This document shows positions 1 through 64,000 of a stretch of 64,000 nt of DNA, in pieces. The notes under the pieces were generated by a model. That model made no database searches. It was given only the letters and a program-made list of their open reading frames with translations, and had not been told where the DNA came from. How positions within the stretch are numbered: position 1 is the stretch's first letter; the number at the start of each line of letters is the position of its first letter. Source of the stretch: an uncultured Hyphomicrobiales bacterium (GTDB taxonomy: Bacteria > Pseudomonadota > Alphaproteobacteria > Rhizobiales > Xanthobacteraceae); assembly GCA_903878085.1 (NCBI GenBank), contig CAIRGJ010000064.1, positions 186,001 to 250,000 on the forward strand, written 5' to 3'. The position numbers and the translations under genes were made by a program.

Positions 1-2
1 GC

Positions 3-404
3 AAACAGGCGGCCAATGCCTGGGTCGTCAAGCGCGAGGCGGAGCTCAAAGCCCCTGGCGGCCTCGACCGAAAGGAAAACCCAACCCTCTCCGCTGTGAT
101 CGACCGCTATATCGACGAGTCAAAAAATGCAGTTCTCGGCACCAAGGCCCAGGTGCTCAAGACAATCAAGAACAGCGATCTCGGCGATCTTAAATGCAGC
201 GAAATCACTAGCCAGAAACTGGTCGCCTTCGCCAAGGACCTGACACGAAATGTCGAGCCGCAAACCTGCGGTAACTATTTCTCGCATCTCTCCAGCATTT
301 TTACTGTGGCACGGCCGGCCTGGGGATTTCCGCTTAGACGCGCAGCTCACCTACTCGTTACGAAACTATACTTTCCAAATCAGATGGCTGAAAGCGGTCG
401 ATAG
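3..404 (+). pseudogene. Truncated tyrosine-type phage integrase (N-terminal part)
   Basis: The frame is open from the window edge, so the true start lies upstream; a GTG at 96 is only an internal possibility. The visible product has the arm/SAM-like core-binding domain of alphaproteobacterial site-specific integrases. It runs from a segment reading NAWVVKREAEL through DLGDLKCSEIT to LSSIFTVARPAWGFPL, which in intact relatives leads into the catalytic domain. Here the similarity ends near base 335 and an unrelated tail of about 22 residues runs to the stop. The catalytic Arg-His-Arg-Tyr domain is absent, so the protein should be inactive. It marks an old integration event at the left edge. Family assignment is by motif recognition only. 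Confidence 0.75.
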
Positions 405-1040
405 TGGACCGTCGAAATGAGCAGCAAATGATCCAAATTGGACTGGCGTTGTAAGCAATTTGAGCGGTCGTAACTCCAGTCCGGCACTCGGAGCCGCCAA
501 GGCGGAAACGGCCTACAGCCTTATGGCCCCTCCGGGCTTCAGTGGTACGGCCTGAGCAGACCCAATGGCCAATCCTCCAGAAATCAAGCTGCGGCAACCT
601 CCCGCCCGCGGAACTCATAGCGAACACCCTTTGCAAACTGACTGCAAACTGAAATACGTGTCACGTATCGGCGGTGAAATGTTTTCATGTTTGCAGAGGG
701 TTGATGGCGCGCCGGACGAGATAAAACTGCGAACTCCTATGTTATTGAAATTGCGATATAATTTTCGCGTGTGCCGAGCGAAGATCGACGCCGCCACAAA
801 ATTTTTCGCGGCACGGTCGGAGCTGAGACACGGCTCTCGTGGGCGCCGAGTCGGTTAGTCTCTCAAGAGCAGAAATACCCTGATGGGCCGGGATATCTGC
901 TTATGGCATCAGTCGCCCAAGCCGGCATGTCCGCTTAGTACAAAAGCGAACACACGCCGCCTACGCCTGCGCTCCTTTGACCTGACCGGGCTTTTTAGAC
1001 CAAGCGTTGTGAGAAAATGGTCTTAGAAAGAAGCTTGGTC
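405..1040. other. Gene-poor stretch between integrase and IS remnants
   Basis: No ORF here looks like a real protein. It holds a direct repeat of GCAAACTGA (633-641 and 644-652) followed at once by a perfect short palindrome, TACGTG-T-CACGTA (655-667). These are operator-like and could be left from the vanished phage or element. The rest shows nothing I can name. Confidence 0.5.
633..667. promoter_or_regulatory. Direct repeat plus palindrome, operator-like
   Basis: Two copies of GCAAACTGA start 11 bp apart (633 and 644), about one helical turn, and are followed by the palindrome TACGTG-T-CACGTA (655-667). The arrangement resembles a repressor binding site. No intact gene is close enough to assign it to, so its role is unknown. 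Confidence 0.35.
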
Positions 1041-1202
1041 ATGCCGAAGAAGAGGTTTAACGCGGAGCGGATCGTGACGCTGCTTTGTCAGATTGAAGTG
1101 TCGATTGCACAGGGCAAATCCGCGACGGCGGCCTGCCGAGATGCGGGCATATCGCTGCAGACTCGCAACCATGTTGAGCAGCAAATTAGGAAACCGTTTT
1201 GA
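1041..1202 (+). pseudogene. IS3-family transposase OrfA fragment
   Basis: The product from ATG 1041 begins MPKKRFNAERIVTLLCQIEV and continues through SATAACRDAGISLQT. This is the helix-turn-helix N-terminus of IS3-family OrfA proteins of the type common in Bradyrhizobium. Intact OrfA proteins continue with a YYRWRKEYGG-like helix; here the similarity stops after about 45 residues and the frame ends at 1202. OrfB is not adjacent. An in-frame start at 1017 also exists but adds residues foreign to the family. It is a dead remnant. A fragment of a similar OrfB lies on the same strand near 57.9 kb. Confidence 0.75.
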
Positions 1203-1382
1203 CTATCAATTTATCAAAGGCTTACGCCCGAATGTTGCAAATGTGTTGCACCCGTTTCCGTGCGACGAAATTCTGATCACAATTTTAGGCAACAATTGGT
1301 CAATACCCACTTCCCAAATGCAGACTCCGCAACAGTAGCGGCCTTGGCGGTCTCCTACTGGGATTTCCAACTCGAAGCGCCA

Positions 1383-3113
1383 TCATTGCATTTTCTCCAA
1401 CTCCGCGAGCACGGCGTCGCCCATGGCCTTGGTCGAGATGACTCCTTCTCCGGGCTGCGCAATATCCGCCGTCCGTGCTCCATGCGAGATCGCGGCGTCA
1501 ACTGCGCGTTCTAGGCGATCCGCTTCCTGGGCAAGCCCCAGCGAAAACCGAAGGCACAACGCAAAGCTCATAATCGCACCCAGCGGATTGGCGATGCCTT
1601 TGCCGGCGATGTCGGGGGCGCTGCCGTGGATCGGCTCATAAAGAGCGTGACGGCCGCCATCGGGGCGTATTGGGCCAAGCGATGCCGACGGCAACATCCC
1701 GAGCGACCCGGCAACCATTGCGGCGCAATCCGACAGGATGTCACCGAACAGGTTTTCGGTCACCAACACGTCGAATTGCTTAGGTGCGCGCACCAACTGC
1801 ATGGCGCAGTTGTCGACATACATGTGGCTGAGTTCGATTTCGGGATAGTACTGATCGCGCAGCGCCTGCACCGTGTCGCGCCACAGGCCGCCAGTCTCGG
1901 TCAGCACGTTGGATTTATCTACCGAACACACCCTGCCTGACCGGCCACGCGCGAGATCGAAGGCGGCGCGGGCGATCCGTTCCACTTCCCCGGTCGTATA
2001 CATGCAGGTGTTGACGGCACGCTCGCCGCCGCTATTGAGCTTTTCGCGGCCGCGCGGCTCGCCGAAATAGATGCCGCCACACAGCTCGCGCACGATCATC
2101 ATATCGCAATCTGCGATGACCTCGGGACGCAAGCTTGAAGAGGCCCCAAGCGCCGGCAGCGTGCGCACTGGACGTAAATTGCAGAACAGGTCGAGTTCCT
2201 TGCGCATCCGGAGAAGCTGATCGACTTTGCGCGCAGCGGCAGGGATTTTCTCGTATTCCGGCGATCCGGTAGCGCCGAACAAGATGGCGTCGGCGGCGAC
2301 GATCTCGTCCCAGGTCTGCTGGCGCATCAAATCGCCATGCGCTTTCCACGCGGAAATGCCGAACAGCTCCTCGCGCAGCTCGACGCTAAGTTGCCGCTTG
2401 GCGATAAACCATTCGGCAACTTTCCGCACCTCGGCAAGAATTTCAGGGCCAATGCCGTCACCAGCCAATATCAATAAGCGTGCCACGCGCGCGGTCTCCT
2501 CTCGTCGGTAAATCCAGGGTCTGCTCTCGTGGTCCCGGCGTTGATGCGCGCGAATCTGCGCGTCGAGCTTGAGTGTCATACCGATGTCATCGAGGCCTTC
2601 CAACAAAGCGTCGCGGCGCTCGGGATCGGTCGTGAACGCAATCTTATGGCCGGACGGCGTCGTGATCGCTTGCGTTTCCAAGTCGACCGTCACCAGCGGC
2701 TGATCTGCCGCTTCGATCTCGGCCGCGAGCTTCTTAACTTGGTCTTCCGGAAGGCGGATCGGCAGTACGCCGTTCTGAAAGCAATTCCAATAGAAAATAT
2801 CGCCAAAGCTTGGCGCGATAATACAGCGGAATCCGAAATCCGCCAGCGACCACACCGCATGCTCACGCGATGAGCCGCAGCCGAAATTATCTCCGGCCAC
2901 AAGAATCTGGGCCGCGCGATACCGCGGTTGATTGAGCACAAATTCGGAGTTTTCGCCGCCGTCCGGCGCATAGCGCCAGGCTTCAAAGCAATAGCGGCCA
3001 AGCTCGCCGCGCTTGTTTCCAATCAGCCGATTGATGGGGATGACGACTTCAGTGTCTATATTGATCCGCATCAGCGGAGCGGCAGCCCCTGTCACCCGTT
3101 TATATTTTTCCAT
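1383..3113 (-). CDS. leuD-leuB: LeuD-LeuB joined protein: isopropylmalate dehydratase small subunit + isopropylmalate dehydrogenase
   Basis: One open frame of 576 codons carries two leucine-pathway enzymes. Residues 1-205 are a full LeuD (swivel domain; motif [13 protein letters not shown] at 74-86). Residues 210-576 are a full-length LeuB-type NAD-dependent beta-decarboxylating dehydrogenase (GDGIGPE at 218-224, [35 protein letters not shown]). LeuD with LeuC isomerises 2- to 3-isopropylmalate and LeuB oxidises the product. No stop separates them. An AGAGGAG motif (2496-2502) followed by a GTG at 2486 sits exactly where a free LeuB would begin, so a separate LeuB may also be made. leuC ends 2 bp upstream. 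These are normally separate genes. The substrate may be a related alkylmalate rather than isopropylmalate. Confidence 0.9.
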
Positions 3114-3115
3114 TG

Positions 3116-4522
3116 TCAGTGGCCGAGCTTACGCACGTCTGCGATGTGCCCGGCAACTGCCGCGGCAGCGGCCATGGCCGGGCTCGCCAGATGGGTGCGT
3201 GCGCCCGGTCCCTGCCGGCCGACGAAGTTCCGGTTGGTGGTGGAAACCGAGCGTTCGCCGGGCGCGATGATATCGCCGTTGGCGCCGAGACACATGGAGC
3301 AGCCGGGCTCGCGCCATTCGAACCCGGCATCGAGAAATTTGCGATCCAGACCTTCGCGTTCCGCGGCGCGCTTCACCGCCTCGGAGCCGGCCACGACCCA
3401 GGCGCGAACGTGCGGTGCCACCTTGCGGCCCGCGAGCGCCGTGACCGCCTCGCGCAGATCCGACAAACGTCCGTTGGTGCATGAACCGATGAAGACCCAA
3501 TCGATCGGCGTACCCTCAATCGCGTCACCCGGCCGCAGCCCCATATATTTGAGCGCCGCCTCCATGTTTTTGCGGCGGTCGGCATTCGGTTCGCCCGACG
3601 GATCGGGTATCCGCCCGCTAACATCAATAACATCCTGCGGGCTGGTGCCCCAGGTGATCTGCGGTGCGATGTCCGGCACATGAATGGTGTGTTCGGCATC
3701 GAATAGGGCATCGTCATCGCTCGACAGCTTGCGCCAATGCGCAACGGCCTGGTCGAACAACGCATTCTTCGGCGCATAAGGCAACCCGGCAAGATATTGG
3801 TAAGTCGTGTCGTCCGGCGTCATGATTCCCGTCTTGGAGCCCAATTCGATCGACAGATTGCAGATCGTAAGGCGCTCCTCGATCGTCAATTCGCCCACCA
3901 GAGAACCAGCATATTCTACCGCGTAGCCGCGCCCGACAGCAGTGCCGAGCCGCCCGATCGTCGCCAAAATAACGTCTTTCGCGGAAACACCCGAAGCGCG
4001 CCGTCCCTCGAACCGGATCCGCATCATTTTGGGCTTTTTCTGCCGAAGCGTCTGCGTGGCCAGAACGTGAGCGACTTCGCTGGAGCCAATGGCGATGGCG
4101 AGCGCACCGAAGGCGCCGTGCGTGCAGGTATGACTGTCCGGGCAGACAACGGTGGCGCCGGGCAACGTCAAACCCATTTCCGGCGCCGCGACATGCACGA
4201 TGCCCTGGCTCTCGTCGCCGATATCGAAAAGCTTGATGCCGGAGGCAAATGCGCCACGGCGCATTTCGCGCAGAAGCCGTCCGCCGGTTGGATTGGTATC
4301 GGTGGTGCGCCCCGGCGAACTGGCGATCGCATGGTCGGGCATCGCATAGGTCAGGTCGGGGTCGTGCACGCGGTAGCCAAGCTTTGCCAAGCGTATGAAA
4401 TTCGGGCCACCTTCGAGATCGTGAAGAAAATGTCGATCGACCGCCAGCAGACTGAGATCACCCGAGAGCTCCGCAACGACATGTTGCGTCCAGATTTTTT
4501 CAAATAATGTGCGGCCCGGCAT
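3116..4522 (-). CDS. leuC: 3-isopropylmalate dehydratase large subunit (LeuC, aconitase family)
   Basis: Large subunit of the 4Fe-4S hydro-lyase that works with LeuD. The product is 468 residues from the ATG at 4522, which follows AAGGA at a 6-bp spacing; a longer frame to 4543 lacks such a signal. The cluster ligands are visible in IGSCTNGR (Cys348) and GCSMCLG (Cys408, Cys411), with the substrate-loop motif CPDSHTCTHGAFGA near residue 127. Length matches the family. It lies between an upstream receptor gene (50 bp) and the leuD-leuB gene (2 bp), so the three form one operon. The link to a transporter receptor suggests it may act on an imported dicarboxylate or hydroxyacid instead of, or as well as, leucine synthesis; that is inference. 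Confidence 0.92.
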   Translation of the reverse strand: MPGRTLFEKIWTQHVVAELSGDLSLLAVDRHFLHDLEGGPNFIRLAKLGYRVHDPDLTYAMPDHAIASSPGRTTDTNPTGGRLLREMRRGAFASGIKLFDIGDESQGIVHVAAPEMGLTLPGATVVCPDSHTCTHGAFGALAIAIGSSEVAHVLATQTLRQKKPKMMRIRFEGRRASGVSAKDVILATIGRLGTAVGRGYAVEYAGSLVGELTIEERLTICNLSIELGSKTGIMTPDDTTYQYLAGLPYAPKNALFDQAVAHWRKLSSDDDALFDAEHTIHVPDIAPQITWGTSPQDVIDVSGRIPDPSGEPNADRRKNMEAALKYMGLRPGDAIEGTPIDWVFIGSCTNGRLSDLREAVTALAGRKVAPHVRAWVVAGSEAVKRAAEREGLDRKFLDAGFEWREPGCSMCLGANGDIIAPGERSVSTTNRNFVGRQGPGARTHLASPAMAAAAAVAGHIADVRKLGH

Positions 4523-4572
4523 GAATGGTCCTTGTAGTCGCAATGCGACGCATCACATCGCCGAACGGGCGC

Positions 4573-5604
4573 TTATTGGGCAACGAGCGCCTTGTCGACA
4601 AAACGATCGGTATACGTAGCGCTGATGTCGATCTTGGCAGTGGCTACGGCGGAATCGAATGCGCTCAAGACCTTGTAGGCATTCTCGGCGCCCGCATTAT
4701 TGATGCGACCATCCGCCGGATACATCGCCTTCGATTTCTTGACGATTTCGACATACAGCGCGGGATCTTTTCCTTGGTATTCCGGCGGCATAGCCTTGGC
4801 AATCTCTTCCGGCGTTGACTTGGCGATCCAGCGCAACGTGCGCACGGTGGCGGTCACGATCGCCTGCACCGTGTTCGGGTTCTTCTCGGCGAATACTGGA
4901 CTTACATACATGACGCTGGAAGGGTATTCGCCACCGAACACAGCCTGCGTGCCGGTGGTCGTCCGCGTGTCGAAGATCGCTGTCAACTCACCCGACAATT
5001 CAACTTGTGTGATCGCTGGATCGGCATGCGATAGTGCGTCGATTTCGCCCTTTTTGACCGCGGCCACGGCGGTTGTTGGACCGCCAACGCCAATAAACGA
5101 AACATCCTCCGGCTTTATGCCGTTCTGCGTCAGAATATAGTTGACCATGAAGTTGGTTTGCGAGCCAGGCGCTGTGACGCCGATCTTGAGCCCTTTCAAG
5201 TCTTTAGGGCTGCGATAATTGAGCTTCTTCGATGTCACTAAGCCGAGCACGATGCCGGGATAACGACCAGTTTCAACCACCGCCAAAATGGGCTGCCCTT
5301 TGGCCTGCATCTGGATAGTGTGGTCGAACGAACCGGTGGTGGCATCGACATTGCCGCCAATCAGCGCCTGCAGACTTTTGGTGCCACTGCCAAAGTCAAT
5401 GATCTCGACGTTGAGTCCTGCGTCCTTGAAGTAGCCGAGGCGTTCCGTGAGTGTGAGGGGCAGGTAGATCATAAAGGACTTGCCGCCAACCGCGATTTTG
5501 ACATCAGTTTTTTCGGGCTTGGCGTCAGCACCAAAAGCGGCTGGCGATACCGCGAGCGTGACGGCAAACGTCGCCGCAACAATATTCCGACCGATAGCTC
5601 GCAT
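4573..5604 (-). CDS. ABC transporter substrate-binding protein, NMT1/SsuA type
   Basis: A 343-residue periplasmic receptor with a cleavable signal peptide (about 1-26, ending AAFGA). The mature protein has the NMT1/SsuA-type two-lobe fold: the early SFMIYLPLTLTERLGYFKDAG helix region, the GLKIGVTAPGSQTNF hinge segment and GGPTTAVAAVKKGEIDALS. Families with this fold bind sulfonates, taurine, nitrate, pyrimidines or aromatic acids, so the ligand cannot be read from sequence. Start ATG 5604 follows AGGACA. It is the first gene of the unit leading into leuC and leuD-leuB. No ABC permease or ATPase is adjacent; the nearest are at 13.8-15.4 kb. Confidence 0.85.
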   Translation of the reverse strand: MRAIGRNIVAATFAVTLAVSPAAFGADAKPEKTDVKIAVGGKSFMIYLPLTLTERLGYFKDAGLNVEIIDFGSGTKSLQALIGGNVDATTGSFDHTIQMQAKGQPILAVVETGRYPGIVLGLVTSKKLNYRSPKDLKGLKIGVTAPGSQTNFMVNYILTQNGIKPEDVSFIGVGGPTTAVAAVKKGEIDALSHADPAITQVELSGELTAIFDTRTTTGTQAVFGGEYPSSVMYVSPVFAEKNPNTVQAIVTATVRTLRWIAKSTPEEIAKAMPPEYQGKDPALYVEIVKKSKAMYPADGRINNAGAENAYKVLSAFDSAVATAKIDISATYTDRFVDKALVAQ

Positions 5605-5640
5605 CGCACTTGTCCTGGGTTGAGTGTATTTACTTTTCGG

Positions 5641-5659
5641 CTAGCTCTACAAGAGCTAG
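5641..5659. promoter_or_regulatory. Perfect palindrome upstream of the receptor-leuC-leuDB unit
   Basis: CTAGCTCT-ACA-AGAGCTAG: 8-bp arms, perfect, with a 3-bp centre, ending 37 bp before the start codon at 5604. It could be an operator for a dimeric regulator or a hairpin in the leader. No regulator gene is adjacent. Confidence 0.5.
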
Positions 5660-5792
5660 ATGACATCGGACGGCCGAATGCTAGTCAATAGTAGTGGCAT
5701 ATTTTTGTCGGTTTGATTGCGACGAGCGCTGCCGAACTAAATTGGAATGCCTGCATTTAAGTCGTGCGCCTCTCGCGCAAGCTTTTTAGCCG

Positions 5793-6836
5793 CTAGGCGC
5801 TTTCATACGCAGCCAACTCCTCTGCCCACGACGTTGGCACATTGACGATCATTTCGAGCGCCATCTGGCCATATGCCTTGCCCTGTGGATCGATACGCAT
5901 TGATGCCATACCGCCACCGCCGAGCGCGTCACTGATTAAGAAATTCAGTGCATTGAGACCGGGAGCCTCAAACCGTACTGCCGGCCCACCAACTAAGTGA
6001 CCAAAGTGTTCTAGTATGCGCTCCGGCGTAAGCTCTCGACGCAGCAAAGGCACGTATTTCGGCTTGCGCGCTATGATTGCGATATTTGCCGAATTTCCTT
6101 TGTCACCGGATCGCGCATATGTGAGCTTCGGCGGAATCGAGGTCGGCGGCTGCGTCTGGCTGACCGGCGGTTGCTGCTGCGTGACCGGTGGCTGTGCCGC
6201 GGTTCCAGGCGGCAGCGCCGCCAAGGTCTTGTTCGCCTGCTCGACCAGCAGGTTTAGAACCGGGGCTCGATACGCACGTACCTGTTCATCCGATAAACTA
6301 ATAAAACAAGCGGCATATCCGCGGAGCTCGATCACATGGCGCCCGCCCACAATTCGTCGGCACGCGGGCCTTGTCCAATAAATGCCTTGCAGATTGGTTG
6401 CATCAGTGGATGCGGCGTGGCGACTGGCCTCATCCGCGCCGCCGAACGATAACAGCGCAATCCCCCCATCGTACCCGAAATGGTACTTGCCCCTGATATC
6501 CAGTCGGTGAAAAAGCTGGTGAAATACCTTCGTATTCGGCGGAACGCCAACGGTCCTTTTTCCAACGATCTCCGTCATTTTTTGGTGAGGAGCAATGACG
6601 GTCGCAATCTGCATCATTGCCTGCCACATCGGGTCGGAAGGCTCCTGCATGCGCAACGCTCGAACCAGGGCATCATGTTCGGGATCCTGCTGAGCCCGAA
6701 CCGGCGACGAGTTCAAAGCCAACGCGCCAAGCAATGCCATTAGCATCAGCGCGCACCGAAGCAGCGCACCAAGTCCGAGCTTGTTCCGCTCCGGCGGATG
6801 CGAATGTCGCATCATGATCCTCGATCGGCTGCTCAT
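5793..6836 (-). CDS. Secreted protein with C-terminal AtuA-like domain
   Basis: A 347-residue protein with a signal peptide or anchor at about 22-48 (ending SSPVRA). Residues 50-205 are a domain I do not recognise, then comes a Pro/Gln-rich linker at 212-236. Residues 238-332 match the AtuA C-terminal, ferredoxin-fold-like domain (ARSGDKGNSANIAIIARKP, a leucine-rich helix, then ALGGGGMASMRIDPQGK). In known proteins that domain follows the AtuA N-terminal domain, or stands alone, in cytoplasmic acyclic-terpene and related CoA catabolism. Here it is apparently exported and attached to something else. The start overlaps the upstream zinc-ribbon gene by ATGA, so the two are translationally coupled. 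Function unknown. Confidence 0.75.
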   Translation of the reverse strand: MSSRSRIMMRHSHPPERNKLGLGALLRCALMLMALLGALALNSSPVRAQQDPEHDALVRALRMQEPSDPMWQAMMQIATVIAPHQKMTEIVGKRTVGVPPNTKVFHQLFHRLDIRGKYHFGYDGGIALLSFGGADEASRHAASTDATNLQGIYWTRPACRRIVGGRHVIELRGYAACFISLSDEQVRAYRAPVLNLLVEQANKTLAALPPGTAAQPPVTQQQPPVSQTQPPTSIPPKLTYARSGDKGNSANIAIIARKPKYVPLLRRELTPERILEHFGHLVGGPAVRFEAPGLNALNFLISDALGGGGMASMRIDPQGKAYGQMALEMIVNVPTSWAEELAAYESA

Positions 6837-8152
6837 TGTGCGAACGCGATGCTCGCGATGGCACGCTCCAGAACCGGCCCGTATTTCTCATAGAGCCTGG
6901 TCGGCGCATGCAGTTGCACTAAATAGAAATGGTCATCCTTCTCGATATAGGCGACGGTCTTGCGAAACTCGCCCATCGGAAACACGACTAGGATCGCCGG
7001 ACGCAGACCGATCCGTGCGGCCCCCTGATAAATGTTCTTTCGCGTGGCCGCGTTGCTCTGTGCCTTTAACTCTTCGACCTTGCTCTCCAGCGTTTCGCCG
7101 GCACCGCGAAGTTCGGCAACAAACGACAGCATGATTTCGCCGCCATAGCTCGGGTCGCTTGCGGCGAAGAACAAGGAGTCGCCGTCACTGCCCTGCGCCA
7201 CCCTCCAGTCGGCGGGAACGTCGACGGCGAAGCCGACCTTGGACTTCGTCCCGGCGAGCCGAAGGCCAAGCCCCATGCTCTCGATACGGCGATAGGTGAA
7301 GCCGCCGGCTTGAGTGGGCGGACTTTGCGGTTCGGTGCCGCTTGCCACGGGCGGCGGCGCGGGCGTGACGGGCGGTTGTTGCCCACGCCGCTCGGCGTCG
7401 TTCGCCGCCTTTTCTGGAATTGTGGGATCGACGCTGAAGCTCTTCGTCATCCGCGCAGCGATCGACTCGAACGCCGAGGCGGCGGCCTTGGGATAGGCGA
7501 TCTCGAGGCGATGGACAAACGCCCCCTCCTCACTCAGCAAAACCCGGCGCAGGACGATATCGGCTTCTTTGCCGGCGACGACCTGGTACCAGTCTTTGCC
7601 GCTTTGTTTCACCGCGGCTGCGTCGCCGATATCGAGCACGTCCTCGGCCTGCAATTCCTCGACCGAGAAATCCATGGCATTGGCGTGACTGTAGATCGAA
7701 AAGCGCGCGCCGGCCGATGCAGCCGTAAAGTCCCGCCCGGCGTTGTCGGGCGGCGGCGGCTGGATGGCAAACAAATCGGCAGGATAGTCGATCATCACGC
7801 CGTAGCGGGTATTGGTGTATCGCTCCCAGCGAATTGCGATGATCTTGCCGGCGTTGCGCGGCACAGGTGTTGCGGCCGGTGGTACTCTTTCGGCGGTGAC
7901 TGGTTTCGTTACCGAAGGCGTGTCGTTCAGCCACACCAACAGCAATGCGCCGCCTAAAACGACAAATCCGGCAGCGACCAACGCGATGATCATGCGTTTG
8001 CGGCTACGGCCAAGACTTTCACCTGGCGATGCCGCTGACGGAGCCGTGCGTACGCCGTCGCTCGCCGCAGCCGCGACGGGAGCGCCGCAACTCGTGCAAA
8101 ACTTCGCGTCAGGCTTCAATGCGGCGCCACAGGCTCGGCAGAAATTGGCCAT
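6833..8152 (-). CDS. Zinc-ribbon membrane protein with two PsbP-like domains
   Basis: A 439-residue protein. It starts with a short zinc ribbon (CRAC at 5-8, CTSC at 19-22), followed by a basic stretch and one transmembrane helix at about 54-75. The rest should be outside the cytoplasm: two similar segments at about 110-245 and 290-439, each opening with a pattern like YPADLFAI or VPADWRVAQG and continuing as mixed alpha/beta, separated by a Pro-rich linker. This resembles PsbP/Mog1-type folds; I infer that from pattern, not alignment. A cytoplasmic ribbon joined to extracytoplasmic domains suggests a tethered sensor or scaffold. It lies between the small membrane protein (36 bp) and the AtuA-like gene (4-bp overlap). 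Confidence 0.7.
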   Translation of the reverse strand: MANFCRACGAALKPDAKFCTSCGAPVAAAASDGVRTAPSAASPGESLGRSRKRMIIALVAAGFVVLGGALLLVWLNDTPSVTKPVTAERVPPAATPVPRNAGKIIAIRWERYTNTRYGVMIDYPADLFAIQPPPPDNAGRDFTAASAGARFSIYSHANAMDFSVEELQAEDVLDIGDAAAVKQSGKDWYQVVAGKEADIVLRRVLLSEEGAFVHRLEIAYPKAAASAFESIAARMTKSFSVDPTIPEKAANDAERRGQQPPVTPAPPPVASGTEPQSPPTQAGGFTYRRIESMGLGLRLAGTKSKVGFAVDVPADWRVAQGSDGDSLFFAASDPSYGGEIMLSFVAELRGAGETLESKVEELKAQSNAATRKNIYQGAARIGLRPAILVVFPMGEFRKTVAYIEKDDHFYLVQLHAPTRLYEKYGPVLERAIASIAFAQ

Positions 8153-8188
8153 CGGTCTCTTGGTTACCTCACCGATTCAGCATCCAAT

Positions 8189-8833
8189 TCAACGAACGTC
8201 GCCACGGCGTGTCGCCTGTGACGCAGCCACCGCCGGGATGGCGATAGCCGAAACTAAGGCTGCTACGCGCTGCACGCGGATGACGAGGCCGAGCGTGTTC
8301 CCGACGGTCAGCCCGGCTCCTGCAAGCATCAACAGCGTCATCGCCGACGGAACGTGACCAAACACCATGGCGCCTATCTGGTTCATTGCGAACGTCAGGC
8401 CCCAGATGACGAGATACCAGGCAGTGCCGCGTCCACGAATTTGCGTGTTGTCGATAAACAGCAACGTCGTGAGCGACCAGCCGACGCCTATCAATGAACC
8501 GGCCAGGACTGCCGCCAACAACATCGACGTGGCCGGCAGGCGTCCTCCGAACCAAAGACTGATCAGGGTTCCAGCGACACTGATCGCAAGAGCCAGCAAC
8601 AAAGCGGCGGGCTCGATTGTCTTGGCCTTGCGAAACGTCAGCACCATCATGACGACCGACAGGATCAGCATCGCCATGCCAGCGATTGATATGAGACGGA
8701 AGAAGGTCTGCAGCGGATTTGGAAAAAACGCCGAAATGACCACCAGCACAGCCAATGCAGCAACGAGCATTGCCCCGGTCTTCAACCGTCCCAGAATTTC
8801 GCCCTTAATCTGGGCCCCGATGTTGCGCGTCAT
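8189..8833 (-). CDS. Multi-spanning membrane protein, unknown function
   Basis: About 214 residues from ATG 8833 (MTRNIGAQIKGEI); an upstream extension to 8893 is possible but adds no recognisable sequence. Five or six hydrophobic spans are evident, including VAALAVLVVISAFF, SIAGMAMLILSVVMMVL, LLLALAISVAGTLISLWF and LTLLMLAGAGLTVGNTL-like stretches. No enzyme or transporter motif is visible. It lies 36 bp before the zinc-ribbon gene and likely opens this three-gene unit. The family is not recognised. Confidence 0.65.
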   Translation of the reverse strand: MTRNIGAQIKGEILGRLKTGAMLVAALAVLVVISAFFPNPLQTFFRLISIAGMAMLILSVVMMVLTFRKAKTIEPAALLLALAISVAGTLISLWFGGRLPATSMLLAAVLAGSLIGVGWSLTTLLFIDNTQIRGRGTAWYLVIWGLTFAMNQIGAMVFGHVPSAMTLLMLAGAGLTVGNTLGLVIRVQRVAALVSAIAIPAVAASQATRRGDVR

Positions 8834-8982
8834 TGGCCATAGCCTCCGCCGGCTGAACAGGTCCGCATTAAGTGCCGCTTTTATTGCACACACGCGGCGA
8901 ACGAGACCTTGAGCTACATCAACCCGCCCCTGGTCAGCGGCGCTAAGCTTTCAAGAGATCGAAGTCACCAGACGAGAGACCT

Positions 8983-9405
8983 ATGCGGATAGCGATATCC
9001 CTCCTTTTCCTGATGACCGTTGCCGCTCCGGCATTTGCGGCCTCAACGCCGTCGCGTCGCCTCTGTAATCCAGACCGAATTAAGCAGACAAATGCCTGGG
9101 TTGATTGCCTACAGAAGGCGCTTGACGATTCAGAAGAAAAGCTCGTCACGGCCGCCGGCAAGATCGCCGCAAAAATGCAGGCGGGCGATGTGCTTGAGGA
9201 ACCAAACCGCACGGTGAACCGAGCGCTATTTGAAACAGCCCAAAAACAATGGCTGTCGATACGAGACCAGGATTGCAAGTCTTATGGCGCCCATCGGGCT
9301 GGACTCGGTTTTGGCGCCGTTCAATTTCGACTCATGTGCCTGCTGGACGAGACCGTGTACCGCGTCGATGCGCTCAAGGCGCGTTACGCTGAAGAGCTCA
9401 AATAA
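8983..9405 (+). CDS. Small secreted LprI-like (DUF1311) protein
   Basis: A 140-residue protein with a clear signal peptide (about 1-20, ending PAFAAS). The mature part has a helical pattern with spaced cysteines (RRLCNPDRIKQTNAWVDC, then RDQDCKSYGA and FRLMCLLDE). It fits the LprI/DUF1311 family, whose Mycobacterium member inhibits lysozyme. Whether this one does is not known. It stands alone and divergent from the membrane-protein unit. Confidence 0.65.
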   Translation: MRIAISLLFLMTVAAPAFAASTPSRRLCNPDRIKQTNAWVDCLQKALDDSEEKLVTAAGKIAAKMQAGDVLEEPNRTVNRALFETAQKQWLSIRDQDCKSYGAHRAGLGFGAVQFRLMCLLDETVYRVDALKARYAEELK

Positions 9406-9837
9406 CGTTCTCATTTTCGTCAGGCCATCTGATTTGCCCTCATTACGGCTTATTGCCGCCGATTTCCAGTGCGGCAAATGAGGGGCTTATTTCGGGCATA
9501 GACAATCATCCTCCGGTCTATCCGACCGCACATCAGGCAGTTCGGAATACTAGCCGGCACTGTCATCAATCGAGCAGATATAAATCAGAGGCCCTAAGTA
9601 CGAACGACGTACGACCTCGGTACGCTAGACGCACAGGATTAGGCACCCTACCCTTTTAATACCAGCGCTGGGTTTAGCGTCGATCCCCTCATCAATTGCG
9701 CTGATGGACACATTAAGAAGGAGTTCGAGTCCTCCGAGCTGGTGGACGCAGTCCAACGCGAACTCTGGATTATCATTGCCGCACATACTGGCCCTTACAA
9801 ATGTAGGCAGGACGCCACTTTCGTAGAAAGTCCAGAC
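9406..9837. other. Intergenic stretch, no gene seen
   Basis: About 430 bp between the LprI-like gene and the end of the XRE-cupin gene. Short frames here have no recognisable content. A segment near 9720-9737 resembles a tRNA T-arm, but the stem does not pair properly. I see no terminator with a T-run. Confidence 0.4.
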
Positions 9838-10482
9838 CTAGAACGTCGGAGGCGTACTGATCCAGAGCACCCGGGCAACCTTGGCGCCAACATTTCTATA
9901 GGCATGAGGAAGCTCGGACCGGAAGTGAAAAGAATCGCCGGCCTTGGCGCGATGCTTCTTGCCGTCGAGCACCAGTTCGATCTCCCCCTCCAGTACGTAG
10001 CCGATCTCTTCGCCGGAATGAACGATAGCCTCGCTGCCGCCGCCGGGCGCGATCGTGTGAATATTGCCTTGCAACAGATGCTCCCGCGAATAGGGAATAA
10101 GCCGCTCGAGTTTGATGCCTTTGCCGGTGCGCAAATTGTCCGTCACCAGCACGGGGCGCTCGCCCGCGTGCGATACGACACGGTCGCCGCTGTTCGCGGC
10201 GGAATACAGGTCGGATATGTTGGTGCCAAGCGCGGTGGCTACACGATGCAGCGTGGCAAACGATGGCGCCGCTTTGTCGTTCTCGATCTTGGAAAGCATA
10301 CTTTCGGAGCATTGCGCCTCGTCCGCGACCTCTTTCAACGTCAAGCCGCGGACCATTCGAGCATGACGAATTCTCACGCCGAGCGCCGCGGGGTGGGCCG
10401 TGCCATTTGTCTTCGGCCCCGCCTTGACGGCTGTCTTTCGAGACACGCGCCGTGGCGCAAGCGGCTTCGCTTTCTTTCCCAT
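9838..10482 (-). CDS. XRE-family regulator with C-terminal cupin domain
   Basis: A 214-residue repressor or activator. A basic, Ala/Lys-rich N-tail (1-30) leads to a helix-turn-helix at about 34-88 (LKEVADEAQCSESMLSKIEN). A cupin_2 sensor domain follows at about 135-210 (HSGEEIGYVLEGEIELVLDG, then GDSFHFRSELPHAYRN). Proteins of this architecture (PuuR-like) often control polyamine, amino-acid or amide catabolism and sense a small carboxylate or amine in the cupin. It sits beside the receptor and hydrolase cluster at 10.6-18.8 kb and is its most likely regulator (inference). Confidence 0.85.
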   Translation of the reverse strand: MGKKAKPLAPRRVSRKTAVKAGPKTNGTAHPAALGVRIRHARMVRGLTLKEVADEAQCSESMLSKIENDKAAPSFATLHRVATALGTNISDLYSAANSGDRVVSHAGERPVLVTDNLRTGKGIKLERLIPYSREHLLQGNIHTIAPGGGSEAIVHSGEEIGYVLEGEIELVLDGKKHRAKAGDSFHFRSELPHAYRNVGAKVARVLWISTPPTF

Positions 10483-10568
10483 GATGAGATAACCCGCGCT
10501 ATCAAGCAGAAGAAGAACGGTGCCTACGGTAACAGGGTACGCTAGGCTATACGATTGTTTCCGCCGGC

Positions 10569-10603
10569 GCGAGACGCACTATGCGCGCGTCTCGCTGTTT
10601 TTT
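10569..10603 (+). terminator. Strong hairpin with T-run on the plus strand
   Basis: GCGAGACGC (10569-10577) pairs perfectly with GCGTCTCGC (10587-10595) around a 9-nt loop and is followed by TGTTTTTTA. It is a textbook intrinsic terminator for plus-strand transcription, yet no plus-strand gene precedes it; both flanking genes are on the minus strand. On the minus strand the hairpin forms but lacks a U-run. Confidence 0.55.
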
Positions 10604-10620
10604 AAGGCTGCGATCCGCGG

Positions 10621-11718
10621 CTACAATTTGCGGTCGGCCAATGGCGGCAAGAACTTCTCCGTGTACACCGAAGCTGCATCCGGCTTTGTCGGAAGATTGT
10701 AAGCGTCGGCAATCGCATCGATGGTGAACTGAAGCTTCTTCGGGTCCACGACGCTCAAACCGTGGTCGACCACGTGCTTGGTCTTGGTCAGCTCAAGCGC
10801 AAGGCCCAGACGCACTTTCTCGATGTCCAGCTTCATCATCGGATCGCGATCCTTCAGCAGCGCCAGCGCCGCGTCAGGATTGGCGATCGTGTCCTTGGTG
10901 CCTTTGTTCAGCCCGGCCACCACGCCCTTCACGGTCTCGGGATTCTCATCGGCGAACTTTTTGGTTGTGACAAGCGTGAGGCCGTACATGTCGGCCCCGA
11001 AGTCGGAGTATTTGAGAACCGACAGCTCGCTCATGGTGAAGCCGAGTTCGAGCGCGGCCGGAATGTTGGAGTTGGTGAAGCCGCCGGTGCCGGCAACCTC
11101 GCCGCGCTTCAACATGGGCCCGAACAGTTGCGGCTGCACATTGACCCAGTCGACCTTCACATTGTCCGCCTTCGCGGCCTTGAGCATGATCGAGATCGTG
11201 TCATGCACCGCCGTGCCCGGCCCGCCGGCGATTTTTTTGCCTTCGAGATCTGACGGCTTCTTGATGCCCGCATCCGCCCGCGTGATCACCGCCAACGCGG
11301 TGTCGTCGAAGCTGATGTAGACCGCAATCAGCGGTGACGTCGGGTTCATGGAGTTGAAGCGGATCATCGATGGGAGATCGACCCAGCCGAACTGATAGGC
11401 GCCGCCGGCGACGCTGACCGCCACATTTGTCGCACCCTTGCCGGCGTCGATGGTGTCGACGGTCACGCCCGCATCTTTGAAGTAGCCCTTTTTTTCGGCA
11501 ATGAAGAACGGCGCATGGGTGCCCTGGATGATCCAGTCCATCATGATTTTGACGTTTTTGGTTTCCGCACGCGCGGAACCCACCAGCGGCGCGGAAGCGA
11601 GCAGCGCAACCATACCCAGCATCAGCGCGCGCCGGCCGATACGGCCAAAATCATTGATACTGCCGCTTTTTGAGGCCTTACTGCTATATTGAATGGCATT
11701 CAAGTCACTTGCAAACAT
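10621..11718 (-). CDS. ABC transporter substrate-binding protein, NMT1/SsuA type
   Basis: A 365-residue periplasmic receptor. Start ATG 11718 is set by AAGGAGAG just upstream; the frame extends to 11817 without support. The signal region is long (GRRALMLGMVALLASAPLVG, cleaved after SARA). The mature part shows the family pattern: WIIQGTHAPFFIAEKKGYFKDAG, GKKIAGGPGTAVHDT and NVQPQLFGPMLKRGEVAGTGG. It is divergent from the deacetylase gene and probably serves the ATPase and permease encoded at 13.8-15.4 kb. The ligand is unknown; the enzymes suggest an amide or cyclic amide. Confidence 0.87.
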   Translation of the reverse strand: MFASDLNAIQYSSKASKSGSINDFGRIGRRALMLGMVALLASAPLVGSARAETKNVKIMMDWIIQGTHAPFFIAEKKGYFKDAGVTVDTIDAGKGATNVAVSVAGGAYQFGWVDLPSMIRFNSMNPTSPLIAVYISFDDTALAVITRADAGIKKPSDLEGKKIAGGPGTAVHDTISIMLKAAKADNVKVDWVNVQPQLFGPMLKRGEVAGTGGFTNSNIPAALELGFTMSELSVLKYSDFGADMYGLTLVTTKKFADENPETVKGVVAGLNKGTKDTIANPDAALALLKDRDPMMKLDIEKVRLGLALELTKTKHVVDHGLSVVDPKKLQFTIDAIADAYNLPTKPDAASVYTEKFLPPLADRKL

Positions 11719-11878
11719 TGCAACTCTCCTTCTGGTTACGCTTACGCGTGACTTTGCAAGAAGCATGCCTTGGCATGATGGTTGCAAGCTGTTTGGCGCG
11801 AAGACGAGCAACTGCACTTACGGCAGGCATCTGTCACGCAAGCGTCACGAGTAGGCTGGTTAACAGGAGAGAGTGCGA
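11719..11878. promoter_or_regulatory. Divergent promoter region with repeated GTCACG
   Basis: This 160-bp gap separates two divergent transcripts. GTCACG occurs at 11833-11838 and 11844-11849 (11 bp apart, same face of the helix), and in reverse at 11747-11752. The neighbouring XRE-cupin protein could bind here. No test of enrichment was possible. Confidence 0.35.
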
Positions 11879-12796
11879 ATGCTGAAGCTTCCGGGTCATG
11901 GACGTTACGACCATTCGAATATCACCCAGCGTCCGGACTACACATGGCCCGGCGGCAAGCGCCTGGCGTTCTACATCGCGATGAATATCGAGCACTTCGC
12001 CTTCGGCGCCGGCCTCGGCATGGACCCGCACAACCGCGGCGGCGCGCAGACCAGCCGCAATTGGGCGTGGCGCGATTATGGCAACCGCGTCGGTAACTGG
12101 CGGCTGTTCGAAATGCTCGATGCACTCAAGCTGCCTGCGACAATCTTGCTTAACAGTTCCGTCTGCTATCAATACCCGGACATCGTCGCGAAGATCAAAG
12201 AGCGCGGCGATGATGTTTGCGGCCACGGCCGCACTAATGCCGAGTTGCTTAGCCAATTCTGGGAGCACGACGAAGCGCGCATCATCAAGGAATGCGTCGA
12301 GGTCATCGAGAAATATGTCGGTGTGCGGCCCTACGGCTGGATGGGCGCGGGCGCGGCCGAGTCGAAGGTGACGCCCGACCTCTTGAAGGAAGCCGGCTTC
12401 ACGTATCTGCTCGATTGGCCGGTCGACGACCAGCCGCTCTGGATGCGCACTCGTTCCGGCCCGCTGCTATCTGTGCCCTATCCAATGGAATTGAACGACG
12501 CTGGAACACTCGGGCTGCGCGACCACACGGGACGCCAGTTCGCCGACATGATTGTCGACCAGTTCGAGGAAATGCTGGAGGCGAGCGAAAAGCAGCCTCT
12601 GGTGTTTGGCTTGTCGCTTCATGGGTTCATCGTCGGTCAGCCGTTCCGGCTCCGCCCGCTGCGCAAGGCCATCAAGCACTGCGTCGAGCACAAGCACGCA
12701 GACCGCATCTGGTTCACCCGTGCCGGAGATATCGCCAAATATTGCATAGACATGAAGCCGGGAGTCATTCCGGGAAGCGCCGCGGCGGCCGCGTAA
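11879..12796 (+). CDS. Polysaccharide deacetylase-family (allantoinase PuuE-like) amidohydrolase
   Basis: A 305-residue protein with the NodB-type barrel of carbohydrate esterase family 4, closest in layout to cofactor-independent allantoinase-like PuuE and related cyclic-imide hydrolases. Features include DYGNRVGNWRLFEMLDALKL, a GHGRTNAELL segment where NodB enzymes have a catalytic or metal His, GWMGAGAAES, and LSLHGFIVGQPFR near the C-terminus. No signal peptide, so cytoplasmic. ATG 11879 follows AGGAGAG; a GTG at 11873 is less likely. It opens the plus-strand operon continuing through formamidase, ABC genes, cupin and hydrolases. It likely opens a cyclic amide or removes an acyl group. 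Confidence 0.78.
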   Translation: MLKLPGHGRYDHSNITQRPDYTWPGGKRLAFYIAMNIEHFAFGAGLGMDPHNRGGAQTSRNWAWRDYGNRVGNWRLFEMLDALKLPATILLNSSVCYQYPDIVAKIKERGDDVCGHGRTNAELLSQFWEHDEARIIKECVEVIEKYVGVRPYGWMGAGAAESKVTPDLLKEAGFTYLLDWPVDDQPLWMRTRSGPLLSVPYPMELNDAGTLGLRDHTGRQFADMIVDQFEEMLEASEKQPLVFGLSLHGFIVGQPFRLRPLRKAIKHCVEHKHADRIWFTRAGDIAKYCIDMKPGVIPGSAAAAA

Positions 12797-12811
12797 GAAG
12801 GGCATAGAATA

Positions 12812-13795
12812 ATGAACAAACCCGTCGGTTCGGCCGAAACACCGGCCAAAACGCATCTTTTGCAATCGCTGCCCGATACCGTGCATTGGGGCTTTTTCGA
12901 CGGCGCGTTGCCGCCTGTGCTGACGATCGACTCCGGCGACCACGTTACCATCGAATGCGTGTCGGGCAATCCGGAGTGGATGCCGCCAGAAGCGTCGGGC
13001 TTCAAGCCTCTGGACGACATCAAGCTCGTTCATGAGAATGCCAAGCGCGGCAGCGGCAATCACATCCTCACCGGGCCGATCTACGTGAACGATGCGAAGA
13101 TCGGCGATGTCCTTGAGGTGAAAATCCTGGAAATCGAGATGCGCCAGGACTGGGGCTTCAATCTGTTCCGCTCCTACGGCGGCACCTTGCCTGAGGAATT
13201 CAACTACCAGCGCATCATCCACGTCGCGCTCGACCGCGCCGCCAAGCTCGCAACCATGCCGTCCGGCCTGAAGGTACCGCTGTCGCCGTTCTTCGGCCAG
13301 CTCGCGGTGGCGCCGCCCAAGGCCTTCGGCAAGCAGAACAGCAAAGAGCCGCGTGAATTCGGCGGCAACCTCGACTGCAAGGATCTGGTGGCCGGCACGA
13401 CTATCTACCTGCCGGTGTGGAACGACGGCGCCTTGTTCTCAACCGGCGACGGCCATGCCGCGCAAGGCCACGGCGAAGTCGACGGCACCGCCATCGAGAC
13501 GTCGCTCAAGGGCACGTTCGAATTCAATGTGCGCAAAGACCTCGGCTGGAAGCTGCCGCGCGGCGAAACTCCGACCCATCTCATCGCCTTCGGCCTCGAT
13601 TGGGATCTTGACGACGCCGCCAAACAGGCCCTGAAGCAGATGATCGACTGGATCGTCGTGCTGACCGGAATTCCGAAGGACGAGGCTTACGCTCTCTGCA
13701 GCTTTGCCTGCGACCTGCACGTGACGCAGACCGTCAATAACGTGAAGGGCGTCCACGCCATGATCGCCAAGTCGATCCTGCAAAAACCGGCGTGA
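12812..13795 (+). CDS. Acetamidase/formamidase family protein
   Basis: A 327-residue member of the FmdA/AmdA family, cytoplasmic amidases that release ammonia from formamide or short amides. Recognisable parts are the N-terminal HWGFFDGALPPVLTIDSGD, the LTGPIYVNDAKIGDVLEV strand pair, GGNLDCKDLVAGTTIYLPVW and GDGHAAQGHGEVDG, which forms the active-site floor in this family. Length is near normal (310-410). It lies 15 bp after the deacetylase-like gene. The pair suggests a ring or N-acyl opening followed by loss of a one- or two-carbon amide. Confidence 0.88.
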   Translation: MNKPVGSAETPAKTHLLQSLPDTVHWGFFDGALPPVLTIDSGDHVTIECVSGNPEWMPPEASGFKPLDDIKLVHENAKRGSGNHILTGPIYVNDAKIGDVLEVKILEIEMRQDWGFNLFRSYGGTLPEEFNYQRIIHVALDRAAKLATMPSGLKVPLSPFFGQLAVAPPKAFGKQNSKEPREFGGNLDCKDLVAGTTIYLPVWNDGALFSTGDGHAAQGHGEVDGTAIETSLKGTFEFNVRKDLGWKLPRGETPTHLIAFGLDWDLDDAAKQALKQMIDWIVVLTGIPKDEAYALCSFACDLHVTQTVNNVKGVHAMIAKSILQKPA

Positions 13796-13825
13796 GCGCC
13801 ACACCGTGAAAGAGCGTAAGACGCA

Positions 13826-14617
13826 ATGAAGAACTTCGTGGATATGTACCAGGTCTCGCTGCGCTACGGCGAGGATGGCGACGGCACGCTTGCGCTCGAA
13901 GACGCGACGATGCGCGTCGACAGCGGCGAGTTCGTCGCCGTCGTCGGACCGTCAGGCTGCGGCAAGTCGACGCTGATGAAGGTCGTGACAGGTCTGTGGC
14001 CTCCGACCAAGGGCGGCGTCATCGTCAACGGCAAGGAGGTCGACCGTCCTCTGTCGATCACCGGCATGGCGTTCCAGAACCCGACGCTGCTGCCGTGGCG
14101 CACGACGCTCGACAACGTCATGCTGCCGCTCGAAATCGTCGAGCCGCACGCTTCCAGGCTTCGGCGCGAACGCGCCATGTACGAAACCAAGGCGCGCGAT
14201 CTGCTGACCCTGGTCGGCCTTAAAGGCTTCGAAGACAAATTCCCGTGGCAATTGTCCGGCGGCATGCAGCAGCGTGCCTCGATCTGCCGGGCGCTGATCC
14301 ATGAACCTTCGCTGCTGATGCTCGACGAACCGTTCGGCGCGCTCGACATGTTCACGCGTGAAGAACTTTGGCTGGCAATGCAGGAACTGTGGCTGGCGCG
14401 CCGGCCAACCGTCGTCCTGGTCACCCACGATCTGCGCGAAGCGGTATTTCTCGCCGACCGCATATTCATCATGAGCGCGCGGCCCGGCCGCATGATCGCC
14501 GAACGGACCGTCGAGCTGCCGCGGCCCCGCGCCCTTTCGATGACCTACGAGCCCTATGCGGTCGGGCTGGTGCAGGAGCTGCGCGACCATATCAGCGCGG
14601 CGAGGGTCGCGGCATGA
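13826..14617 (+). CDS. ABC transporter ATP-binding protein (SsuB/TauB type)
   Basis: A 263-residue nucleotide-binding subunit. Walker A is GPSGCGKST (about 48-56), the signature is LSGGMQQRASI, Walker B is LLMLDEPFGALD and the switch His lies in VTHDLREAVFLAD. The subfamily serves importers of nitrate, sulfonate, taurine and pyrimidines with NMT1/SsuA-type receptors. It overlaps the next gene by ATGA. Partners are the permease at 14614 and, by type, the receptors at 10.6-11.7 kb and 17.9-18.8 kb. Confidence 0.93.
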   Translation: MKNFVDMYQVSLRYGEDGDGTLALEDATMRVDSGEFVAVVGPSGCGKSTLMKVVTGLWPPTKGGVIVNGKEVDRPLSITGMAFQNPTLLPWRTTLDNVMLPLEIVEPHASRLRRERAMYETKARDLLTLVGLKGFEDKFPWQLSGGMQQRASICRALIHEPSLLMLDEPFGALDMFTREELWLAMQELWLARRPTVVLVTHDLREAVFLADRIFIMSARPGRMIAERTVELPRPRALSMTYEPYAVGLVQELRDHISAARVAA

Positions 14618-15432
14618 GTGAGATCTTGGGCCCCGTCCGCGCGCCCCGGCGGCGTAAATTCACGCGCAACAAGGCCTTCCGTCGCGTCTTGCCCTGGCTC
14701 GTCGTCGCTGCGATCTTCCTAATTTGGCAGATGCTTGTCGTCAGCCTGCGCATCGAGCCCTTCGTACTGCCCTCGCCGACCGCGATCTTTGCCGCGGGCT
14801 GGCAATGGCAGGGGCCAATCCTGGTGAACGCCTGGCAGACCTTCATGACCACGGCCATCGGCTTTTTCTTCGCGATCGTGTTCGGACTTGTGATGGGCGT
14901 CGCCATTGGCTCCTCGTCGCTGATCTATGACGGGTTCTATCCGGCACTGGTCGGCTTCAACACCATCCCGAAGGTTGCAGTCGTTCCGATCTTGATCATC
15001 TGGTTCGGTGTCGGTTCGGTGCCAGCGATTATCACGGCGTTCCTGCTGTCGTTCTTTCCGATCCTGGTGAATGTCGCCACGGGTATCGCAACCGTCGAGC
15101 CGGAGTTGCAGGACGTGTTACGGGCGCTCGGCGCCAGCAAGTGGCAGATGATCCGCAAGGTCGGTTTACCGCGGGCGATGCCCTACTTCTTCGCGTCGCT
15201 GAAGGTCGCGATTACGGTAGCTTTTGTGGGCTCGATCATCGCGGAGACGGTTGGCTCGAACAGCGGCATCGGAAACTTCATGCTGGTGGCGTCGTCCCGG
15301 TTCGAAGTGCCTCTTGCCTTCGCCGGACTGCTGGTGACCGCCGCCATGGGCATCGCCATGTACGCGATCGCCGGCTTCATCGAAGTACGAATGACCGGAT
15401 GGGCCATGCGCGGCGGCATGGATCGGCAATAG
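14614..15432 (+). CDS. ABC transporter permease (SsuC/TauC type)
   Basis: A 272-residue membrane subunit from ATG 14614 inside the end of the ATPase gene (ATGA overlap); an open frame from 14368 is only read-through of the ATPase region. About six hydrophobic spans are visible, with the cytoplasmic coupling loop ALGASKWQMIRKVGLPRAMPY carrying the EAA-type motif expected of binding-protein-dependent permeases. It forms the channel with the ATPase and takes substrate from an NMT1/SsuA-type receptor. Confidence 0.93.
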   Translation: MSEILGPVRAPRRRKFTRNKAFRRVLPWLVVAAIFLIWQMLVVSLRIEPFVLPSPTAIFAAGWQWQGPILVNAWQTFMTTAIGFFFAIVFGLVMGVAIGSSSLIYDGFYPALVGFNTIPKVAVVPILIIWFGVGSVPAIITAFLLSFFPILVNVATGIATVEPELQDVLRALGASKWQMIRKVGLPRAMPYFFASLKVAITVAFVGSIIAETVGSNSGIGNFMLVASSRFEVPLAFAGLLVTAAMGIAMYAIAGFIEVRMTGWAMRGGMDRQ

Positions 15433-15453
15433 TCAGTGCGGAGCGTTCAATCG

Positions 15454-15864
15454 ATGCTGGATGTCAAAGACTATTCCGGATTGAAGCTGCAGCTCGACGG
15501 CATTCTCGGGCCCGACGAGCAGCATAAGCGCGGCGTGCTGCTCGACAGCATGTATGCCTTTCTGCCGAAAGACGCCGAGGCCAAGGCGCTTTTGTTTCGC
15601 GCGGAGATCGCGCCGCTCGGTTACACCAACTGGCACCGGCACAATGGCGCGACCTTCTTCGTCTGCACCAGAGGCCTATTCGAGGCGCATTTCGCGGAAG
15701 GCACTTTGATCAACGCCAAGGCCGGAGACGTCTATTCCGAACCGATCGGAAGATTCCACCGTGGCCATAACCCGCATCCCGAGCTTGCCTACACCTGCAT
15801 CGGCATCTGCCTGACCTCCCCAGACATGGACCATATAACGTCTGTGGCTGACCGGCCCTGGTAG
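15454..15864 (+). CDS. Small cupin-domain protein
   Basis: A 136-residue single-domain cupin from ATG 15454; GTG 15436 is an alternative start. The metal-site pattern is visible: TNWHRHNGATFFVCTRGLFE (two His near residue 57), then EPIGRFHRGHNPHP. Such proteins are small dioxygenases, isomerases, lyases or ligand binders. It follows the permease by about 20 bp in the hydrolase operon, so it probably acts on an intermediate of that pathway. The exact reaction cannot be read. Confidence 0.75.
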   Translation: MLDVKDYSGLKLQLDGILGPDEQHKRGVLLDSMYAFLPKDAEAKALLFRAEIAPLGYTNWHRHNGATFFVCTRGLFEAHFAEGTLINAKAGDVYSEPIGRFHRGHNPHPELAYTCIGICLTSPDMDHITSVADRPW

Positions 15865-15920
15865 CGGCGACCTCAAACCCGTTCGAACCTATTACTGGCT
15901 CACAATCTCGCAAAGGCACC

Positions 15921-17167
15921 ATGTCCCAGCCCTCCATATCCGACTCCGCCGACGATACCATCGAGCAGATCACCGCCGACCGATCTGCACACTACGAGCC
16001 CTTCGGCTGGCATCATTGGCCTGAGCATCCGTGGCTGTCCTATCAATTCCGCCGTGGGCTCGGGGAACACAAGAGGGTGGCGGCGCGGTCAGCGAGGTTT
16101 TCCAGGCGGCAAACCGCATGATCCCGGGTGACCTTGAAAGCTGGCACAGCGAATGGAAGCGCGTTGCAGACGACAACTGGAAGCGCGGCATCACCGAGGA
16201 GTCCGCCGGCCACATCCGCACGGCGATGAACTGCTTCCTGCGCGCGGCCGACTACTACCGGCAGGCCGAATTCCATCTCGAGCCGAAGGACCCGCGGCGT
16301 CTGCCGACCTTCGAGAAGATGGAAGCCTGTTCGAAGAAATTCATCGCCCGGCTCAACCCGCCCGGTGAGGCCGTCGATATTCCTTTTGAGGACGGCAAAC
16401 CGATCTGCGGTTATTTCGTGCGCGCACCGTTTCCAGGTGAGCGGCTGCCGGTGCTGATCTGCATGGGCGGTCTCGACTCGATCAAGGATGAGATGTGGTT
16501 CATGCAGGCGCACGGCTGCCTGCAACGCGGCATCTCGGTGCTGATGATCGACGGCCCGGGCCAGGGCGGCACGCTGCGGCGGCATGGCATCGTCAGCCGA
16601 CCTGACACCGAGGTGCCGATCGGCAAGTGCGTCGACTGGCTGTTGACGCGGGATGATGTCGATCCCGAACGGATCGCCGTCTGTGGTTCCAGCATGGGTG
16701 GCTACTACGCCGCACGCGCCGGCTGCTACGAGCACCGGCTCGCTGCCGTGATCTCGCATGGCGCCATCTGGTCACTCAGCGACATGTGGGGCAACAAAGG
16801 CGACGATTTCGGCCTCGCGATGCACATCCGCTGGGTGCTCGGCGCTACGACCATGGCGGAGGCGCACAAGATCATGGTGCCCTTCACGCTCGAAGGCCAC
16901 CTCCAGCATATGAAATGCCCCTATCTGATCGTGCATGGCGGTCACGACGTGCTGACGGTGTCGGCCGCGCGCAAGACCTACGACAGCGCCAAGTCAAACG
17001 GCGTCGACGTCACATTGCGCATCCTCGATCCGGACGAGACCGGCGCCGAGCACTGCCAGCACGACAATCCCACCATCGGCCAGGAGGCGCTTTGCGACTG
17101 GCTTGCTGATAGGTTCGGCATCGACCAGCAGGCGCTGCTGCAACGATCCTGGAACCCGCTCGTCTGA
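15921..17167 (+). pseudogene. Alpha/beta hydrolase (C-C hydrolase type) with a one-base frameshift
   Basis: Two frames together make one protein. ATG 15921 gives an N-terminus ending in GWHHWPEHPWLSYQFRRGLGE; the next frame, open from a GTG at 16031, continues TQEGGGAVSEVFQAANRM to the stop at 17167. Relatives join these as RRGLGETQEGGG, so one A seems lost in the run at about 16066-16067. Restored, the product would be about 415 residues. The alpha/beta fold carries the nucleophile elbow CGSSMGGYY, an acid in VHGGHDVLT and a late His in AEHCQHDNP. The nearest named relatives are 2,6-dihydroxypseudooxynicotine hydrolase and similar C-C hydrolases. It may be a recent mutation or a sequencing error; the downstream frame could still start at 16031. 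Confidence 0.8.
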
Positions 17168-17193
17168 CGATTGCGAAATTCAGAGAGAAGCTA

Positions 17194-17895
17194 ATGGCCG
17201 ACCGACTCTTATTTCCCGCCATCGAGCCGACATTGCTGCCGGTGGCCGGCGGTGGACTATTTCCGGTGCGTCGAATCTATTGCGTGGGGCGCAACTACGC
17301 GTCGCATATCCGCGAGATGAAAGAAGCGGATGAGCGAGACCCGCCCTTCTTCTTTCAGAAGCCTCGGGATGCCATCGTCGGCGACGGCGCCGTCGTGCCC
17401 TATCCGCCCTATACAAGCGATTTCCAATACGAAATCGAACTGGTCGCCGCCATCGGCAAGGACGGTCACGATATCGACGTGGCGGCCGCGCTTGATCACG
17501 TCTGGGGATATGCCGTCGGCATCGAATTAACCCGGCGCGACCGCCAACGTGACGCGCGTGACCTGCAACTACCCTGGGAGGCCGGCAAGAGCTTCGACCA
17601 TTCGGCGCCCTGCGGCGCGATCCATCCGGCGTCCCAGTTGGGTCACCCGTCCGCCGGCGCGATCACGCTTTCAGTTAATGGTGTCGAACAGCAGCGCGGC
17701 GATCTCAATGAGATGATCTGGAACGTGGCCGAGATCGTGGCGCAATTATCGCGTCAGATGACGCTCCGCGTGGGAGATTTGATTTTTACCGGGACGCCCG
17801 CGGGTGTCGGACCGGTGGTCCCAGGCGACGTTATGGTAGGGGCCATCGAAAACCTGGTTAAACTTTCCGTCACGGTTGGCGAGAAGGCGCGCTGA
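17194..17895 (+). CDS. Fumarylacetoacetate hydrolase (FAH) family protein
   Basis: A 233-residue FAH-fold enzyme. Metal-binding residues are in YEIELVAAIGK (Glu-x-Glu) and downstream; KSFDHSAPCG and FTGTPAGVGPV are family hallmarks. Members hydrolyse or decarboxylate acylpyruvates, 2-oxo-hept-3-ene-dioates and similar 2-keto acids, so this one fits a late step in ring-fission catabolism. It lies 26 bp after the C-C hydrolase gene and 1 bp before the receptor-like gene. The substrate is unknown. Confidence 0.9.
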   Translation: MADRLLFPAIEPTLLPVAGGGLFPVRRIYCVGRNYASHIREMKEADERDPPFFFQKPRDAIVGDGAVVPYPPYTSDFQYEIELVAAIGKDGHDIDVAAALDHVWGYAVGIELTRRDRQRDARDLQLPWEAGKSFDHSAPCGAIHPASQLGHPSAGAITLSVNGVEQQRGDLNEMIWNVAEIVAQLSRQMTLRVGDLIFTGTPAGVGPVVPGDVMVGAIENLVKLSVTVGEKAR

Positions 17896-17896
17896 G

Positions 17897-18841
17897 GTGG
17901 CCGTGACAAAATCAGATCGGTCCCTGACGGTCAATGTCTTTCCCGGCGGCTTCAATTGGCCTCTGTATGTCGGACAGGACAGGGGATTTTTCGCGGACCA
18001 GGGCCTGGCGATCGAGCTTCAAGGCACGCCGGGCTCGGTGACGCAGATGACCGATTTTGCGCGGGGAAGTTTCGATATCGCGATGACGGCGGTCGACAAT
18101 ATCGTCGCTTACGTCGAAGGACAGGGCCAGGCCACGATTGGGCCGCAGCCGGAGTTCTTTGCATTCATGGGCGTTGACTCCGGCTTTCTCAGTCTGGTTG
18201 CCTCGCCGGCGATCGCGAGCATTCATGACCTGCGCGGCAAGATTGTTTCCGTCGACGCGATGACAACCGGCTACGCGTTTGTCCTTTACGAAATCATGCG
18301 AAGGAATGGCCTCGACAGAGACAAAGGTGACTACACCCTCGTCAGCGCGGGCGGCATGGCTCAACGCTGGAACGGCCTGCGCGAGGGCCGCCATCACGCG
18401 ACGCTGTTGTCGGCACCTTACAATCTCATCGCCAAGACGGCGGGATTTTCTGAATTGGTGCGGGCAACCGACGTGATCGGTCCCTACCAGGGCAACGTCG
18501 CCGCGGCGCGCCGTTCATGGGCCGCGAACAACACAGACAAAATCGTCGGCTACATCCGCACCTTTCGGAAGTCAGTGGCCTGGCTCTACGACGCCTCGAA
18601 CCGAGCTGAAGCGATCGATATTCTGTGCCACCACCTGCCCCAAATGCCGCGTGACATCGCTGTCGCAAGCCATGCGGAGCTCCTGCATCCGGCCCACGGG
18701 TTCTTCAATAACTGCGAGCTGGATCTCGATGGCCTTAAGTGCGTTCTCGAATTGCGCAGTCGATATGCCTCGCCATCTAAACTCTTGGGCACTGCAGGTC
18801 GGTATCGCGATCCGCGATATTCAAACATTGCAAACGCTTGA
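17897..18841 (+). CDS. NMT1/SsuA-type receptor-like protein without signal peptide
   Basis: About 314 residues from GTG 17897 (or GTG 17903), immediately after the FAH stop. The fold pattern of NMT1/SsuA receptors is clear (FNWPLYVGQDRGFFADQGLAIEL, then DFARGSFDIAMTAVDNIVAY, and LRGKIVSVDAMTTGYAFVLYE). The N-terminus, however, is short and polar and goes straight into the first strand, so no secretion signal is seen. Either it acts in the cytoplasm as a ligand sensor or enzyme of this fold, or the true start has been lost. It closes the 11.9-18.8 kb operon. Confidence 0.72.
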   Translation: MAVTKSDRSLTVNVFPGGFNWPLYVGQDRGFFADQGLAIELQGTPGSVTQMTDFARGSFDIAMTAVDNIVAYVEGQGQATIGPQPEFFAFMGVDSGFLSLVASPAIASIHDLRGKIVSVDAMTTGYAFVLYEIMRRNGLDRDKGDYTLVSAGGMAQRWNGLREGRHHATLLSAPYNLIAKTAGFSELVRATDVIGPYQGNVAAARRSWAANNTDKIVGYIRTFRKSVAWLYDASNRAEAIDILCHHLPQMPRDIAVASHAELLHPAHGFFNNCELDLDGLKCVLELRSRYASPSKLLGTAGRYRDPRYSNIANA

Positions 18842-19338
18842 CTCCAAGCCAGGTCCCGCTCGAAATCGGCGACGTTCCGTAATCTGCCATTATCGGAATC
18901 CAACTCGCCCTTGCCCTGACTTGCGTGCCTATAGAGAAACTCGCGCAGTCGACGTCGTGATCAAAATGAAAATGATGCAATAAGAAAGTACAACGAGCAG
19001 TACAACACGGTGCACTTAGGACCGGCGTAAGTACCTAGAAATCAATACAGATTTGCGCTTCCGCGCCACTGTCCATCATCGGGGCGACGGATAATTTCCG
19101 ATTGATATCAGTCGCTTATGTGATCTCAAAAAGGCCCATGCCACGCTCCGCTTGTTAAAGAAACATATGCCATTCGTTCTGCGCTAATGGCAATTGCTCC
19201 CATCTTCAAGTGGAGTATTCTTTACAGAGGCAAGCCCGCATTAGGATTCCGGGACGTGAAAGCGGTCCTGTCAGCTAAGAGCCAAAGGCGGACATTGGTC
19301 ATCCTCTCAACAAACTCAAACGACATCTGCTTTGAGCC
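18842..19338. other. Intergenic stretch, no gene seen
   Basis: About 500 bp between two convergent units. Its GC looks lower than in the flanks and the short frames are not protein-like. No clear hairpin with a T-run was found. Confidence 0.4.
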
Positions 19339-20301
19339 TCACTGGGGGACCAAATTAGCCGCTTTGGAGATGCTCTTTATCTCGGCTACTCGCGCTCTTA
19401 AGTAAGCTTCGAATTGATCTGGCGTGCCTCCGATCAATTCGACGCCCAATGAATCCATCTGCTTTTGCACGGCGGGATCGGTCAAGGCCTTGTTGACGGC
19501 CGCATTGATCTTGTCGACAACGGCGCGCGGCGTCTTGGCTGGGGCCAGAAGACCAAACCAAGAGGTCGCCTCGTAGCCAGGAACGGTGTCGCCGATTGTA
19601 GGTAGCTCGGGAAACATGGCCGATCGCTTCGGCGAGCCAACGGCCACCCCTCTCAATGCACCGCTGCGCACTTGGCCCAGAATGCTCGGCGCATTCTCGA
19701 ACTGCACGTCGAGACGTCCCGCCAGCAGATCCAGAATCGCCGGCCCCGCGCCACGATAGGGCACGTGAACGAGATCGACGTTTGCCATCGCCGCGAACAG
19801 CGCCGAGCTCAAATGCGTGGCAGACCCGATGCCGGCGCTGCCATACCGAACCTCTCCCGCTTTTGCTTTCGCCATGTCGATGACATCCTGAACCGACTTG
19901 ATTTTCGAGTCCTTCGGGACCACGAGCACAATCGGGCTGGTGGCGACCAGTGCGATGGCGTCAAAATCTTTAATCGGATCGTACGCGATATCCTTTTGGA
20001 TATAGGGATTGATCGTGAGCGATGGCGTTGCCGTCACGAGCGTGTAGCCGTCTGGCGCGGCTTTGCCCGCCTGGTTGAGACCGAGCGTGCCGCCCGCGCC
20101 ACCGATATTAATTACAACAATTTGTTGGCCCAGCTCACGTCCCAGATAGTCGGCCACTATTCGCGCTTGGGAGTCGGTGCTCCCGCCGGGAGCAAACGGC
20201 ACGATCAGCCGGACCGAATGTGAGGGGTAGTCCGTTTGTGCGGCAACGGCACCGATCAGACAGATCGTTGCTGCAATAGCGCTTAGTGCAATTTTCAGCA
20301 C
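19339..20301 (-). CDS. Bug (TctC) family solute receptor
   Basis: A 320-residue periplasmic receptor, signal peptide about 1-21 (GAVAAQ). Family hallmarks: SVRLIVPFAPGGSTDSQARI near the N-terminus, GGAGGTLG, PDGYTLV, YDPIKDFDAIALVA, then GEVRYGSAGIGSATHLSSALF. Bug receptors bind small carboxylates (citrate, terephthalate, nicotinate, amino dicarboxylates) and normally feed TctA-TctB permeases. None is nearby. It lies 86 bp downstream of the MmgE/PrpD gene and probably ends that operon. Confidence 0.92.
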   Translation of the reverse strand: MLKIALSAIAATICLIGAVAAQTDYPSHSVRLIVPFAPGGSTDSQARIVADYLGRELGQQIVVINIGGAGGTLGLNQAGKAAPDGYTLVTATPSLTINPYIQKDIAYDPIKDFDAIALVATSPIVLVVPKDSKIKSVQDVIDMAKAKAGEVRYGSAGIGSATHLSSALFAAMANVDLVHVPYRGAGPAILDLLAGRLDVQFENAPSILGQVRSGALRGVAVGSPKRSAMFPELPTIGDTVPGYEATSWFGLLAPAKTPRAVVDKINAAVNKALTDPAVQKQMDSLGVELIGGTPDQFEAYLRARVAEIKSISKAANLVPQ

Positions 20302-20387
20302 CGCTTTTCTCCTTCAAGTTCGGTCTCAGCCCTATAGCGCGCCCCGAGCTGCTTTGTTGTCCCCGGGGATGCCGTGGACGATTCTAA

Positions 20388-21731
20388 CTACCGATCGGCG
20401 AGCCAATCGAGGTCGTGTTCCCTCTCGAGGCCGATCAGCCGCCGAAAACAAGCCGCGGCATTCGGCTTATCGCCAACGAGCAAAAAAAACTTGTCGCGAA
20501 ACTCGTCGTCGGTCAGTGGCTGCTCAGGCGTGCCCGGAAAGCTATCGCAGCTTCGCGTGAAGGCTGTGCCGTCTCGGAGACGGACGTGCACCGCAGCGCC
20601 CCAAGACGAAAAGCCGGCCGGCGTCCCGCCTTCGACCGAAATTCGCGCCGATAAGGCTGCTATCCGAGGGTTGTCGAATACTTCCTGGCTAAAGCTTGCG
20701 GGATTCAGGGCGTCTCCGGCCAGAGCGGCGGCGACGCACCAAGGGATACTGTATTGCGCCATGATCAAGTCGGCGGGGACTGGAATATTATGAAGCGTCG
20801 CCATCTTCGCGCTTCCCTTGACGACGATTGAGTCGATCTCCTCGATAGCGAAGCCGTGTTCCGCGGCCATTGCGCGAGCGGCTTCGATCGGCATATGCGC
20901 GGTGATGTGGCACGGGTAACGCTTGAGACAGATTTTCAGCGTTTCCCAGGTTTGCCCTAGGCCAAGCGTCAGCCGTTGCGGATCGCTTTCCAGGCAAAAG
21001 GCCCGCAGAAATCCGTCGTGACCTTCGAGCACGCTTGCCGGGCCAGTGAAGCCTTCCTGCGCCAAGGTCGCGGCCAGGATTCCACCTTCCGCCGCGCGAC
21101 CAAGATGCAGACGTTTCACCATGCCGCCGCTGCCGGAATTTGCAAATTCGAGAAGGCCGCTTGCGAGCGATCCAGCAATGCCAAGCGCATTGGTCATCTG
21201 GCCGGCATCGAGCCCCAGAAGCTTACCGGCGACGATAGCCGCACCCAACGGGCCGGTCAGGCCGGGCGCATGAAAGCCGCGGGATTCCGCGCTGTGTCGC
21301 GTCGCATCACCTATTCTGAACAGGACTTCGCAGCCCGCGACGAAAGCAAGGATGACGTCCTCGCCGCTTTTTCCAAGATGCTGCGCCATCGCGAGGGCCG
21401 GCGGAACAAGGGTCGCTCCCGGATGGACACCCGCGCCAGGGCGTCGCAATGAATCCAGTTCGTAGGCGTGCGCCGCGGTCCCCATGGCAAGAGCCGCGGC
21501 TCCCGGCTGCACCAAACACCCGCGTGTCCCCACAATCGCGCTATGACCGCTTGCGCTGGTCTTAAGAGCGTAATCGGCGACCTTCCGGCTCCACGGCAGC
21601 TCCGCGCCAAAAAACATCGCGGCCACTGTGTCTGCGATGCACTGTTTAGCGCGTCGAACAACAGCGTCGGGAATATCGTCAAACGACAATGACGAGGCAA
21701 ATCGCGCCAAGTCTCGGGTTTCGCCTGCCAT
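20388..21731 (-). CDS. MmgE/PrpD family protein
   Basis: A 447-residue protein from ATG 21731 (MAGETRDLARFASSL); a frame extending to 21785 overlaps the upstream gene and is less likely. It shows the family's helical domain (VVRRAKQCIADTVAAMFFGA), the AHAYELDSLRRPGAGVHPGA stretch holding active-site His and Asp positions, and KRYPCHITAHMPIEA. Known members are 2-methylcitrate dehydratase, cis-aconitate decarboxylase and iminodisuccinate epimerase, all acting on di- or tricarboxylates. Context with acyl-CoA ligase and crotonase suggests catabolism of an imported dicarboxylate. Confidence 0.9.
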   Translation of the reverse strand: MAGETRDLARFASSLSFDDIPDAVVRRAKQCIADTVAAMFFGAELPWSRKVADYALKTSASGHSAIVGTRGCLVQPGAAALAMGTAAHAYELDSLRRPGAGVHPGATLVPPALAMAQHLGKSGEDVILAFVAGCEVLFRIGDATRHSAESRGFHAPGLTGPLGAAIVAGKLLGLDAGQMTNALGIAGSLASGLLEFANSGSGGMVKRLHLGRAAEGGILAATLAQEGFTGPASVLEGHDGFLRAFCLESDPQRLTLGLGQTWETLKICLKRYPCHITAHMPIEAARAMAAEHGFAIEEIDSIVVKGSAKMATLHNIPVPADLIMAQYSIPWCVAAALAGDALNPASFSQEVFDNPRIAALSARISVEGGTPAGFSSWGAAVHVRLRDGTAFTRSCDSFPGTPEQPLTDDEFRDKFFLLVGDKPNAAACFRRLIGLEREHDLDWLADR

Positions 21732-21750
21732 CGAGTTTATCCACTTTTGT

Positions 21751-23856
21751 TTAGCGATCGTTGTGCTTGACGACCACCAGTCCATCCGCTGCTACGACAC
21801 CCTGCCCCCGCGGCAGCACAAACAGCGGATTGATCTCGGCCTCTTGCAGTTTACTGCCGATAGCTACGATCATGTTTGAGAAGGCGAGCATCGCCTCGAC
21901 AAGCGCGTCGACGTCCGCTATCGGCCGTCCGCGAAAGCCCTTCAGCAGCGGGGATGTCTTCAGTTCGTCGACCATAGCCAGAGCGTCGGCCCGGGATATT
22001 GGAACAAGCCGCAATGACGTGTCTCGGAACAGCTCGGCAGTAATACCGCCCATACCCAGCAAGATGACGGGACCGAGTTGGGCATCATGGCGGAAGCCGA
22101 GAATTACTTCGACGCCGCTTGTGACGAGCTCCTGCACCAAAAAGCCTTCTGGCCTGACCCGTGTCGCCGCAAAAAAACGCTCGGCAAGCTGCGCACAAGC
22201 GTGTGCGGCATTTTCAGGCACAACGTTGACTGCAACACCGCCAGCGTCAGACTTGTGAAGCACATCGCGCGACAAGACTTTGACGACGACATTGCCGGCA
22301 AACGTTTTTGCCGCGGGCAACGCTTCGTCGGGCGTTTTTGCGACGATTTCGCGCGTGATAGGAATGCCAAACCGAGCAAACAGTCGCTTACTGTCGGCCT
22401 CGTTGAGTGCGCCCGGCCGCAACATTGAGTGCACATCGTCGCCGACGGCGGCGACAGCGTTGACGGCGGCATTGCTTGGATAGTCACTTGTTGTCAATTC
22501 GCCAACACGGTACAGCGCTGCGAGCGCGGCCGCGCAGCTCTCCGGTGCAGCAAAAATCGGGACGCCGGCGAGATTGAGCGCCCGTACCAATTCCGGCGCA
22601 TCGGGACTGACAAAACCGACGACTGGCTTTTCGCTCATAGCAGCGCAATCGCGCAAGGGCGCGCCGACTGTTTCCGGCTCGCGCAAAGCCGATGACCCGA
22701 GGACGACCGCAACGGCGTCGTAAGTCGGGCTAGTAACGACCGCGTCGAGAATGGTGCGGAAAGTGTCGGACTTAACGCCCGCGAGTGTGACGTCGATTGG
22801 ATTGCGGTCGAGTGTTGCGCCCTCGATCGCGAGCGCCTTGAGCTTAGCCGCGGTGCTCTCATCCGGCGGCGGAGTCTCAAATCCGGCAACGCCTGCGGCA
22901 TCCGCGAGCAGGCTCGCTGAGCCGCCGGTCGACGTAATGATGGCAATCCGGCGGCCCTTCAATGCGCGGCTGCTACTGAGCGCTAGCGGAATATCGAGCA
23001 GATCCGAATATCGCTCGGCGCGGATGACGCCAAATTGGCGGAACAGCGCATCATAGGCCGCGTCGGAGCCCGCTAATGCGCCGGTATGCGACACCGCCGA
23101 TTGTGCGCCGGATTCAGAGCGTCCGACTTTGAAAGCGACCACCGGCTTGCCGGCGGCATGCGCGCGCATCACCGCGGCTTGAAACGCTTTCGGCCTGCGC
23201 AGACCTTCGAGGTAGAGCGCGATCACCTTCGTGGCCGGATCGGCTACGAGATGGTCAACGAAATCGGCAACCTCGAGGTCACACTCATTACCGGTGGCGA
23301 TGAGTTTGGAGAACCCGATCCCTGCCGCCTGCGCGCGCGACAGGAGCGATCCGAGGATGCCGCCGCTCTGGGATACCAGCGCGATGTTGCCTGCTATGAT
23401 ATCGTCAGTGACAAGCGCATTGCTCGCCGACAGCACGATCCGCTCGCTGATATTGACAACGCCGATGGTGTTCGGACCCAAAAGCCGCATCGCGCCGGCC
23501 GCACGCTTCAACTCCTCTTGCCGGGTCCTGCCCTCCGGCCCGCTTTCGCCAAATCCGCTCGCCAGAACGATGGCCGCACCGGTACCGATGGCCGCGAGCT
23601 GCCTGACAGCGTCGATAACTTTCGACCCGCCGATGAGTACAATCGCGACATCGGGTGCCTGCGGCAGCGCGGCGACCTCCGGATAGCAACGATGGTTGCC
23701 GATCGTTTCGTAACGCGGATTAACCGGATAGATTGTTCCCGCGAAGCCGTATTTTTCGAGATAGAGGAGCGGGCGTCCGGTCAATTTGGCCGTGTCGGCG
23801 GACGCGCCAACGATAACGACGCTACGCGGCCGCAACAACTTTCCGAGCGCTTCCAT
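21751..23856 (-). CDS. NDP-forming acyl-CoA synthetase (ACD/AcdA-AcdB type, single chain)
   Basis: A 701-residue one-chain acyl-CoA ligase that makes a CoA thioester with ATP via a phosphohistidine. From the N-terminus it has a CoA-binding Rossmann domain (SVVIVGASADTAKL at about 11-24), ligase flavodoxin-like domains with the phospho-His region SAVSHTGALAGSD, and a C-terminal ATP-grasp domain (about 480-690; VVVKVLSRDVLHKSDAGGV, then GFRHDAQLGPVILLGMGG). The start ATG 23856 overlaps the crotonase stop by one base (TAATG), so the two are coupled; the frame extends to 23919 without support. It should activate the acid taken in by the Bug receptor for the crotonase step. Confidence 0.9.
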   Translation of the reverse strand: MEALGKLLRPRSVVIVGASADTAKLTGRPLLYLEKYGFAGTIYPVNPRYETIGNHRCYPEVAALPQAPDVAIVLIGGSKVIDAVRQLAAIGTGAAIVLASGFGESGPEGRTRQEELKRAAGAMRLLGPNTIGVVNISERIVLSASNALVTDDIIAGNIALVSQSGGILGSLLSRAQAAGIGFSKLIATGNECDLEVADFVDHLVADPATKVIALYLEGLRRPKAFQAAVMRAHAAGKPVVAFKVGRSESGAQSAVSHTGALAGSDAAYDALFRQFGVIRAERYSDLLDIPLALSSSRALKGRRIAIITSTGGSASLLADAAGVAGFETPPPDESTAAKLKALAIEGATLDRNPIDVTLAGVKSDTFRTILDAVVTSPTYDAVAVVLGSSALREPETVGAPLRDCAAMSEKPVVGFVSPDAPELVRALNLAGVPIFAAPESCAAALAALYRVGELTTSDYPSNAAVNAVAAVGDDVHSMLRPGALNEADSKRLFARFGIPITREIVAKTPDEALPAAKTFAGNVVVKVLSRDVLHKSDAGGVAVNVVPENAAHACAQLAERFFAATRVRPEGFLVQELVTSGVEVILGFRHDAQLGPVILLGMGGITAELFRDTSLRLVPISRADALAMVDELKTSPLLKGFRGRPIADVDALVEAMLAFSNMIVAIGSKLQEAEINPLFVLPRGQGVVAADGLVVVKHNDR

Positions 23857-24638
23857 TAGCGTGCGGTCTTGTCGAGGAAGGCGCTGACCGCGTCCCGATG
23901 TTCCGACGTGGTGTAGCAAACTGCCTGCGCCTCGCGGCCGAGCGCAAACACCTGTTCCTCGGCTGACTCGAAGGTACGGTCGAGAATCGCCTTGGAGAAA
24001 GCGAGTGACACCGCAGAGCCTTGACTAAGTTCACGCGCCCAGGCGGCCGCGTCGGCGACGAGCCGATCGGCACCCGTCACACGATCGGCAATACCGATAG
24101 CGACGGCTTCCTTTGCGTTGACCGTGCGGCCTGAGAAAATCAGTTCCTTGGCACGCGGCAGTCCGATGCGGCGTGGTAGGAAGTACATACCGCCGCCGTC
24201 GGAAACAAGGCCGCGCTTTACGAAACTCATCGTGAACGCCGCGTGCTCGGAGGCGACGATGAAGTCGCAGGCGAGCGCCATGTCGCAACCGAGCCCGGCT
24301 GCAGCGCCATTCACTGCGGCAATCACCACTTTCGGCATACCGTGCAGCAGCGCGATGCTTTTGTGAGTCTGGCCCTGCCGCCGCCAACCGTTAAAGGCGA
24401 CCTGCCCCGCTGGTGCGTTCAGCCGCTCTTTCATGCCGGAGACGTCGCCGCCCGAGCAGAATGACTTGCCCTTTCCAGTAAGAACCACGGCATGCACATT
24501 CTCATCGGCAGCAATTCGCTCAAGGACGGTGACAAACTCGGCGCGCAGCGTATCGTTGATGGCATTACGCACGTCCGGCCGGTTGAGCGTCACAATCGCG
24601 ACAGCCTCTTCGATCACCATTTCTACAAGTTCTGTCAC
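23856..24638 (-). CDS. Enoyl-CoA hydratase/isomerase (crotonase family, PaaG-like)
   Basis: A 260-residue crotonase. The oxyanion-hole segments are GKGKSFCSGGDVSGM and AAVNGAAAGLGCDMALACDF. The second catalytic region reads RGLVSDGGGMYFLPRRIG, with Asp where hydratases have Glu, as in PaaG-type isomerases; it may therefore isomerise or open a ring rather than hydrate. It is 13 bp after the receptor gene at 24652 and overlaps the acyl-CoA ligase gene by one base. Confidence 0.9.
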   Translation of the reverse strand: MTELVEMVIEEAVAIVTLNRPDVRNAINDTLRAEFVTVLERIAADENVHAVVLTGKGKSFCSGGDVSGMKERLNAPAGQVAFNGWRRQGQTHKSIALLHGMPKVVIAAVNGAAAGLGCDMALACDFIVASEHAAFTMSFVKRGLVSDGGGMYFLPRRIGLPRAKELIFSGRTVNAKEAVAIGIADRVTGADRLVADAAAWARELSQGSAVSLAFSKAILDRTFESAEEQVFALGREAQAVCYTTSEHRDAVSAFLDKTAR

Positions 24639-24651
24639 GGCGCGGACTCCC

Positions 24652-25638
24652 TCATTCTATCTTGATGGCAGCGTCGTGGACGACCTTGCGCCAACGCGCT
24701 TCCTCGCCCTGCACATAGGTGCCAAGCTGCTCTGGCGCTCCACCGACCATGATGAGGCCTTCGTTCTCCACAAGCTTGTCAAAGGACGGCGCATGCAGCG
24801 ACTTGTCGACCGCTTTGTTGAGCAGCGCGATCGTCGCAAGCGGCGTTTTTGCAGGAGCAAACAAGCCGTACCAGCTCTCGGCGGCATAGTCGGGCACGCC
24901 AGCCTCGGCGACCGTCGGCACGTCCGGGAAAGCGGTGACGCGCTTCGTCGACGTCACCGCGAGCGCTTTCAACTTGCCAGCCTTGATGAGCGAGGTGGCG
25001 CTGGCGACTGTCGTGAACATCACCTGGATGGTGCCACCAAGGAGATCAGTGATCGCAGGCGCAGCACCTTTGTAGTGCACGGCCGTCAGCTTCACCTGGG
25101 CAAGCTCCTTGAACAACTCCCCGGCAAGATGCGCTGACGTGCCTGGCCCGAAAGTGCCGTAGTTAATGCCGTCGGGTTTCGCCTTCGCTGCCGCAATCAG
25201 GCCCGAGATGGAGTTGATGCCCGCGTTCGGGTTTACGACCACGATGTTGAATGAGCGGGCAACCAGCGCAACGGGCGTAAAATCTTTATCGGTGTCATAA
25301 GGCAATTGGGCGCGAAGGCTGGGATTCACGGCGTGCGCGAACGTCGCCATGACCAGCGTATGGCCGTCGGGTTCAGCCCTGGCGACGTATTCGGTGCCGA
25401 TAATGGTGCCCGCGCCGGGCTTGTTCTCAACGATTACCGCTCCACCGAACTCCTTCGCCATCTCTTGTGCGAGGGTGCGCGAGATGATGTCGGTGCCGCC
25501 GCCAGCCGCGAAGGGCACGACAATTCTTGTGACCTGACTGGCAAATTCGGCCGCACAGGCTGCGCCGGAAAAAACAAGGCAGGCAAATGCAGTCAAAAGG
25601 GCATGGCCAAAGCGCATGCGGGCGGCGATTATCGGCAT
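24652..25638 (-). CDS. Bug (TctC) family solute receptor
   Basis: A 328-residue periplasmic receptor and first gene of the operon ending at 19339. The signal peptide is about 1-29 (FSGAACAAE); ATG 25617 (MRFGHALL) is an alternative start. Hallmarks: TRIVVPFAAGGGTDIISRTL, NKPGAGTIIG, PDGHTLVMA, LPYDTDKDFTPVALVARS, AESWYGLFAPAKTP. It probably captures the carboxylate that the ligase activates. It is divergent from the IclR gene with an operator-like palindrome between them. Confidence 0.92.
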   Translation of the reverse strand: MPIIAARMRFGHALLTAFACLVFSGAACAAEFASQVTRIVVPFAAGGGTDIISRTLAQEMAKEFGGAVIVENKPGAGTIIGTEYVARAEPDGHTLVMATFAHAVNPSLRAQLPYDTDKDFTPVALVARSFNIVVVNPNAGINSISGLIAAAKAKPDGINYGTFGPGTSAHLAGELFKELAQVKLTAVHYKGAAPAITDLLGGTIQVMFTTVASATSLIKAGKLKALAVTSTKRVTAFPDVPTVAEAGVPDYAAESWYGLFAPAKTPLATIALLNKAVDKSLHAPSFDKLVENEGLIMVGGAPEQLGTYVQGEEARWRKVVHDAAIKIE

Positions 25639-25722
25639 GTGGGGGCCCCAGCTTCCAACAGTCCATGGCCTTCTTGATTGGCGTGGGTCCTTAACACGCC
25701 GCGGCGGCGGTGCGCCGACACC

Positions 25723-25741
25723 AATTCCACCTAGTGGAAAT
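25723..25741. promoter_or_regulatory. IclR-type operator candidate
   Basis: AATTCCAC-CTA-GTGGAAAT: 8-bp arms with one mismatch and a 3-bp centre, lying 25 bp before the IclR start codon and 84 bp before the divergent receptor gene. The TTCCA/TGGAA half-sites match what several IclR-family regulators bind. Auto- and operon control by the adjacent IclR protein is the simple reading. Confidence 0.6.
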
Positions 25742-25766
25742 GATGCGCGTCGGCTAATCTACCCCG

Positions 25767-26537
25767 ATGAGAAAGCCGAGCCGCTCGCCGCTGAACCGCT
25801 CGCTAACCCGGGGAATCGCCGTTTTGCGCGCGTTCCGGCCTGGAACGGAAGTGCTCGGCAATGGTGAACTCGCCGAGCGCACGGGGCTGCCGCGCGCCAG
25901 CATCAGCCGGTTGACGCAAACCCTGACCGAAGTTGGCTATCTTGAATATTGCGCGCCGCAACGAGCCTACCGGCTCGGTGCACCCGTGCTAACGCTTGGA
26001 CACGCGATGCGCTCAGGATCGTCAGTGCTGCGAATAGCAACGCCGCCAATGACGGCGCTGGCGCGCCGCCTACGAATCAATGTTGGCCTCGCCGTACGCG
26101 ACGGCGACGACATGGTCTATCTCGAATCAGTCCGTTTCAATGCGAAGGGCTCGCAGCGCTCGGTCGTATCGGGTCAGCGCGTGCCGGTTGAATTGACAGC
26201 GCTCGGCCGTGCCTGGCTGGCGGTCGCCCCACAATCCGAACGGCAAGCGTTTATGGAGCAGCTAAAAGTGAAACGGCACAAACGCTGGCGTCTATTGCGA
26301 AAGGAAATCATCGAAGCTGCAACTTCGATAGAACGGCGCGGCTACTGCGTTGCGTCGTGGCAGCCACAGGTCATTGCATTGGCCACGCCGCTGCTGTCCG
26401 CGCAGCATCCGATCCATGTGATGAATGTCAGTGTGACCACCGAGGAGCCAAAGGCAGCTGTCACCTTCGCTCTTGAGCAGCCGCTTCTCACGCTCGCGGC
26501 AGAGCTGCGACAGGCGATTAACGAGGCGAGCCAATGA
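25767..26537 (+). CDS. IclR family transcriptional regulator
   Basis: A 256-residue regulator. A winged helix at about 8-72 (NRSLTRGIAVLRAFRPG, then LPRASISRLTQTLTEVGYLE) is followed by the IclR effector domain (about 85-250) with NVGLAVRDGDDMVYLESVR and GQRVPVELTALGRAWLA. It is divergent from the receptor-crotonase-ligase-MmgE operon and is its likely regulator, sensing the substrate or a pathway intermediate. Confidence 0.92.
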   Translation: MRKPSRSPLNRSLTRGIAVLRAFRPGTEVLGNGELAERTGLPRASISRLTQTLTEVGYLEYCAPQRAYRLGAPVLTLGHAMRSGSSVLRIATPPMTALARRLRINVGLAVRDGDDMVYLESVRFNAKGSQRSVVSGQRVPVELTALGRAWLAVAPQSERQAFMEQLKVKRHKRWRLLRKEIIEAATSIERRGYCVASWQPQVIALATPLLSAQHPIHVMNVSVTTEEPKAAVTFALEQPLLTLAAELRQAINEASQ

Positions 26538-26573
26538 GCTTGCGCGCCAGCCTTGGACACAGCGGTTTGGCAC

Positions 26574-27971
26574 CTATCGCATTTGTACCGAGAGCTTATC
26601 GAAAAACGCCGCAAGATCGTCAATCCGATCGAGTGCCCAAAGCGCCCCCAACACCTCATCCGTCTGCTCGCTTGACCATCGCCTGCCGACGTTACCACGA
26701 AATTTCCCTTCCACCTCGGCTTTATTCATCGGACGTTCCGCAAAGCCAGGTGCGTGATCCACCTCGCGCGAAATTCTCTGTCCGTCCTCGAGAATCGCCG
26801 TCACGCGGGTCGGTGCCGCCCCACCGCGGCGCGCCGTGAGGATCGGGTCCTCACTGACTTTGATCCTTTTCATGAAGGCTCGAATACGCGGATCGCGAAA
26901 CGCGTGCGGCTCGAAGCTTTCATTGGTGATGTCACCGTCGAACATCGCGCGCGCCGTGATGTACGGCAGGCTGTGGTCCGCGGTATCCCTGGTTTCCGGC
27001 GACCATTTCTCCGGTTCGCTCGCGGTCCGTTGATAACCCCGGCGCGTCGTCGCAATCTCGATTGCCGCGATACGGTCGAGCGATCCCACCTCCTTGGCAG
27101 TTTCGATTGCCGCGACGATCGCCGTTTGCGTGTAGATCACGGCCGGGTACCGTTTCAGACTACATAAATTGATACGAAACTGAGCGCCTCGTCCGCCGAA
27201 GCTGGTGACGTCGATATTCGCAGGCCCAGACACCTGCTGGAAAAATCCAGAGTGCCCTTCGAAGATAGGGGCCGGGCCGGACAGGCCGCCGCGTGCTAGC
27301 AACGCGGCAAACACGGCATTGCGACCCGCTTCGGCATCGGACAGGCCCTTCCAGTCGGATAGTGTCTGCACCCGCGTCTGCGCCATCGGAATATGGTCAT
27401 TGATGGCGATGTTGACAGCATGGGTGAGTTGGCCGGGAGCAAGCTTCATCAACTTGCCGGCGGCGAGCGCAACGGCCGGAGGACTCATGACCGTCGGGTC
27501 CCACCCACGCGTTGAGATATCGCAGGCGTCGACTAGACGGCAGTTCACCTCGTAGGCAATCACAATCGAGGCGATCAACTCCCGCGCGCTAGCCCCCTCC
27601 GCTTCCGCGACTGCAATGCACGCCGCGATATGATCGCTTGGATGAACGGAAAAATGACCGACGTAGGTATCGTTAAAATCGAGGTACCGGAATGCAACAC
27701 AGTTGGCGAAGGTAGCAAGGTCGGCTGTGGTGCGCCTATCGGTGCCGATGATGGTCGAGTTACCACGGACCGCGAGCGCAAGGTCCCGGCAAATACGAAC
27801 CGGCCTTTCGTCGAATGCGCCGATGCCGCAACCGATCGTATCGATCACATGCGTCTTCACCCGTTCGACGGTCAAGGAGTCGAGATCCTCAAAACCCAGG
27901 CCGTGGGCATAATTGGCGAGCTGTTCGGCTATTGAGTGAGAGCGCACTTCAGAAGGACCTGCGGTTGCCAT
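26574..27971 (-). CDS. MmgE/PrpD family protein (second copy)
   Basis: A 465-residue protein from ATG 27971 (MATAGPSEVRSHSIAEQLANYAH). A frame extending to 28109 would add 46 residues unlike the family. Typical features: VKTHVIDTIGCGIGAFDERP, NDTYVGHFSVHPSDHIAACI (active-site His/Asp loop), LKRYPAVIYTQTA and a C-terminal lid. It differs clearly from the copy at 20.4 kb. It converges with the IclR gene and is divergent from the Bug receptor at 28301, so it and that receptor may share control. Substrate class: di- or tricarboxylate. Confidence 0.9.
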   Translation of the reverse strand: MATAGPSEVRSHSIAEQLANYAHGLGFEDLDSLTVERVKTHVIDTIGCGIGAFDERPVRICRDLALAVRGNSTIIGTDRRTTADLATFANCVAFRYLDFNDTYVGHFSVHPSDHIAACIAVAEAEGASARELIASIVIAYEVNCRLVDACDISTRGWDPTVMSPPAVALAAGKLMKLAPGQLTHAVNIAINDHIPMAQTRVQTLSDWKGLSDAEAGRNAVFAALLARGGLSGPAPIFEGHSGFFQQVSGPANIDVTSFGGRGAQFRINLCSLKRYPAVIYTQTAIVAAIETAKEVGSLDRIAAIEIATTRRGYQRTASEPEKWSPETRDTADHSLPYITARAMFDGDITNESFEPHAFRDPRIRAFMKRIKVSEDPILTARRGGAAPTRVTAILEDGQRISREVDHAPGFAERPMNKAEVEGKFRGNVGRRWSSEQTDEVLGALWALDRIDDLAAFFDKLSVQMR

Positions 27972-28300
27972 TTGCGCCGTACCAAACCCGCGAGAGCAAA
28001 AGAGTACATCCTGCGACGGTAAGCAGGACAGTTCTTCCGTTCGTTTGAGTTTTGTTCTGTTGGAATAAATTAGTTCTTCTAATTTGGTATTTTTTGAGCC
28101 TTCACGCAAGCAAAGTCATTGTTGAGCATGGCACCTTCTATTAGTCTGCCGGACGTTTGTAGGGTCGTTTGGCATTGCCGCTTTCGTTCTGCGAAATAAA
28201 AGCGGTTGTTGCGAGATATCCGAAATTGATCGACGCTGGCTGTGCGCGCCTTTCGCGTCCGCATCTGCGGAAGACCACTTAAAGCATCTGGAGAAACACC
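27972..28300. other. AT-rich divergent promoter region
   Basis: About 330 bp between the MmgE/PrpD gene and the plus-strand Bug receptor gene. It contains the AT-rich stretch at 28055-28095 and no credible gene. Promoters for both directions are expected here; I could not single out -35/-10 boxes. Confidence 0.4.
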
Positions 28301-29278
28301 GTGGAGCTTCGACGTCGAACATTGTTGCGCTTGGCCGCGGGCGCGGCCGTGCTTCCGGTCATCCCCTCCTTCGCCAAAGCGGAAGGCTATCCGTCGCGGC
28401 CGGCGCGCCTGATCGTCGGATTCGCCCCCGGCGGCGGCAACGACATCGTCTCGCGTCTGATGGCTCAATGGCTTTCGGATCGGCTGGGCCAGCAATTCAT
28501 CGTCGAAAACCGGCCCGGCGCGGGCACCAACATCGCCGCTGAATTCGTGATAAGTGCGGCGCCGGATGGCTATACACTTCTGCTCGCCGGCATTCCGAAC
28601 GCAGTCAACGCAACGCTCTACCATAAGCTCAATTTTAATTTCAGCCGTGACACCACGCCGATCGTGGGCATTGCCAGCGTGCCAAACGTGATGCTGGTTA
28701 ACCCGTCTTTTCCGGCCAAGACGCTCCCGGAGTTCATCGCCTATGCCAAAGCTAATCCGGGCAAGGTCAACATGGCCTCGCCTGGAATTGGAAGCGGCGG
28801 ACATCTCAGCGGCGAGTTGTTCAAGTTTTTGGCGGGCGTCGATCTCGTCCACGTACCGTTTCGCGGCAACGGGCCCGCACTTACAGCGCTCCTCGGCAGA
28901 CAGGTCGACGTACTGTTTCCCCCCATAGCGGCGTCAATCCAGTATATCGAAGCCCGCAAGCTGCGCGGTCTCGGTGTCACCGGCGCTAAACGCGCGGATA
29001 CACTTCCTCAGATTCCGGCCATAGGCGAATTCGTTCCGGGCTACGCGATGGACGCGTGGTACGGCTTCTCTGGCCCGAAGAGCACGCCTGCCGAAGTCAT
29101 CGACAAGATCAACAAAGAGGTCAATGCAGCGCTCGCGGATCCCCAGATCAAGGCGCGCATCGCCGACCTTGGCGGCACGACGATTGGCGGCACCCCTGCC
29201 GACTTCGGAAAGTTCATTGCGGATGAGACTGAAAAATGGGCCAAAGTGGTCACAGCGGCTCATATGACGGCAGATTAA
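28301..29278 (+). CDS. Bug (TctC) family solute receptor, Tat-like signal
   Basis: A 325-residue receptor with GTG start at 28301 behind GGAGAAAC. The leader begins MELRRRTLLRLAAGAAVLP, a twin-arginine-like pattern, and is probably cleaved after SFAKA. Hallmarks: ARLIVGFAPGGGNDIVSRLM, NRPGAGTNIAAE, PDGYTLLLAG, MASPGIGSGGHLSGELFKF, DAWYGFSGPKSTP. Its ligand is unknown. It heads a plus-strand run with the CapA-like gene, the amidohydrolase and two more Bug receptors. Confidence 0.92.
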   Translation: MELRRRTLLRLAAGAAVLPVIPSFAKAEGYPSRPARLIVGFAPGGGNDIVSRLMAQWLSDRLGQQFIVENRPGAGTNIAAEFVISAAPDGYTLLLAGIPNAVNATLYHKLNFNFSRDTTPIVGIASVPNVMLVNPSFPAKTLPEFIAYAKANPGKVNMASPGIGSGGHLSGELFKFLAGVDLVHVPFRGNGPALTALLGRQVDVLFPPIAASIQYIEARKLRGLGVTGAKRADTLPQIPAIGEFVPGYAMDAWYGFSGPKSTPAEVIDKINKEVNAALADPQIKARIADLGGTTIGGTPADFGKFIADETEKWAKVVTAAHMTAD

Positions 29279-29362
29279 GTCCTCGCTCGCTATCAACTAC
29301 CGCCGGACGGCTCTGGCTCTGAATGCTGACCGGAAGACGCATTGCGCAATGGATGAGGCGAA

Positions 29363-30397
29363 ATGACAGCCAAGGTGATTTTAACCGGTGACGTCAATCT
29401 CATGCGCGTCACCGATCCAATGGTTCCATTCCGCCACGTCGCCGCCGATTTGCATTCGGCAGACGTGGTGTTTGGCAATCTGGAATGCTGCCTACAACTC
29501 CAGGAACTGTCGCATGCCAACGAGGGCTTTTTTGCCGATCCGAAAGTCGGAGGCGAGGCCCTGAAACTCTCCGGCATCCATGCCGTGGGCATAGCCAACA
29601 ACGTCAATTATGGCTGGGCCAACATTTCCGCCTCGATTGGCCGGCTCAATGAGATCGGCGTATTCCATACCGGAGCCGGTCCCAATCTCGCGGCCGCCCG
29701 CGCCCCCGCCATTGTCGTTCGCAATGGCCTGCGCGTCGGTGCCTTGCAGCGCAGCTCGGTTTACTGGCCGACCGATCACGAGGCCCATGGGGACTCGCCT
29801 GGGATCGCCGTGATCAAAGGTCACACGGCCTATCATGTACCGATGGGCCGCATCTCCCCAGATATCCCGCCTGCGAACCGGCCGGGCATCCCGCCGGTCA
29901 TTTTGACATGGGCAGACGCCACCTACCTTGATGAGCTTCGCAAAGACATCGCGGCGTTGCGTCCGCAGGTTGACGTCTTGGTTGCATCGTTCCATTGGGG
30001 GCTGGGGCGCGAACCTTTGCAATACATGAAAGACATTGCGCATGCCGCGATCGATGCTGGGGCAGACGTCGTCATGGGGCATGGGCCGCATTACACATTG
30101 CCGATCGAGGTCTACAAGGCGCGGCCGATCTTCTACGGCTTGGGCAATCTCACATTTAACATTGGCCATCTCGGCCGCAAGCATGCCGGCTGGGTCGGCA
30201 TGCTGGTTGATCTAACCGTCGATAGTGGCGCGGTCGTGGAATGCCATTTTCGGTTTGTGCGCGCCAACGAGAAGAATGAATCCTATTTTCCTCGGGCAGC
30301 GGACGAAGCTGAAATACTTTCAGACCTCACTGCGCGAAGTTGCAAGCTCGGTGCTAGCCTCATCCCGGAAGCTGACCGAATACGCGTTTCGCCATGA
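29363..30397 (+). CDS. CapA-family (poly-gamma-glutamate synthesis type) metallophosphatase-like protein
   Basis: A 344-residue CapA/PGA_cap domain protein. It starts directly in the first strand (VILTGDVNLMRV) with no signal peptide, so it should be cytoplasmic. Conserved elements: FGNLECCLQ, FHWGLGREP, and GADVVMGHGPHYTLPIEVYK followed by PIFYGLGNLTFN. Where typical members have Ala-Asn-Asn-His, this one has IANNVNYGW, so a usual metal-ligand His is missing. Members without capsule genes nearby are known in catabolic clusters but have no proven role there. It lies between a Bug receptor and an amidohydrolase. Confidence 0.82.
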   Translation: MTAKVILTGDVNLMRVTDPMVPFRHVAADLHSADVVFGNLECCLQLQELSHANEGFFADPKVGGEALKLSGIHAVGIANNVNYGWANISASIGRLNEIGVFHTGAGPNLAAARAPAIVVRNGLRVGALQRSSVYWPTDHEAHGDSPGIAVIKGHTAYHVPMGRISPDIPPANRPGIPPVILTWADATYLDELRKDIAALRPQVDVLVASFHWGLGREPLQYMKDIAHAAIDAGADVVMGHGPHYTLPIEVYKARPIFYGLGNLTFNIGHLGRKHAGWVGMLVDLTVDSGAVVECHFRFVRANEKNESYFPRAADEAEILSDLTARSCKLGASLIPEADRIRVSP

Positions 30398-30463
30398 GCA
30401 GTAACTTTCGGACATTTAACGTAATACCGCCGGGAAAGGATGCAGGATCGTGAGGATGCCATC

Positions 30464-31324
30464 TTGTTGATAGTGGATTCCCAAGTACACGTGTGGGGTG
30501 CCGATACACCCGAACGGAAATGGCCGCCGCCCGCCCACGGCCTCAAGCCTGCACCGCATCGGAAGCAGCCGATTTCCGCCGAATCCCTTCTCAAAGATAT
30601 GGAATCCGCAGGCGTCGACCGCGTTGTGCTGGTGCCGCCGTCCTGGGAGGGCGATCGCAACGACCTCGTTGAAGATGCAGCCAGGAAATATCCGGATCGA
30701 TTCCGCTACGCCGCTCGGCTCGATTTACAGGACTCTTCCGCGCCCGACTGGATCGCCTCATGGCGGCCGCGTACCGGCAGCCTGGCATTGCAACTGACCT
30801 TTCAGACGCCGTTGTTCCAGGAGCCGCTACTTGATGGCACTCTTGACTGGCTGTGGCCGGCAGTGGAACGTGTGGGCCTGCCGCTCACCATTTATCTTCC
30901 GAATGCGCTGATGCCCGTGATCGATCGAATCGCTCAAGCACATCCGGCGTTGCGCATCGTAATCAATCATTTCGGGCTTACCGGCTCACGGCGTGACGAG
31001 GACGCGTTCGCCGATTTCAATAATCTGCTAGCGTTGAGCAAGCGAACTAACGTCGCGGTGAAGGCGAGTTGCCTCCCGTTCTATACGACGCAGCCGTATC
31101 CGTTTCAGAACCTCCACAGTCATATTCGCAGCGCCTACGATGCCTTTGGGCCCGAACGCTTGATTTGGGGGACCGACCTGTCGCGACTGCCGTGTTCGTA
31201 TCGCCAGGGCTTGACGCTATTTACCGAAGAGCTGCCCTGGCTTTCGTCCATCGATAAGGAATGGATCATGGGCCGAGCCATTTGCAAATGGCTCGACTGG
31301 CCATATGAAGGTGACCAATTATGA
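30464..31324 (+). CDS. Amidohydrolase-2 family metal-dependent hydrolase
   Basis: About 286 residues. The TTG at 30464, behind GAGG with normal spacing, gives MLIVDSQVHVWG, the usual family start; the ATG at 30440 has no room for a ribosome-binding site. TIM-barrel features are DSQVHVW (metal motif), VVLVPPSWEGDRND, RIVINHFGLTG and LIWGTDLSRLPC (late Asp). Relatives include lactonases (2-pyrone-4,6-dicarboxylate type) and ACMSD-like decarboxylases. It overlaps the next Bug receptor gene by ATGA, so hydrolase and receptor are coupled. Confidence 0.85.
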   Translation: MLIVDSQVHVWGADTPERKWPPPAHGLKPAPHRKQPISAESLLKDMESAGVDRVVLVPPSWEGDRNDLVEDAARKYPDRFRYAARLDLQDSSAPDWIASWRPRTGSLALQLTFQTPLFQEPLLDGTLDWLWPAVERVGLPLTIYLPNALMPVIDRIAQAHPALRIVINHFGLTGSRRDEDAFADFNNLLALSKRTNVAVKASCLPFYTTQPYPFQNLHSHIRSAYDAFGPERLIWGTDLSRLPCSYRQGLTLFTEELPWLSSIDKEWIMGRAICKWLDWPYEGDQL

Positions 31325-32421
31325 AATTTGTCAGCCTGCCGTTTGTGCTTTTTTCTCTTTTTCTTTCGTTGGGCGGAATCAGCCCTGCCCTTGCTCAGAC
31401 GTTTCCGGACAAGCCGGTGAAACTCGTGGTGCCGTATCAAGCCGGCGGTGCGACCGACACAGTCGCGCGCGTTCTAGCGCAGCAACTGTCGGAAAAATGG
31501 AAGCAGCCGGTTATCATCCTCAACCGTCCCGGCGCCTCCGCGAGTCTGGGCGCGAACTTCGTCGCCAAGTCCGATCCAGACGGATACACGCTGCTGATTT
31601 GCGATAGCTCAGTTTACGTCGTCGTCCCGCATCTGTTGGCCAATTTCCCTTACGACCCCCACAAGGATTTAGCGCCGATTACGATCGTTGCCCGGCAGCC
31701 GCCGGTGCTGACGACACGCAAGTCGCTGCCGGTCTCGAATACCAAAGAGCTGCTGGCCTACATCAAGGCCCATCCGGGAGAGTTGACCTATGGCTCGTTC
31801 GGTGTCGGCACCTGGGCGCATGTCGCGATGGAAGAGGTCAGCAAGATCGAGAACTTGAAAATGCTGCACGTGCCTTTCCGCGGCGGCGCGGAGGTTCTAA
31901 ACGAGATGCTGGCCGAACGCGTCGACATATTTTTTGCAACCATGGGAGCCGTCAAGCAATACAAAGAAGTGGGATCGTTGAAAGTCTTGGCGACCGCGAC
32001 CGCCAAGCGGCTATCGTCGCAGCCCGACCTGCCGACCATGTCGGAAGACGGTCTACCTGGCTATTCACTGAGCGTCTGGTTTGGATTGGCTGCCCCGGCC
32101 GGAACGCCACCGGCCGTCCTTGATAAAATCCAACAGGACGTCGCCCAGCTAAACGTTGATCCACATTTTCGCGAGAAGGTGCTCGGCGCATTGGCACTCG
32201 AGCCAGGCGGGGAAACGCGCCAGGAGTTTTCGAAAATCCTGAACGACGAGTTCGACCGGTGGGGCAAGGTCATCAAGCAGACTGGAATTAATATCACAGC
32301 CCCCCTCCGGCGCGACAAAGTAGCCGTCGAGAGTAGCGAAGACCCGCTTTTTCTGGCGCTCGAAACAAATCATCCATGGCGACGCCACCTTGCGCCGCCC
32401 GTGAATCAATCGATCACCTGA
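31321..32421 (+). CDS. Bug (TctC) family solute receptor with extended C-terminus
   Basis: A 366-residue receptor, signal peptide about 1-25 (ISPALAQ). Hallmarks: VKLVVPYQAGGATDTVARVL, NRPGASASLGANFVAK, PDGYTLLI, LTYGSFGVGTWAHVAMEEVS and SVWFGLAAPAGTPPAV. Most family members end about 40 residues earlier, just after the KVIKQTGI helix. The extra tail (about 325-366) is charged and unlike the family, perhaps the result of a lost stop or a late frameshift. Translation is coupled to the amidohydrolase. Confidence 0.9.
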   Translation: MKFVSLPFVLFSLFLSLGGISPALAQTFPDKPVKLVVPYQAGGATDTVARVLAQQLSEKWKQPVIILNRPGASASLGANFVAKSDPDGYTLLICDSSVYVVVPHLLANFPYDPHKDLAPITIVARQPPVLTTRKSLPVSNTKELLAYIKAHPGELTYGSFGVGTWAHVAMEEVSKIENLKMLHVPFRGGAEVLNEMLAERVDIFFATMGAVKQYKEVGSLKVLATATAKRLSSQPDLPTMSEDGLPGYSLSVWFGLAAPAGTPPAVLDKIQQDVAQLNVDPHFREKVLGALALEPGGETRQEFSKILNDEFDRWGKVIKQTGINITAPLRRDKVAVESSEDPLFLALETNHPWRRHLAPPVNQSIT

Positions 32422-32612
32422 TCCGCAAGATATTTACCGGGTCCAGGGCCTAGAAGCCCTATGCAAAATTCATCTTTCCGCCAGTGACGGATGGCGCGTC
32501 CTCATTACCAGGTATGGCGTCTTTGACCCGCCCTGCTTAGTCTATCGAGGCAAACCGTAATATTCTTGCCGTTTGGGAGCCGTCCGGGGAAGCCCGGTTT
32601 AAGGAGAAACTT

Positions 32613-33584
32613 ATGAAGATATTGGCCCGCGCGTTGCCGCTGCTCACCCTTTTGCTGCTGTCGGTTGTCCCTGCAAACGCGCAGAGCTGGCCGACGCGAC
32701 CGATCAAGATCATTGTGTCGCAGGCCGCTGGCGGCACTCCCGACATCATCTGTCGGCTCGTCAGCGCCCAACTGTCGATTTTGTTGGGGCAGCAGGTTGT
32801 GGTCGAAAACCGCCCCGGCGGAGCGAATGTCGTTGGCGCCGTGGCGGCGGCCCACTCAGCGCCCGATGGCTATACCCTATTCTTCGCGACCGCCGCCGCG
32901 TTGGTGAGCAATCCCCACACGTTCAAGACGTTGCCCTACGATCCGGTCAAGGATTTCGTCGCGATTTCGATGGTGGCGAAGAATCCATTCTTGATTCTCG
33001 CTCATCCCAGTGTAGCGGCCAACACGCTTCCCGAGCTGTTCGCCTACGATAAGGCCAATCCGGGAAAGCTGACTTTCGCGACCGATGGGCGGAGAAATTT
33101 CTCCGGCATTCTGGCCACCTGGCTGAACAAGGCCGGCGGTGGCAACATCCTGCAGGTGCCCTACGCCACCATGCCGCAAGGCATCCAAGACACCATGGCC
33201 GGCCGCACCCAGCTCACGATCCTGTCGCCCCCGTCGGCGGCGCCTTATATCGCCAGCGGAGCGCTCAAGCCACTGGCCATCAGCTGGTCGAAACGCTTGC
33301 CACAGTACGCGCAGGTGCCCGTGATTTCCGAAGCCTATCCCGGGGTCGAACTCACCGGCTGGTTCGTGATCGCCGCGCCGACTGGAACGCCCGTCGACAT
33401 CATCACGCGGCTGAACCAGGAGTTGGATAAGATCCTGAAAACTCCGGAGATGGTGAGCCGGCTTGCCGAGTTCGGCTTCTTCAGTGACGGTGCCGAAACG
33501 CCAGAAGCAACCCGCGCTTTCGTGCGGGCCCAGTACGAGCTCTGGAGCAGAGTCGTCCGCGAGATCGGACTTGAGCCGGAGTGA
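32613..33584 (+). CDS. Bug (TctC) family solute receptor
   Basis: A 323-residue receptor with signal peptide (about 1-23, VPANAQ) and a good AAGGAGAAA site before ATG 32613. Hallmarks: IKIIVSQAAGGTPDIICRLV, NRPGGANVVGAVAAA, PDGYTLFFA, LPYDPVKDFVAISMVAKNP and TGWFVIAAPTGTPVDI. A free Cys in the usual DxxxR helix (DIICR) is uncommon. It stands between another Bug gene and the TRAP permease genes. Confidence 0.92.
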   Translation: MKILARALPLLTLLLLSVVPANAQSWPTRPIKIIVSQAAGGTPDIICRLVSAQLSILLGQQVVVENRPGGANVVGAVAAAHSAPDGYTLFFATAAALVSNPHTFKTLPYDPVKDFVAISMVAKNPFLILAHPSVAANTLPELFAYDKANPGKLTFATDGRRNFSGILATWLNKAGGGNILQVPYATMPQGIQDTMAGRTQLTILSPPSAAPYIASGALKPLAISWSKRLPQYAQVPVISEAYPGVELTGWFVIAAPTGTPVDIITRLNQELDKILKTPEMVSRLAEFGFFSDGAETPEATRAFVRAQYELWSRVVREIGLEPE

Positions 33585-33722
33585 ATATAGATGCCGGATA
33601 CCTGATGACGCTGCCGATTATGAAAGGTGGCTGGCGAGGCTGTCGCCTTACCGGATGGCATTGCCAAAGCATACGGTTGAGTCCATCCTGAGTGCCAAAC
33701 TAAGCCGCGGGCGGTAGTTGGG

Positions 33723-34253
33723 ATGGAAATTTGGGACGTTTCGGCAGTGGTTTCGCGCATCCTCGAGCGTCTGATGTGGCTGATCGAACGTGCGCTCGCT
33801 TATGCCTTTATCGCCGCGGTCGCCCTCAACTTTATCAATGTTATTGGCCGGTATGGCTTCGGCAGCACCATCCTCAGCGCCGACGAGCTGCAAATCTTCA
33901 TTATGGTATTCATGGCCTTCCTCGGCGCTGCGGTGGTCGCGTGGCGCGGTCAACACTTGCGCATGGACGTGGTGGTGGAGGCGCTGCCGGCGCCGGTTCG
34001 TCAATTGGTGCGAGTCTTCGAACTCGTGGCGATCATCATCCTCGCTACTTTCGTGATGTGGAATTCGAGCTATTACGCCGAGCAGATGTTCGTCATTGGC
34101 CGCGTCAGCGACATGGCGCAAATGCCGATGTGGATACCGCATGGCACGGTAGCGGTGGGCTTCGGATTGATGGCGCTCATTGGATGCCTACGCCTCGTTC
34201 AGATCCTGACCGGGCACCGGCCGGCCCCCGGCAAATCCGGATCGGAGGCTTGA
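33723..34253 (+). CDS. dctQ: TRAP transporter small permease (DctQ type)
   Basis: A 176-residue membrane protein with four hydrophobic spans (AYAFIAAVALNFINVIGRY, FIMVFMAFLGAAVVAWRGQ, LVAIIILATFVMWN, TVAVGFGLMALIGCLRLVQI). ADELQIFIMVFMAFLGAA and the basic WRGQHLRMD loop are typical of DctQ. With DctM it forms the sodium-driven permease for a periplasmic DctP receptor. Only 3 bp separate it from dctM. Confidence 0.88.
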   Translation: MEIWDVSAVVSRILERLMWLIERALAYAFIAAVALNFINVIGRYGFGSTILSADELQIFIMVFMAFLGAAVVAWRGQHLRMDVVVEALPAPVRQLVRVFELVAIIILATFVMWNSSYYAEQMFVIGRVSDMAQMPMWIPHGTVAVGFGLMALIGCLRLVQILTGHRPAPGKSGSEA

Positions 34254-34256
34254 GTC

Positions 34257-35540
34257 ATGTCATTTGCGCTCGGCGTGGTTCCGGTCGTTTTGCTGCTGTT
34301 GGGATTCCCAATCTTTATTGTGCTGCTGGCGTCGGTCAGCGTCGCGCTCGTTTTTTTCATGCACATGCCATTGGCGGCGCTTCATCAGAACCTGTTTGGT
34401 TCGATCAATGCTTTCTCTCTGCTGGCGATCCCCTTTTTCGTGTACGCCGGTGAACTGATGGGCCGCGGCAGCGTGGCCCAGCGCCTAGTCGATTTCGTCC
34501 AGGCCGGCGTTGGCAACGTGCGTGGTAGCCTCGCGGTGACGACGGTCGGCACCTCGGCGATCTTTGGAGCGATCTCCGGCGTCAGCGCTGCCTGTGTCGC
34601 CACCATCGGGCGCATTATGTATCCAGCGATGCGGCGCGCAGGCTATCCGGAACACTTCGCTGCCGGCCTGGTCACCGCGGTCGGCGCCATCGACATCATC
34701 ATCCCGCCCAGCATTCCGATGATTGTCTACGGCGCGGCGGCCGAGGAATCGGTGCCGCGGCTCTACGCCGCGGGCGTCGTGCCCGGCCTGATGCTGGCGC
34801 TCATGCTCGCGCTCTATGTCATGTGGTTCGCCTGGCGCAACGGCATCGGCGCGAGCGAGGCGTTCAAGCTCAACCATTTCCTGCGTGCGGCCACGCGCGG
34901 AATTTGGGCACTCGGCATGCCGTTCATCATCCTCGGCGGCATCTACGGCGGCGTGTTTTCGCCGACCGAGGCGGCGGCTGTTGCCTGCGTTTACGCTGCC
35001 TTCGTCACCCGTTTCGTTTTCCGTGAACTCGCCTGGCGCGATATCGTCGATGCCGCCGCCCACACCGTGATATTCTCGGCGCAAATCCTCATCATCGTCG
35101 CCTGCGCCGGGGTGTTCTCCTGGCTATTGACCGTCAATCAGGTTCCGGCGGCAATCGTGGGCTGGCTGCAGTCGCTCAACATCTCCGCCTGGATGTTCCT
35201 GCTGACGATCAACGTCATACTGCTGGCGATCGGCTGCTTCCTCGACCCGCTGTCGGCGATCTTGCTGTTGACGCCACTGCTGGTCCCATTGGTCAAAGCG
35301 TTCGGCATCGACACCGTGCATTTCGGCATCATCGTGACGGTAAACTTGGCGATCGGCCTGTTCCATCCGCCATTCGGGATGAACATTTTCGTCGCCCAGT
35401 CAGTGCTTGGGCTCGAGTTACGCTCGATCTATCGCGGCATCATTCCGTTCTTGTTTATCTACCTAGCCGCGCTGGTATTAATTACCTACATCCCGGCGAT
35501 TTCCCTCGGCGGCATGCGGTTTCTGCTTGGGCTTCCGTAA
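34257..35540 (+). CDS. dctM: TRAP transporter large permease (DctM type)
   Basis: A 427-residue polytopic membrane protein, normal length for DctM. Typical segments: LLAIPFFVYAGELMGRGSVA, ATIGRIMYPAMRRAGYPEHF, VGAIDIIIPPSIPMIVYGAA, GVFSPTEAAAVACVYAAFV and NLAIGLFHPPFGMNIFVAQS. It carries the sodium and substrate path. The expected receptor gene lies just downstream but on the opposite strand (35599-36600). Confidence 0.93.
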   Translation: MSFALGVVPVVLLLLGFPIFIVLLASVSVALVFFMHMPLAALHQNLFGSINAFSLLAIPFFVYAGELMGRGSVAQRLVDFVQAGVGNVRGSLAVTTVGTSAIFGAISGVSAACVATIGRIMYPAMRRAGYPEHFAAGLVTAVGAIDIIIPPSIPMIVYGAAAEESVPRLYAAGVVPGLMLALMLALYVMWFAWRNGIGASEAFKLNHFLRAATRGIWALGMPFIILGGIYGGVFSPTEAAAVACVYAAFVTRFVFRELAWRDIVDAAAHTVIFSAQILIIVACAGVFSWLLTVNQVPAAIVGWLQSLNISAWMFLLTINVILLAIGCFLDPLSAILLLTPLLVPLVKAFGIDTVHFGIIVTVNLAIGLFHPPFGMNIFVAQSVLGLELRSIYRGIIPFLFIYLAALVLITYIPAISLGGMRFLLGLP

Positions 35541-35551
35541 CAGGCGCCGTT

Positions 35552-35578
35552 CATCCCCGCCCGCAAGGCGCGGGGATG
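35552..35578. terminator. Bidirectional hairpin between convergent TRAP genes
   Basis: CATCCCCGC (35552-35560) pairs perfectly with GCGGGGATG (35570-35578) around a 9-nt loop, 11 bp after the dctM stop and 20 bp before the end of the convergent receptor gene. No long T-run follows, so its termination strength is uncertain. Confidence 0.6.
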
Positions 35579-35598
35579 CCGCCTTAGTCGCGACGCCG

Positions 35599-36600
35599 TC
35601 AGCGAGCCTTCGCCGCCGCCGCCATCATCGTTTCGTAGTCCAGCTTCATCTGCGGATTGGTGGCGAGCACCGCCGGGATGACCGATGTCACGTCCTTGAG
35701 GTAGAGCGCCGCTTCGGCCGGAGACATGGTAATCGCTTCACCGCCGTTCTTGACCCAGGTTTCGCGGGTGCGCTCGACATCGGCGACGCCGAACGTAGAA
35801 AACACGATCTCCGCTTTGCGGGCCTCCTCCCGCACGATCGCAGCGAGTTCCGGCCCGATCGACTTCATGAAGTTGCGGTTGACCACGCCGCCGACGAAAA
35901 GGAACGATGCCGGAAGATAGGTCGCGGTCTTAGTCACGTCATAATATTTGAAGCCGGTCAGGACGTTGAACGAAGAGATCGAAGCATCAATCGTCTTGTT
36001 CTGCATCGCCGGTAGCACCTCGCCGAGTGGAATCGAGATCGGCGAAGCACCGAGCTTCTTAAACGGTTCGACGTGCAGCGGCGCAGCGCCGGGGACGCGG
36101 ATCTTCTGGCCTTTGAAATCCGCGACCGCACGGATCGGCTTGTGCGAGGCCACCATCAAAGGCCCATTATTCCCCACCACCAGCAGTTCCACGCCCTTCG
36201 CTTCGCCGAAGGTCGCCAGACGGGCGCGGACGGCAGGGTCGGCAAGCGCCTTCTGGCTTTGTCCGACGGTGTCGTAGACGCCGGCGGCGTCGAACACCTG
36301 GAAGCGCGGCTCCATTCCTATCAGGAAGCCAACGGCTGGCATGGCGAACTCGATGGTGCCCATCGCGACGCCGTCAACCGTCGCCGGAATCTGCCCGAGT
36401 TGGCTGGCCGGGTAGATTTCGACCTTGACGCGACCGCCGGAGCGCTGCTCGACGCCGGCTTTGAACGCCTTCATCCATTCATGAGGTGCATCGTTGACTG
36501 TCGGCGACGACAGCTTCATCGTGAATTGCTGTGCGCTCGCCACGCCGGTGAAAAGGACCACGGCTGCAATAGCAACCGAACGACCGAACCAGATTCTCAT
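35599..36600 (-). CDS. dctP: TRAP transporter substrate-binding protein (DctP type)
   Basis: A 333-residue periplasmic receptor. ATG 36600 follows GGGGGAG; the frame extends to 36771 with no support. Signal peptide about 1-24 (VASAQQ). Mature protein: MKLSSPTVNDAPHEWMKAF, then the DctP ligand-Arg region FKGQKIRVPGAAPLHVEPFK and LGASPISIPLGEVLPAMQNK. DctP receptors bind organic acids through that Arg. It is transcribed towards the dctQ-dctM pair, so receptor and permease are made from separate promoters. Confidence 0.92.
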   Translation of the reverse strand: MRIWFGRSVAIAAVVLFTGVASAQQFTMKLSSPTVNDAPHEWMKAFKAGVEQRSGGRVKVEIYPASQLGQIPATVDGVAMGTIEFAMPAVGFLIGMEPRFQVFDAAGVYDTVGQSQKALADPAVRARLATFGEAKGVELLVVGNNGPLMVASHKPIRAVADFKGQKIRVPGAAPLHVEPFKKLGASPISIPLGEVLPAMQNKTIDASISSFNVLTGFKYYDVTKTATYLPASFLFVGGVVNRNFMKSIGPELAAIVREEARKAEIVFSTFGVADVERTRETWVKNGGEAITMSPAEAALYLKDVTSVIPAVLATNPQMKLDYETMMAAAAKAR

Positions 36601-36932
36601 ATTGCTCCCCCTGTGTTGCATTCGCATGAGCCGACAATTTTGAAACGAAGTTTCGAAAACGACATTATTTCGGCTGCGGTTATCGCGCCCGCATTGCCGC
36701 TCGCGGCGGTTGCCAGAACTTTCAATCGAGCAGCTTCGACAATCGTGCAACAAGTCTTGCCATTTTAACATTCAACAGAAAGCGGCCGCCGCTCTTGACT
36801 TAGGTCAATTCAATCGGGTCTTCGGGCCTTCCGCCCTCCGTGCATACAGCGATCCTCCGGCGCCGCGTTTTGCGTTCCGCTTGTTGCTGTTTTGACGAAC
36901 CAAACACTATAGTCGTCCGCCGCATTTCACCG
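36601..36932. other. Intergenic stretch upstream of the TRAP receptor
   Basis: About 330 bp between the receptor gene start and the end of livH. It should hold the receptor promoter. No gene, RNA or clear terminator is visible. Confidence 0.4.
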
Positions 36933-37802
36933 TTATCGTTTCAACAAGGGGCTGCCATAAAGACCGGTTGGCTTGAGCAGCAGGATCAACAGCATGAGGA
37001 CAAAGGGCGCCATCTGCGCGAGCGGCGCATAGACCAGCGAGCCGAGCGAAACCACCTGCCCTACCAGAAAACTCGATATCAGCGTTCCTTTGATACTGCC
37101 CAAGCCGCCGATGATGACAATCATGAATGCGAAAGCCAGCACCTCGAGACCCATCTGCGGGTCAACCATGATAAGCGGCGCATGCAACCCGCCGGCCAGG
37201 CCGGATAGTGCTCCCGCCATGATGAACGTAATAGAAAAGAGCCGATACACGTTGATGCCGAGCCCTTCGACATGCTCGACGTCCTCAATACCAGCGCGGA
37301 TCGCCTTGCCGATAATGGTGCGATTGAGGAATAGCCAGATGCCGCCGTACACCAGCAAAGCAATCGCGACCACCACCAGACGATAGACCGGGATATCGGT
37401 GCCAAGAATGTCGATCTGGGAATCGATCGGCACCGGCACCGGACGCGGGACCAGCCCCCAGAAAAACTTGATGACGCCGACGCCGCCGATCAGAATTCCG
37501 AATGAGGTGATCATGCTGAAGGTGATATCGCGCTCATAGATGCGCATGAAAACCAAGCGCTCAACTGCAAACCCCAAGATGCCACCAACCGCCATGCCAG
37601 CGAGAACACCGAGCCACAGATTGCCGATCAACAGGCTGACGCTGTAGGTGATGTATCCGCCGACAGAATAATACAGCAACTGGTCGAGGCTGATCACACG
37701 CATCAAGCCGAAACAGAGCGACAATCCGATCGTCATCAGAAAAAAGATACTTCCCAGGCTCAGTCCGAAGGTAATTCCAGAGGTAAGCAGTTGAATGTCC
37801 AT
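36933..37802 (-). CDS. livH: Branched-chain amino-acid-type ABC permease LivH
   Basis: A 289-residue membrane subunit with about eight spans, last gene of the liv unit. Typical are SGITFGLSLGSIFFLMTIGL, AIRAGIEDVEHVEGLGINVY and MIVIIGGLGSIKGTLISSFL. ATG 37802 overlaps the livM stop (TGATG); a GTG one codon upstream is possible. It pairs with LivM. These importers also carry amides, urea or aromatic acids, so leucine is not assured. Confidence 0.92.
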   Translation of the reverse strand: MDIQLLTSGITFGLSLGSIFFLMTIGLSLCFGLMRVISLDQLLYYSVGGYITYSVSLLIGNLWLGVLAGMAVGGILGFAVERLVFMRIYERDITFSMITSFGILIGGVGVIKFFWGLVPRPVPVPIDSQIDILGTDIPVYRLVVVAIALLVYGGIWLFLNRTIIGKAIRAGIEDVEHVEGLGINVYRLFSITFIMAGALSGLAGGLHAPLIMVDPQMGLEVLAFAFMIVIIGGLGSIKGTLISSFLVGQVVSLGSLVYAPLAQMAPFVLMLLILLLKPTGLYGSPLLKR

Positions 37803-38785
37803 CACCTGCCCCCCACTTTGCTTTCGCCCGCGGCGCCCGGCGCAGGCGCACGTCGGAAAGCTTTTAGCAACAGCGGCTCAAGCGTGCCCCAGATGCCCTT
37901 TTCCCCGGCCAGCATGATGAACACGAGCAGAAAACCGATGACCAATTCCCAGTTACCGAGGACCTTGCTAAGCACGTCCTTCATGCCGGTATAGGCGATG
38001 GCGCCGACAATCGGTCCGTAAAGCGTGCCGACCCCGCCGAGAATCGTGACGATCACCGGGTCGGCCGCGCGCGTCGGGCTCGTGATTTCCGGGCTCACGA
38101 AGCCGAGATAAACGGCGTACATCGCACCGGCCAGCGCGGTGGTTGTATTGGCGATGACAAATGCGACCAGCCGGATGCTGTAATTATTGTATCCGAGAAA
38201 CTTCAGCTTATCCTCGTTGATCTTGGAACCCAAACAACAGGCGCCGTAAATCGTATCGTCAAGATATTTGTAGAACGCCCATACGACAAACCCGACGAGC
38301 AAGGCGAAGACGAAGAACTCGTCCGGCCGTGTCAGGTCCAGTACCGGTGTGGACGACAGGTTGGTCAAAAACCATAGGCCGTTGTCGCCATGCGTGATGT
38401 CCACCAGCACCTTTTGCATAAAATAATAAATGATAACCGCCAGCGCGAGATTCACCAAAGCAAAATAGTCGCTGCGTAGCCGTACGAACAATGGGCCGAC
38501 GGCGAGAGACACCCCTATGCCCGCAACAACGCCAATCAATATTCCAACATAGGGATTGGTGCCAAAGTAATAGAAATAGAAAGCCGCAGCGTAAGCGCCG
38601 ACCGCAAGATAGGCCGGCTGTCCGAATGAGATGAAGCCAACACGGCCAAGCAGAAAATTGCAGCCAACCGTATAAATCGAAAAGATCATGATTTCGTTGG
38701 CGAAAGGCAGCGGAACAAAGACCCGCAGCAACGCCAGTAGCGCGAACGTCAGCACCAGGCTCCACCACCATCGCAACACATTCAT
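37802..38785 (-). CDS. livM: Branched-chain amino-acid-type ABC permease LivM
   Basis: A 327-residue membrane subunit. It has the LivM hallmarks GYNNYSIRLVAFVIANTTTA, ALAGAMYAVYLGFVSPE and VTILGGVGTLYGPIVGAIAY. N-terminal spans start with VLTFALLALLRVFVPLPFAN. It overlaps livH by one base and is 53 bp downstream of livF. Confidence 0.93.
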   Translation of the reverse strand: MNVLRWWWSLVLTFALLALLRVFVPLPFANEIMIFSIYTVGCNFLLGRVGFISFGQPAYLAVGAYAAAFYFYYFGTNPYVGILIGVVAGIGVSLAVGPLFVRLRSDYFALVNLALAVIIYYFMQKVLVDITHGDNGLWFLTNLSSTPVLDLTRPDEFFVFALLVGFVVWAFYKYLDDTIYGACCLGSKINEDKLKFLGYNNYSIRLVAFVIANTTTALAGAMYAVYLGFVSPEITSPTRAADPVIVTILGGVGTLYGPIVGAIAYTGMKDVLSKVLGNWELVIGFLLVFIMLAGEKGIWGTLEPLLLKAFRRAPAPGAAGESKVGGR

Positions 38786-38838
38786 TGCCGCATGCCTTTT
38801 CTCATTCGCCGTCCGCGGACGCTACCGCATGGATTCAT

Positions 38839-39534
38839 CTACAGATAACGTTCGCAATTTTCCGGTTTGATCGATTCGTGGCCGGCCAACTCGGCCATGA
38901 TCCGCCCCTCGTTCAAGGCGTAAACCCGGTTGGCGATTGCGCACACGAGGGGCAGGTTCTGCTCCACGATCACCAACGCCGTTCCTTTGCTCAAATCACG
39001 GAACACTTCCCGCAACTGCCCGACGATGCTCGGAGCCAAACCTTCGGTGGGCTCATCCACCAGCAGCAGCTTGGGCCGGCCGAGAATTGCGCGGCCGATC
39101 ATCAGCATCTGCCGCTCCCCGCCGCTGAGAAAGCCAGCCTTGCGGTCCATGAGCACCTTGAGTTTTGGGAAATACTCTGTCACTTGCGTCCAGTCGTAAT
39201 CCTTGCTGGCGTAGCTGCCGAGCTCAAGGTTTTCTCTCACCGTCAAGTCGGAGAAGACTTTCTTGTCCTGCGGCACATATTTGATTCCCATGCCGGCGAT
39301 AGCGTAGGCGGCGATGCCGACTAAGCTGGTAGCGTTCGACATGATCGAACCCGATGCCGGCTTCAGAAACCCAGCGATACACTTGAGCAGCGTGGACTTG
39401 CCGGCGCCGTTGCGGCCGACGCAAGCGACGATCTCGTTCGGCCCTACGCGAAAATTGACGTCGAAGAGCGCTTTCGATTCGCCATAAGCGACGTTCAACG
39501 CGCTCACTGTCAGGATGTCGTCCCCACCACTCAT
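38839..39534 (-). CDS. livF: ABC ATP-binding protein LivF
   Basis: A 231-residue ATPase. Walker A GRNGAGKST, signature LSGGERQMLMIGRA, Walker B LLLVDEPTEGLAP, and the LivF-type ending NRVYALNEGRIMAELAG. It overlaps livG by ATGA (39531-39534). With LivG it drives the LivHM permease. Confidence 0.94.
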   Translation of the reverse strand: MSGGDDILTVSALNVAYGESKALFDVNFRVGPNEIVACVGRNGAGKSTLLKCIAGFLKPASGSIMSNATSLVGIAAYAIAGMGIKYVPQDKKVFSDLTVRENLELGSYASKDYDWTQVTEYFPKLKVLMDRKAGFLSGGERQMLMIGRAILGRPKLLLVDEPTEGLAPSIVGQLREVFRDLSKGTALVIVEQNLPLVCAIANRVYALNEGRIMAELAGHESIKPENCERYL

Positions 39535-40322
39535 GATAAAATGGCTCCGCTGGCGTCAGGCGGTACTTCGATTTGCCAGTAACTCCTGCGTACCTCCGGA
39601 TCCCGCAAACATTCTTCGGGATCGCCGTCTGCGATGACTCGGCCCTCGTGCATCACAGTGAGGCGCTGCAAGAAGCCTTGCACATGAGAGAGCTTGTGCT
39701 CCACGATCAATATCGTTTGGCTGCCGACGTGCATTCGCAGAACGCCCAAAATCCCCTGAATTTCGGATTCGGCCAGCCCCGCAAGCGGCTCGTCCAACAG
39801 CAGCACCTTCGGTTCGGCAATGACCGCCATCGCTATTTCGAGGCGCCGCTTCTCGCCCAGGCTGAGATGCTTGACTTGCTTGTCGCGCAGATCCTGCAAA
39901 TTGAAGGTCTCCAGCGCCTTCACGACCTTCGGTTCGTGCCGCTGGCTCTTGCATGTATGGAGAAGCAGCTGAAGCAAGTTTGCCTTCTTATGGATGCGAA
40001 AAAACGCCAGCACCAAATTGTCGACGACGCTGAGATTGTCGAAGGTAGACGTTAGTTGGAAGGTGCGCGTCATGCCGCGGGCCACCCGTTGCTGCGGCGT
40101 CATCGTGGTGACGTCTTCGCCGCAGTAGCGAATGATCCCTTCGTCGGGCAGGTAGTAACCGGAGAGCAGGTTGAAAAACGTAGTTTTTCCGGCACCATTC
40201 GACCCGATGATGCCGGCCACTTCATTTTCCTGCAGCAGATAGCTGACTTGATCCACAGCAATCACGCCACCGAATCGTTTCGTTACCGATTCAGTTCTGA
40301 TGATCTCGGCGCGACCGGCCAT
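39531..40322 (-). CDS. livG: ABC ATP-binding protein LivG
   Basis: A 263-residue ATPase from ATG 40322 (MAGRAEIIRTESVTKRFGG); the frame extends upstream to 40367 through the inter-gene hairpin and is unlikely to be used. Walker A GSNGAGKTT, LivG-specific RVARGMTRTFQLTSTF, signature LSLGEKRRLEIAMAV, Walker B LLLDEPLAGLAESE. It overlaps livF. Confidence 0.94.
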   Translation of the reverse strand: MAGRAEIIRTESVTKRFGGVIAVDQVSYLLQENEVAGIIGSNGAGKTTFFNLLSGYYLPDEGIIRYCGEDVTTMTPQQRVARGMTRTFQLTSTFDNLSVVDNLVLAFFRIHKKANLLQLLLHTCKSQRHEPKVVKALETFNLQDLRDKQVKHLSLGEKRRLEIAMAVIAEPKVLLLDEPLAGLAESEIQGILGVLRMHVGSQTILIVEHKLSHVQGFLQRLTVMHEGRVIADGDPEECLRDPEVRRSYWQIEVPPDASGAILS

Positions 40323-40346
40323 GCTCGAAACCTTTGCTGAACGAAA

Positions 40347-40375
40347 CCCGGCGCGCGCAGGCAGCATGCGCCGGG
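40347..40375 (-). terminator. Hairpin between livJ-type receptor and livG
   Basis: CCCGGCGC (40347-40354) pairs with GCGCCGGG (40368-40375). On the minus strand it follows the receptor gene and precedes livG and is followed by GTTTCGTT. Such hairpins between a receptor gene and its transporter genes usually act as partial terminators or 3' stabilisers, raising receptor levels. Confidence 0.55.
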
Positions 40376-40435
40376 CTCATCAATCTCTCTTTTATAATTG
40401 GGCGGACACAGACGTTCGCTGGGATGATGTTCGGT

Positions 40436-41680
40436 CTAGTAACCCAGAGATTTCAGGGTTGGCATCACTGCTTCGCCGCCCATTGACCCCATGACAGAGA
40501 ACAAATCCCATTCCTGCTTCCGCTCGTCGGCGCCTTTTCCTTTCACCAGGAAGGCGGCGTGCTTGTAGACGGCCGAGTGGTCCTCGCGCCAATTTGCTGG
40601 GCCCTTGACGCTAGTGAATTGGCCGCCGTTAGCCATGAGCGCTACCGACACCTTTTTCGGATCAAGAGATTTGGCCGCCTCGAACCCGCGGAACATTTCC
40701 ATATAGGCAATGTAAGCGATCGCTGCATACGCGTCGGGCGGCGTATTGTATTTCGCGCGGAACAACTCGGTGAACTCCTGCGCGCTCTTGGCTGCCTCTT
40801 TGTCTGCCAAACCGCTCAGGTCGTAGTAGAAATAATGCATGGCGTAGATGCCCTGCAGCGCTTCCGCCGGCACGCCTTTAGCCACCACGTTCGTAATGAA
40901 TGCATTGAAGATGGCCATCTCTTTGCCTAGGCCCATTTGGTGGACTTGTTTCAGAAGCGCCACAGCGTCGCCGCCGAATTGCGCGAAGATGAAGGCATCC
41001 GGCTTTGCTGCCCGGACTTTCTGCAAGATGGTGGTGAAATCGCTGGTTCCGAGCGACACTTCGTCATAGCCGACGATTTCCGCGCCGAATTCTTTGGCGG
41101 CGGCATAGACGCCGTCACGGATATCCCAGCCAAAACTGTCGGAACGCGCAAGGAAGAATATACGCTTCTTGCCCAAGGTTTTGACCGCCGAGGTGCCGGC
41201 CATATAGCCGACCGTCCACGGGCTATACGCCGTGGCGAAAGTAGAATCGGCAATCTTGCCCTTCTGGAAGCCCTCCTTCGCCATCACGCACACCGGGAAG
41301 TAAGGCATCGCTTCCTTGGAAACGATGGCATTGATCGCGTAAGCGAGCGGAGCCCATGTCTGACCGCCGACGCCGCGGACGCCGTCGGAAACCATATAGC
41401 GATAGCGACGGACACCAACATCCAGTTTGGCTTCGTCATCGTCGACGACGCCTTCGACCGTCACTTTGCCCCAGGGCATATTGAGGCCGCCCTTTTTGTT
41501 AATGACCTCGACCGCCAATAGCGCCCCTTGCTTTTGAGTTTCGGCGACGGCGGCGAAGGTTCCCGTGAGCGGAAGCAAGATACCCGCTTTGATCTTGTTG
41601 GGTTCATCCGCTTGTGCAGCGCCAATTCCAAGCGCGCTACAGAGTAAGGAAGCAGCCAGAATTCCACATAGCTTTTTCAT
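40436..41680 (-). CDS. ABC substrate-binding protein, Liv/amide type (Peripla_BP_6)
   Basis: A 414-residue receptor; ATG 41680 follows AAAGAGG. Signal peptide about 1-25 (GIGAAQADE). The mature part reads IKAGILLPLTGTFAAVAETQ, then GVRGVGGQTWAPLAYAINAI and FFLARSDSFGWDIRDGVYAA, the usual two-lobe Leu/Ile/Val-binding fold. Its larger size and sequence are nearer to amide/urea/aromatic-acid receptors than to LivJ itself. It heads the liv unit. Confidence 0.92.
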   Translation of the reverse strand: MKKLCGILAASLLCSALGIGAAQADEPNKIKAGILLPLTGTFAAVAETQKQGALLAVEVINKKGGLNMPWGKVTVEGVVDDDEAKLDVGVRRYRYMVSDGVRGVGGQTWAPLAYAINAIVSKEAMPYFPVCVMAKEGFQKGKIADSTFATAYSPWTVGYMAGTSAVKTLGKKRIFFLARSDSFGWDIRDGVYAAAKEFGAEIVGYDEVSLGTSDFTTILQKVRAAKPDAFIFAQFGGDAVALLKQVHQMGLGKEMAIFNAFITNVVAKGVPAEALQGIYAMHYFYYDLSGLADKEAAKSAQEFTELFRAKYNTPPDAYAAIAYIAYMEMFRGFEAAKSLDPKKVSVALMANGGQFTSVKGPANWREDHSAVYKHAAFLVKGKGADERKQEWDLFSVMGSMGGEAVMPTLKSLGY

Positions 41681-42146
41681 CGACGTTTCCTCTTTCAACT
41701 GTCGCGTTTTGCGCTGACGTTATTTATACTTCACGGCCCGGCCGCAGTTTGCGCCGGGATCGGCTTCAGAACGATAGATAGCTTGGAGCGATGCCTCATG
41801 TCAGTTGCGCCATTCCTGAAAATGGCCGCGATTCCAAAAATGGAGGCAACATTCCCGATCAGGTTTGCAACACACCAATTTCACTAGCGTTATTCAGGCG
41901 CTAAATCCCAGCTTTTTTCCTTGATATCCGTCAAGGCGACGATCGCTATCTTGGCCCCGCGATGTGAATAGCGGCATCAATCGCTCAATCCGATGCAACC
42001 CACACGACAGTGGTCAGGCTGGGCTCCTGCCACGCGATAAGCGAAGTTCGATACGCTGAGGGCGTATTGATGTGCATCAAGGCGGAGTCCCGCCGGTGCT
42101 AGCACCCTTAAAAATTGTCTGTGAGATATAACGATTGGCAAGCGAA
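41681..42146. other. Divergent control region between liv and ribose-type operons
   Basis: About 465 bp with no gene. It must carry the promoters of both operons. A small palindrome, TCCA-AAAA-TGGA, lies near 41834; its significance is doubtful. No riboswitch-like structure was recognised. Confidence 0.4.
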
Positions 42147-43688
42147 ATGGCGTCGGGATCGGTCGTGAGCGAGGCCCCTAATGGGGCGGCGCGCATTGCG
42201 GGCGTACCTTTGTTTGAATTGCGTGGAATTTCCAAAGCATTTCCCGGCGTCAAAGCGCTCGATGACGTATCGTTCGATATTCGCTCTGGCGAAGTGCACA
42301 TGCTTGTCGGCGAGAATGGCGCCGGTAAGTCGACCTTGATGAAGGTCCTATGCGGCGCTTACCGGGCCGACAGCGGCTCGTTTTTCTACAACGGCGAGCC
42401 GGTGACAATCGACGACCCGGCCGCGGCGCGTCAATTCGGCATTGCCGTCATCTTCCAGGAATTCACGCTCGTTCCCTATCTCGACATTGCGCAGAACATC
42501 TTCCTCGGCCGCGAGATCCCGGGCCGGCTGCCCGGTTTCATCGACCAGCGCCGCATACATTCAGAAGCAAAGCGCGTTCTCGACCTGATCGGCTTCGATA
42601 TCGATCCGCATCTACCACTGCATCGGCTCGGCGTGGCACAGCAGCAAATGGTCGAAATTGCCAAGGCGCTGTCGCAGGACGCCCGCATTCTGGTCATGGA
42701 CGAACCGACGGCGGCGCTTTCCGACCGCGAAACCGAACGACTGTTCGCGATGATCAAGCGGCTCAAGGATAGCGGCGTTGCCATCGTTTATATATCGCAC
42801 CGTCTGGGCGAGGTATTCGCGCTCGGCGATCGGATTACGGTGTTGCGTGATGGCCGCAAGATCGCCTCGGTGCTACCGGCGGAGACAACGCCCGATCAGC
42901 TTGTGACGCTTATGGTCGGCCGGCCAGTGGATACGACATACACCCGAGCCTCACGGCCAGTCCCCGGCAAGGTCGCGCTCGAAGTCACGAACCTATCCGG
43001 TCCAAGCGGTTTTTCCGATATCAATCTGACCGTGCGCGCCGGTGAGATTGTCGGTTTGTGCGGGTTGGTCGGCTCCGGTCGTAGCGAGGTCGCGCGCGCG
43101 ATCTTCGGCGCCGACCGCATAACCGCCGGCGAGATACGGCTATTCGGCGAACCGATCGGCGCATCGCCGGAGGAATCGGTGCGCCGGGGCATGGCCCTGA
43201 TTCCGGAGAACCGCAAGACTCAAGGTCTCGCGCTGAACCGCTCGGTGAGCGACAACATCATTCTTGCCGGCTTGCGTAAGTTGTTTCCCTCCGGTCTCTA
43301 TGTGCCTAGGCGGGCTATTAAGGCGGCGCGCGCGATCATCGACAAGCTACGAATTGCCACACCGACGCCGCGCCGGGCGGTCGCCACTTTGTCGGGCGGC
43401 AACCAGCAGAAAGTTGTCATTGGCAAATGGCTAAACGCGGATGCGCGCTTCTTCATATTCGATGAGCCGACGCGCGGGATCGACGTCGGCGCGAAGGCCG
43501 AAATATTCCGGCTACTCGACCATCTCGTTCACGACGGCGCTGCCGTTTTGATGATTAGTTCCGAGCAGATAGAGATCGTGCATATTTGCGACCGCGCCTA
43601 TGTCATGCGCGGCGGGCATATCGCCGGCGAGCTCGCGCATCACGAACTCACCGAAGCCAACATTGTCCGCCTCGGAATTCATCAATGA
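42147..43688 (+). CDS. Sugar-type ABC transporter ATP-binding protein (RbsA/XylG family)
   Basis: A 513-residue double ATPase from ATG 42147; TTG 42135 is an alternative start and neither has a strong ribosome-binding site. The first cassette has Walker A GENGAGKST and LVMDEPTAALSDRE. The second has a degenerate P-loop region GLVGSGRSE, signature LSGGNQQKVVIGKWL and FIFDEPTRGIDVGAKAE, as usual in this family. It overlaps the first permease by ATGA. Substrates of the family are pentoses, galactose, inositol, erythritol or autoinducer-2. Confidence 0.93.
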   Translation: MASGSVVSEAPNGAARIAGVPLFELRGISKAFPGVKALDDVSFDIRSGEVHMLVGENGAGKSTLMKVLCGAYRADSGSFFYNGEPVTIDDPAAARQFGIAVIFQEFTLVPYLDIAQNIFLGREIPGRLPGFIDQRRIHSEAKRVLDLIGFDIDPHLPLHRLGVAQQQMVEIAKALSQDARILVMDEPTAALSDRETERLFAMIKRLKDSGVAIVYISHRLGEVFALGDRITVLRDGRKIASVLPAETTPDQLVTLMVGRPVDTTYTRASRPVPGKVALEVTNLSGPSGFSDINLTVRAGEIVGLCGLVGSGRSEVARAIFGADRITAGEIRLFGEPIGASPEESVRRGMALIPENRKTQGLALNRSVSDNIILAGLRKLFPSGLYVPRRAIKAARAIIDKLRIATPTPRRAVATLSGGNQQKVVIGKWLNADARFFIFDEPTRGIDVGAKAEIFRLLDHLVHDGAAVLMISSEQIEIVHICDRAYVMRGGHIAGELAHHELTEANIVRLGIHQ

Positions 43689-44635
43689 GCGCGCATAAGC
43701 TCACTCCTGCATCGATGTCGCTCGCGCGCGTGCCGGGCGTCGCGATCGTCCTCGCCATACTGTGCGCGACATTTGGAGTCATGAGCCCGGGATTCGTCAC
43801 GCCCGCCAATATCTCAAACATCCTCTCCCAATCGACCATCCTGCTGCTGCTCGCCTTGCCGATGACGCTCATCATCATGACTGAAGGCCTCGATCTTTCA
43901 ATGGGCGCCGTTCTCACTTTGGCCTCCATCGCGCTTGCCATCACGGTGGTCGCAACTGGATCTGCGACGCTTGGCTTTTTGGCGGCGCTGACGGTGGGAT
44001 TCTGCTTCGGCCTCGGCAACGGCGTACTGATCGCGGCGCTCGACATTCCGCCGTTCATCACCACACTCGGCACACTGGGAATTGCGCAAGGGCTGTCGCT
44101 GCTAGCGACCGACGGACAAAGCGTTGTCGGCCTTCCGCGATCCATCGAAGTCATCTACTCGGGAAGCGCCGCCGGCATTCCTTTGCCGGTCGTCATCGCC
44201 GCTCTCGCCTACGCCCTCACTTATGCGCTGCTGTATCACACGCGCTTTGGCACCTATGTCTTCGCCCTCGGCGGCAATCGGGAAGCCTTGAAGCTCGCCG
44301 GCATATCCGTACGTGGCATGCTGATCCGGGTCTATGTGTTCGGCGGTTTGATGGCAGGCTTCGCAGCCCTGCTGATGACGGCCCGCCTGAATTCCGCGCA
44401 TCCGACCGCCGGGATAGGCATGGAATTCGATGCCATTGCCGCCATCGCAGTTGGCGGGACTTCATTCGAGCGCGGGAATGGTTGGCTTTTCGGCACGCTG
44501 CTTGGCGTCATCGCCGTGGGCGTGTTGCGAAACGGCCTTAATCTGCTCGCGGTGCCGTCATCCGCGCAAGTCACCTGTATCGGCGCCATCGTTATTATCG
44601 CTTTGTTTATCGACGGGCTGCGGGGCGACCGATGA
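43685..44635 (+). CDS. Sugar-type ABC permease 1 (RbsC family)
   Basis: A 316-residue permease from ATG 43685 (MSAHKLTPASMSLARVPGV); upstream frame to 43586 is only read-through of the ATPase region. Family features: ITMEGLDLS-like stretch LIIMTEGLDLSMGAVL, GNREALKLAGISVRGMLIRV and AIAVGGTSFERGNGWLFGTL. It overlaps the ATPase and the second permease by 4 bp each. Confidence 0.92.
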   Translation: MSAHKLTPASMSLARVPGVAIVLAILCATFGVMSPGFVTPANISNILSQSTILLLLALPMTLIIMTEGLDLSMGAVLTLASIALAITVVATGSATLGFLAALTVGFCFGLGNGVLIAALDIPPFITTLGTLGIAQGLSLLATDGQSVVGLPRSIEVIYSGSAAGIPLPVVIAALAYALTYALLYHTRFGTYVFALGGNREALKLAGISVRGMLIRVYVFGGLMAGFAALLMTARLNSAHPTAGIGMEFDAIAAIAVGGTSFERGNGWLFGTLLGVIAVGVLRNGLNLLAVPSSAQVTCIGAIVIIALFIDGLRGDR

Positions 44636-45606
44636 GTTCAACCCCCAATATTGCCGCCCGATCGCGGTTCGCACCCTCGCGCGATGCCATGCAGGCGCTG
44701 TACCGTCTGCTTGCGGTGGCGCTGCTATGCATCGCCCTGACGGCGCTGAGCGACGTCTTCTTCACGACCAACAATATCCTCAACGTATTGCGACAGACGG
44801 CGCTCCTATTTCTGATGGCGTCGGGCCTCACGCTGGTTATCCTGACCGCCGGCCTCGACCTCTCGGTCGGCGCCAACATCGCGCTGTCCGCATGTCTGGC
44901 CGCAAGCGTGATAAAAGCCACTGGCTCGCCGTTGCTCGGAATTGCCACCGGAATCGGCTGCGGCGCCGCGATCGGATTTGCCAACGGCATTCTCGTGACG
45001 GCGCTGCGCATTCCATCGTTCATCGCCACTTACGGCATGATGTGGATGCTCACGGGCATCACCTATTACTATATGGCCGGCGATACCATTCACGGCTTCC
45101 CGCCGGAATTTCGCCAGCTTGGCAGCGGCTACCTGCTCGGCGTGCCGATGCCGGTCTATGTCATGGTATTGTTCCTGTTGATCGGCTGGTTTTTCGCGCA
45201 ACGCACAATCTGGGGTCAGCAGATCTATGCGATCGGCGCCAATCCGGTTGCAGCGCGCCTTTCTGGCGTGCCGGTCGAGCGGCGCCTCGTGCTGGTCTAT
45301 GCCGTGAGCGGAGCGATGGCGGGGCTTGCCTCACTGATCATCCTGGCGCGAATCAACTCGGCGCAAGGCGACATCGGCGAAGAATTGACGCTGCCGGCGA
45401 TTGCCGCGGTGCTAGTGGGCGGCACGTCGTTGTTTGGCGGCTCCGGCTCGGTGGCAGGAACGCTGATCGGCGCGCTGTTTCTGACGCTCGTGCTTAACGG
45501 CATGAATCTCCTGCAAATCCATTCGTCATGGCAGCCGCTCGTCACCGGCGTCATCATTCTACTCGCAGTCTGGATCGATAACCGCACGCGCAGGAGCGAC
45601 GCATAA
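44632..45606 (+). CDS. Sugar-type ABC permease 2 (RbsC family)
   Basis: A 324-residue permease. Key parts: LTLVILTAGLDLSVGANIAL, GANPVAARLSGVPVERRLVL and AVLVGGTSLFGGSGSVAGTL. Two non-identical RbsC-like subunits in one operon imply a heterodimeric channel, as in some alphaproteobacterial polyol importers. It overlaps the first permease by ATGA. Confidence 0.92.
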   Translation: MSSTPNIAARSRFAPSRDAMQALYRLLAVALLCIALTALSDVFFTTNNILNVLRQTALLFLMASGLTLVILTAGLDLSVGANIALSACLAASVIKATGSPLLGIATGIGCGAAIGFANGILVTALRIPSFIATYGMMWMLTGITYYYMAGDTIHGFPPEFRQLGSGYLLGVPMPVYVMVLFLLIGWFFAQRTIWGQQIYAIGANPVAARLSGVPVERRLVLVYAVSGAMAGLASLIILARINSAQGDIGEELTLPAIAAVLVGGTSLFGGSGSVAGTLIGALFLTLVLNGMNLLQIHSSWQPLVTGVIILLAVWIDNRTRRSDA

Positions 45607-45658
45607 GCGGCAATAACCGAGAGCTCACCGCACCGAAGATGAAAAGGGAGTAGGCAAG

Positions 45659-46618
45659 ATGAAATATCTGACCTTCAGCGTAACCGCCGTGCTGGCGGCA
45701 ATCTTCTCAAATGCCGCGTCGGCCGATGGCGAGACCATCGCCGTGTTCACCAAGAATTTGACCAACCCCTATTTTCAGGCGGTGCGTGTCGGGACGGAAA
45801 CCGGCGCTAAAACGCTTGGCGTAAAGGTCATTCAATACGTCCCAACCAAGCCGGACAGCATTCCCGAACAGCTCTCGCAGGTCGAGGACGTGATCGTAAA
45901 GAAGCCGGACGCGATCGTGTTCGTTCCGGTCGACTATAAAGCGCTGGTGCCAGCGGTCGAGAAGATCAATGCGGCCGGCATTCCAGTCACCAATATCATC
46001 GATCGCTCCGCCGGCGGAAAATTCGTCGCCTTTGTCGGCGCCGATGACTACAGCATCGGCCTTGCCACGGCGCGCACTCTGCTTAAGGCCATTGGCAGCA
46101 AGGGCAATGTGATCATTATCGAGGGCGTGAAGGGCTCGCTCACCAATACCGATCGTGTGCGCGGCTTCAATGACGCGCTGAAGGAGACCCCCAACGTCAA
46201 GCTGCTCGCCTCGCAACCGGCGAACTATCAGCGGCTACAGGCGCTCCAGGTGGTGGAAAACCTCATGCAGTCATTCCCATCGATCGACGGCGTGCTGGCG
46301 GCAAACGATCCGATGGCGGTGGGGGCGATCGAGGCGCTCGAAGGCGCTAACCGTAAGGCGCTGGTGGTGGGCATCAATGGCAGCAGGGAAGCGGTCGAAT
46401 TAATCAAGTCCGGCAAGCTGCTGGCGAGCGGCGACTTCAACGGCTTCATCCAAGGCTGCATCGGCATGCAGATCGCGGTGCGCAACCTGCGCAAACAGCC
46501 AACGCCGCCGGAGGTGATCTTGAAGGCGATCGTGATCGACAAGAGCAACCTCACCGCCTACGAGACTCCGGTCGAGCAGCGCACTTGCCCGACACTGGAA
46601 CAGATTGTCGCAAACTAA
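45659..46618 (+). CDS. Sugar-type ABC substrate-binding protein (RbsB family)
   Basis: A 319-residue receptor with signal peptide (about 1-22, NAASADG) and a good AAAAGGGAGT site before ATG 45659. The fold is Peripla_BP_4: IAVFTKNLTNPYFQAVRVG, PDAIVFVPVDYKALVPAVEK, DGVLAANDPMAVGAIEALEG. It ends the operon. No sugar kinase, isomerase or dehydrogenase is adjacent, so the ligand cannot be guessed from enzymes. Confidence 0.93.
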   Translation: MKYLTFSVTAVLAAIFSNAASADGETIAVFTKNLTNPYFQAVRVGTETGAKTLGVKVIQYVPTKPDSIPEQLSQVEDVIVKKPDAIVFVPVDYKALVPAVEKINAAGIPVTNIIDRSAGGKFVAFVGADDYSIGLATARTLLKAIGSKGNVIIIEGVKGSLTNTDRVRGFNDALKETPNVKLLASQPANYQRLQALQVVENLMQSFPSIDGVLAANDPMAVGAIEALEGANRKALVVGINGSREAVELIKSGKLLASGDFNGFIQGCIGMQIAVRNLRKQPTPPEVILKAIVIDKSNLTAYETPVEQRTCPTLEQIVAN

Positions 46619-46632
46619 CGGCGGCGTCAGTG

Positions 46633-46663
46633 CGCGGGGGCGGCGATGACGGCCGGCCCCGCG
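46633..46663 (+). terminator. Hairpin after the ribose-type operon
   Basis: CGCGGGG (46633-46639) pairs with CCCCGCG (46657-46663), 14 bp after the receptor stop. There is no T-run beyond TT, so it may be a weak or Rho-assisted terminator. Confidence 0.45.
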
Positions 46664-46907
46664 TTCCCGCGTGAATTGATCAACGCCCACCGCGCTCTGA
46701 TGGCAAGGTTCGGTCAGGGCCATAACCAGACTCATGCAGCGCGGCAATCAGGATTGTTCGGCAGCAGCGTATCGGCTTCACAACACCCATATTCATGCAC
46801 TTGCGTGCTGGTGAAGGAGCCGTCCAAAGCATCAAAGGAAAAAAGCAGAAGGTGCCCGGCGCGGGCAAACCATCGAACGCGGATTTTGTACGCGCCACGG
46901 CCCTCGG

Positions 46908-47189
46908 CTAGACTGTTTGCCAGTAAGCCTTGGTTAGCGCCATGAGCGCGTCCGAGTTTGGACAATAAGTTTCCCACACCGGATTATTAGGATCGCGCTT
47001 CAAGTCCACCGCGCAGGCTTCCCGATAGCCGCAAGAGGCGCAGCGTCGCCTGATCTCTTCGAGTCTGTCGCCGGCATCGCTTGCGACCGCGTCAAGGCCC
47101 AGCATTGCCATCCGGCAGTCGAGCAGGTCATTAAACTCTTCGGTGACCGAAAGTTTCTCTATTGAGCGAGGATTTTCGTCTGGCATCAA
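46908..47189 (-). CDS. DUF6455-type small cysteine protein
   Basis: A 93-residue soluble protein (ATG 47189 or 47186). The C-terminal half has RRRCASCGYREACAVDL and WETYCPNSDAL, the spaced-Cys pattern of DUF6455 proteins, common in Hyphomicrobiales and Rhodobacterales. The four Cys could bind zinc or an Fe-S cluster. It lies 86 bp downstream of the 2-oxoacid oxidoreductase genes on the same strand and might belong with them. Function unknown. Confidence 0.72.
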   Translation of the reverse strand: MMPDENPRSIEKLSVTEEFNDLLDCRMAMLGLDAVASDAGDRLEEIRRRCASCGYREACAVDLKRDPNNPVWETYCPNSDALMALTKAYWQTV

Positions 47190-47275
47190 ATCCCCCTACG
47201 TTGATCACCAATATCACGCTGAAACCTCTCATTCGTGCATTGACCTGAATCAAGCGCGACGAAAAACGGTGTCAG

Positions 47276-48901
47276 CTAAATCTCCTCCGGGACCATCGCA
47301 ATCGCGCCGCACGGGCATTCCTGGGCGCACACGCCGCAGCCCTTGCAATAGTCATAGTTGAATTGGAACCGCTGGCCGGGGCCGAGCTTGATCACCGCAT
47401 TATCCGGACACACGCCGTAACAATTGTCGCACTCAAAGCAATTGCCGCAGGACAGGCAGCGCCGTGCCTCGTAGAGCGCGTTGGTCTCGTCGAGCCCACC
47501 CTGCACCTCCTCGAAAGTGCTCTGCCGACGGGCGATTTCGAGCATCGGCCGCACCGTCTTCGGTGCGTCGGCGTAATACCAGGTATTGAGTTTATCGATG
47601 CCCGCCAGCTCGTGCCGTTCGGCCGGCGCATAGGCATCCCCGCGCAGCCAGGCATCGATGTGGCGGGCCGCCTTCTTGCCGTGACCGACCGCCACCGTGA
47701 CGGTACGTTCGGAGGGCACCATGTCGCCACCGGCGAAAATGCCGGCATGGCCGGTCATCATGTTCGGGGCGACAGTGACCACGCCGTCCTTGATTTCCAG
47801 CCCGGGCACGCCGTCGAGCAGCGACAGATCAACATCTTGGCCCAGCGCCAGCACCAGCGCATCGGTCTCCAGCGTCTCGAACTCACCGGTCGGCTGCGGG
47901 AAACCGGATTCGTCGAGTCGCATCTTTTCGACGGTGAGCGTGCCCTCGTCCATGCGTTTGATGGTCGAAAGCCATTTCATCATGATGCCTTCCTGCAGCG
48001 CCTCCTCGACCTCGAAGTCGTGCGCCGGCATGCGATCACGGGTGCGGCGATAGACGATGATCGCCTCGGTCGCGCCCAGCCGTTTGGCGGTGCGGGCAGC
48101 ATCGATGGCGGTGTTGCCGCCGCCGTAAACGACGACGCGCCGGCCAAGTAGCGGCTGGTCTTCGCCTTCCATCGACCGCAGCAAAGAGACGGCGTCGAGA
48201 ATTTTCGACGCGGAACCGGCCGGAATAAAAGAGCGTTTGCCGATATGAGCGCCGACCGCGAGGAATGCCGCATCGAAGCCGCCCTCCCGCATACTCTCGA
48301 CGATGCGGTCGACCTTGGTATCGAGCTTCATGACGACGCCGAGATCGATGATCCGGTTGATCTCGGCATCGAGGACGTCGCGCGGCAGACGATATTTCGG
48401 AATTCCGAAACGCATCATGCCGCCGGCAAACGGGCCGGCCTCCTGAATCTCAACCGCATGGCCCATCCGGCGCAAGTGATAGGCGGCGGACAGACCCGAA
48501 GGACCGGCGCCGACCACCAGCACCCGCTTGCCACTGTCGGCTTGCGGCGGCTCGAATCGCCAGCCGTTGCGGATCGCCACGTCACCAAGAAAACGCTCGA
48601 CGGAATTGATGCCGACCGCTTCGTCGACTTGCGCGCGATTGCAAGCGCCTTCGCAGGGGTGATAGCACACCCTGCCCATCACCGCCGGCAGCGGATTGTC
48701 GATCGTCAATGTGCGCCATGCGGATTCATAGTCGCCGGATTCGGCGTAATAGAGCCAACTCTGAATATTTTCGCCGGCCGGACAGGCGTTGTTGCAGGGC
48801 GGCAAACGATCGACATAGACCGGCCGCGAGGTGCGCCACGACCCCGTCAGATTGGCGAGGCTGCTGCCGACATCGAGACTGATTGCGAAGGGATGTTCCA
48901 T
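47276..48901 (-). CDS. GltD-like NAD(P)H oxidoreductase fused to a 2[4Fe-4S] ferredoxin
   Basis: A 541-residue electron-transfer protein. The N-terminus has the Cys motif CNNACPAGENIQSWL plus VCYHPCEGACNR, as in glutamate synthase small subunits. An FAD Rossmann site VLVVGAGPSGLSAAYHL (about 125) and an NAD(P) site VVVYGGGNTAIDAARTAK follow. The last 75 residues hold two ferredoxin clusters (CLSCGNCFECDNCYGVCP, then CKGCGVCAQECPCGA). It takes the place of the delta subunit of 2-oxoacid:ferredoxin oxidoreductase and would pass electrons to or from NAD(P). It overlaps the beta-subunit gene by one base (TGATG). A comparable partner is known for the Azoarcus 2-oxoglutarate:NADP oxidoreductase. 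Confidence 0.9.
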   Translation of the reverse strand: MEHPFAISLDVGSSLANLTGSWRTSRPVYVDRLPPCNNACPAGENIQSWLYYAESGDYESAWRTLTIDNPLPAVMGRVCYHPCEGACNRAQVDEAVGINSVERFLGDVAIRNGWRFEPPQADSGKRVLVVGAGPSGLSAAYHLRRMGHAVEIQEAGPFAGGMMRFGIPKYRLPRDVLDAEINRIIDLGVVMKLDTKVDRIVESMREGGFDAAFLAVGAHIGKRSFIPAGSASKILDAVSLLRSMEGEDQPLLGRRVVVYGGGNTAIDAARTAKRLGATEAIIVYRRTRDRMPAHDFEVEEALQEGIMMKWLSTIKRMDEGTLTVEKMRLDESGFPQPTGEFETLETDALVLALGQDVDLSLLDGVPGLEIKDGVVTVAPNMMTGHAGIFAGGDMVPSERTVTVAVGHGKKAARHIDAWLRGDAYAPAERHELAGIDKLNTWYYADAPKTVRPMLEIARRQSTFEEVQGGLDETNALYEARRCLSCGNCFECDNCYGVCPDNAVIKLGPGQRFQFNYDYCKGCGVCAQECPCGAIAMVPEEI

Positions 48902-49929
48902 CAGGCGTCGCCCTCCGCTTCAAGCAGATGGTATTCGGCGATGTTGCGGTCGGCCAACCCCTGCAGCCGGCCGATGCGCTCTCTCCCCTCTTCCGTGCTG
49001 AAGAGGTGGGCGAAGCGCCGCTGCGGTTTCAAGTAATCGTCGACGGGAACCCGGCGGCGGATCTTCTGGCTGCTGGTGACGACGCCGTGCTCAGCCTCGA
49101 ACAGCGGGAACAGGCCGCACTCGACCGCGAGCCGCGCCAGCCGAATCGTATCATGGGAGGCCGAACCCCAGCCGAGCGGGCAAGGCACATGGATTTGCAG
49201 ATAGCGCGCGCCATGAATGCCCATCGCCCTCATCACCTTGCGCTCAAGATCGTGCAGATCGGCGACCGTCGCCGTGGCCACATAGGGAATGCCGTGGGCG
49301 ACGGCGATCTTCGGCACGCTCTTGCCAGTGCCAAAAACATTGCCCGGCTCCGGTCCCATGGCCGGCGTCGTCGCGGTGCGGGCTCCCGGCGGCGTCGCCG
49401 ACGATCGCTGCACGCCGGTGTTCATGTAACCTTCGTTATCATAGCAGATATAGAGCACGTCATCGTTTCGCTCGAACATGCCCGACAGACAGCCGAAACC
49501 GATATCGGTGGTACCGCCATCGCCGCCTTGCGCAATCGCACGTACCTCGGACCGCCCTTTTACCCGCATTGCGGCTGCGACGCCGGTCGCGACCGCGGCG
49601 GCGTTGCCGAACAGCGAATGCAGCCACGGCGTCTGCCACGAGGTTTCCGGATAGGGCGTCGTGAACACTTCCAGGCAGCCGGTGGCGTTGACAGCGATCA
49701 CATTGCCGCCGGTCGCCCGCATCGCAGCGTCCATGGCGTAGCGCGCACCAAGCGCCTCACCACAGCCTTGGCAGGCGCGGTGTCCACAGGTGAGCGCATT
49801 GGAGCGGTCGGTCGATGCCTGCACCGCGCGGCGTTCGTCCGAAACGAGGCGATTGCCGACCGTGAACGTGCCTTTCTGATAGAAATGCAGTTTCTGCGTC
49901 GCGTCCAGCGTTGTTGTTTGCTCGTTCAC
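48901..49929 (-). CDS. porB: 2-oxoacid:ferredoxin oxidoreductase beta subunit
   Basis: A 342-residue thiamine-diphosphate subunit. The N-terminal CGHRACQGCGEALGARY carries cluster-ligating Cys. The ThDP-Mg site is GGDGGTTDIGFG with YDNEGYMNTGVQRS. It decarboxylates a 2-oxoacid to acyl-CoA with low-potential electrons, together with alpha and gamma. PorB-type sequences suggest pyruvate; 2-oxoglutarate or a branched oxoacid cannot be excluded. It lies 11 bp after the alpha gene. Confidence 0.92.
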   Translation of the reverse strand: MNEQTTTLDATQKLHFYQKGTFTVGNRLVSDERRAVQASTDRSNALTCGHRACQGCGEALGARYAMDAAMRATGGNVIAVNATGCLEVFTTPYPETSWQTPWLHSLFGNAAAVATGVAAAMRVKGRSEVRAIAQGGDGGTTDIGFGCLSGMFERNDDVLYICYDNEGYMNTGVQRSSATPPGARTATTPAMGPEPGNVFGTGKSVPKIAVAHGIPYVATATVADLHDLERKVMRAMGIHGARYLQIHVPCPLGWGSASHDTIRLARLAVECGLFPLFEAEHGVVTSSQKIRRRVPVDDYLKPQRRFAHLFSTEEGRERIGRLQGLADRNIAEYHLLEAEGDA

Positions 49930-49940
49930 CGGGCTTTCCT

Positions 49941-51215
49941 CTATACGGCGGTTTTGACAGCGGCCTCATCGGCGGCTTGGCCGAGACGGCGCAGCAGGTT
50001 TTCGGCGGTTGGACCCGAACGCCGCACCTTGCGAACGTAATGCAGCTCCTTGGCGACGATTTCCTCGTTGAGATCGAGAAAATGCGAGCCCTCCCATGGC
50101 TGCACCAAAGCGCGGCGCAACACGCGATGCAGCGACGTGCGGGTGATCGGGCGCCCGCCAAGCCCGGCGATGACCGAATGTACCTGCGGTGCGCCCGCTA
50201 CGTTGCGTAAGGCAAGATCGACATTATTGGCGAGCGGACCGCCCATGCCGACCGCCAAACTCTTCTCGATGACGACGACGTTGCGCGCGCGCACCAGCTT
50301 TTCGCGCAAAGCCTCTGTCGGAAACGGCCGGAACGACACCAGCGTGACGAGGCCGACGGACAGGCCGTCGGCGCGCATCTCATCGATCGTGTCTTTGATG
50401 GTGCCGTTCACCGAACCCATGGCGACGACGATCAATTCGGCATCGTCGGCACGGTAGGAACGCAAGAGCCCGCCGCTGTCGCGTCCAAATCGAGACTTGA
50501 AGTCTGCGGCATATTCGGGAATGAGCCGCAGCGCCAAGGTCTGCTTATAGTGTTGCAGATAACGAACTTCAGTGAAGGCATCCGGTCCGACCATCGCCCC
50601 GATTGAGATCGGGTCTTTTGGATCGAGCACTTGCACCGGTTCGTAGGACGGCAAATATGCATCGACATCGGCCTGCTCGGGAATGTCCACCTGTTCGACC
50701 GCATGCGTGAGGATGAAGCCATCGACGCAGACCATCACCGGCATCGACAACTCCTCAGCCAAGCGGAAAGCCTGGATATGCAGGTCGGCGGCTTCCTGGT
50801 TCGTTTCCGCGAACAACTGCATCCAGCCTGAATCGCATACCGCCATGGCGTCGGAATGGTCGTTCCAGATATTGATCGGCGCGCCGATTGCCCGGTTACC
50901 CAAGGTCATGACAATCGGCAGACCGAGACCGGAGGCGTTGTAGACGGCCTCCGCCATGTATAGCAGGCCTTGGCTGGCGGTGGCGGTATAGGCGCGCGCG
51001 CCGGCAGCGGACGCGCCGATCGCGACCGACAGAGCGGCAAATTCGGATTCGACGTTGATGAACTCGCAATTCTTGATTTCGCCGGTCCGCGCCATCTCGC
51101 CGAGACCCTCGACGATGTGGGTCTGCGGCGTGATCGGATAGGCGCAAATGACCTCGGGCCGACACAGCCCGATCGCCTCGGCCATTGCCCGTGAGCCTTC
51201 GATTTGTTTGAGCAT
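49941..51215 (-). CDS. porA: 2-oxoacid:ferredoxin oxidoreductase alpha subunit
   Basis: A 424-residue subunit with the pyrimidine-binding domain. Motifs: EVICAYPITPQTHIVEGL, EFINVESEFAALSVAIGASA, TATASQGLLYMAEAVYNASG and GNRAIGAPINIWNDHSD, then the C-terminal transketolase-like domain from about 260. It is 12 bp downstream of the gamma gene. Complete and of normal length. Confidence 0.93.
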   Translation of the reverse strand: MLKQIEGSRAMAEAIGLCRPEVICAYPITPQTHIVEGLGEMARTGEIKNCEFINVESEFAALSVAIGASAAGARAYTATASQGLLYMAEAVYNASGLGLPIVMTLGNRAIGAPINIWNDHSDAMAVCDSGWMQLFAETNQEAADLHIQAFRLAEELSMPVMVCVDGFILTHAVEQVDIPEQADVDAYLPSYEPVQVLDPKDPISIGAMVGPDAFTEVRYLQHYKQTLALRLIPEYAADFKSRFGRDSGGLLRSYRADDAELIVVAMGSVNGTIKDTIDEMRADGLSVGLVTLVSFRPFPTEALREKLVRARNVVVIEKSLAVGMGGPLANNVDLALRNVAGAPQVHSVIAGLGGRPITRTSLHRVLRRALVQPWEGSHFLDLNEEIVAKELHYVRKVRRSGPTAENLLRRLGQAADEAAVKTAV

Positions 51216-51227
51216 GGCGACGATCCT

Positions 51228-51800
51228 TCAGGCGGCTGCGCTGGCGGCGGCGACCGCGTCATATGCCGCAGTGGCGGCGGCGACATTCGCCTCAGCGATC
51301 TTTTCGCCAAATGCTTCGCGGATTGCTGCCGCGACCGATTTAAGTTGAACGATGCCGGAAAGACGGGCGAACGCGCCGAGTAGCGCTGCATTGGATAGTG
51401 GGCGCCCGATATGTTTGAGTGCGAGCTCGGATGCCGGAACGGTCAAGACGTGCCCAGCGGGCAATCGATTAGCAATGGCATCGAGATGCAGCTCGCTCAG
51501 ACTGCGGCTGCTGTTGACCAGCAGATAGCCTGTAGACTTCAAGCCCTGGCAAACGTCGATCGCCTTGAACAGCGTCGGGTCCTGGACGATCAGCGCGTCG
51601 GGTTCCAGGATAGGCTCGCGCAGCCGGATTTCCTTGTCGTCGATTCGGCAGAACGAAACCACCGGCGCGCCCATGCGCTCGGAGCCGAAGCTCGGAAAAG
51701 CCTGAGCGTGGCGCTGCTCAAGAAATGCGGCGACCGAGAGAAGCTCCGCCGCCGTCACTACGCCCTGACCGCCCCGGCCATGGAACCGCACCTGAAACAT
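51228..51800 (-). CDS. porG: 2-oxoacid:ferredoxin oxidoreductase gamma subunit
   Basis: A 190-residue subunit that binds CoA. It shows FHGRGGQGVVTAAELL at the N-terminus, FPSFGSERMGAPVVSFCRI and ALIVQDPTLF, followed by an Ala-rich C-terminus. First gene of the four-gene unit. Upstream, CTGGCA-AGC-TGCCAG (51828-51842) forms a small hairpin in the leader region. Confidence 0.92.
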   Translation of the reverse strand: MFQVRFHGRGGQGVVTAAELLSVAAFLEQRHAQAFPSFGSERMGAPVVSFCRIDDKEIRLREPILEPDALIVQDPTLFKAIDVCQGLKSTGYLLVNSSRSLSELHLDAIANRLPAGHVLTVPASELALKHIGRPLSNAALLGAFARLSGIVQLKSVAAAIREAFGEKIAEANVAAATAAYDAVAAASAAA

Positions 51801-52366
51801 GAGGGCGTCCTAGTTTGAATTCTCAGTCTGGCAAGCTGCCAGTACCGACTCTCGGCCAATTGCACCTGATAAAATATAAAACAATGAGCAATAGTCACCT
51901 TGAGATGGATCAATTGACAGCCCCAGGCGGCAGAATTCGTAGGAGCTTATGCCTGCGATGCCGGATTTCACGCTGTGTTGCATCGACCGGTTGAGCCGAC
52001 AATTGCAAAAATATCACAGATTTTGGAAATTCATTGGCGATTGAGATCCGCTAGATTTTTCGAACCAGGCGATCCGAGAGAATATCTCGGGGAAGAACTG
52101 GTCATACTGCGGCGCCGGCTGGCGACGACACAAGCCCAACCGGAAACTCTCTGATTAAATTTGGTCGAAATTCTTCAATGCGGACCAATGCCCTCGCCAA
52201 CCGTCTGATCGAGACTCATTTAGCCAATTGCCGTTGATTTTTTAGGTGGCGCAAATGACAAGATTTCGGTTGCACGACAAGAGACCGATGATCCCACGTT
52301 GCCGCTGCTTATGCTGCGCAAGGTCGGTCGGCCCCGTCATCAACTGTACGGGCCGGGTTCATTAGT
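51801..52366. other. Intergenic stretch between por unit and repeat gene
   Basis: About 565 bp, noticeably AT-rich near 51870-52060 and without a credible gene. It contains the por promoter side, the short CTGGCA/TGCCAG hairpin (51828-51842) and, at 52329-52355, a hairpin after the repeat gene. Confidence 0.4.
52329..52355 (-). terminator. Imperfect hairpin after the octad-repeat gene
   Basis: CGGCCCCGT (52329-52337) pairs with ACGGGCCG (52348-52355) with one bulged base. It lies 11 bp downstream of the repeat-gene stop on the minus strand. No U-run follows. Confidence 0.4.
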
Positions 52367-55300
52367 TCACGATGTCACCACGTCGATCAGGGCGGCGCGC
52401 TGGTTAGACGTCATGGCGTCGATCTGAGTCTGCGCAAAAGCACTGCCCTGTGCCGCGGTCAAGGCGTGAATGTCGTTCGTGCTAATGCCTGCAATTGCCG
52501 CGGTGCTCAATGACGGAATACCGGTTGTTGCCGAGAGTGCCGAGAATTGCGTTGTCGTCAGGCCTGCGATTTGCGTGGACGTCAGCGCGCCGGCCTTGTC
52601 GGCAGCCAGATTGCCAAGTTCCGTCGTTGTGAACACTGCAGTCTGATCGGCCGTGAGGCTCGCAATCAAAGTTGCGGTAAGCGCACCGACTTGAGCTTCG
52701 GTCAACTGGCTGATCGCCGTTGTCGTCAGACCCGCGACCTGCGTCGTGCTAGCCTTGCTCACGTCCACTGCATCGAGCGCGTCGATGGACAGTGCGTTAA
52801 GCTGCGTGGTGGTCAGGCCCTGCACCTGATTCGTGCTGAGCGCGCCGAGTTGGTCGTTCGAGAACAAGCCGAGCGCCGTGGTTGTGAGCCCGCCGAGCTG
52901 CGTAGCCGACAGCGCGTCCGCCTGCGTGGTCGTGAACGCCTGCACCTCGGTCGAGGTGAGCACGGCGATCTGATCGGCCGAGAGGCTGAAAACCTGCGTT
53001 GCGGAGAACGCGCCAACCTGGGTTTGGGTCAACTGGCCGATCGCCGTCGTCGTCAGACCGGCGATCTGCGGCGTGCTGGCCTTGCTCACGTCCACCGCAT
53101 TGAGCATGTCGATGGACAGTGCGTTGAGCTGCGTAGTGGTTAGGCCCTGCAATTGGGTGGTGGAGAGTGCGTTGATCTGGTCGCTCGAGAACAAACCGAG
53201 CGCCGCGTTCGTGAGCCCGCCGAGCTGCGTGGACGTCAACCCGCCCGCTTGCGTGGCGGTGAAGTCCTGAACTTCGGTCGAAGTGAGCACCGCGATCTGA
53301 TCGGTCGAGAGGTTCGCAACCTGCGCTGCGGAGAACGCACCAATCTGGATGTTGGTCAACTGGCCGATCGCCGTCGTCGTCAGACCGGCGATCTGCGTCG
53401 TGCTGACCTTGCTCACGTCCACCGCATTGAGCGCGTCGATGGACAGTGCGTTGAGCTGCGTGGTTGTCAGGCTCTGCACCAGCGTGGTCGAAAGCGCATT
53501 GATCTGGTCACTTGAGAACAGCCCCAACGCGGCGGTGGTGAGATTGCCGAGCTGCTGCGCCGTCAACGCATTAACCTGAGTTGTGGTGAATGCCTGGACA
53601 TCCGTGGAGGTCAAGGCTCCAATCTGGACCGTGGATAGAAGTGCGATCTGTGACGAATTCAGCGCTCCAACTTGATCTTCGGTCAATGTCCCGATGGCTG
53701 TGGTGCTCAGCCCACGAATCTGATTCCAGGTCAGCTTGGTCGTATCGACCGCTTGGAACGCGTCGACGCCGATCGCGTTGAGCTGGGTCGTCGTCAGGCC
53801 TTGAACCTGGGTCGTGGTGAGTGCGTTGATCTGATCGCTCGAGAACAAGCCGAGCGCCGTGGTCGTGAGCCTGCCGAGTTGCGTAGCCGACAGCGCGTCC
53901 GCCTGCGTGGTCGTGAACGCCTGCACCTCGGTCGAGGTGAGCGCACCGATCTCGGTCGCCGTCAAAACGCCGGTCTGGGTGGAGCTCAGCGTGCCAACTT
54001 GGGCTTCGGTCAACTGACCGATCGCCGTCGTCGTCAGACTCGCGATCTGCGTCGTGGTCGCCTTCGTGAGGTCTACGGCATCCAGCGAGCCGACGGACAG
54101 CGCGTTGAGCTGGGCGGTGGTCAAGCTCTGAAGCTGGGTGGTGCTGAGCGCGCCGATCTGCGTGGTCGAGAAGTTGCCTAGCGCGGTGGTGGTCAGGCCG
54201 CCAAGCTGACTGGTGGTCAGCGCATTCGCCTGCGTGGTGGTGAGTGCCTGCACTTCGGTCGAGGTGAGCGCACCGATCTCGGTCGCCGTCAAAACGCCGA
54301 CCTGCGCGGCGTTCAGCGTACCCACCTGGGTCTCGGTCAGGTTGCCGATCGCCGTCGTCGTCAGACCCGCGATCTGCGTCGTGGTCGCCTTCGTGACGTC
54401 CACGGCATCCAGCGAGCCGACGGACAGCGCGTTGAGCTGGGCGGTGGTCAAGCTCTGAAGCTGGGTGGTGCTGAGCGCACCAATCTGGGTGCTTGAGAAA
54501 AGCCCCAGCGCCGTGGTCGTCAGGCCGCCAAGCTGACTGGTGGTCAGCGCATTCGCCTGCGTGGTGGTGAAGGCCTGCACTTCGGTCGACGTCAATGCAC
54601 CGATCTGGCCGGTACTAAGCAGGCCGACCTCGGTTGAATTCAGGGTGCCAACTTGGGCTTCGCTCAACTGACCAATAGCGGTGGTCGTCAGACCGACGAT
54701 CTGGGTCGTGGTGGCCTTCGTTAGGTCCACGGCATCCAGCGAGTCGACGGACAGCGCGTTGAGCTGGGTGGTGGTCAGACTCTGAAGCTGGGTGGTGCTA
54801 AGCGCGCCGATCTGGGTGCTTGAGAAAAGCCCCAGCGCGGTGGTGGTCAGGCCGCCAAGCTGCCTGGTGGTCAGCGCATTCGCCTGCGTGGTGGTGAACG
54901 CCTGCACCTCGGTCGACGTCAAGGCACCGATCTGCCCGGTGCTCAGCAGGCCGACCTCAGTGGAATTCAGCGTGCCAACCTGCGCCTGGGTCAGGTTGCC
55001 GATCGACGTCGTCGTCAGGCCAACGATCTGGGTCGTGGTGGCCTTCGTGAGGTCCACAGCATCCAGCGCGTCGGTGGAGAGTGCGTTGAGCTGGGTGGTG
55101 GTCAGGCTCTGAAGCTGGGTGGTGCTGAGTGCACCGATCTGGGTGGTCGAGAAGTTGCCTAGCGCCGTGGTGGTCAAGCCGCCAAGCTGTCGGGTGGTCA
55201 GCGCATTGGCCTGCGTGGTGGTGAGCGCCTGCACCTCGGTCGACGTGAACGCACCAATCTGCCCGGTGCTCAGCAGGGCGATCTGGGTGGAGGTCAGCGT

Positions 55301-57520
55301 CCCGACCTGGCTATCGGCCAAGTGACCAATCGCGGTCGTGGTGAGGCCGGTGAGCTGATTCGACGACAGCTTGGTCAGGTCAATGGCGTCGAGCACATCG
55401 CTGGACACCGCATTGAGCTGGGTGGTGGTCACGCTCTGAAGCTGGGTGGTGCTGAGTGCACTAATCTGCGTGGTCGAGAAGTTGCCGAGCGCGGTGGTGG
55501 TCAGGCCGCCAAGCTGCCTGGTGGTTAGCGCATTGGCCTGCGTGGTGGTGAACGCCTGCACCTCGGTCGAGGTGAGCGCACCGATCTCAGTCGCCGTCAA
55601 AACGCCGACCTGTGTGGAGGTCAGCGTGCCGACCTGAGTGGAGGTCAGGTTGCCGATCGCCGTGGTCGTCAGACCCGCGATTTGCGGCGTGGCAGCCTTC
55701 GTGAGGTCCACGGCATCCAGCGCGTCGACGGACAGTGCGTTGAGCTGGGTGGTGGTCAGGCTCTGAAGCTGGGTGGTGCTGAGCGCGCCGATCTGGGTGG
55801 TCGAGAAGTTGCCGAGCGCGGTGGTGGTCAGGCCGCCAAGCTGCCGGGTGGTCAGCGCATTGGCCTGCGTGGTGGTGAACGCCTGCACCTCGGTCGACGT
55901 CAAGGCGCCGATCTGCGCGGTGCTCAGCAGGCCGACCTCGGTCGAGCTCAGCGTGCCAACTTGGGCTTCGGTCAGGTTGACGATCGACGTCGTCGTCAAG
56001 CCAACGATCTGCGTCGTGGTGACCTTTGTGAGGTCCACGGCATCCAGCGCGTCGCTGGACAGTGCGTTGAGCTGGGTGGAGGTCAGGCCCTGAAGCTGGG
56101 TGGTGCTGAGCGCGCCGATCTGCGTGGTCGAGAAGTTGCCGAGCGCGGTGGTGGTCAAGCCGCCAAGCTGCCTGGCGGTCAGCGCATTGGCCTGCGTGGT
56201 GGTGAAGGCCTGGACTTGAGTCGAGGTCAGCGCACCGATCTCCGCGGTGCTCAGCAATCCAACCTGGGTCGACGTCAGCGTGCCAACCTGGCTGTCGGTC
56301 AGGTTGCCGATCGTGGTGGTCGTCAGGCCAACGATCTGCGTCGTGCTGGCCTTCGTGAGGTCCACGGCATCCAGCGCCGCAATGGATAGACTGTTGAACT
56401 GGGTCGTCGTCAGGCCCTGAAGCTGAGTGGTGCTGAGCGCGCCGATCTGCGTGGTCGAGAAATTACCGAGCGCAGTGGTAGTCAAGCCGCCAAGCTGCCT
56501 GGCGGTCAGCGCATTGGCCTGCGTGGTGGTGAAGGCCTGGACTTGGGTCGAGGTCAGCGCACCGATCTCAATTGCCGTCAAAACGCCGACCTGCGTGGAG
56601 GTCAGCGCGGCAACTTGGCTATCGGTCAAGTTGCCGACAGCGGTGCTCGTCAGGCCGGTGAGCTGGATGCTGGACAGCTTGGTGAGATCAATGGCGTCGA
56701 GCACATTGCTGGATACCGCATTGAGCTGGGCCGTCGTCAGGCCCTGAACTTGGGTAGCGCTGAACGCGCCAATCTGGGTGGTCGAAACATTGCCGAGCGC
56801 GGTTGTGGTGAGGCCGCCAAGCTGCCTGGAGGTTAGTGCATTGGCCTGCGTGGTGGTGAACGCTTGCACCTCGGTCGAAGTCAAAGCACCGATCTGCGCG
56901 GTGCCAAGCTGGCCGATCTGGGTGGAGGTCAGCGTACCGACCTGCGTCTGGGTCAGATTGCCGATCGACGAAGTGGTCAGACCCTTGAGCTGGACGACGG
57001 ACAGCTTGGTCAGGTCAAAGGCGCCGAGCACATCGCTGGACACCGCGTTGAGCTGGGTCGTCGTCAGGCCCTGTACCTGGGTAGTGCTGAGTGCGCCGAT
57101 CTGCGTGGTTGAAAAGTTGCCGAGCGCGGTGGAGGTCAGGCCGCCAAGCTGCCGGTCGGTCAGCGCATTGGTCTGCGTGGTGGTGAACGCCTGCACCTCG
57201 GTCGAGGTGAGCGCACCGATCTCAGTCGCCGTCAAAACGCCGACCTGCGCGGCGGTGAGCGCTGCAGTCTGGGTATCGAGGAAGGTCTGAATCTGGAGCG
57301 TGAGCAGGTGGCTGATGACGTTTGTCGAAAGCGCCGCGATCTGCGTCGTCGCCAGATACTGGAGGTCGGTGGACACCAATGCGTTGACTTGGGTCGAGCC
57401 CAACGCTGCGGCCTGCGTCGCAGCAAGAGACCCAATTTCTGTAGTCGAGAGACCAGCGATAGCGGTGGTGTTAAGCCGCGCGAGCTGTCTTAGGCTTAGC
57501 GAAGAAATGGTAAAAGGCAT
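52367..57520 (-). CDS. Giant octapeptide-repeat protein (1717 aa), function unknown
   Basis: One uninterrupted frame of 1717 codons. Almost the whole protein is an octad of the form [LF]-[ST]-[ST]-x-[QE]-[ILV]-x-[AGN]. Residues 104-1629 form 14 blocks, each exactly 109 residues: 13 octads plus a 5-residue insert reading V/I-D-L/V-T/S-K after the eighth octad. Residues 1-103 and 1630-1717 are less regular octads. The middle blocks are nearly identical; the last four form a subgroup with LGLFSSDQINAL and DVSK. No Cys, signal peptide, RTX nonapeptide or membrane span was seen. The [ST]xx[QE] pattern fits a helix N-cap; a solenoid is likely. Similar octad proteins in rhizobia are often labelled adhesin-like without proof. 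It stands alone beside mobile-element debris. Confidence 0.88.
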   Translation of the reverse strand: MPFTISSLSLRQLARLNTTAIAGLSTTEIGSLAATQAAALGSTQVNALVSTDLQYLATTQIAALSTNVISHLLTLQIQTFLDTQTAALTAAQVGVLTATEIGALTSTEVQAFTTTQTNALTDRQLGGLTSTALGNFSTTQIGALSTTQVQGLTTTQLNAVSSDVLGAFDLTKLSVVQLKGLTTSSIGNLTQTQVGTLTSTQIGQLGTAQIGALTSTEVQAFTTTQANALTSRQLGGLTTTALGNVSTTQIGAFSATQVQGLTTAQLNAVSSNVLDAIDLTKLSSIQLTGLTSTAVGNLTDSQVAALTSTQVGVLTAIEIGALTSTQVQAFTTTQANALTARQLGGLTTTALGNFSTTQIGALSTTQLQGLTTTQFNSLSIAALDAVDLTKASTTQIVGLTTTTIGNLTDSQVGTLTSTQVGLLSTAEIGALTSTQVQAFTTTQANALTARQLGGLTTTALGNFSTTQIGALSTTQLQGLTSTQLNALSSDALDAVDLTKVTTTQIVGLTTTSIVNLTEAQVGTLSSTEVGLLSTAQIGALTSTEVQAFTTTQANALTTRQLGGLTTTALGNFSTTQIGALSTTQLQSLTTTQLNALSVDALDAVDLTKAATPQIAGLTTTAIGNLTSTQVGTLTSTQVGVLTATEIGALTSTEVQAFTTTQANALTTRQLGGLTTTALGNFSTTQISALSTTQLQSVTTTQLNAVSSDVLDAIDLTKLSSNQLTGLTTTAIGHLADSQVGTLTSTQIALLSTGQIGAFTSTEVQALTTTQANALTTRQLGGLTTTALGNFSTTQIGALSTTQLQSLTTTQLNALSTDALDAVDLTKATTTQIVGLTTTSIGNLTQAQVGTLNSTEVGLLSTGQIGALTSTEVQAFTTTQANALTTRQLGGLTTTALGLFSSTQIGALSTTQLQSLTTTQLNALSVDSLDAVDLTKATTTQIVGLTTTAIGQLSEAQVGTLNSTEVGLLSTGQIGALTSTEVQAFTTTQANALTTSQLGGLTTTALGLFSSTQIGALSTTQLQSLTTAQLNALSVGSLDAVDVTKATTTQIAGLTTTAIGNLTETQVGTLNAAQVGVLTATEIGALTSTEVQALTTTQANALTTSQLGGLTTTALGNFSTTQIGALSTTQLQSLTTAQLNALSVGSLDAVDLTKATTTQIASLTTTAIGQLTEAQVGTLSSTQTGVLTATEIGALTSTEVQAFTTTQADALSATQLGRLTTTALGLFSSDQINALTTTQVQGLTTTQLNAIGVDAFQAVDTTKLTWNQIRGLSTTAIGTLTEDQVGALNSSQIALLSTVQIGALTSTDVQAFTTTQVNALTAQQLGNLTTAALGLFSSDQINALSTTLVQSLTTTQLNALSIDALNAVDVSKVSTTQIAGLTTTAIGQLTNIQIGAFSAAQVANLSTDQIAVLTSTEVQDFTATQAGGLTSTQLGGLTNAALGLFSSDQINALSTTQLQGLTTTQLNALSIDMLNAVDVSKASTPQIAGLTTTAIGQLTQTQVGAFSATQVFSLSADQIAVLTSTEVQAFTTTQADALSATQLGGLTTTALGLFSNDQLGALSTNQVQGLTTTQLNALSIDALDAVDVSKASTTQVAGLTTTAISQLTEAQVGALTATLIASLTADQTAVFTTTELGNLAADKAGALTSTQIAGLTTTQFSALSATTGIPSLSTAAIAGISTNDIHALTAAQGSAFAQTQIDAMTSNQRAALIDVVTS
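52634..57211 (-). repeat. Tandem array, 14 units of 327 bp
   Basis: The coding repeat of the giant gene at DNA level: 14 consecutive units of 327 bp with no length variation, running from codon 104 to codon 1629. Units 3-10 (numbered from the N-terminus) are closest; units 11-14 are the most diverged. Conserved length with graded divergence suggests growth by unequal crossing-over under strong phase constraint. Confidence 0.85.
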
Positions 57521-57784
57521 GTCACCCGAGTCCAGGAACCGAAGTGTCGCGCATTACGAAACGAATGTCGGTTCGACGCCCACTCGCCGGGACATTCACA
57601 CTTAGAAGTTAATTGCCTCTAACAACTGCGACGATCGGCACCGATGACACTCCCCATCAGAAACAGAAGATGGTGTGAATTGCGACATTCTGACTGTATG
57701 AGACTAAGACTACGTTAACGAATTCAGCCTTGCCCGTCGTCAACCTATCGATGAGCGCGAAACGCGGTACCCGAATGCCGATAC
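57521..57784. other. Upstream region of the repeat gene
   Basis: About 260 bp without a gene. It should contain the promoter of the repeat gene; GGTGA just before ATG 57520 may serve as ribosome-binding site. Confidence 0.35.
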
Positions 57785-57912
57785 TCGCCCTATCCGGTCA
57801 GAAACGCGCGCGACCTTGATTGAGGCAATCGCACGGGGTGCGGCGCTGGCTGGACGAGATCATCATCGATCCGCAAGCGACAGCTGAGACGATTGCCGAG
57901 CGCGCGAGCTGC
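57785..57912 (+). pseudogene. Serine recombinase C-terminal fragment
   Basis: Two frames together read ETRATLIEAIARG and then RRWLDEIIIDPQATAETIAE, a segment found near the C-terminus of large serine (resolvase-type) recombinases of Bradyrhizobium, where it is followed by CSVRKVNMTISLAFLAP. Here there is a frame break near 57839 and the similarity stops at about 57905. No catalytic domain is present. It is a relic. Confidence 0.6.
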
Positions 57913-58095
57913 AGAGTTTATGCGACGAGCTGCTGAACGGAGAAATCTTCTCGGCCTGAAAGAAGCGCAGATTGTCATCGAGCAATGGCGGAAGCACGAC
58001 AACACGATCAGACCGCACTCCGAACTCAATTGCAGGCAGCCGGCGTCGCAGACACTTACACCTTTGGCCCATCATCGGGATGGTGATCATCGCAA
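57911..58095 (+). pseudogene. IS3-family transposase OrfB C-terminal fragment
   Basis: Reads DELLNGEIF in one frame and then LKEAQIVIEQWRKHDNTIRP in another, followed by HSELNCRQPASQTLTPLAH. In intact IS3-family OrfB this is the end of the DDE domain (GEIFYSLKEAQ, IRPHSSLGYRPPAP). A small deletion near 57945 breaks the frame. It joins directly to the recombinase relic. Together with the OrfA fragment at 1041 it is of the same IS type and strand. Confidence 0.75.
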
Positions 58096-58159
58096 TGCGG
58101 TAATCTCAAATCCGCCGGTTCAAAAAAACCGTCAGATCAATCTTTGCCAGCGTGGAAAA

Positions 58160-58846
58160 CTATTCCGATAGCAAGTGGATGACTTCCGCCGCAGCTTGAG
58201 CCGTCTCTTCACGTGCCAATTTTTCCGCCAGCATCGCGTCGCCCGCTTTGATCGCGGCAAACATTGCCCGCAGTGAACGCACGCTTTCGCGCGAACGTCT
58301 CGGCGAACGTTTCGGATGGCTCAGTCCGAGAGCGCGCCAGCGCCAAATCCGCGCATGCAGGATCGAAATCATTGAGGACAGCGATTCACTGTCGGCGCCC
58401 GCCACCAATGCATCGTAGAAACTGTTCTTGGCTTGTAGAATCGCCGCAGGATCGCCGGCCCCATAACAGCGGGCCACTTCTTCCAGTGCTAGCCGCAAGG
58501 TCTTGAGTTGGTCCGGCTTGGCGTTAACGACGAAGAGCCGCGCAGCTAAGCCGACCAGTACCTCGCGAATGGCATAAAGGTCCTTGGCCTCACCGGCGCT
58601 GAGTTCGCGCACCACCGGGCCTTTATTGGCAATCGTCGCCACCAGCCCCTCGGTCTCAAGCTGGCGCAGCGCCTCGCGGATGACCGTGCGCGACACATCC
58701 ATCATTTCGATCAGTTCACGTTCGACCAGCCGGGAGCCCGGCGCGAGCCTTCCTGAAATGATCGACTGTCGCAGGAAATCCAAAACTTGATGGCGCAACG
58801 GCGCTGCCGGCTGGCGGATGATCGACGTGGGGCTGGCCTCAAGCAT
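58160..58846 (-). CDS. GntR family regulator (FadR/FCD subfamily)
   Basis: A 228-residue regulator; ATG 58846 follows GGAGCAA. Winged helix at about 16-80 (LVERELIEMMDVSRTVIREAL, then LETEGLVATIANKGPVV) and an FCD effector domain at about 88-220, where metal and carboxylate ligands are expected (FYDALVAGADSES, then MFAAIKAGDAMLAEKLAR). It is divergent from the dehydrogenase cluster and probably represses it. The candidate operator at 58871-58894 lies 25 bp from its start. Confidence 0.92.
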   Translation of the reverse strand: MLEASPTSIIRQPAAPLRHQVLDFLRQSIISGRLAPGSRLVERELIEMMDVSRTVIREALRQLETEGLVATIANKGPVVRELSAGEAKDLYAIREVLVGLAARLFVVNAKPDQLKTLRLALEEVARCYGAGDPAAILQAKNSFYDALVAGADSESLSSMISILHARIWRWRALGLSHPKRSPRRSRESVRSLRAMFAAIKAGDAMLAEKLAREETAQAAAEVIHLLSE

Positions 58847-58870
58847 TTAGGGTTGCTCCGGTTCCTTGAT

Positions 58871-58894
58871 CGTAATATCGTATTACGGCTTGCC
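58871..58894. promoter_or_regulatory. GntR-type operator candidate, site 1
   Basis: CGTAATA-TCG-TATTACG (58871-58887) is a perfect inverted repeat and contains the FCD-regulator core GTATTAC (58880-58886). The 18-mer from 58877 to 58894 recurs with two mismatches at 63288-63305 before the Bug receptor gene. It sits between the regulator and the dehydrogenase gene. Confidence 0.7.
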
Positions 58895-58974
58895 AATCGA
58901 GGCCAGCCGTCGCCGGCCAGGGACCGAAAGATAAGTCCCGAGAGAAGCCCCAAGGAAACGCTAAAGGAACGTCC

Positions 58975-60066
58975 ATGAGCGCAGGTCCCGTTAAGGTCGG
59001 CATCGTCGGTCTCGGCCGTTGGGCAAAGGTCTTGACCAACGCCAGCAAGAAATCAGCCAAAATACAGATCATTTCAGGCTATAGCCGCTCCGAGGAAAAG
59101 CGCCAGGCATTCGCTAAAGAGATGGGCGTGGCTGCGGCCCCCGATTTGGCGACCATGCTGGCCGATCCGGAGATCAAAGGCGTCATTCTAACGGTGCCGA
59201 ACGAACAACACCTCCCGGTCGCGCGCGAAGTCGCGATGGCCAAAAAACACGTCTATACGGAGAAGCCAATCGCGGCGACGCTGGAGGACGGGCTCGAGAT
59301 TGAGGCGTTGCAGAAGCTCTACGGTGTCACCGTCACGGTCGGACACAGCGCCAGGCTGATGGCTGGCATCCGCACGATGGGTGAAGCCATCGCCGCTGGT
59401 GAGCTTGGCCGGGTCGCGTTCATCGAAGCCAATTTCTCCAACGAGCGCGCGCTCGAACTCACGCCCCAAACGTGGCGCTGGTACAAGAATCGCGCGCCGG
59501 GCGGCCCGCTATCGCAACTCGCGATCCACCAATTCGACGTGCTGCATTATCTCGGTGGCGAGATTACCGAGGCCAGTTCGATCGCGTCGAAGCTATCGCC
59601 GGTCGGCGCCGAGGTCGATGATCAGTCGATGACGACCCTCAAATTTGCCGACGGTAAAATTGGCTATGTCGGCGCCTGCTGGACGTCGCCCGGCATCTTC
59701 TCGGTGCGGGTGTTCGGTTCCAAGGGCTTGATGCACTACGAGATGGATTTCGGCACCTGGGATACGCCATCCAAGCTGCATGAGCATTCAACGCTTTATA
59801 TCCAGCGCGGCAAGGATGGCTACGCCAAGCGCGAAGTGCTGAAGGTTCCGGAAAGCGACATGTTCCGGCTCGAATTGGATATGTTCGCCGACAGCTGCCT
59901 AACCGGCAAGGCGAATGAACTTAGCGCTAAGAATGGCAATGTCGCCGTCGCGGTGGTCAATGCAGCGCTGCGATCGATCGATCAGCGCGGACAATTGGTC
60001 AGCGTCGCAGACATAATCGCTGAAGCGCGCGCGCGCATCGGCGAGAAGGCCCGCCATGTTGCCTAG
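58975..60066 (+). CDS. Gfo/Idh/MocA family oxidoreductase
   Basis: A 363-residue NAD(P)-dependent dehydrogenase; ATG 58975 follows AAAGGAAC. Rossmann site VKVGIVGLGRWAKVL (6-20), the catalytic YTEKPIAATLEDG (about 94) and the C-terminal beta-sheet domain from about 125. The His in LSQLAIHQFDVLHYLGG fits the family's catalytic H-x-x-D helix. Substrates are sugars, inositols or related polyols and their lactones. It opens the cluster and overlaps the next gene by 11 bp. Confidence 0.92.
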   Translation: MSAGPVKVGIVGLGRWAKVLTNASKKSAKIQIISGYSRSEEKRQAFAKEMGVAAAPDLATMLADPEIKGVILTVPNEQHLPVAREVAMAKKHVYTEKPIAATLEDGLEIEALQKLYGVTVTVGHSARLMAGIRTMGEAIAAGELGRVAFIEANFSNERALELTPQTWRWYKNRAPGGPLSQLAIHQFDVLHYLGGEITEASSIASKLSPVGAEVDDQSMTTLKFADGKIGYVGACWTSPGIFSVRVFGSKGLMHYEMDFGTWDTPSKLHEHSTLYIQRGKDGYAKREVLKVPESDMFRLELDMFADSCLTGKANELSAKNGNVAVAVVNAALRSIDQRGQLVSVADIIAEARARIGEKARHVA

Positions 60067-60859
60067 CCGCTATTTCATCGACCTGACACAGCCGGAGATC
60101 GCGGGTCAGCTCAAGAAGAATCCATTGGTGATACTGCCGGCGGGTAGCGTCGAGCAACACGGCCCGCATCTGCCAACCGGCACCGATACCTTTGCATCCA
60201 ACGTTATCGGTCACGCCGTTGCCGAGAAGATGGACGGACTGGTGTTGCCGGCTACGCCATTCGGCGTCACGCCCATGCACATGCCGTTCGAAGGCACCAT
60301 CAGCTTCACGCCCGATACTTATATGCGGGTGGTGACGGAGACCTGCGTGTCGACCGCCAAACATGGCGCCAAATATCTGCTGATTCTGAACTGGCATGAG
60401 GGCAACATCCCCTCGCTCGCCATTGCGGCAGAATCTCTGCATCGCGACCACGGCATGACCGTGCTGACAGTGCAGGCCTGCTACGTCGCCGAGGAACTAT
60501 ACGGCCATTCGTGCAACGGCCTCACGCATGGCGGCGAAATCGAAGCGCTGGCCGTGCTGGCCTATCGGCCCGATCTGGTGCATCTCGATCGGATCGACTA
60601 TTCGTCCGATCATTCGCATGGCCACAAGATGGACAAGTTGCGGCGAACACGATCCTACCAACCGGTTCTCACCGACATCCGTTCTATTGCCGCGACCGGC
60701 TGGTTCGGTAGCCCGCAACATGCGACGGCTGAAAAAGGCGTGCGCATGCTCGCCGACATTTCCGACGCTATCGCCAAGGAAGCAGTCGAGATATTCAAAC
60801 AACTCGACACGGTGCAAGGCGGCACAGCTGAAATCAAACATCTGCGGCAGGCGGTCTGA
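60056..60859 (+). CDS. Creatininase-family amidohydrolase
   Basis: A 267-residue metal-dependent amidohydrolase. Metal ligands appear in PAGSVEQHGPHLPTGTD (Glu and His at about 33-36 and Asp), LILNWHEGN and GLTHGGEIEAL. The family includes creatininase, mycofactocin MftE and FAPy deformylase, so it likely opens a lactam or removes an amide. It overlaps the dehydrogenase gene by 11 bp and the cupin gene by one base. Confidence 0.9.
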   Translation: MLPSRYFIDLTQPEIAGQLKKNPLVILPAGSVEQHGPHLPTGTDTFASNVIGHAVAEKMDGLVLPATPFGVTPMHMPFEGTISFTPDTYMRVVTETCVSTAKHGAKYLLILNWHEGNIPSLAIAAESLHRDHGMTVLTVQACYVAEELYGHSCNGLTHGGEIEALAVLAYRPDLVHLDRIDYSSDHSHGHKMDKLRRTRSYQPVLTDIRSIAATGWFGSPQHATAEKGVRMLADISDAIAKEAVEIFKQLDTVQGGTAEIKHLRQAV

Positions 60860-61233
60860 TGGCAAGGCTGCTGAAACAGGCCGAAGCGAAGCGCCTGGGC
60901 CTGCCGGGGCGCACATCACTTGAGCCGGTCTCCGGCGAAATCGGATCACACGTCAGTTTTCGCATTGCCACGATCGCGGCGGCAAAACCCGGCGATAACA
61001 AGCGCGGCCCGCATTCGCATCGCGATTTTGAGGAATGCATCTACGTCCTGTCAGGCCAAGGCACGATGCATTCCGAGAGCGGCGAACATCCGGTGCGGCC
61101 AGGAGATACGCTGCTCGTCCCTGCCGGCGAGAAGCACATGACGGTGAATACCGGAACCGAGCCGCTCGTTCTGCTCTGCTTCTTCCCGGTCGGCGACGTG
61201 AGCGCGGGCACGACCGAGTTTCCGAGCTTCTAG
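60859..61233 (+). CDS. Cupin-domain protein
   Basis: A 124-residue single cupin. Metal motif GPHSHRDFEECIYVLSGQG (two His and a Glu at about 51-58) and GDTLLVPAGEKHMTVN (final His). Start overlaps the creatininase-like stop (TGATG). Possibly an isomerase or epimerase in the cluster's pathway. Confidence 0.85.
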   Translation: MARLLKQAEAKRLGLPGRTSLEPVSGEIGSHVSFRIATIAAAKPGDNKRGPHSHRDFEECIYVLSGQGTMHSESGEHPVRPGDTLLVPAGEKHMTVNTGTEPLVLLCFFPVGDVSAGTTEFPSF

Positions 61234-61282
61234 CGCAATGCCGGCGCGGCCGGACGACGGCCGCTTCTCTGGAGAAATTCAC

Positions 61283-62260
61283 ATGGCAGACGTACTGGTC
61301 CTGCGGCCGCAGGCGGATTTCGCCCGGGTCAATGCGCTCCCGCCAGAGTCACTGTCGGTCAGCTACCATGCACCTGATAGCGCCGAGGTTCCCGCGCTGA
61401 TGCGCCAAGCGAAGGCACTAGTCATTCCCGCGGTCGGACCCAAGCTGGCGCCCGCGCTGTTTGAAGGCACATCGCTCAAGCTCGTCCAAGTCACGGGGGC
61501 CGGTCTCGACCGTCTCGATAAGGCGGCGTTGACGAAAGCTGGCATCCCGGTCGCCAATGTCCCCGGTGGCAGCAACAGTGCGGTCGCCGAATATGCCGTC
61601 ACCACCGCTTCCATGCTGTTGCGGCGGTTCGCCTGGTCGGACAGCGAGATCAAGCGCGGCAATTATGCTGCTTTCCGCGCACAGCTCATGGCCGCCAATC
61701 TCGCCGGCATCGAAGGCTTGCTGGTTGGCGTGGTCGGCCTCGGCGTAATTGGGCTCGCGGTGGCGCACGCCTTCGCCAAAGCCGGCTGCCGCATTTGCTA
61801 TTACGATCCGGCACCCGCCGACCCGCAAGCCGCGCAGGCTTTGGGCGCGCAAGCCATGCCACTCGATGAACTGCTGCGGACCGCCGACGTCGTCACCCTG
61901 CACGTGCCGCTATTGCCCGCAACCCAAGGCCTGGTCGGCGCAAGCCAACTCGCCAGCATGAAAAAGGATGCGGTGCTCATTCAAGCGTCGCGCGGCGGCA
62001 TCGTCGACGAGCAGGCACTCGCGGATTGTCTGCGCGCCGGCCATCTCGGCGGCGTGGCCGTCGACGTCTATTCCTCCGAGCCCCCGGCGCCCGACAATCC
62101 GCTGCTCAAGCTCGATGGCGAGGCGGCGCACCGGCCGCTGCTGACACCGCACATTGCCGGCGTAACCCGGCAGTCAGCCGCGTTTCTGTTCCGCTCATCG
62201 TGGCAGAACGTCGAGCGTGTTCTGGTGACAGGCGCAGCGCCGCTCTATCGCGCCTATTGA
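61283..62260 (+). CDS. D-2-hydroxyacid dehydrogenase (NAD-dependent)
   Basis: A 325-residue enzyme; ATG 61283 follows CTGGAGAA, and the open frame from 61238 is not needed. The NAD site is VGVVGLGVIGLAVAHAFAKA; catalytic Arg lies in QASRGGIVDEQAL, Glu in VDVYSSEPPAPDNP and His in LLTPHIAGVTRQS. It reduces a 2-oxoacid or oxidises the D-hydroxyacid. It ends the plus-strand unit, convergent with the Bug receptor 10 bp away. Confidence 0.92.
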   Translation: MADVLVLRPQADFARVNALPPESLSVSYHAPDSAEVPALMRQAKALVIPAVGPKLAPALFEGTSLKLVQVTGAGLDRLDKAALTKAGIPVANVPGGSNSAVAEYAVTTASMLLRRFAWSDSEIKRGNYAAFRAQLMAANLAGIEGLLVGVVGLGVIGLAVAHAFAKAGCRICYYDPAPADPQAAQALGAQAMPLDELLRTADVVTLHVPLLPATQGLVGASQLASMKKDAVLIQASRGGIVDEQALADCLRAGHLGGVAVDVYSSEPPAPDNPLLKLDGEAAHRPLLTPHIAGVTRQSAAFLFRSSWQNVERVLVTGAAPLYRAY

Positions 62261-62270
62261 GCCGCGCCGT

Positions 62271-63251
62271 TCAGTTGACGGACAGCCCTGCACGGCTGGC
62301 CACTCCGCCCCAACGCTCAATGTCGGTCCGCAATTGCGTGGCGAACTGTTCCGGCGTGCTCGCAATCATGTCGTAACCGAGCGTCTTTACGCGCTGCTTC
62401 ATCTCATCGGTATCGAGAATGGCGATGATTTCGCCGTTCAATTTTTTCACGATCTTCGGATCGAGGCCTGCAGGTCCGAGCAGACCAGCCCAGTTCGCGA
62501 CTTCAAAGCCAGGCAGACCGGATTCGTCCATGGTTGGCATGTCCGGCATCAGCGCCGAGCGTCTCTTCTCGGCCATGGCGATCGGACGGAGACGATCCGA
62601 TTTCTCCCCCAGCATGCCAGGCACGCTGGCGAACATCGCCTGGACCTGCCCGCCAATCAAATCCAGCATCGCCGGATTCATACCTTTGTTGGGGATATGA
62701 ACCATGTCGATACCGGCCATGGTTTTGAGCATCTCGCCGGCCAGATGCGACGCGCTGCCGACGCCGGCTGAGCTGAAGCTAAGCTTGCCGGGATTGGCTT
62801 TGGCGTAGGCGATGAACTCCTTGAGCGAATGCGCCGGTACCGCCGGATTTACCACCAAGGCATAGGGGCTGATTGCCACGCTGATGATCGGGGTAAAGTC
62901 CTTGGTGACGTCGTAAGGCGGCGTCTTATGGACCACCACGGTGAGCGACAGGCTGCTCGGCGTATACAACAGCGTATAGCCATCCGGCGTGGAGCCGCTG
63001 ACGAATTTGCTGCCGATGATACCCCCGGCGCCGGCCCGGTTCTCGACCACGAAAGTCTGATTCATGCGTTCGCCGAGCTTCTGCGCCAGCATCCGCGCCA
63101 TCACATCGACGCCGCCGCCAGCCGCGACCGGCACAATGATATGTACCGGCCTTTCAGGATATTCGGCGCGCGCCAAACCGACCGGGCCGATGACGAACGC
63201 GACGATCGCCGGAGCACAGAGCGCCGAAATCCAGGGCTTGGTCTTGATCAT
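62271..63251 (-). CDS. Bug (TctC) family solute receptor
   Basis: A 326-residue receptor; ATG 63251 follows GGGGAGGGGAC, while the frame running to 63350 crosses the operator and is not translated. Signal peptide about 1-29 (VGLARAEYP). Hallmarks: VHIIVPVAAGGGVDVMARML, NRAGAGGIIGSKFV, PDGYTLLYT, PPYDVTKDFTPIISVA. Its promoter shares an 18-bp site with the GntR-dehydrogenase promoter, so it likely imports the substrate of that cluster. Confidence 0.93.
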   Translation of the reverse strand: MIKTKPWISALCAPAIVAFVIGPVGLARAEYPERPVHIIVPVAAGGGVDVMARMLAQKLGERMNQTFVVENRAGAGGIIGSKFVSGSTPDGYTLLYTPSSLSLTVVVHKTPPYDVTKDFTPIISVAISPYALVVNPAVPAHSLKEFIAYAKANPGKLSFSSAGVGSASHLAGEMLKTMAGIDMVHIPNKGMNPAMLDLIGGQVQAMFASVPGMLGEKSDRLRPIAMAEKRRSALMPDMPTMDESGLPGFEVANWAGLLGPAGLDPKIVKKLNGEIIAILDTDEMKQRVKTLGYDMIASTPEQFATQLRTDIERWGGVASRAGLSVN

Positions 63252-63620
63252 GGGTGTCCCCTCCCCGGGACGGCCCACCGACGTTGCGGCAGACCGTAAT
63301 ACGATAATATATCCCCGGCAGCCGGTCACGATCAAAAGCCGGCCTGACATAATTTCAATATCGTGCCGGACAGATCGCTCGCCGAGGCCAAGACTTGGAG
63401 CCCAATATCTGGCTCGCCAGCAAAATGAAGCATTGGGAAGTCATAACCAGCGCGATGAAGATTGCTATCGCGAGGAGATATATTTGCTCGGCGCGGCCCA
63501 TTGACACCGCGCGACCTATGCTATGATCGGCTGCAACACAGATGCCGATGCGGGAATGACCGCAGTCAAATGGCGGCGGCGACAAGCCACCGCCAGTCGG
63601 GATCGACGGGGAGACGAACA
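63252..63620. other. Intergenic stretch upstream of the last Bug receptor and the kelch gene
   Basis: About 370 bp between divergent genes. It contains the second GntR-type site (63288-63305). No other gene or RNA was recognised. Confidence 0.45.
63288..63305. promoter_or_regulatory. GntR-type operator candidate, site 2
   Basis: Read on the minus strand it is ATCGTATTACGGTCTGCC; site 1 on the plus strand is ATCGTATTACGGCTTGCC (16 of 18 identical). It lies 37-54 bp before the Bug receptor start and points towards that gene just as site 1 points towards the dehydrogenase gene. Confidence 0.68.
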
Positions 63621-64000
63621 ATGAAAAAACGAACAATGAAGCGGGCTGCGTGGTTGCTGGCGGCGACGCTGGTAACGGGGATGGCATGGCATGTCGCACC
63701 GGCCGCCGCGCAGGACGGCAAGTGGCGGATGGCCAAGGCGATGCTGGCGCCGCAGGGCGAAGTGGTCAGCGTGGTGATCGGCAAGAAATGGTACGTCTTC
63801 GGTGGCTATGACGGCGCCAATGTACAGGCGCGCGGCATTGTGAATGTCTACGATGCCGCGACCGACACATGGACCGAAAAGAAGAACATGCAGATTCCGG
63901 CGCACCACGCGTCGGCGGTGGAGGTGAACGGAAAAATCTACGTGTTCGGCGGCTTCGTCGGACGGCCCGGTACAAAAGTGTGGCAGCCGATTTCAAGCGC
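63621..64000 (+). CDS. Secreted kelch-repeat protein (5' part)
   Basis: Open from ATG 63621, behind GGGGAGAC, to the window edge (126 codons seen). The signal peptide is about 1-28 (LLAATLVTGMAWHVAPAAAQ). Two kelch-type strands follow: KWYVFGGYDGANVQARGIV with VYDAATDTWTEKKNM, then GKIYVFGGFVGRPG. Kelch repeats fold into a beta-propeller; a periplasmic or extracellular role is expected. The 3' end lies outside the window. Confidence 0.85.
   Translation, partial: MKKRTMKRAAWLLAATLVTGMAWHVAPAAAQDGKWRMAKAMLAPQGEVVSVVIGKKWYVFGGYDGANVQARGIVNVYDAATDTWTEKKNMQIPAHHASAVEVNGKIYVFGGFVGRPGTKVWQPISS

Follow-up and report, generated by a model that had tools for sequence, protein, structure and literature searches.

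A 109-residue block array in an ALTTAQ octad-repeat gene, and a candidate glycosylation and export system linked to its family

Gram-positive serine-rich repeat glycoproteins combine Ser-rich repeats with a dedicated glycosyltransferase and a dedicated exporter; they leave the cell by accessory Sec export and carry a wall anchor. In the account given in PMC3983070, HMW1C of Haemophilus influenzae is a cytoplasmic GT41-family enzyme which modifies a giant exoprotein before export; it has no TPR fold and modifies Asn, and the export of HMW1A takes place through Sec and the TpsB pore. The functions of bacterial OGT orthologues are described as largely unexplored (PMC4683255). The repeat gene considered here lies in a 64,000-nucleotide stretch of contig CAIRGJ010000064.1 from an uncultured Hyphomicrobiales bacterium (the window); L numbers denote loci and G numbers genomes, G000 being the source genome and L033 the window gene. 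Reading across from a paralogue and from relatives, we find it somewhat probable that the encoded protein is a multiply O-glycosylated surface or matrix protein exported by a type I secretion system (T1SS).

The gene (52367..57520, minus strand) is an intact reading frame of 1717 codons with an ATG start, and its 1717-residue product (about 173 kDa, computed pI 4.05) contains no cysteine. The N-terminal 103 residues (57212..57520, minus strand) are octads without the 109-residue period. There follows an array of 14 blocks of 109 residues, or 327 nt (52634..57211, minus strand), and then 88 C-terminal residues (52370..52633, minus strand) made up of octads and a predicted final helix of about 12 residues. 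The first of the 14 five-residue inserts occupies residues 168-172 (57005..57019, minus strand), the next ones recur every 327 nt, and the last, at 52754-52768 on the same strand, ends the series; they read VDLTK in six blocks, VDVSK in three, IDLTK in two, and FDLTK, VDVTK and VDTTK in one each. A sequence-only reading of this DNA had put the layout at 103 + 14 x 109 + 88 = 1717 residues with 13 octads and one insert to a block, and cutting the protein at those points bears this out exactly, without indels and in all 14 blocks. The protein matches itself with an identity of 0.72 at a lag of 109 and 0.34 at a lag of 8; for either lag, 500 residue shuffles average 0.12 and do not exceed 0.14. 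TRF reports a 327-nt array of 13.8 copies. The octad motif proposed in that reading has a limit: in its strict form it fits only 59 of the 182 block octads, and S/T at position 2 with Q/E at position 5 holds for 130. Among the same 182 octads, Ser or Thr is found at position 2 in 96%, at position 3 in 76% and at position 4 in 68%; 75% have Q or E at position 5, and about 91% have L, I or V at position 6. Over the whole protein 537 of 1717 residues (31%) are Ser or Thr, densest at octad positions 2-4. Both ends are of types common to many relatives, M..ISSLs..Q at the N-terminus and F..xQI..Ms..Q..A at the C-terminus, and the N-terminal 103 residues are 73% and 66% identical to those of the related genes L030 and L034, respectively.

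The window gene evolves under purifying selection: pN is smaller than pS in all 91 block pairs, and comparison with the 1717-residue congener gene L030 gives uncorrected differences of pS 0.52 and pN 0.20. The division of the source assembly into 64 contigs and the 4.6-kb length of the array lend something to the idea that the repeat was collapsed, expanded or made chimeric in assembly. Against this, no two blocks are identical (the best pair reaches 89% in nucleotides), the excess of pS extends to every pair, and the 109-residue period recurs in the single-contig congener G011, in genes of 14 and of 23 blocks. That recurrence makes a collapsed or chimeric assembly unlikely, and we regard an artefact as very improbable, the number 14 itself being that of the assembly.

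The two genes of congener G011, which is assembled as one contig, are L030, with 1717 residues, 14 blocks and 68.4% ungapped identity to the window protein, and L029, with 2697 residues and 23 blocks. A Xanthobacteraceae MAG carries a gene of 13 blocks (L034), locus L035 and the fragment L031 also show the lag of 109, and the short paralogue in the source genome contains one block. The sequence-only reading had proposed a comparison of unit number between close strains; among these relatives the number differs by whole blocks (1, 13, 14 and 23), and every block spacing measured in the 109-block genes is exactly 109. Between the two 14-block genes, blocks of the same index have a mean identity of 0.68 as against 0.62 for blocks of other index; position-by-position orthology is weak, as expected if blocks turn over inside a gene. 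The 109-residue block is the amplification unit of this lineage, and its number changes by whole blocks, probably through recombination. In other lineages the best lags are multiples of 8 (136, 192, 216, 272, 328, 352 and others), from which the five-residue phase break is taken to be a lineage trait, propagated by whole-block duplication and inherited with the block, and no general need of the fold.

The protein is assigned by sequence to Pfam family PF20080 (ALTTAQ), which it matches with 614 bits over the whole protein (E 1e-189, 60 matched stretches; curated cut-off 26.4 bits). The Pfam unit has 38 positions and a name that gives no function, and among the sequences compared here the higher-order block of 109 residues with its insert is confined to this genus and to two MAG loci, L034 and L035. 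Weak Pfam matches to DUF4351, Gp5_trimer_C, DUF7443 and others were taken as matches to repeat composition. A relative with a solved structure is chain A (120 residues) of PDB entry 9zem, 'HeliScrew4', with a sequence match of E 2e-10 over 108 residues and an octad register like that of the window protein across them. In the printed alignment the HeliScrew4 octads mostly have P and then E/D at positions 3-4, where the window protein mostly has T-T, and HeliScrew4 therefore has fewer Ser/Thr. The sequence-only reading had named a match to a well-described octad family of known structure as something that would refute it; this is partly the case, because PF20080 was already named and the 9zem chain is solved. 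No paper on ALTTAQ, PF20080 or HeliScrew was found in the open-licence PMC literature, than which print coverage is wider.

AF2 models were made for residues 1-430 (17 alignment rows) and 1413-1717 (10 rows) from alignments of the window protein with related proteins, and have mean pLDDT values of 92.6 and 93.7. Both are predicted to consist wholly of short helices, with about one helix of 5-6 residues per octad, beginning past the S/T of position 2, and no strand; in the modelled blocks the insert forms a three-residue helical turn, and at the C-terminus comes a longer helix, about 12 residues in length. The earlier guess at a chain of short helices with [ST]xx[QE] capping, in place of a beta-solenoid, agrees with both predictions. 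Foldseek searches of the PDB (copy to April 2026) with both models gave no convincing relative: in both searches the ten rows with the best E-values, which include mesothelin and LegL7, have a query TM of at most 0.30, and 9zem is not among the 50 rows listed in either. Nothing better than the PDB rows came from the viral library.

Gene labels point in another direction. The ALTTAQ gene is called 'ICE nucleation protein' in Cereibacter sphaeroides 2.4.1 and 'heme utilization protein' in other strains (L206, L201), and some relatives bear the label 'large exoprotein involved in heme utilization or adhesion'. Such names would suit a beta-solenoid exoprotein of the filamentous haemagglutinin, ice-binding or haem-adhesin kind. 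Pfam lists no two-partner-secretion domain in the window protein, and both AF2 models, at pLDDT above 92, are short-helical throughout and contain no parallel beta coils; on these models the beta-solenoid, haem or ice-protein reading was rejected as barely credible, and the labels 'ICE nucleation protein' and 'heme utilization protein' look wrong for a repeat of predicted short helices.

ALTTAQ is rare: PF20080 occurs in six of 289 genomes of the class and four of 60 relatives, the source genome being counted in both, and 59 of 72,556 plasmid records match the window protein (tblastn). The source genome has a second, 302-residue ALTTAQ gene on contig 55 (L009:9512-10420), and directly after it lies a gene with TPR and Glyco_transf_41 domains (L009:10585-12642), whose best PDB matches are OGT (294 bits), XcOGT (273 bits) and SPINDLY (171 bits). 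Flanks were read for 40 ALTTAQ loci (two from the source genome, four from relatives, 16 from a scan of genome contigs, seven from the class sample, two found via GT41 and nine from named plasmids), with a reach that varies from less than 1 kb (downstream in L034, and at the contig ends in L031, L048 and L049) to about 12 kb. An OGT-like GT41 gene lies within about 10 kb, and often next door, in 26 of the 40: L009, L029, L032, L036-L039, L044, L045 (counted through L192, at the opposite end of its contig), L047-L049, L108, L110, L111, L188, L193 and L198-L206. Two of these, L188 and L193, were found through a GT41 query, and leaving both aside gives 24 of 38. A single species contributes two strains, L201 and L206, and L197, which repeats L110, was left out of the count. 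At L108 two same-strand ALTTAQ genes flank one GT41 gene.

No nearby GT41 was found in the other 14 loci (L030, L031, the window locus L033, L034, L035, L040-L043, L046, L109 and L112-L114), and for 10 of these 14 a GT41 of the clade described below is present elsewhere in the genome (G000, G011, G349, G354, G355, G356, G357, G360, G262 and G234). A clade GT41 was not found in the ALTTAQ-bearing genomes G009 and G348; in G200, also ALTTAQ-positive, the Pfam search gave no GT41, and G099, likewise positive, has GT41s. At L114 a 1741-residue protein with protein kinase, AAA ATPase, GAF and histidine kinase ATPase domains is encoded directly upstream of a solo ALTTAQ gene (L114:2274-7499), and at L112 an HlyD-type adaptor and an MFS pump lie downstream of another (L112:12644-15489).

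GT41 of any kind is present in 106 of the 289 class genomes, so that mere co-occurrence says little, and the argument is carried by neighbourhood and by clade. Among the 60 relatives, including the source genome, a GT41 scoring above 640 bits to the L009 enzyme is found in three of the four ALTTAQ-positive genomes (1580, 1069 and 746 bits) and in none of the 56 negative ones; the other 17 genomes with a GT41 match reach at most 366 bits. Three of 29 class GT41 loci, which cover 30 of the 106 GT41-positive genomes, exceed 640 bits; all three belong to ALTTAQ genomes and adjoin the repeat gene or lie close to it, and the remainder score up to 358 bits. Since a second branch of the clade scores 282-411 bits, score alone is no clade marker, and trees were used. 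The careful tree places 15 of 16 linked GT41s in one clade with support of 99/97 (bootstrap 99), against 45 unlinked ones. In a quick tree of 73 rows, from which six unlinked rows that were long-branched or weak second frames had been left out (45 reduced to 39), 28 of 29 linked GT41s fall in one clade (SH-aLRT 99) together with none of the 39 unlinked rows. There the GT41 of L206 lies inside the clade and that of G348 outside; without these two the figure is 27 of 28 (SH-aLRT 100). The exception is the linked GT41 of the Verrucomicrobia locus L049, which lies outside. Linked rows are genes and not loci, L110, L111 and L200 giving two each, and at each of these three loci the two enzymes come one from each of two subclades. 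Also in the clade are the G355 enzyme and three GT41s of Rubrivivax type, each at the head of a T1SS operon; of the clade's 32 sampled members, 28 have an ALTTAQ gene beside them, in a sample picked partly by that neighbourhood. Unlinked rows were screened for octads within their own loci (about 1.5 kb each side), two of them, L051 and L156, come from ALTTAQ-positive genomes, and the trees did not include the GT41s of G099 or the two other GT41s of G011.

The stretches around the human OGT active site, which have catalytic roles there, are kept in the alignment of the L009-clade enzyme, and sugar-nucleotide genes lie near several loci. Both observations argue against the reading in which the GT41 is a real functional partner of the repeat without glycosylating it, as a chaperone-like TPR protein or as an enzyme for some other nearby target. 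That reading draws on the little-explored functions of bacterial OGTs and on the Thermobaculum terrenum OGT, whose in vitro activity is given as undetectable (PMC4683255), and we consider it distinctly unlikely.

Of the 40 ALTTAQ loci, 11 have a T1SS (HlyD and ABC, with TolC in two cases) within about 10 kb: L045/L192, L048, L049, L110, L111, L188, L200, L201, L202, L205 and L206. These 11 span Alpha-, Beta- and Gammaproteobacteria and a Verrucomicrobia MAG. Near six of the 11 there are sugar-nucleotide genes: an epimerase (L110, L111), UDP-glucuronate decarboxylase (L200), gmd (L205) and dTDP-rhamnose genes (L201, L206). Three Rubrivivax-type genomes have a GT41-ABC-HlyD operon on a stretch (L189-L191) that lacks the repeat gene. 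Where GT41 and T1SS accompany the repeat gene, type I secretion is, on gene content, the likely export route for that part of the loci. At L200 (Pseudoroseomonas cervicalis pL11-A), the GT41 and T1SS genes are accompanied by genes for FkbM and other methyltransferases and by a sigma-54 regulator, and a sigma-54 regulator also follows the ALTTAQ gene at L110.

The sequence-only reading had suggested a look for secretion genes outside the window, and the source genome does contain, away from the window gene, a PrtD-type T1SS ABC (758 bits) and an HlyD (396 bits), both over curated cut-offs; on two Pseudomonas plasmids, the T1SS ABC beside the ALTTAQ gene scores 464 and 498 bits to this PrtD. The PrtD pump occurs also in the ALTTAQ-negative congeners G003 and G004, and was not over cut-off in the ALTTAQ-positive G009, G045, G099, G200 and G262; it is therefore not specific. 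G000, G009 and G011 yielded no C39-like ABC of the kind seen at the linked loci, the best matches there being partial (30-33%), with 38 candidates scored per genome (in G000, 38 of 121, best partial match 33%). In the 30 genomes searched, a C39-like ABC above 450 bits occurs in five of nine ALTTAQ-positive and three of 21 negative ones. Because both pump types occur also without ALTTAQ, the PrtD pump of the source genome is put forward as a possible exporter and nothing firmer. The N-terminus of the window protein is an ordinary octad run with nothing like a cleavable signal by eye, in agreement with the earlier claim and as fits a T1SS substrate; no T1SS genes were found beside the gene. The acidity of the protein and its lack of cysteine likewise favour export, and at the C-terminus, where a T1SS substrate would have its uncleaved signal, there are the shared end motif and the predicted final helix. 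The Pfam scan of the protein gave no RTX family, and RTX calcium-binding nonapeptides are not obligatory for T1SS substrates.

The immediate surroundings of the window gene are of a different kind. An IS integrase-core relic (rve_3, C-terminal part only; 57893..58171, plus strand; E 9e-6 and 25.8 bits, just under the Pfam cut-off of 26.5), a neighbour and not part of the system, sits between the repeat gene and a GntR regulator, and on the other side the repeat gene adjoins a cluster of 2-oxoacid:ferredoxin oxidoreductase type (47276-51800, minus strand; POR, POR_N, TPP enzyme and FAD/4Fe-4S subunit). This matches the earlier description of a gene standing alone by IS relics, and no export or glycosylation gene was found beside it. 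A phage or viral origin was rejected: the window protein has no match in 50,697 phage records (tblastn), and of 14 stretches of viral contigs that matched a pattern none was confirmed. A look for an empty site speaks neither for nor against an insertion: seven flank proteins have no match in five related ALTTAQ loci, and among 35 relatives the two flank proteins are both well matched, besides the source genome, only in G018, on separate contigs.

These surroundings bear on the strongest of the rivals, in which the window gene is a solo ALTTAQ copy that has departed from the GT41/T1SS system, encoding an unmodified rod that is intracellular or otherwise exported, serves, for instance, as a scaffold or size ruler, and differs in role from its linked relatives. 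No GT41 or T1SS was found beside the 109-block genes L033, L030, L034 and L035, of which the last three are the nearest relatives of the window gene (L034 reaching only 0.8 kb downstream), the genome of L034 has no clade GT41, and other solo copies (L112, L114, L109) adjoin unrelated genes. Yet of the four genomes in which 109-block genes stand solo, three (G000, G011 and G349) carry a clade GT41 beside a second ALTTAQ gene (in G349 with a frame that is broken in that MAG), so that action in trans is possible, and the Ser/Thr octad positions are kept in the window protein. We judge the solo role rather unlikely.

The reading that we prefer for the window protein, by way of its paralogue and relatives, is a glycosylated and exported rod. 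One short capped helix for every eight residues would stack into a long, screw-like rod, setting the Ser/Thr of octad positions 2-4 at fixed steps. A TPR-plus-GT41 enzyme of the OGT/SPINDLY-like clade would glycosylate many of these residues in the cytoplasm; in G000 this would be the clade GT41 beside the short paralogue on another contig, acting in trans on the window protein. A T1SS would then export the protein in one step, with no signal peptide, to the surface or the medium, where it may form a glycosylated coat, an adhesin or a matrix fibre. The octad fold, with one helix per eight residues and Ser/Thr at fixed places, would offer sugars a regular lattice and be of interest as a scaffold in protein design. 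For the little-explored bacterial OGT-like enzymes, the ALTTAQ neighbours of the GT41 clade are a concrete candidate substrate, and a tractable strain is at hand in Cereibacter sphaeroides 2.4.1, whose plasmid pA has the repeat gene, GT41, ABC and HlyD together; the control genome of Caulobacter vibrioides contains both ALTTAQ and GT41.

More widely, we see an even chance that ALTTAQ, its own GT41 clade and the linked T1SS make up one undescribed glycoprotein-export system of Alpha-, Beta- and Gammaproteobacteria, and perhaps Verrucomicrobia. Such a system would parallel, in Gram-negative bacteria, that of the serine-rich repeat glycoproteins, whose enzymes and hosts are different. Its regular rod for glycan display would have a new class of fold, in which every eight residues form one tiny helix. 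No paper joining an O-GlcNAc transferase and a type I secretion system was found in the open-licence PMC literature. The likeness to HMW1A-HMW1B-HMW1C, as set out in PMC3983070, lies in the pairing of a GT41-family enzyme with a giant exoprotein, which on the ALTTAQ side, too, would be modified in the cytoplasm before export. The window protein has no TPS domain by Pfam, and no TpsB is labelled in the nine annotated plasmid ALTTAQ regions. In contrast to HMW1, the ALTTAQ-linked enzyme has TPRs and an OGT-type domain, for which Ser/Thr would be expected, and the pump near 11 of the 40 loci is a T1SS. OGT and SPINDLY are the best PDB matches of the clade GT41, from which they differ in that the bacterial clade is tied by neighbourhood to one repeat family.
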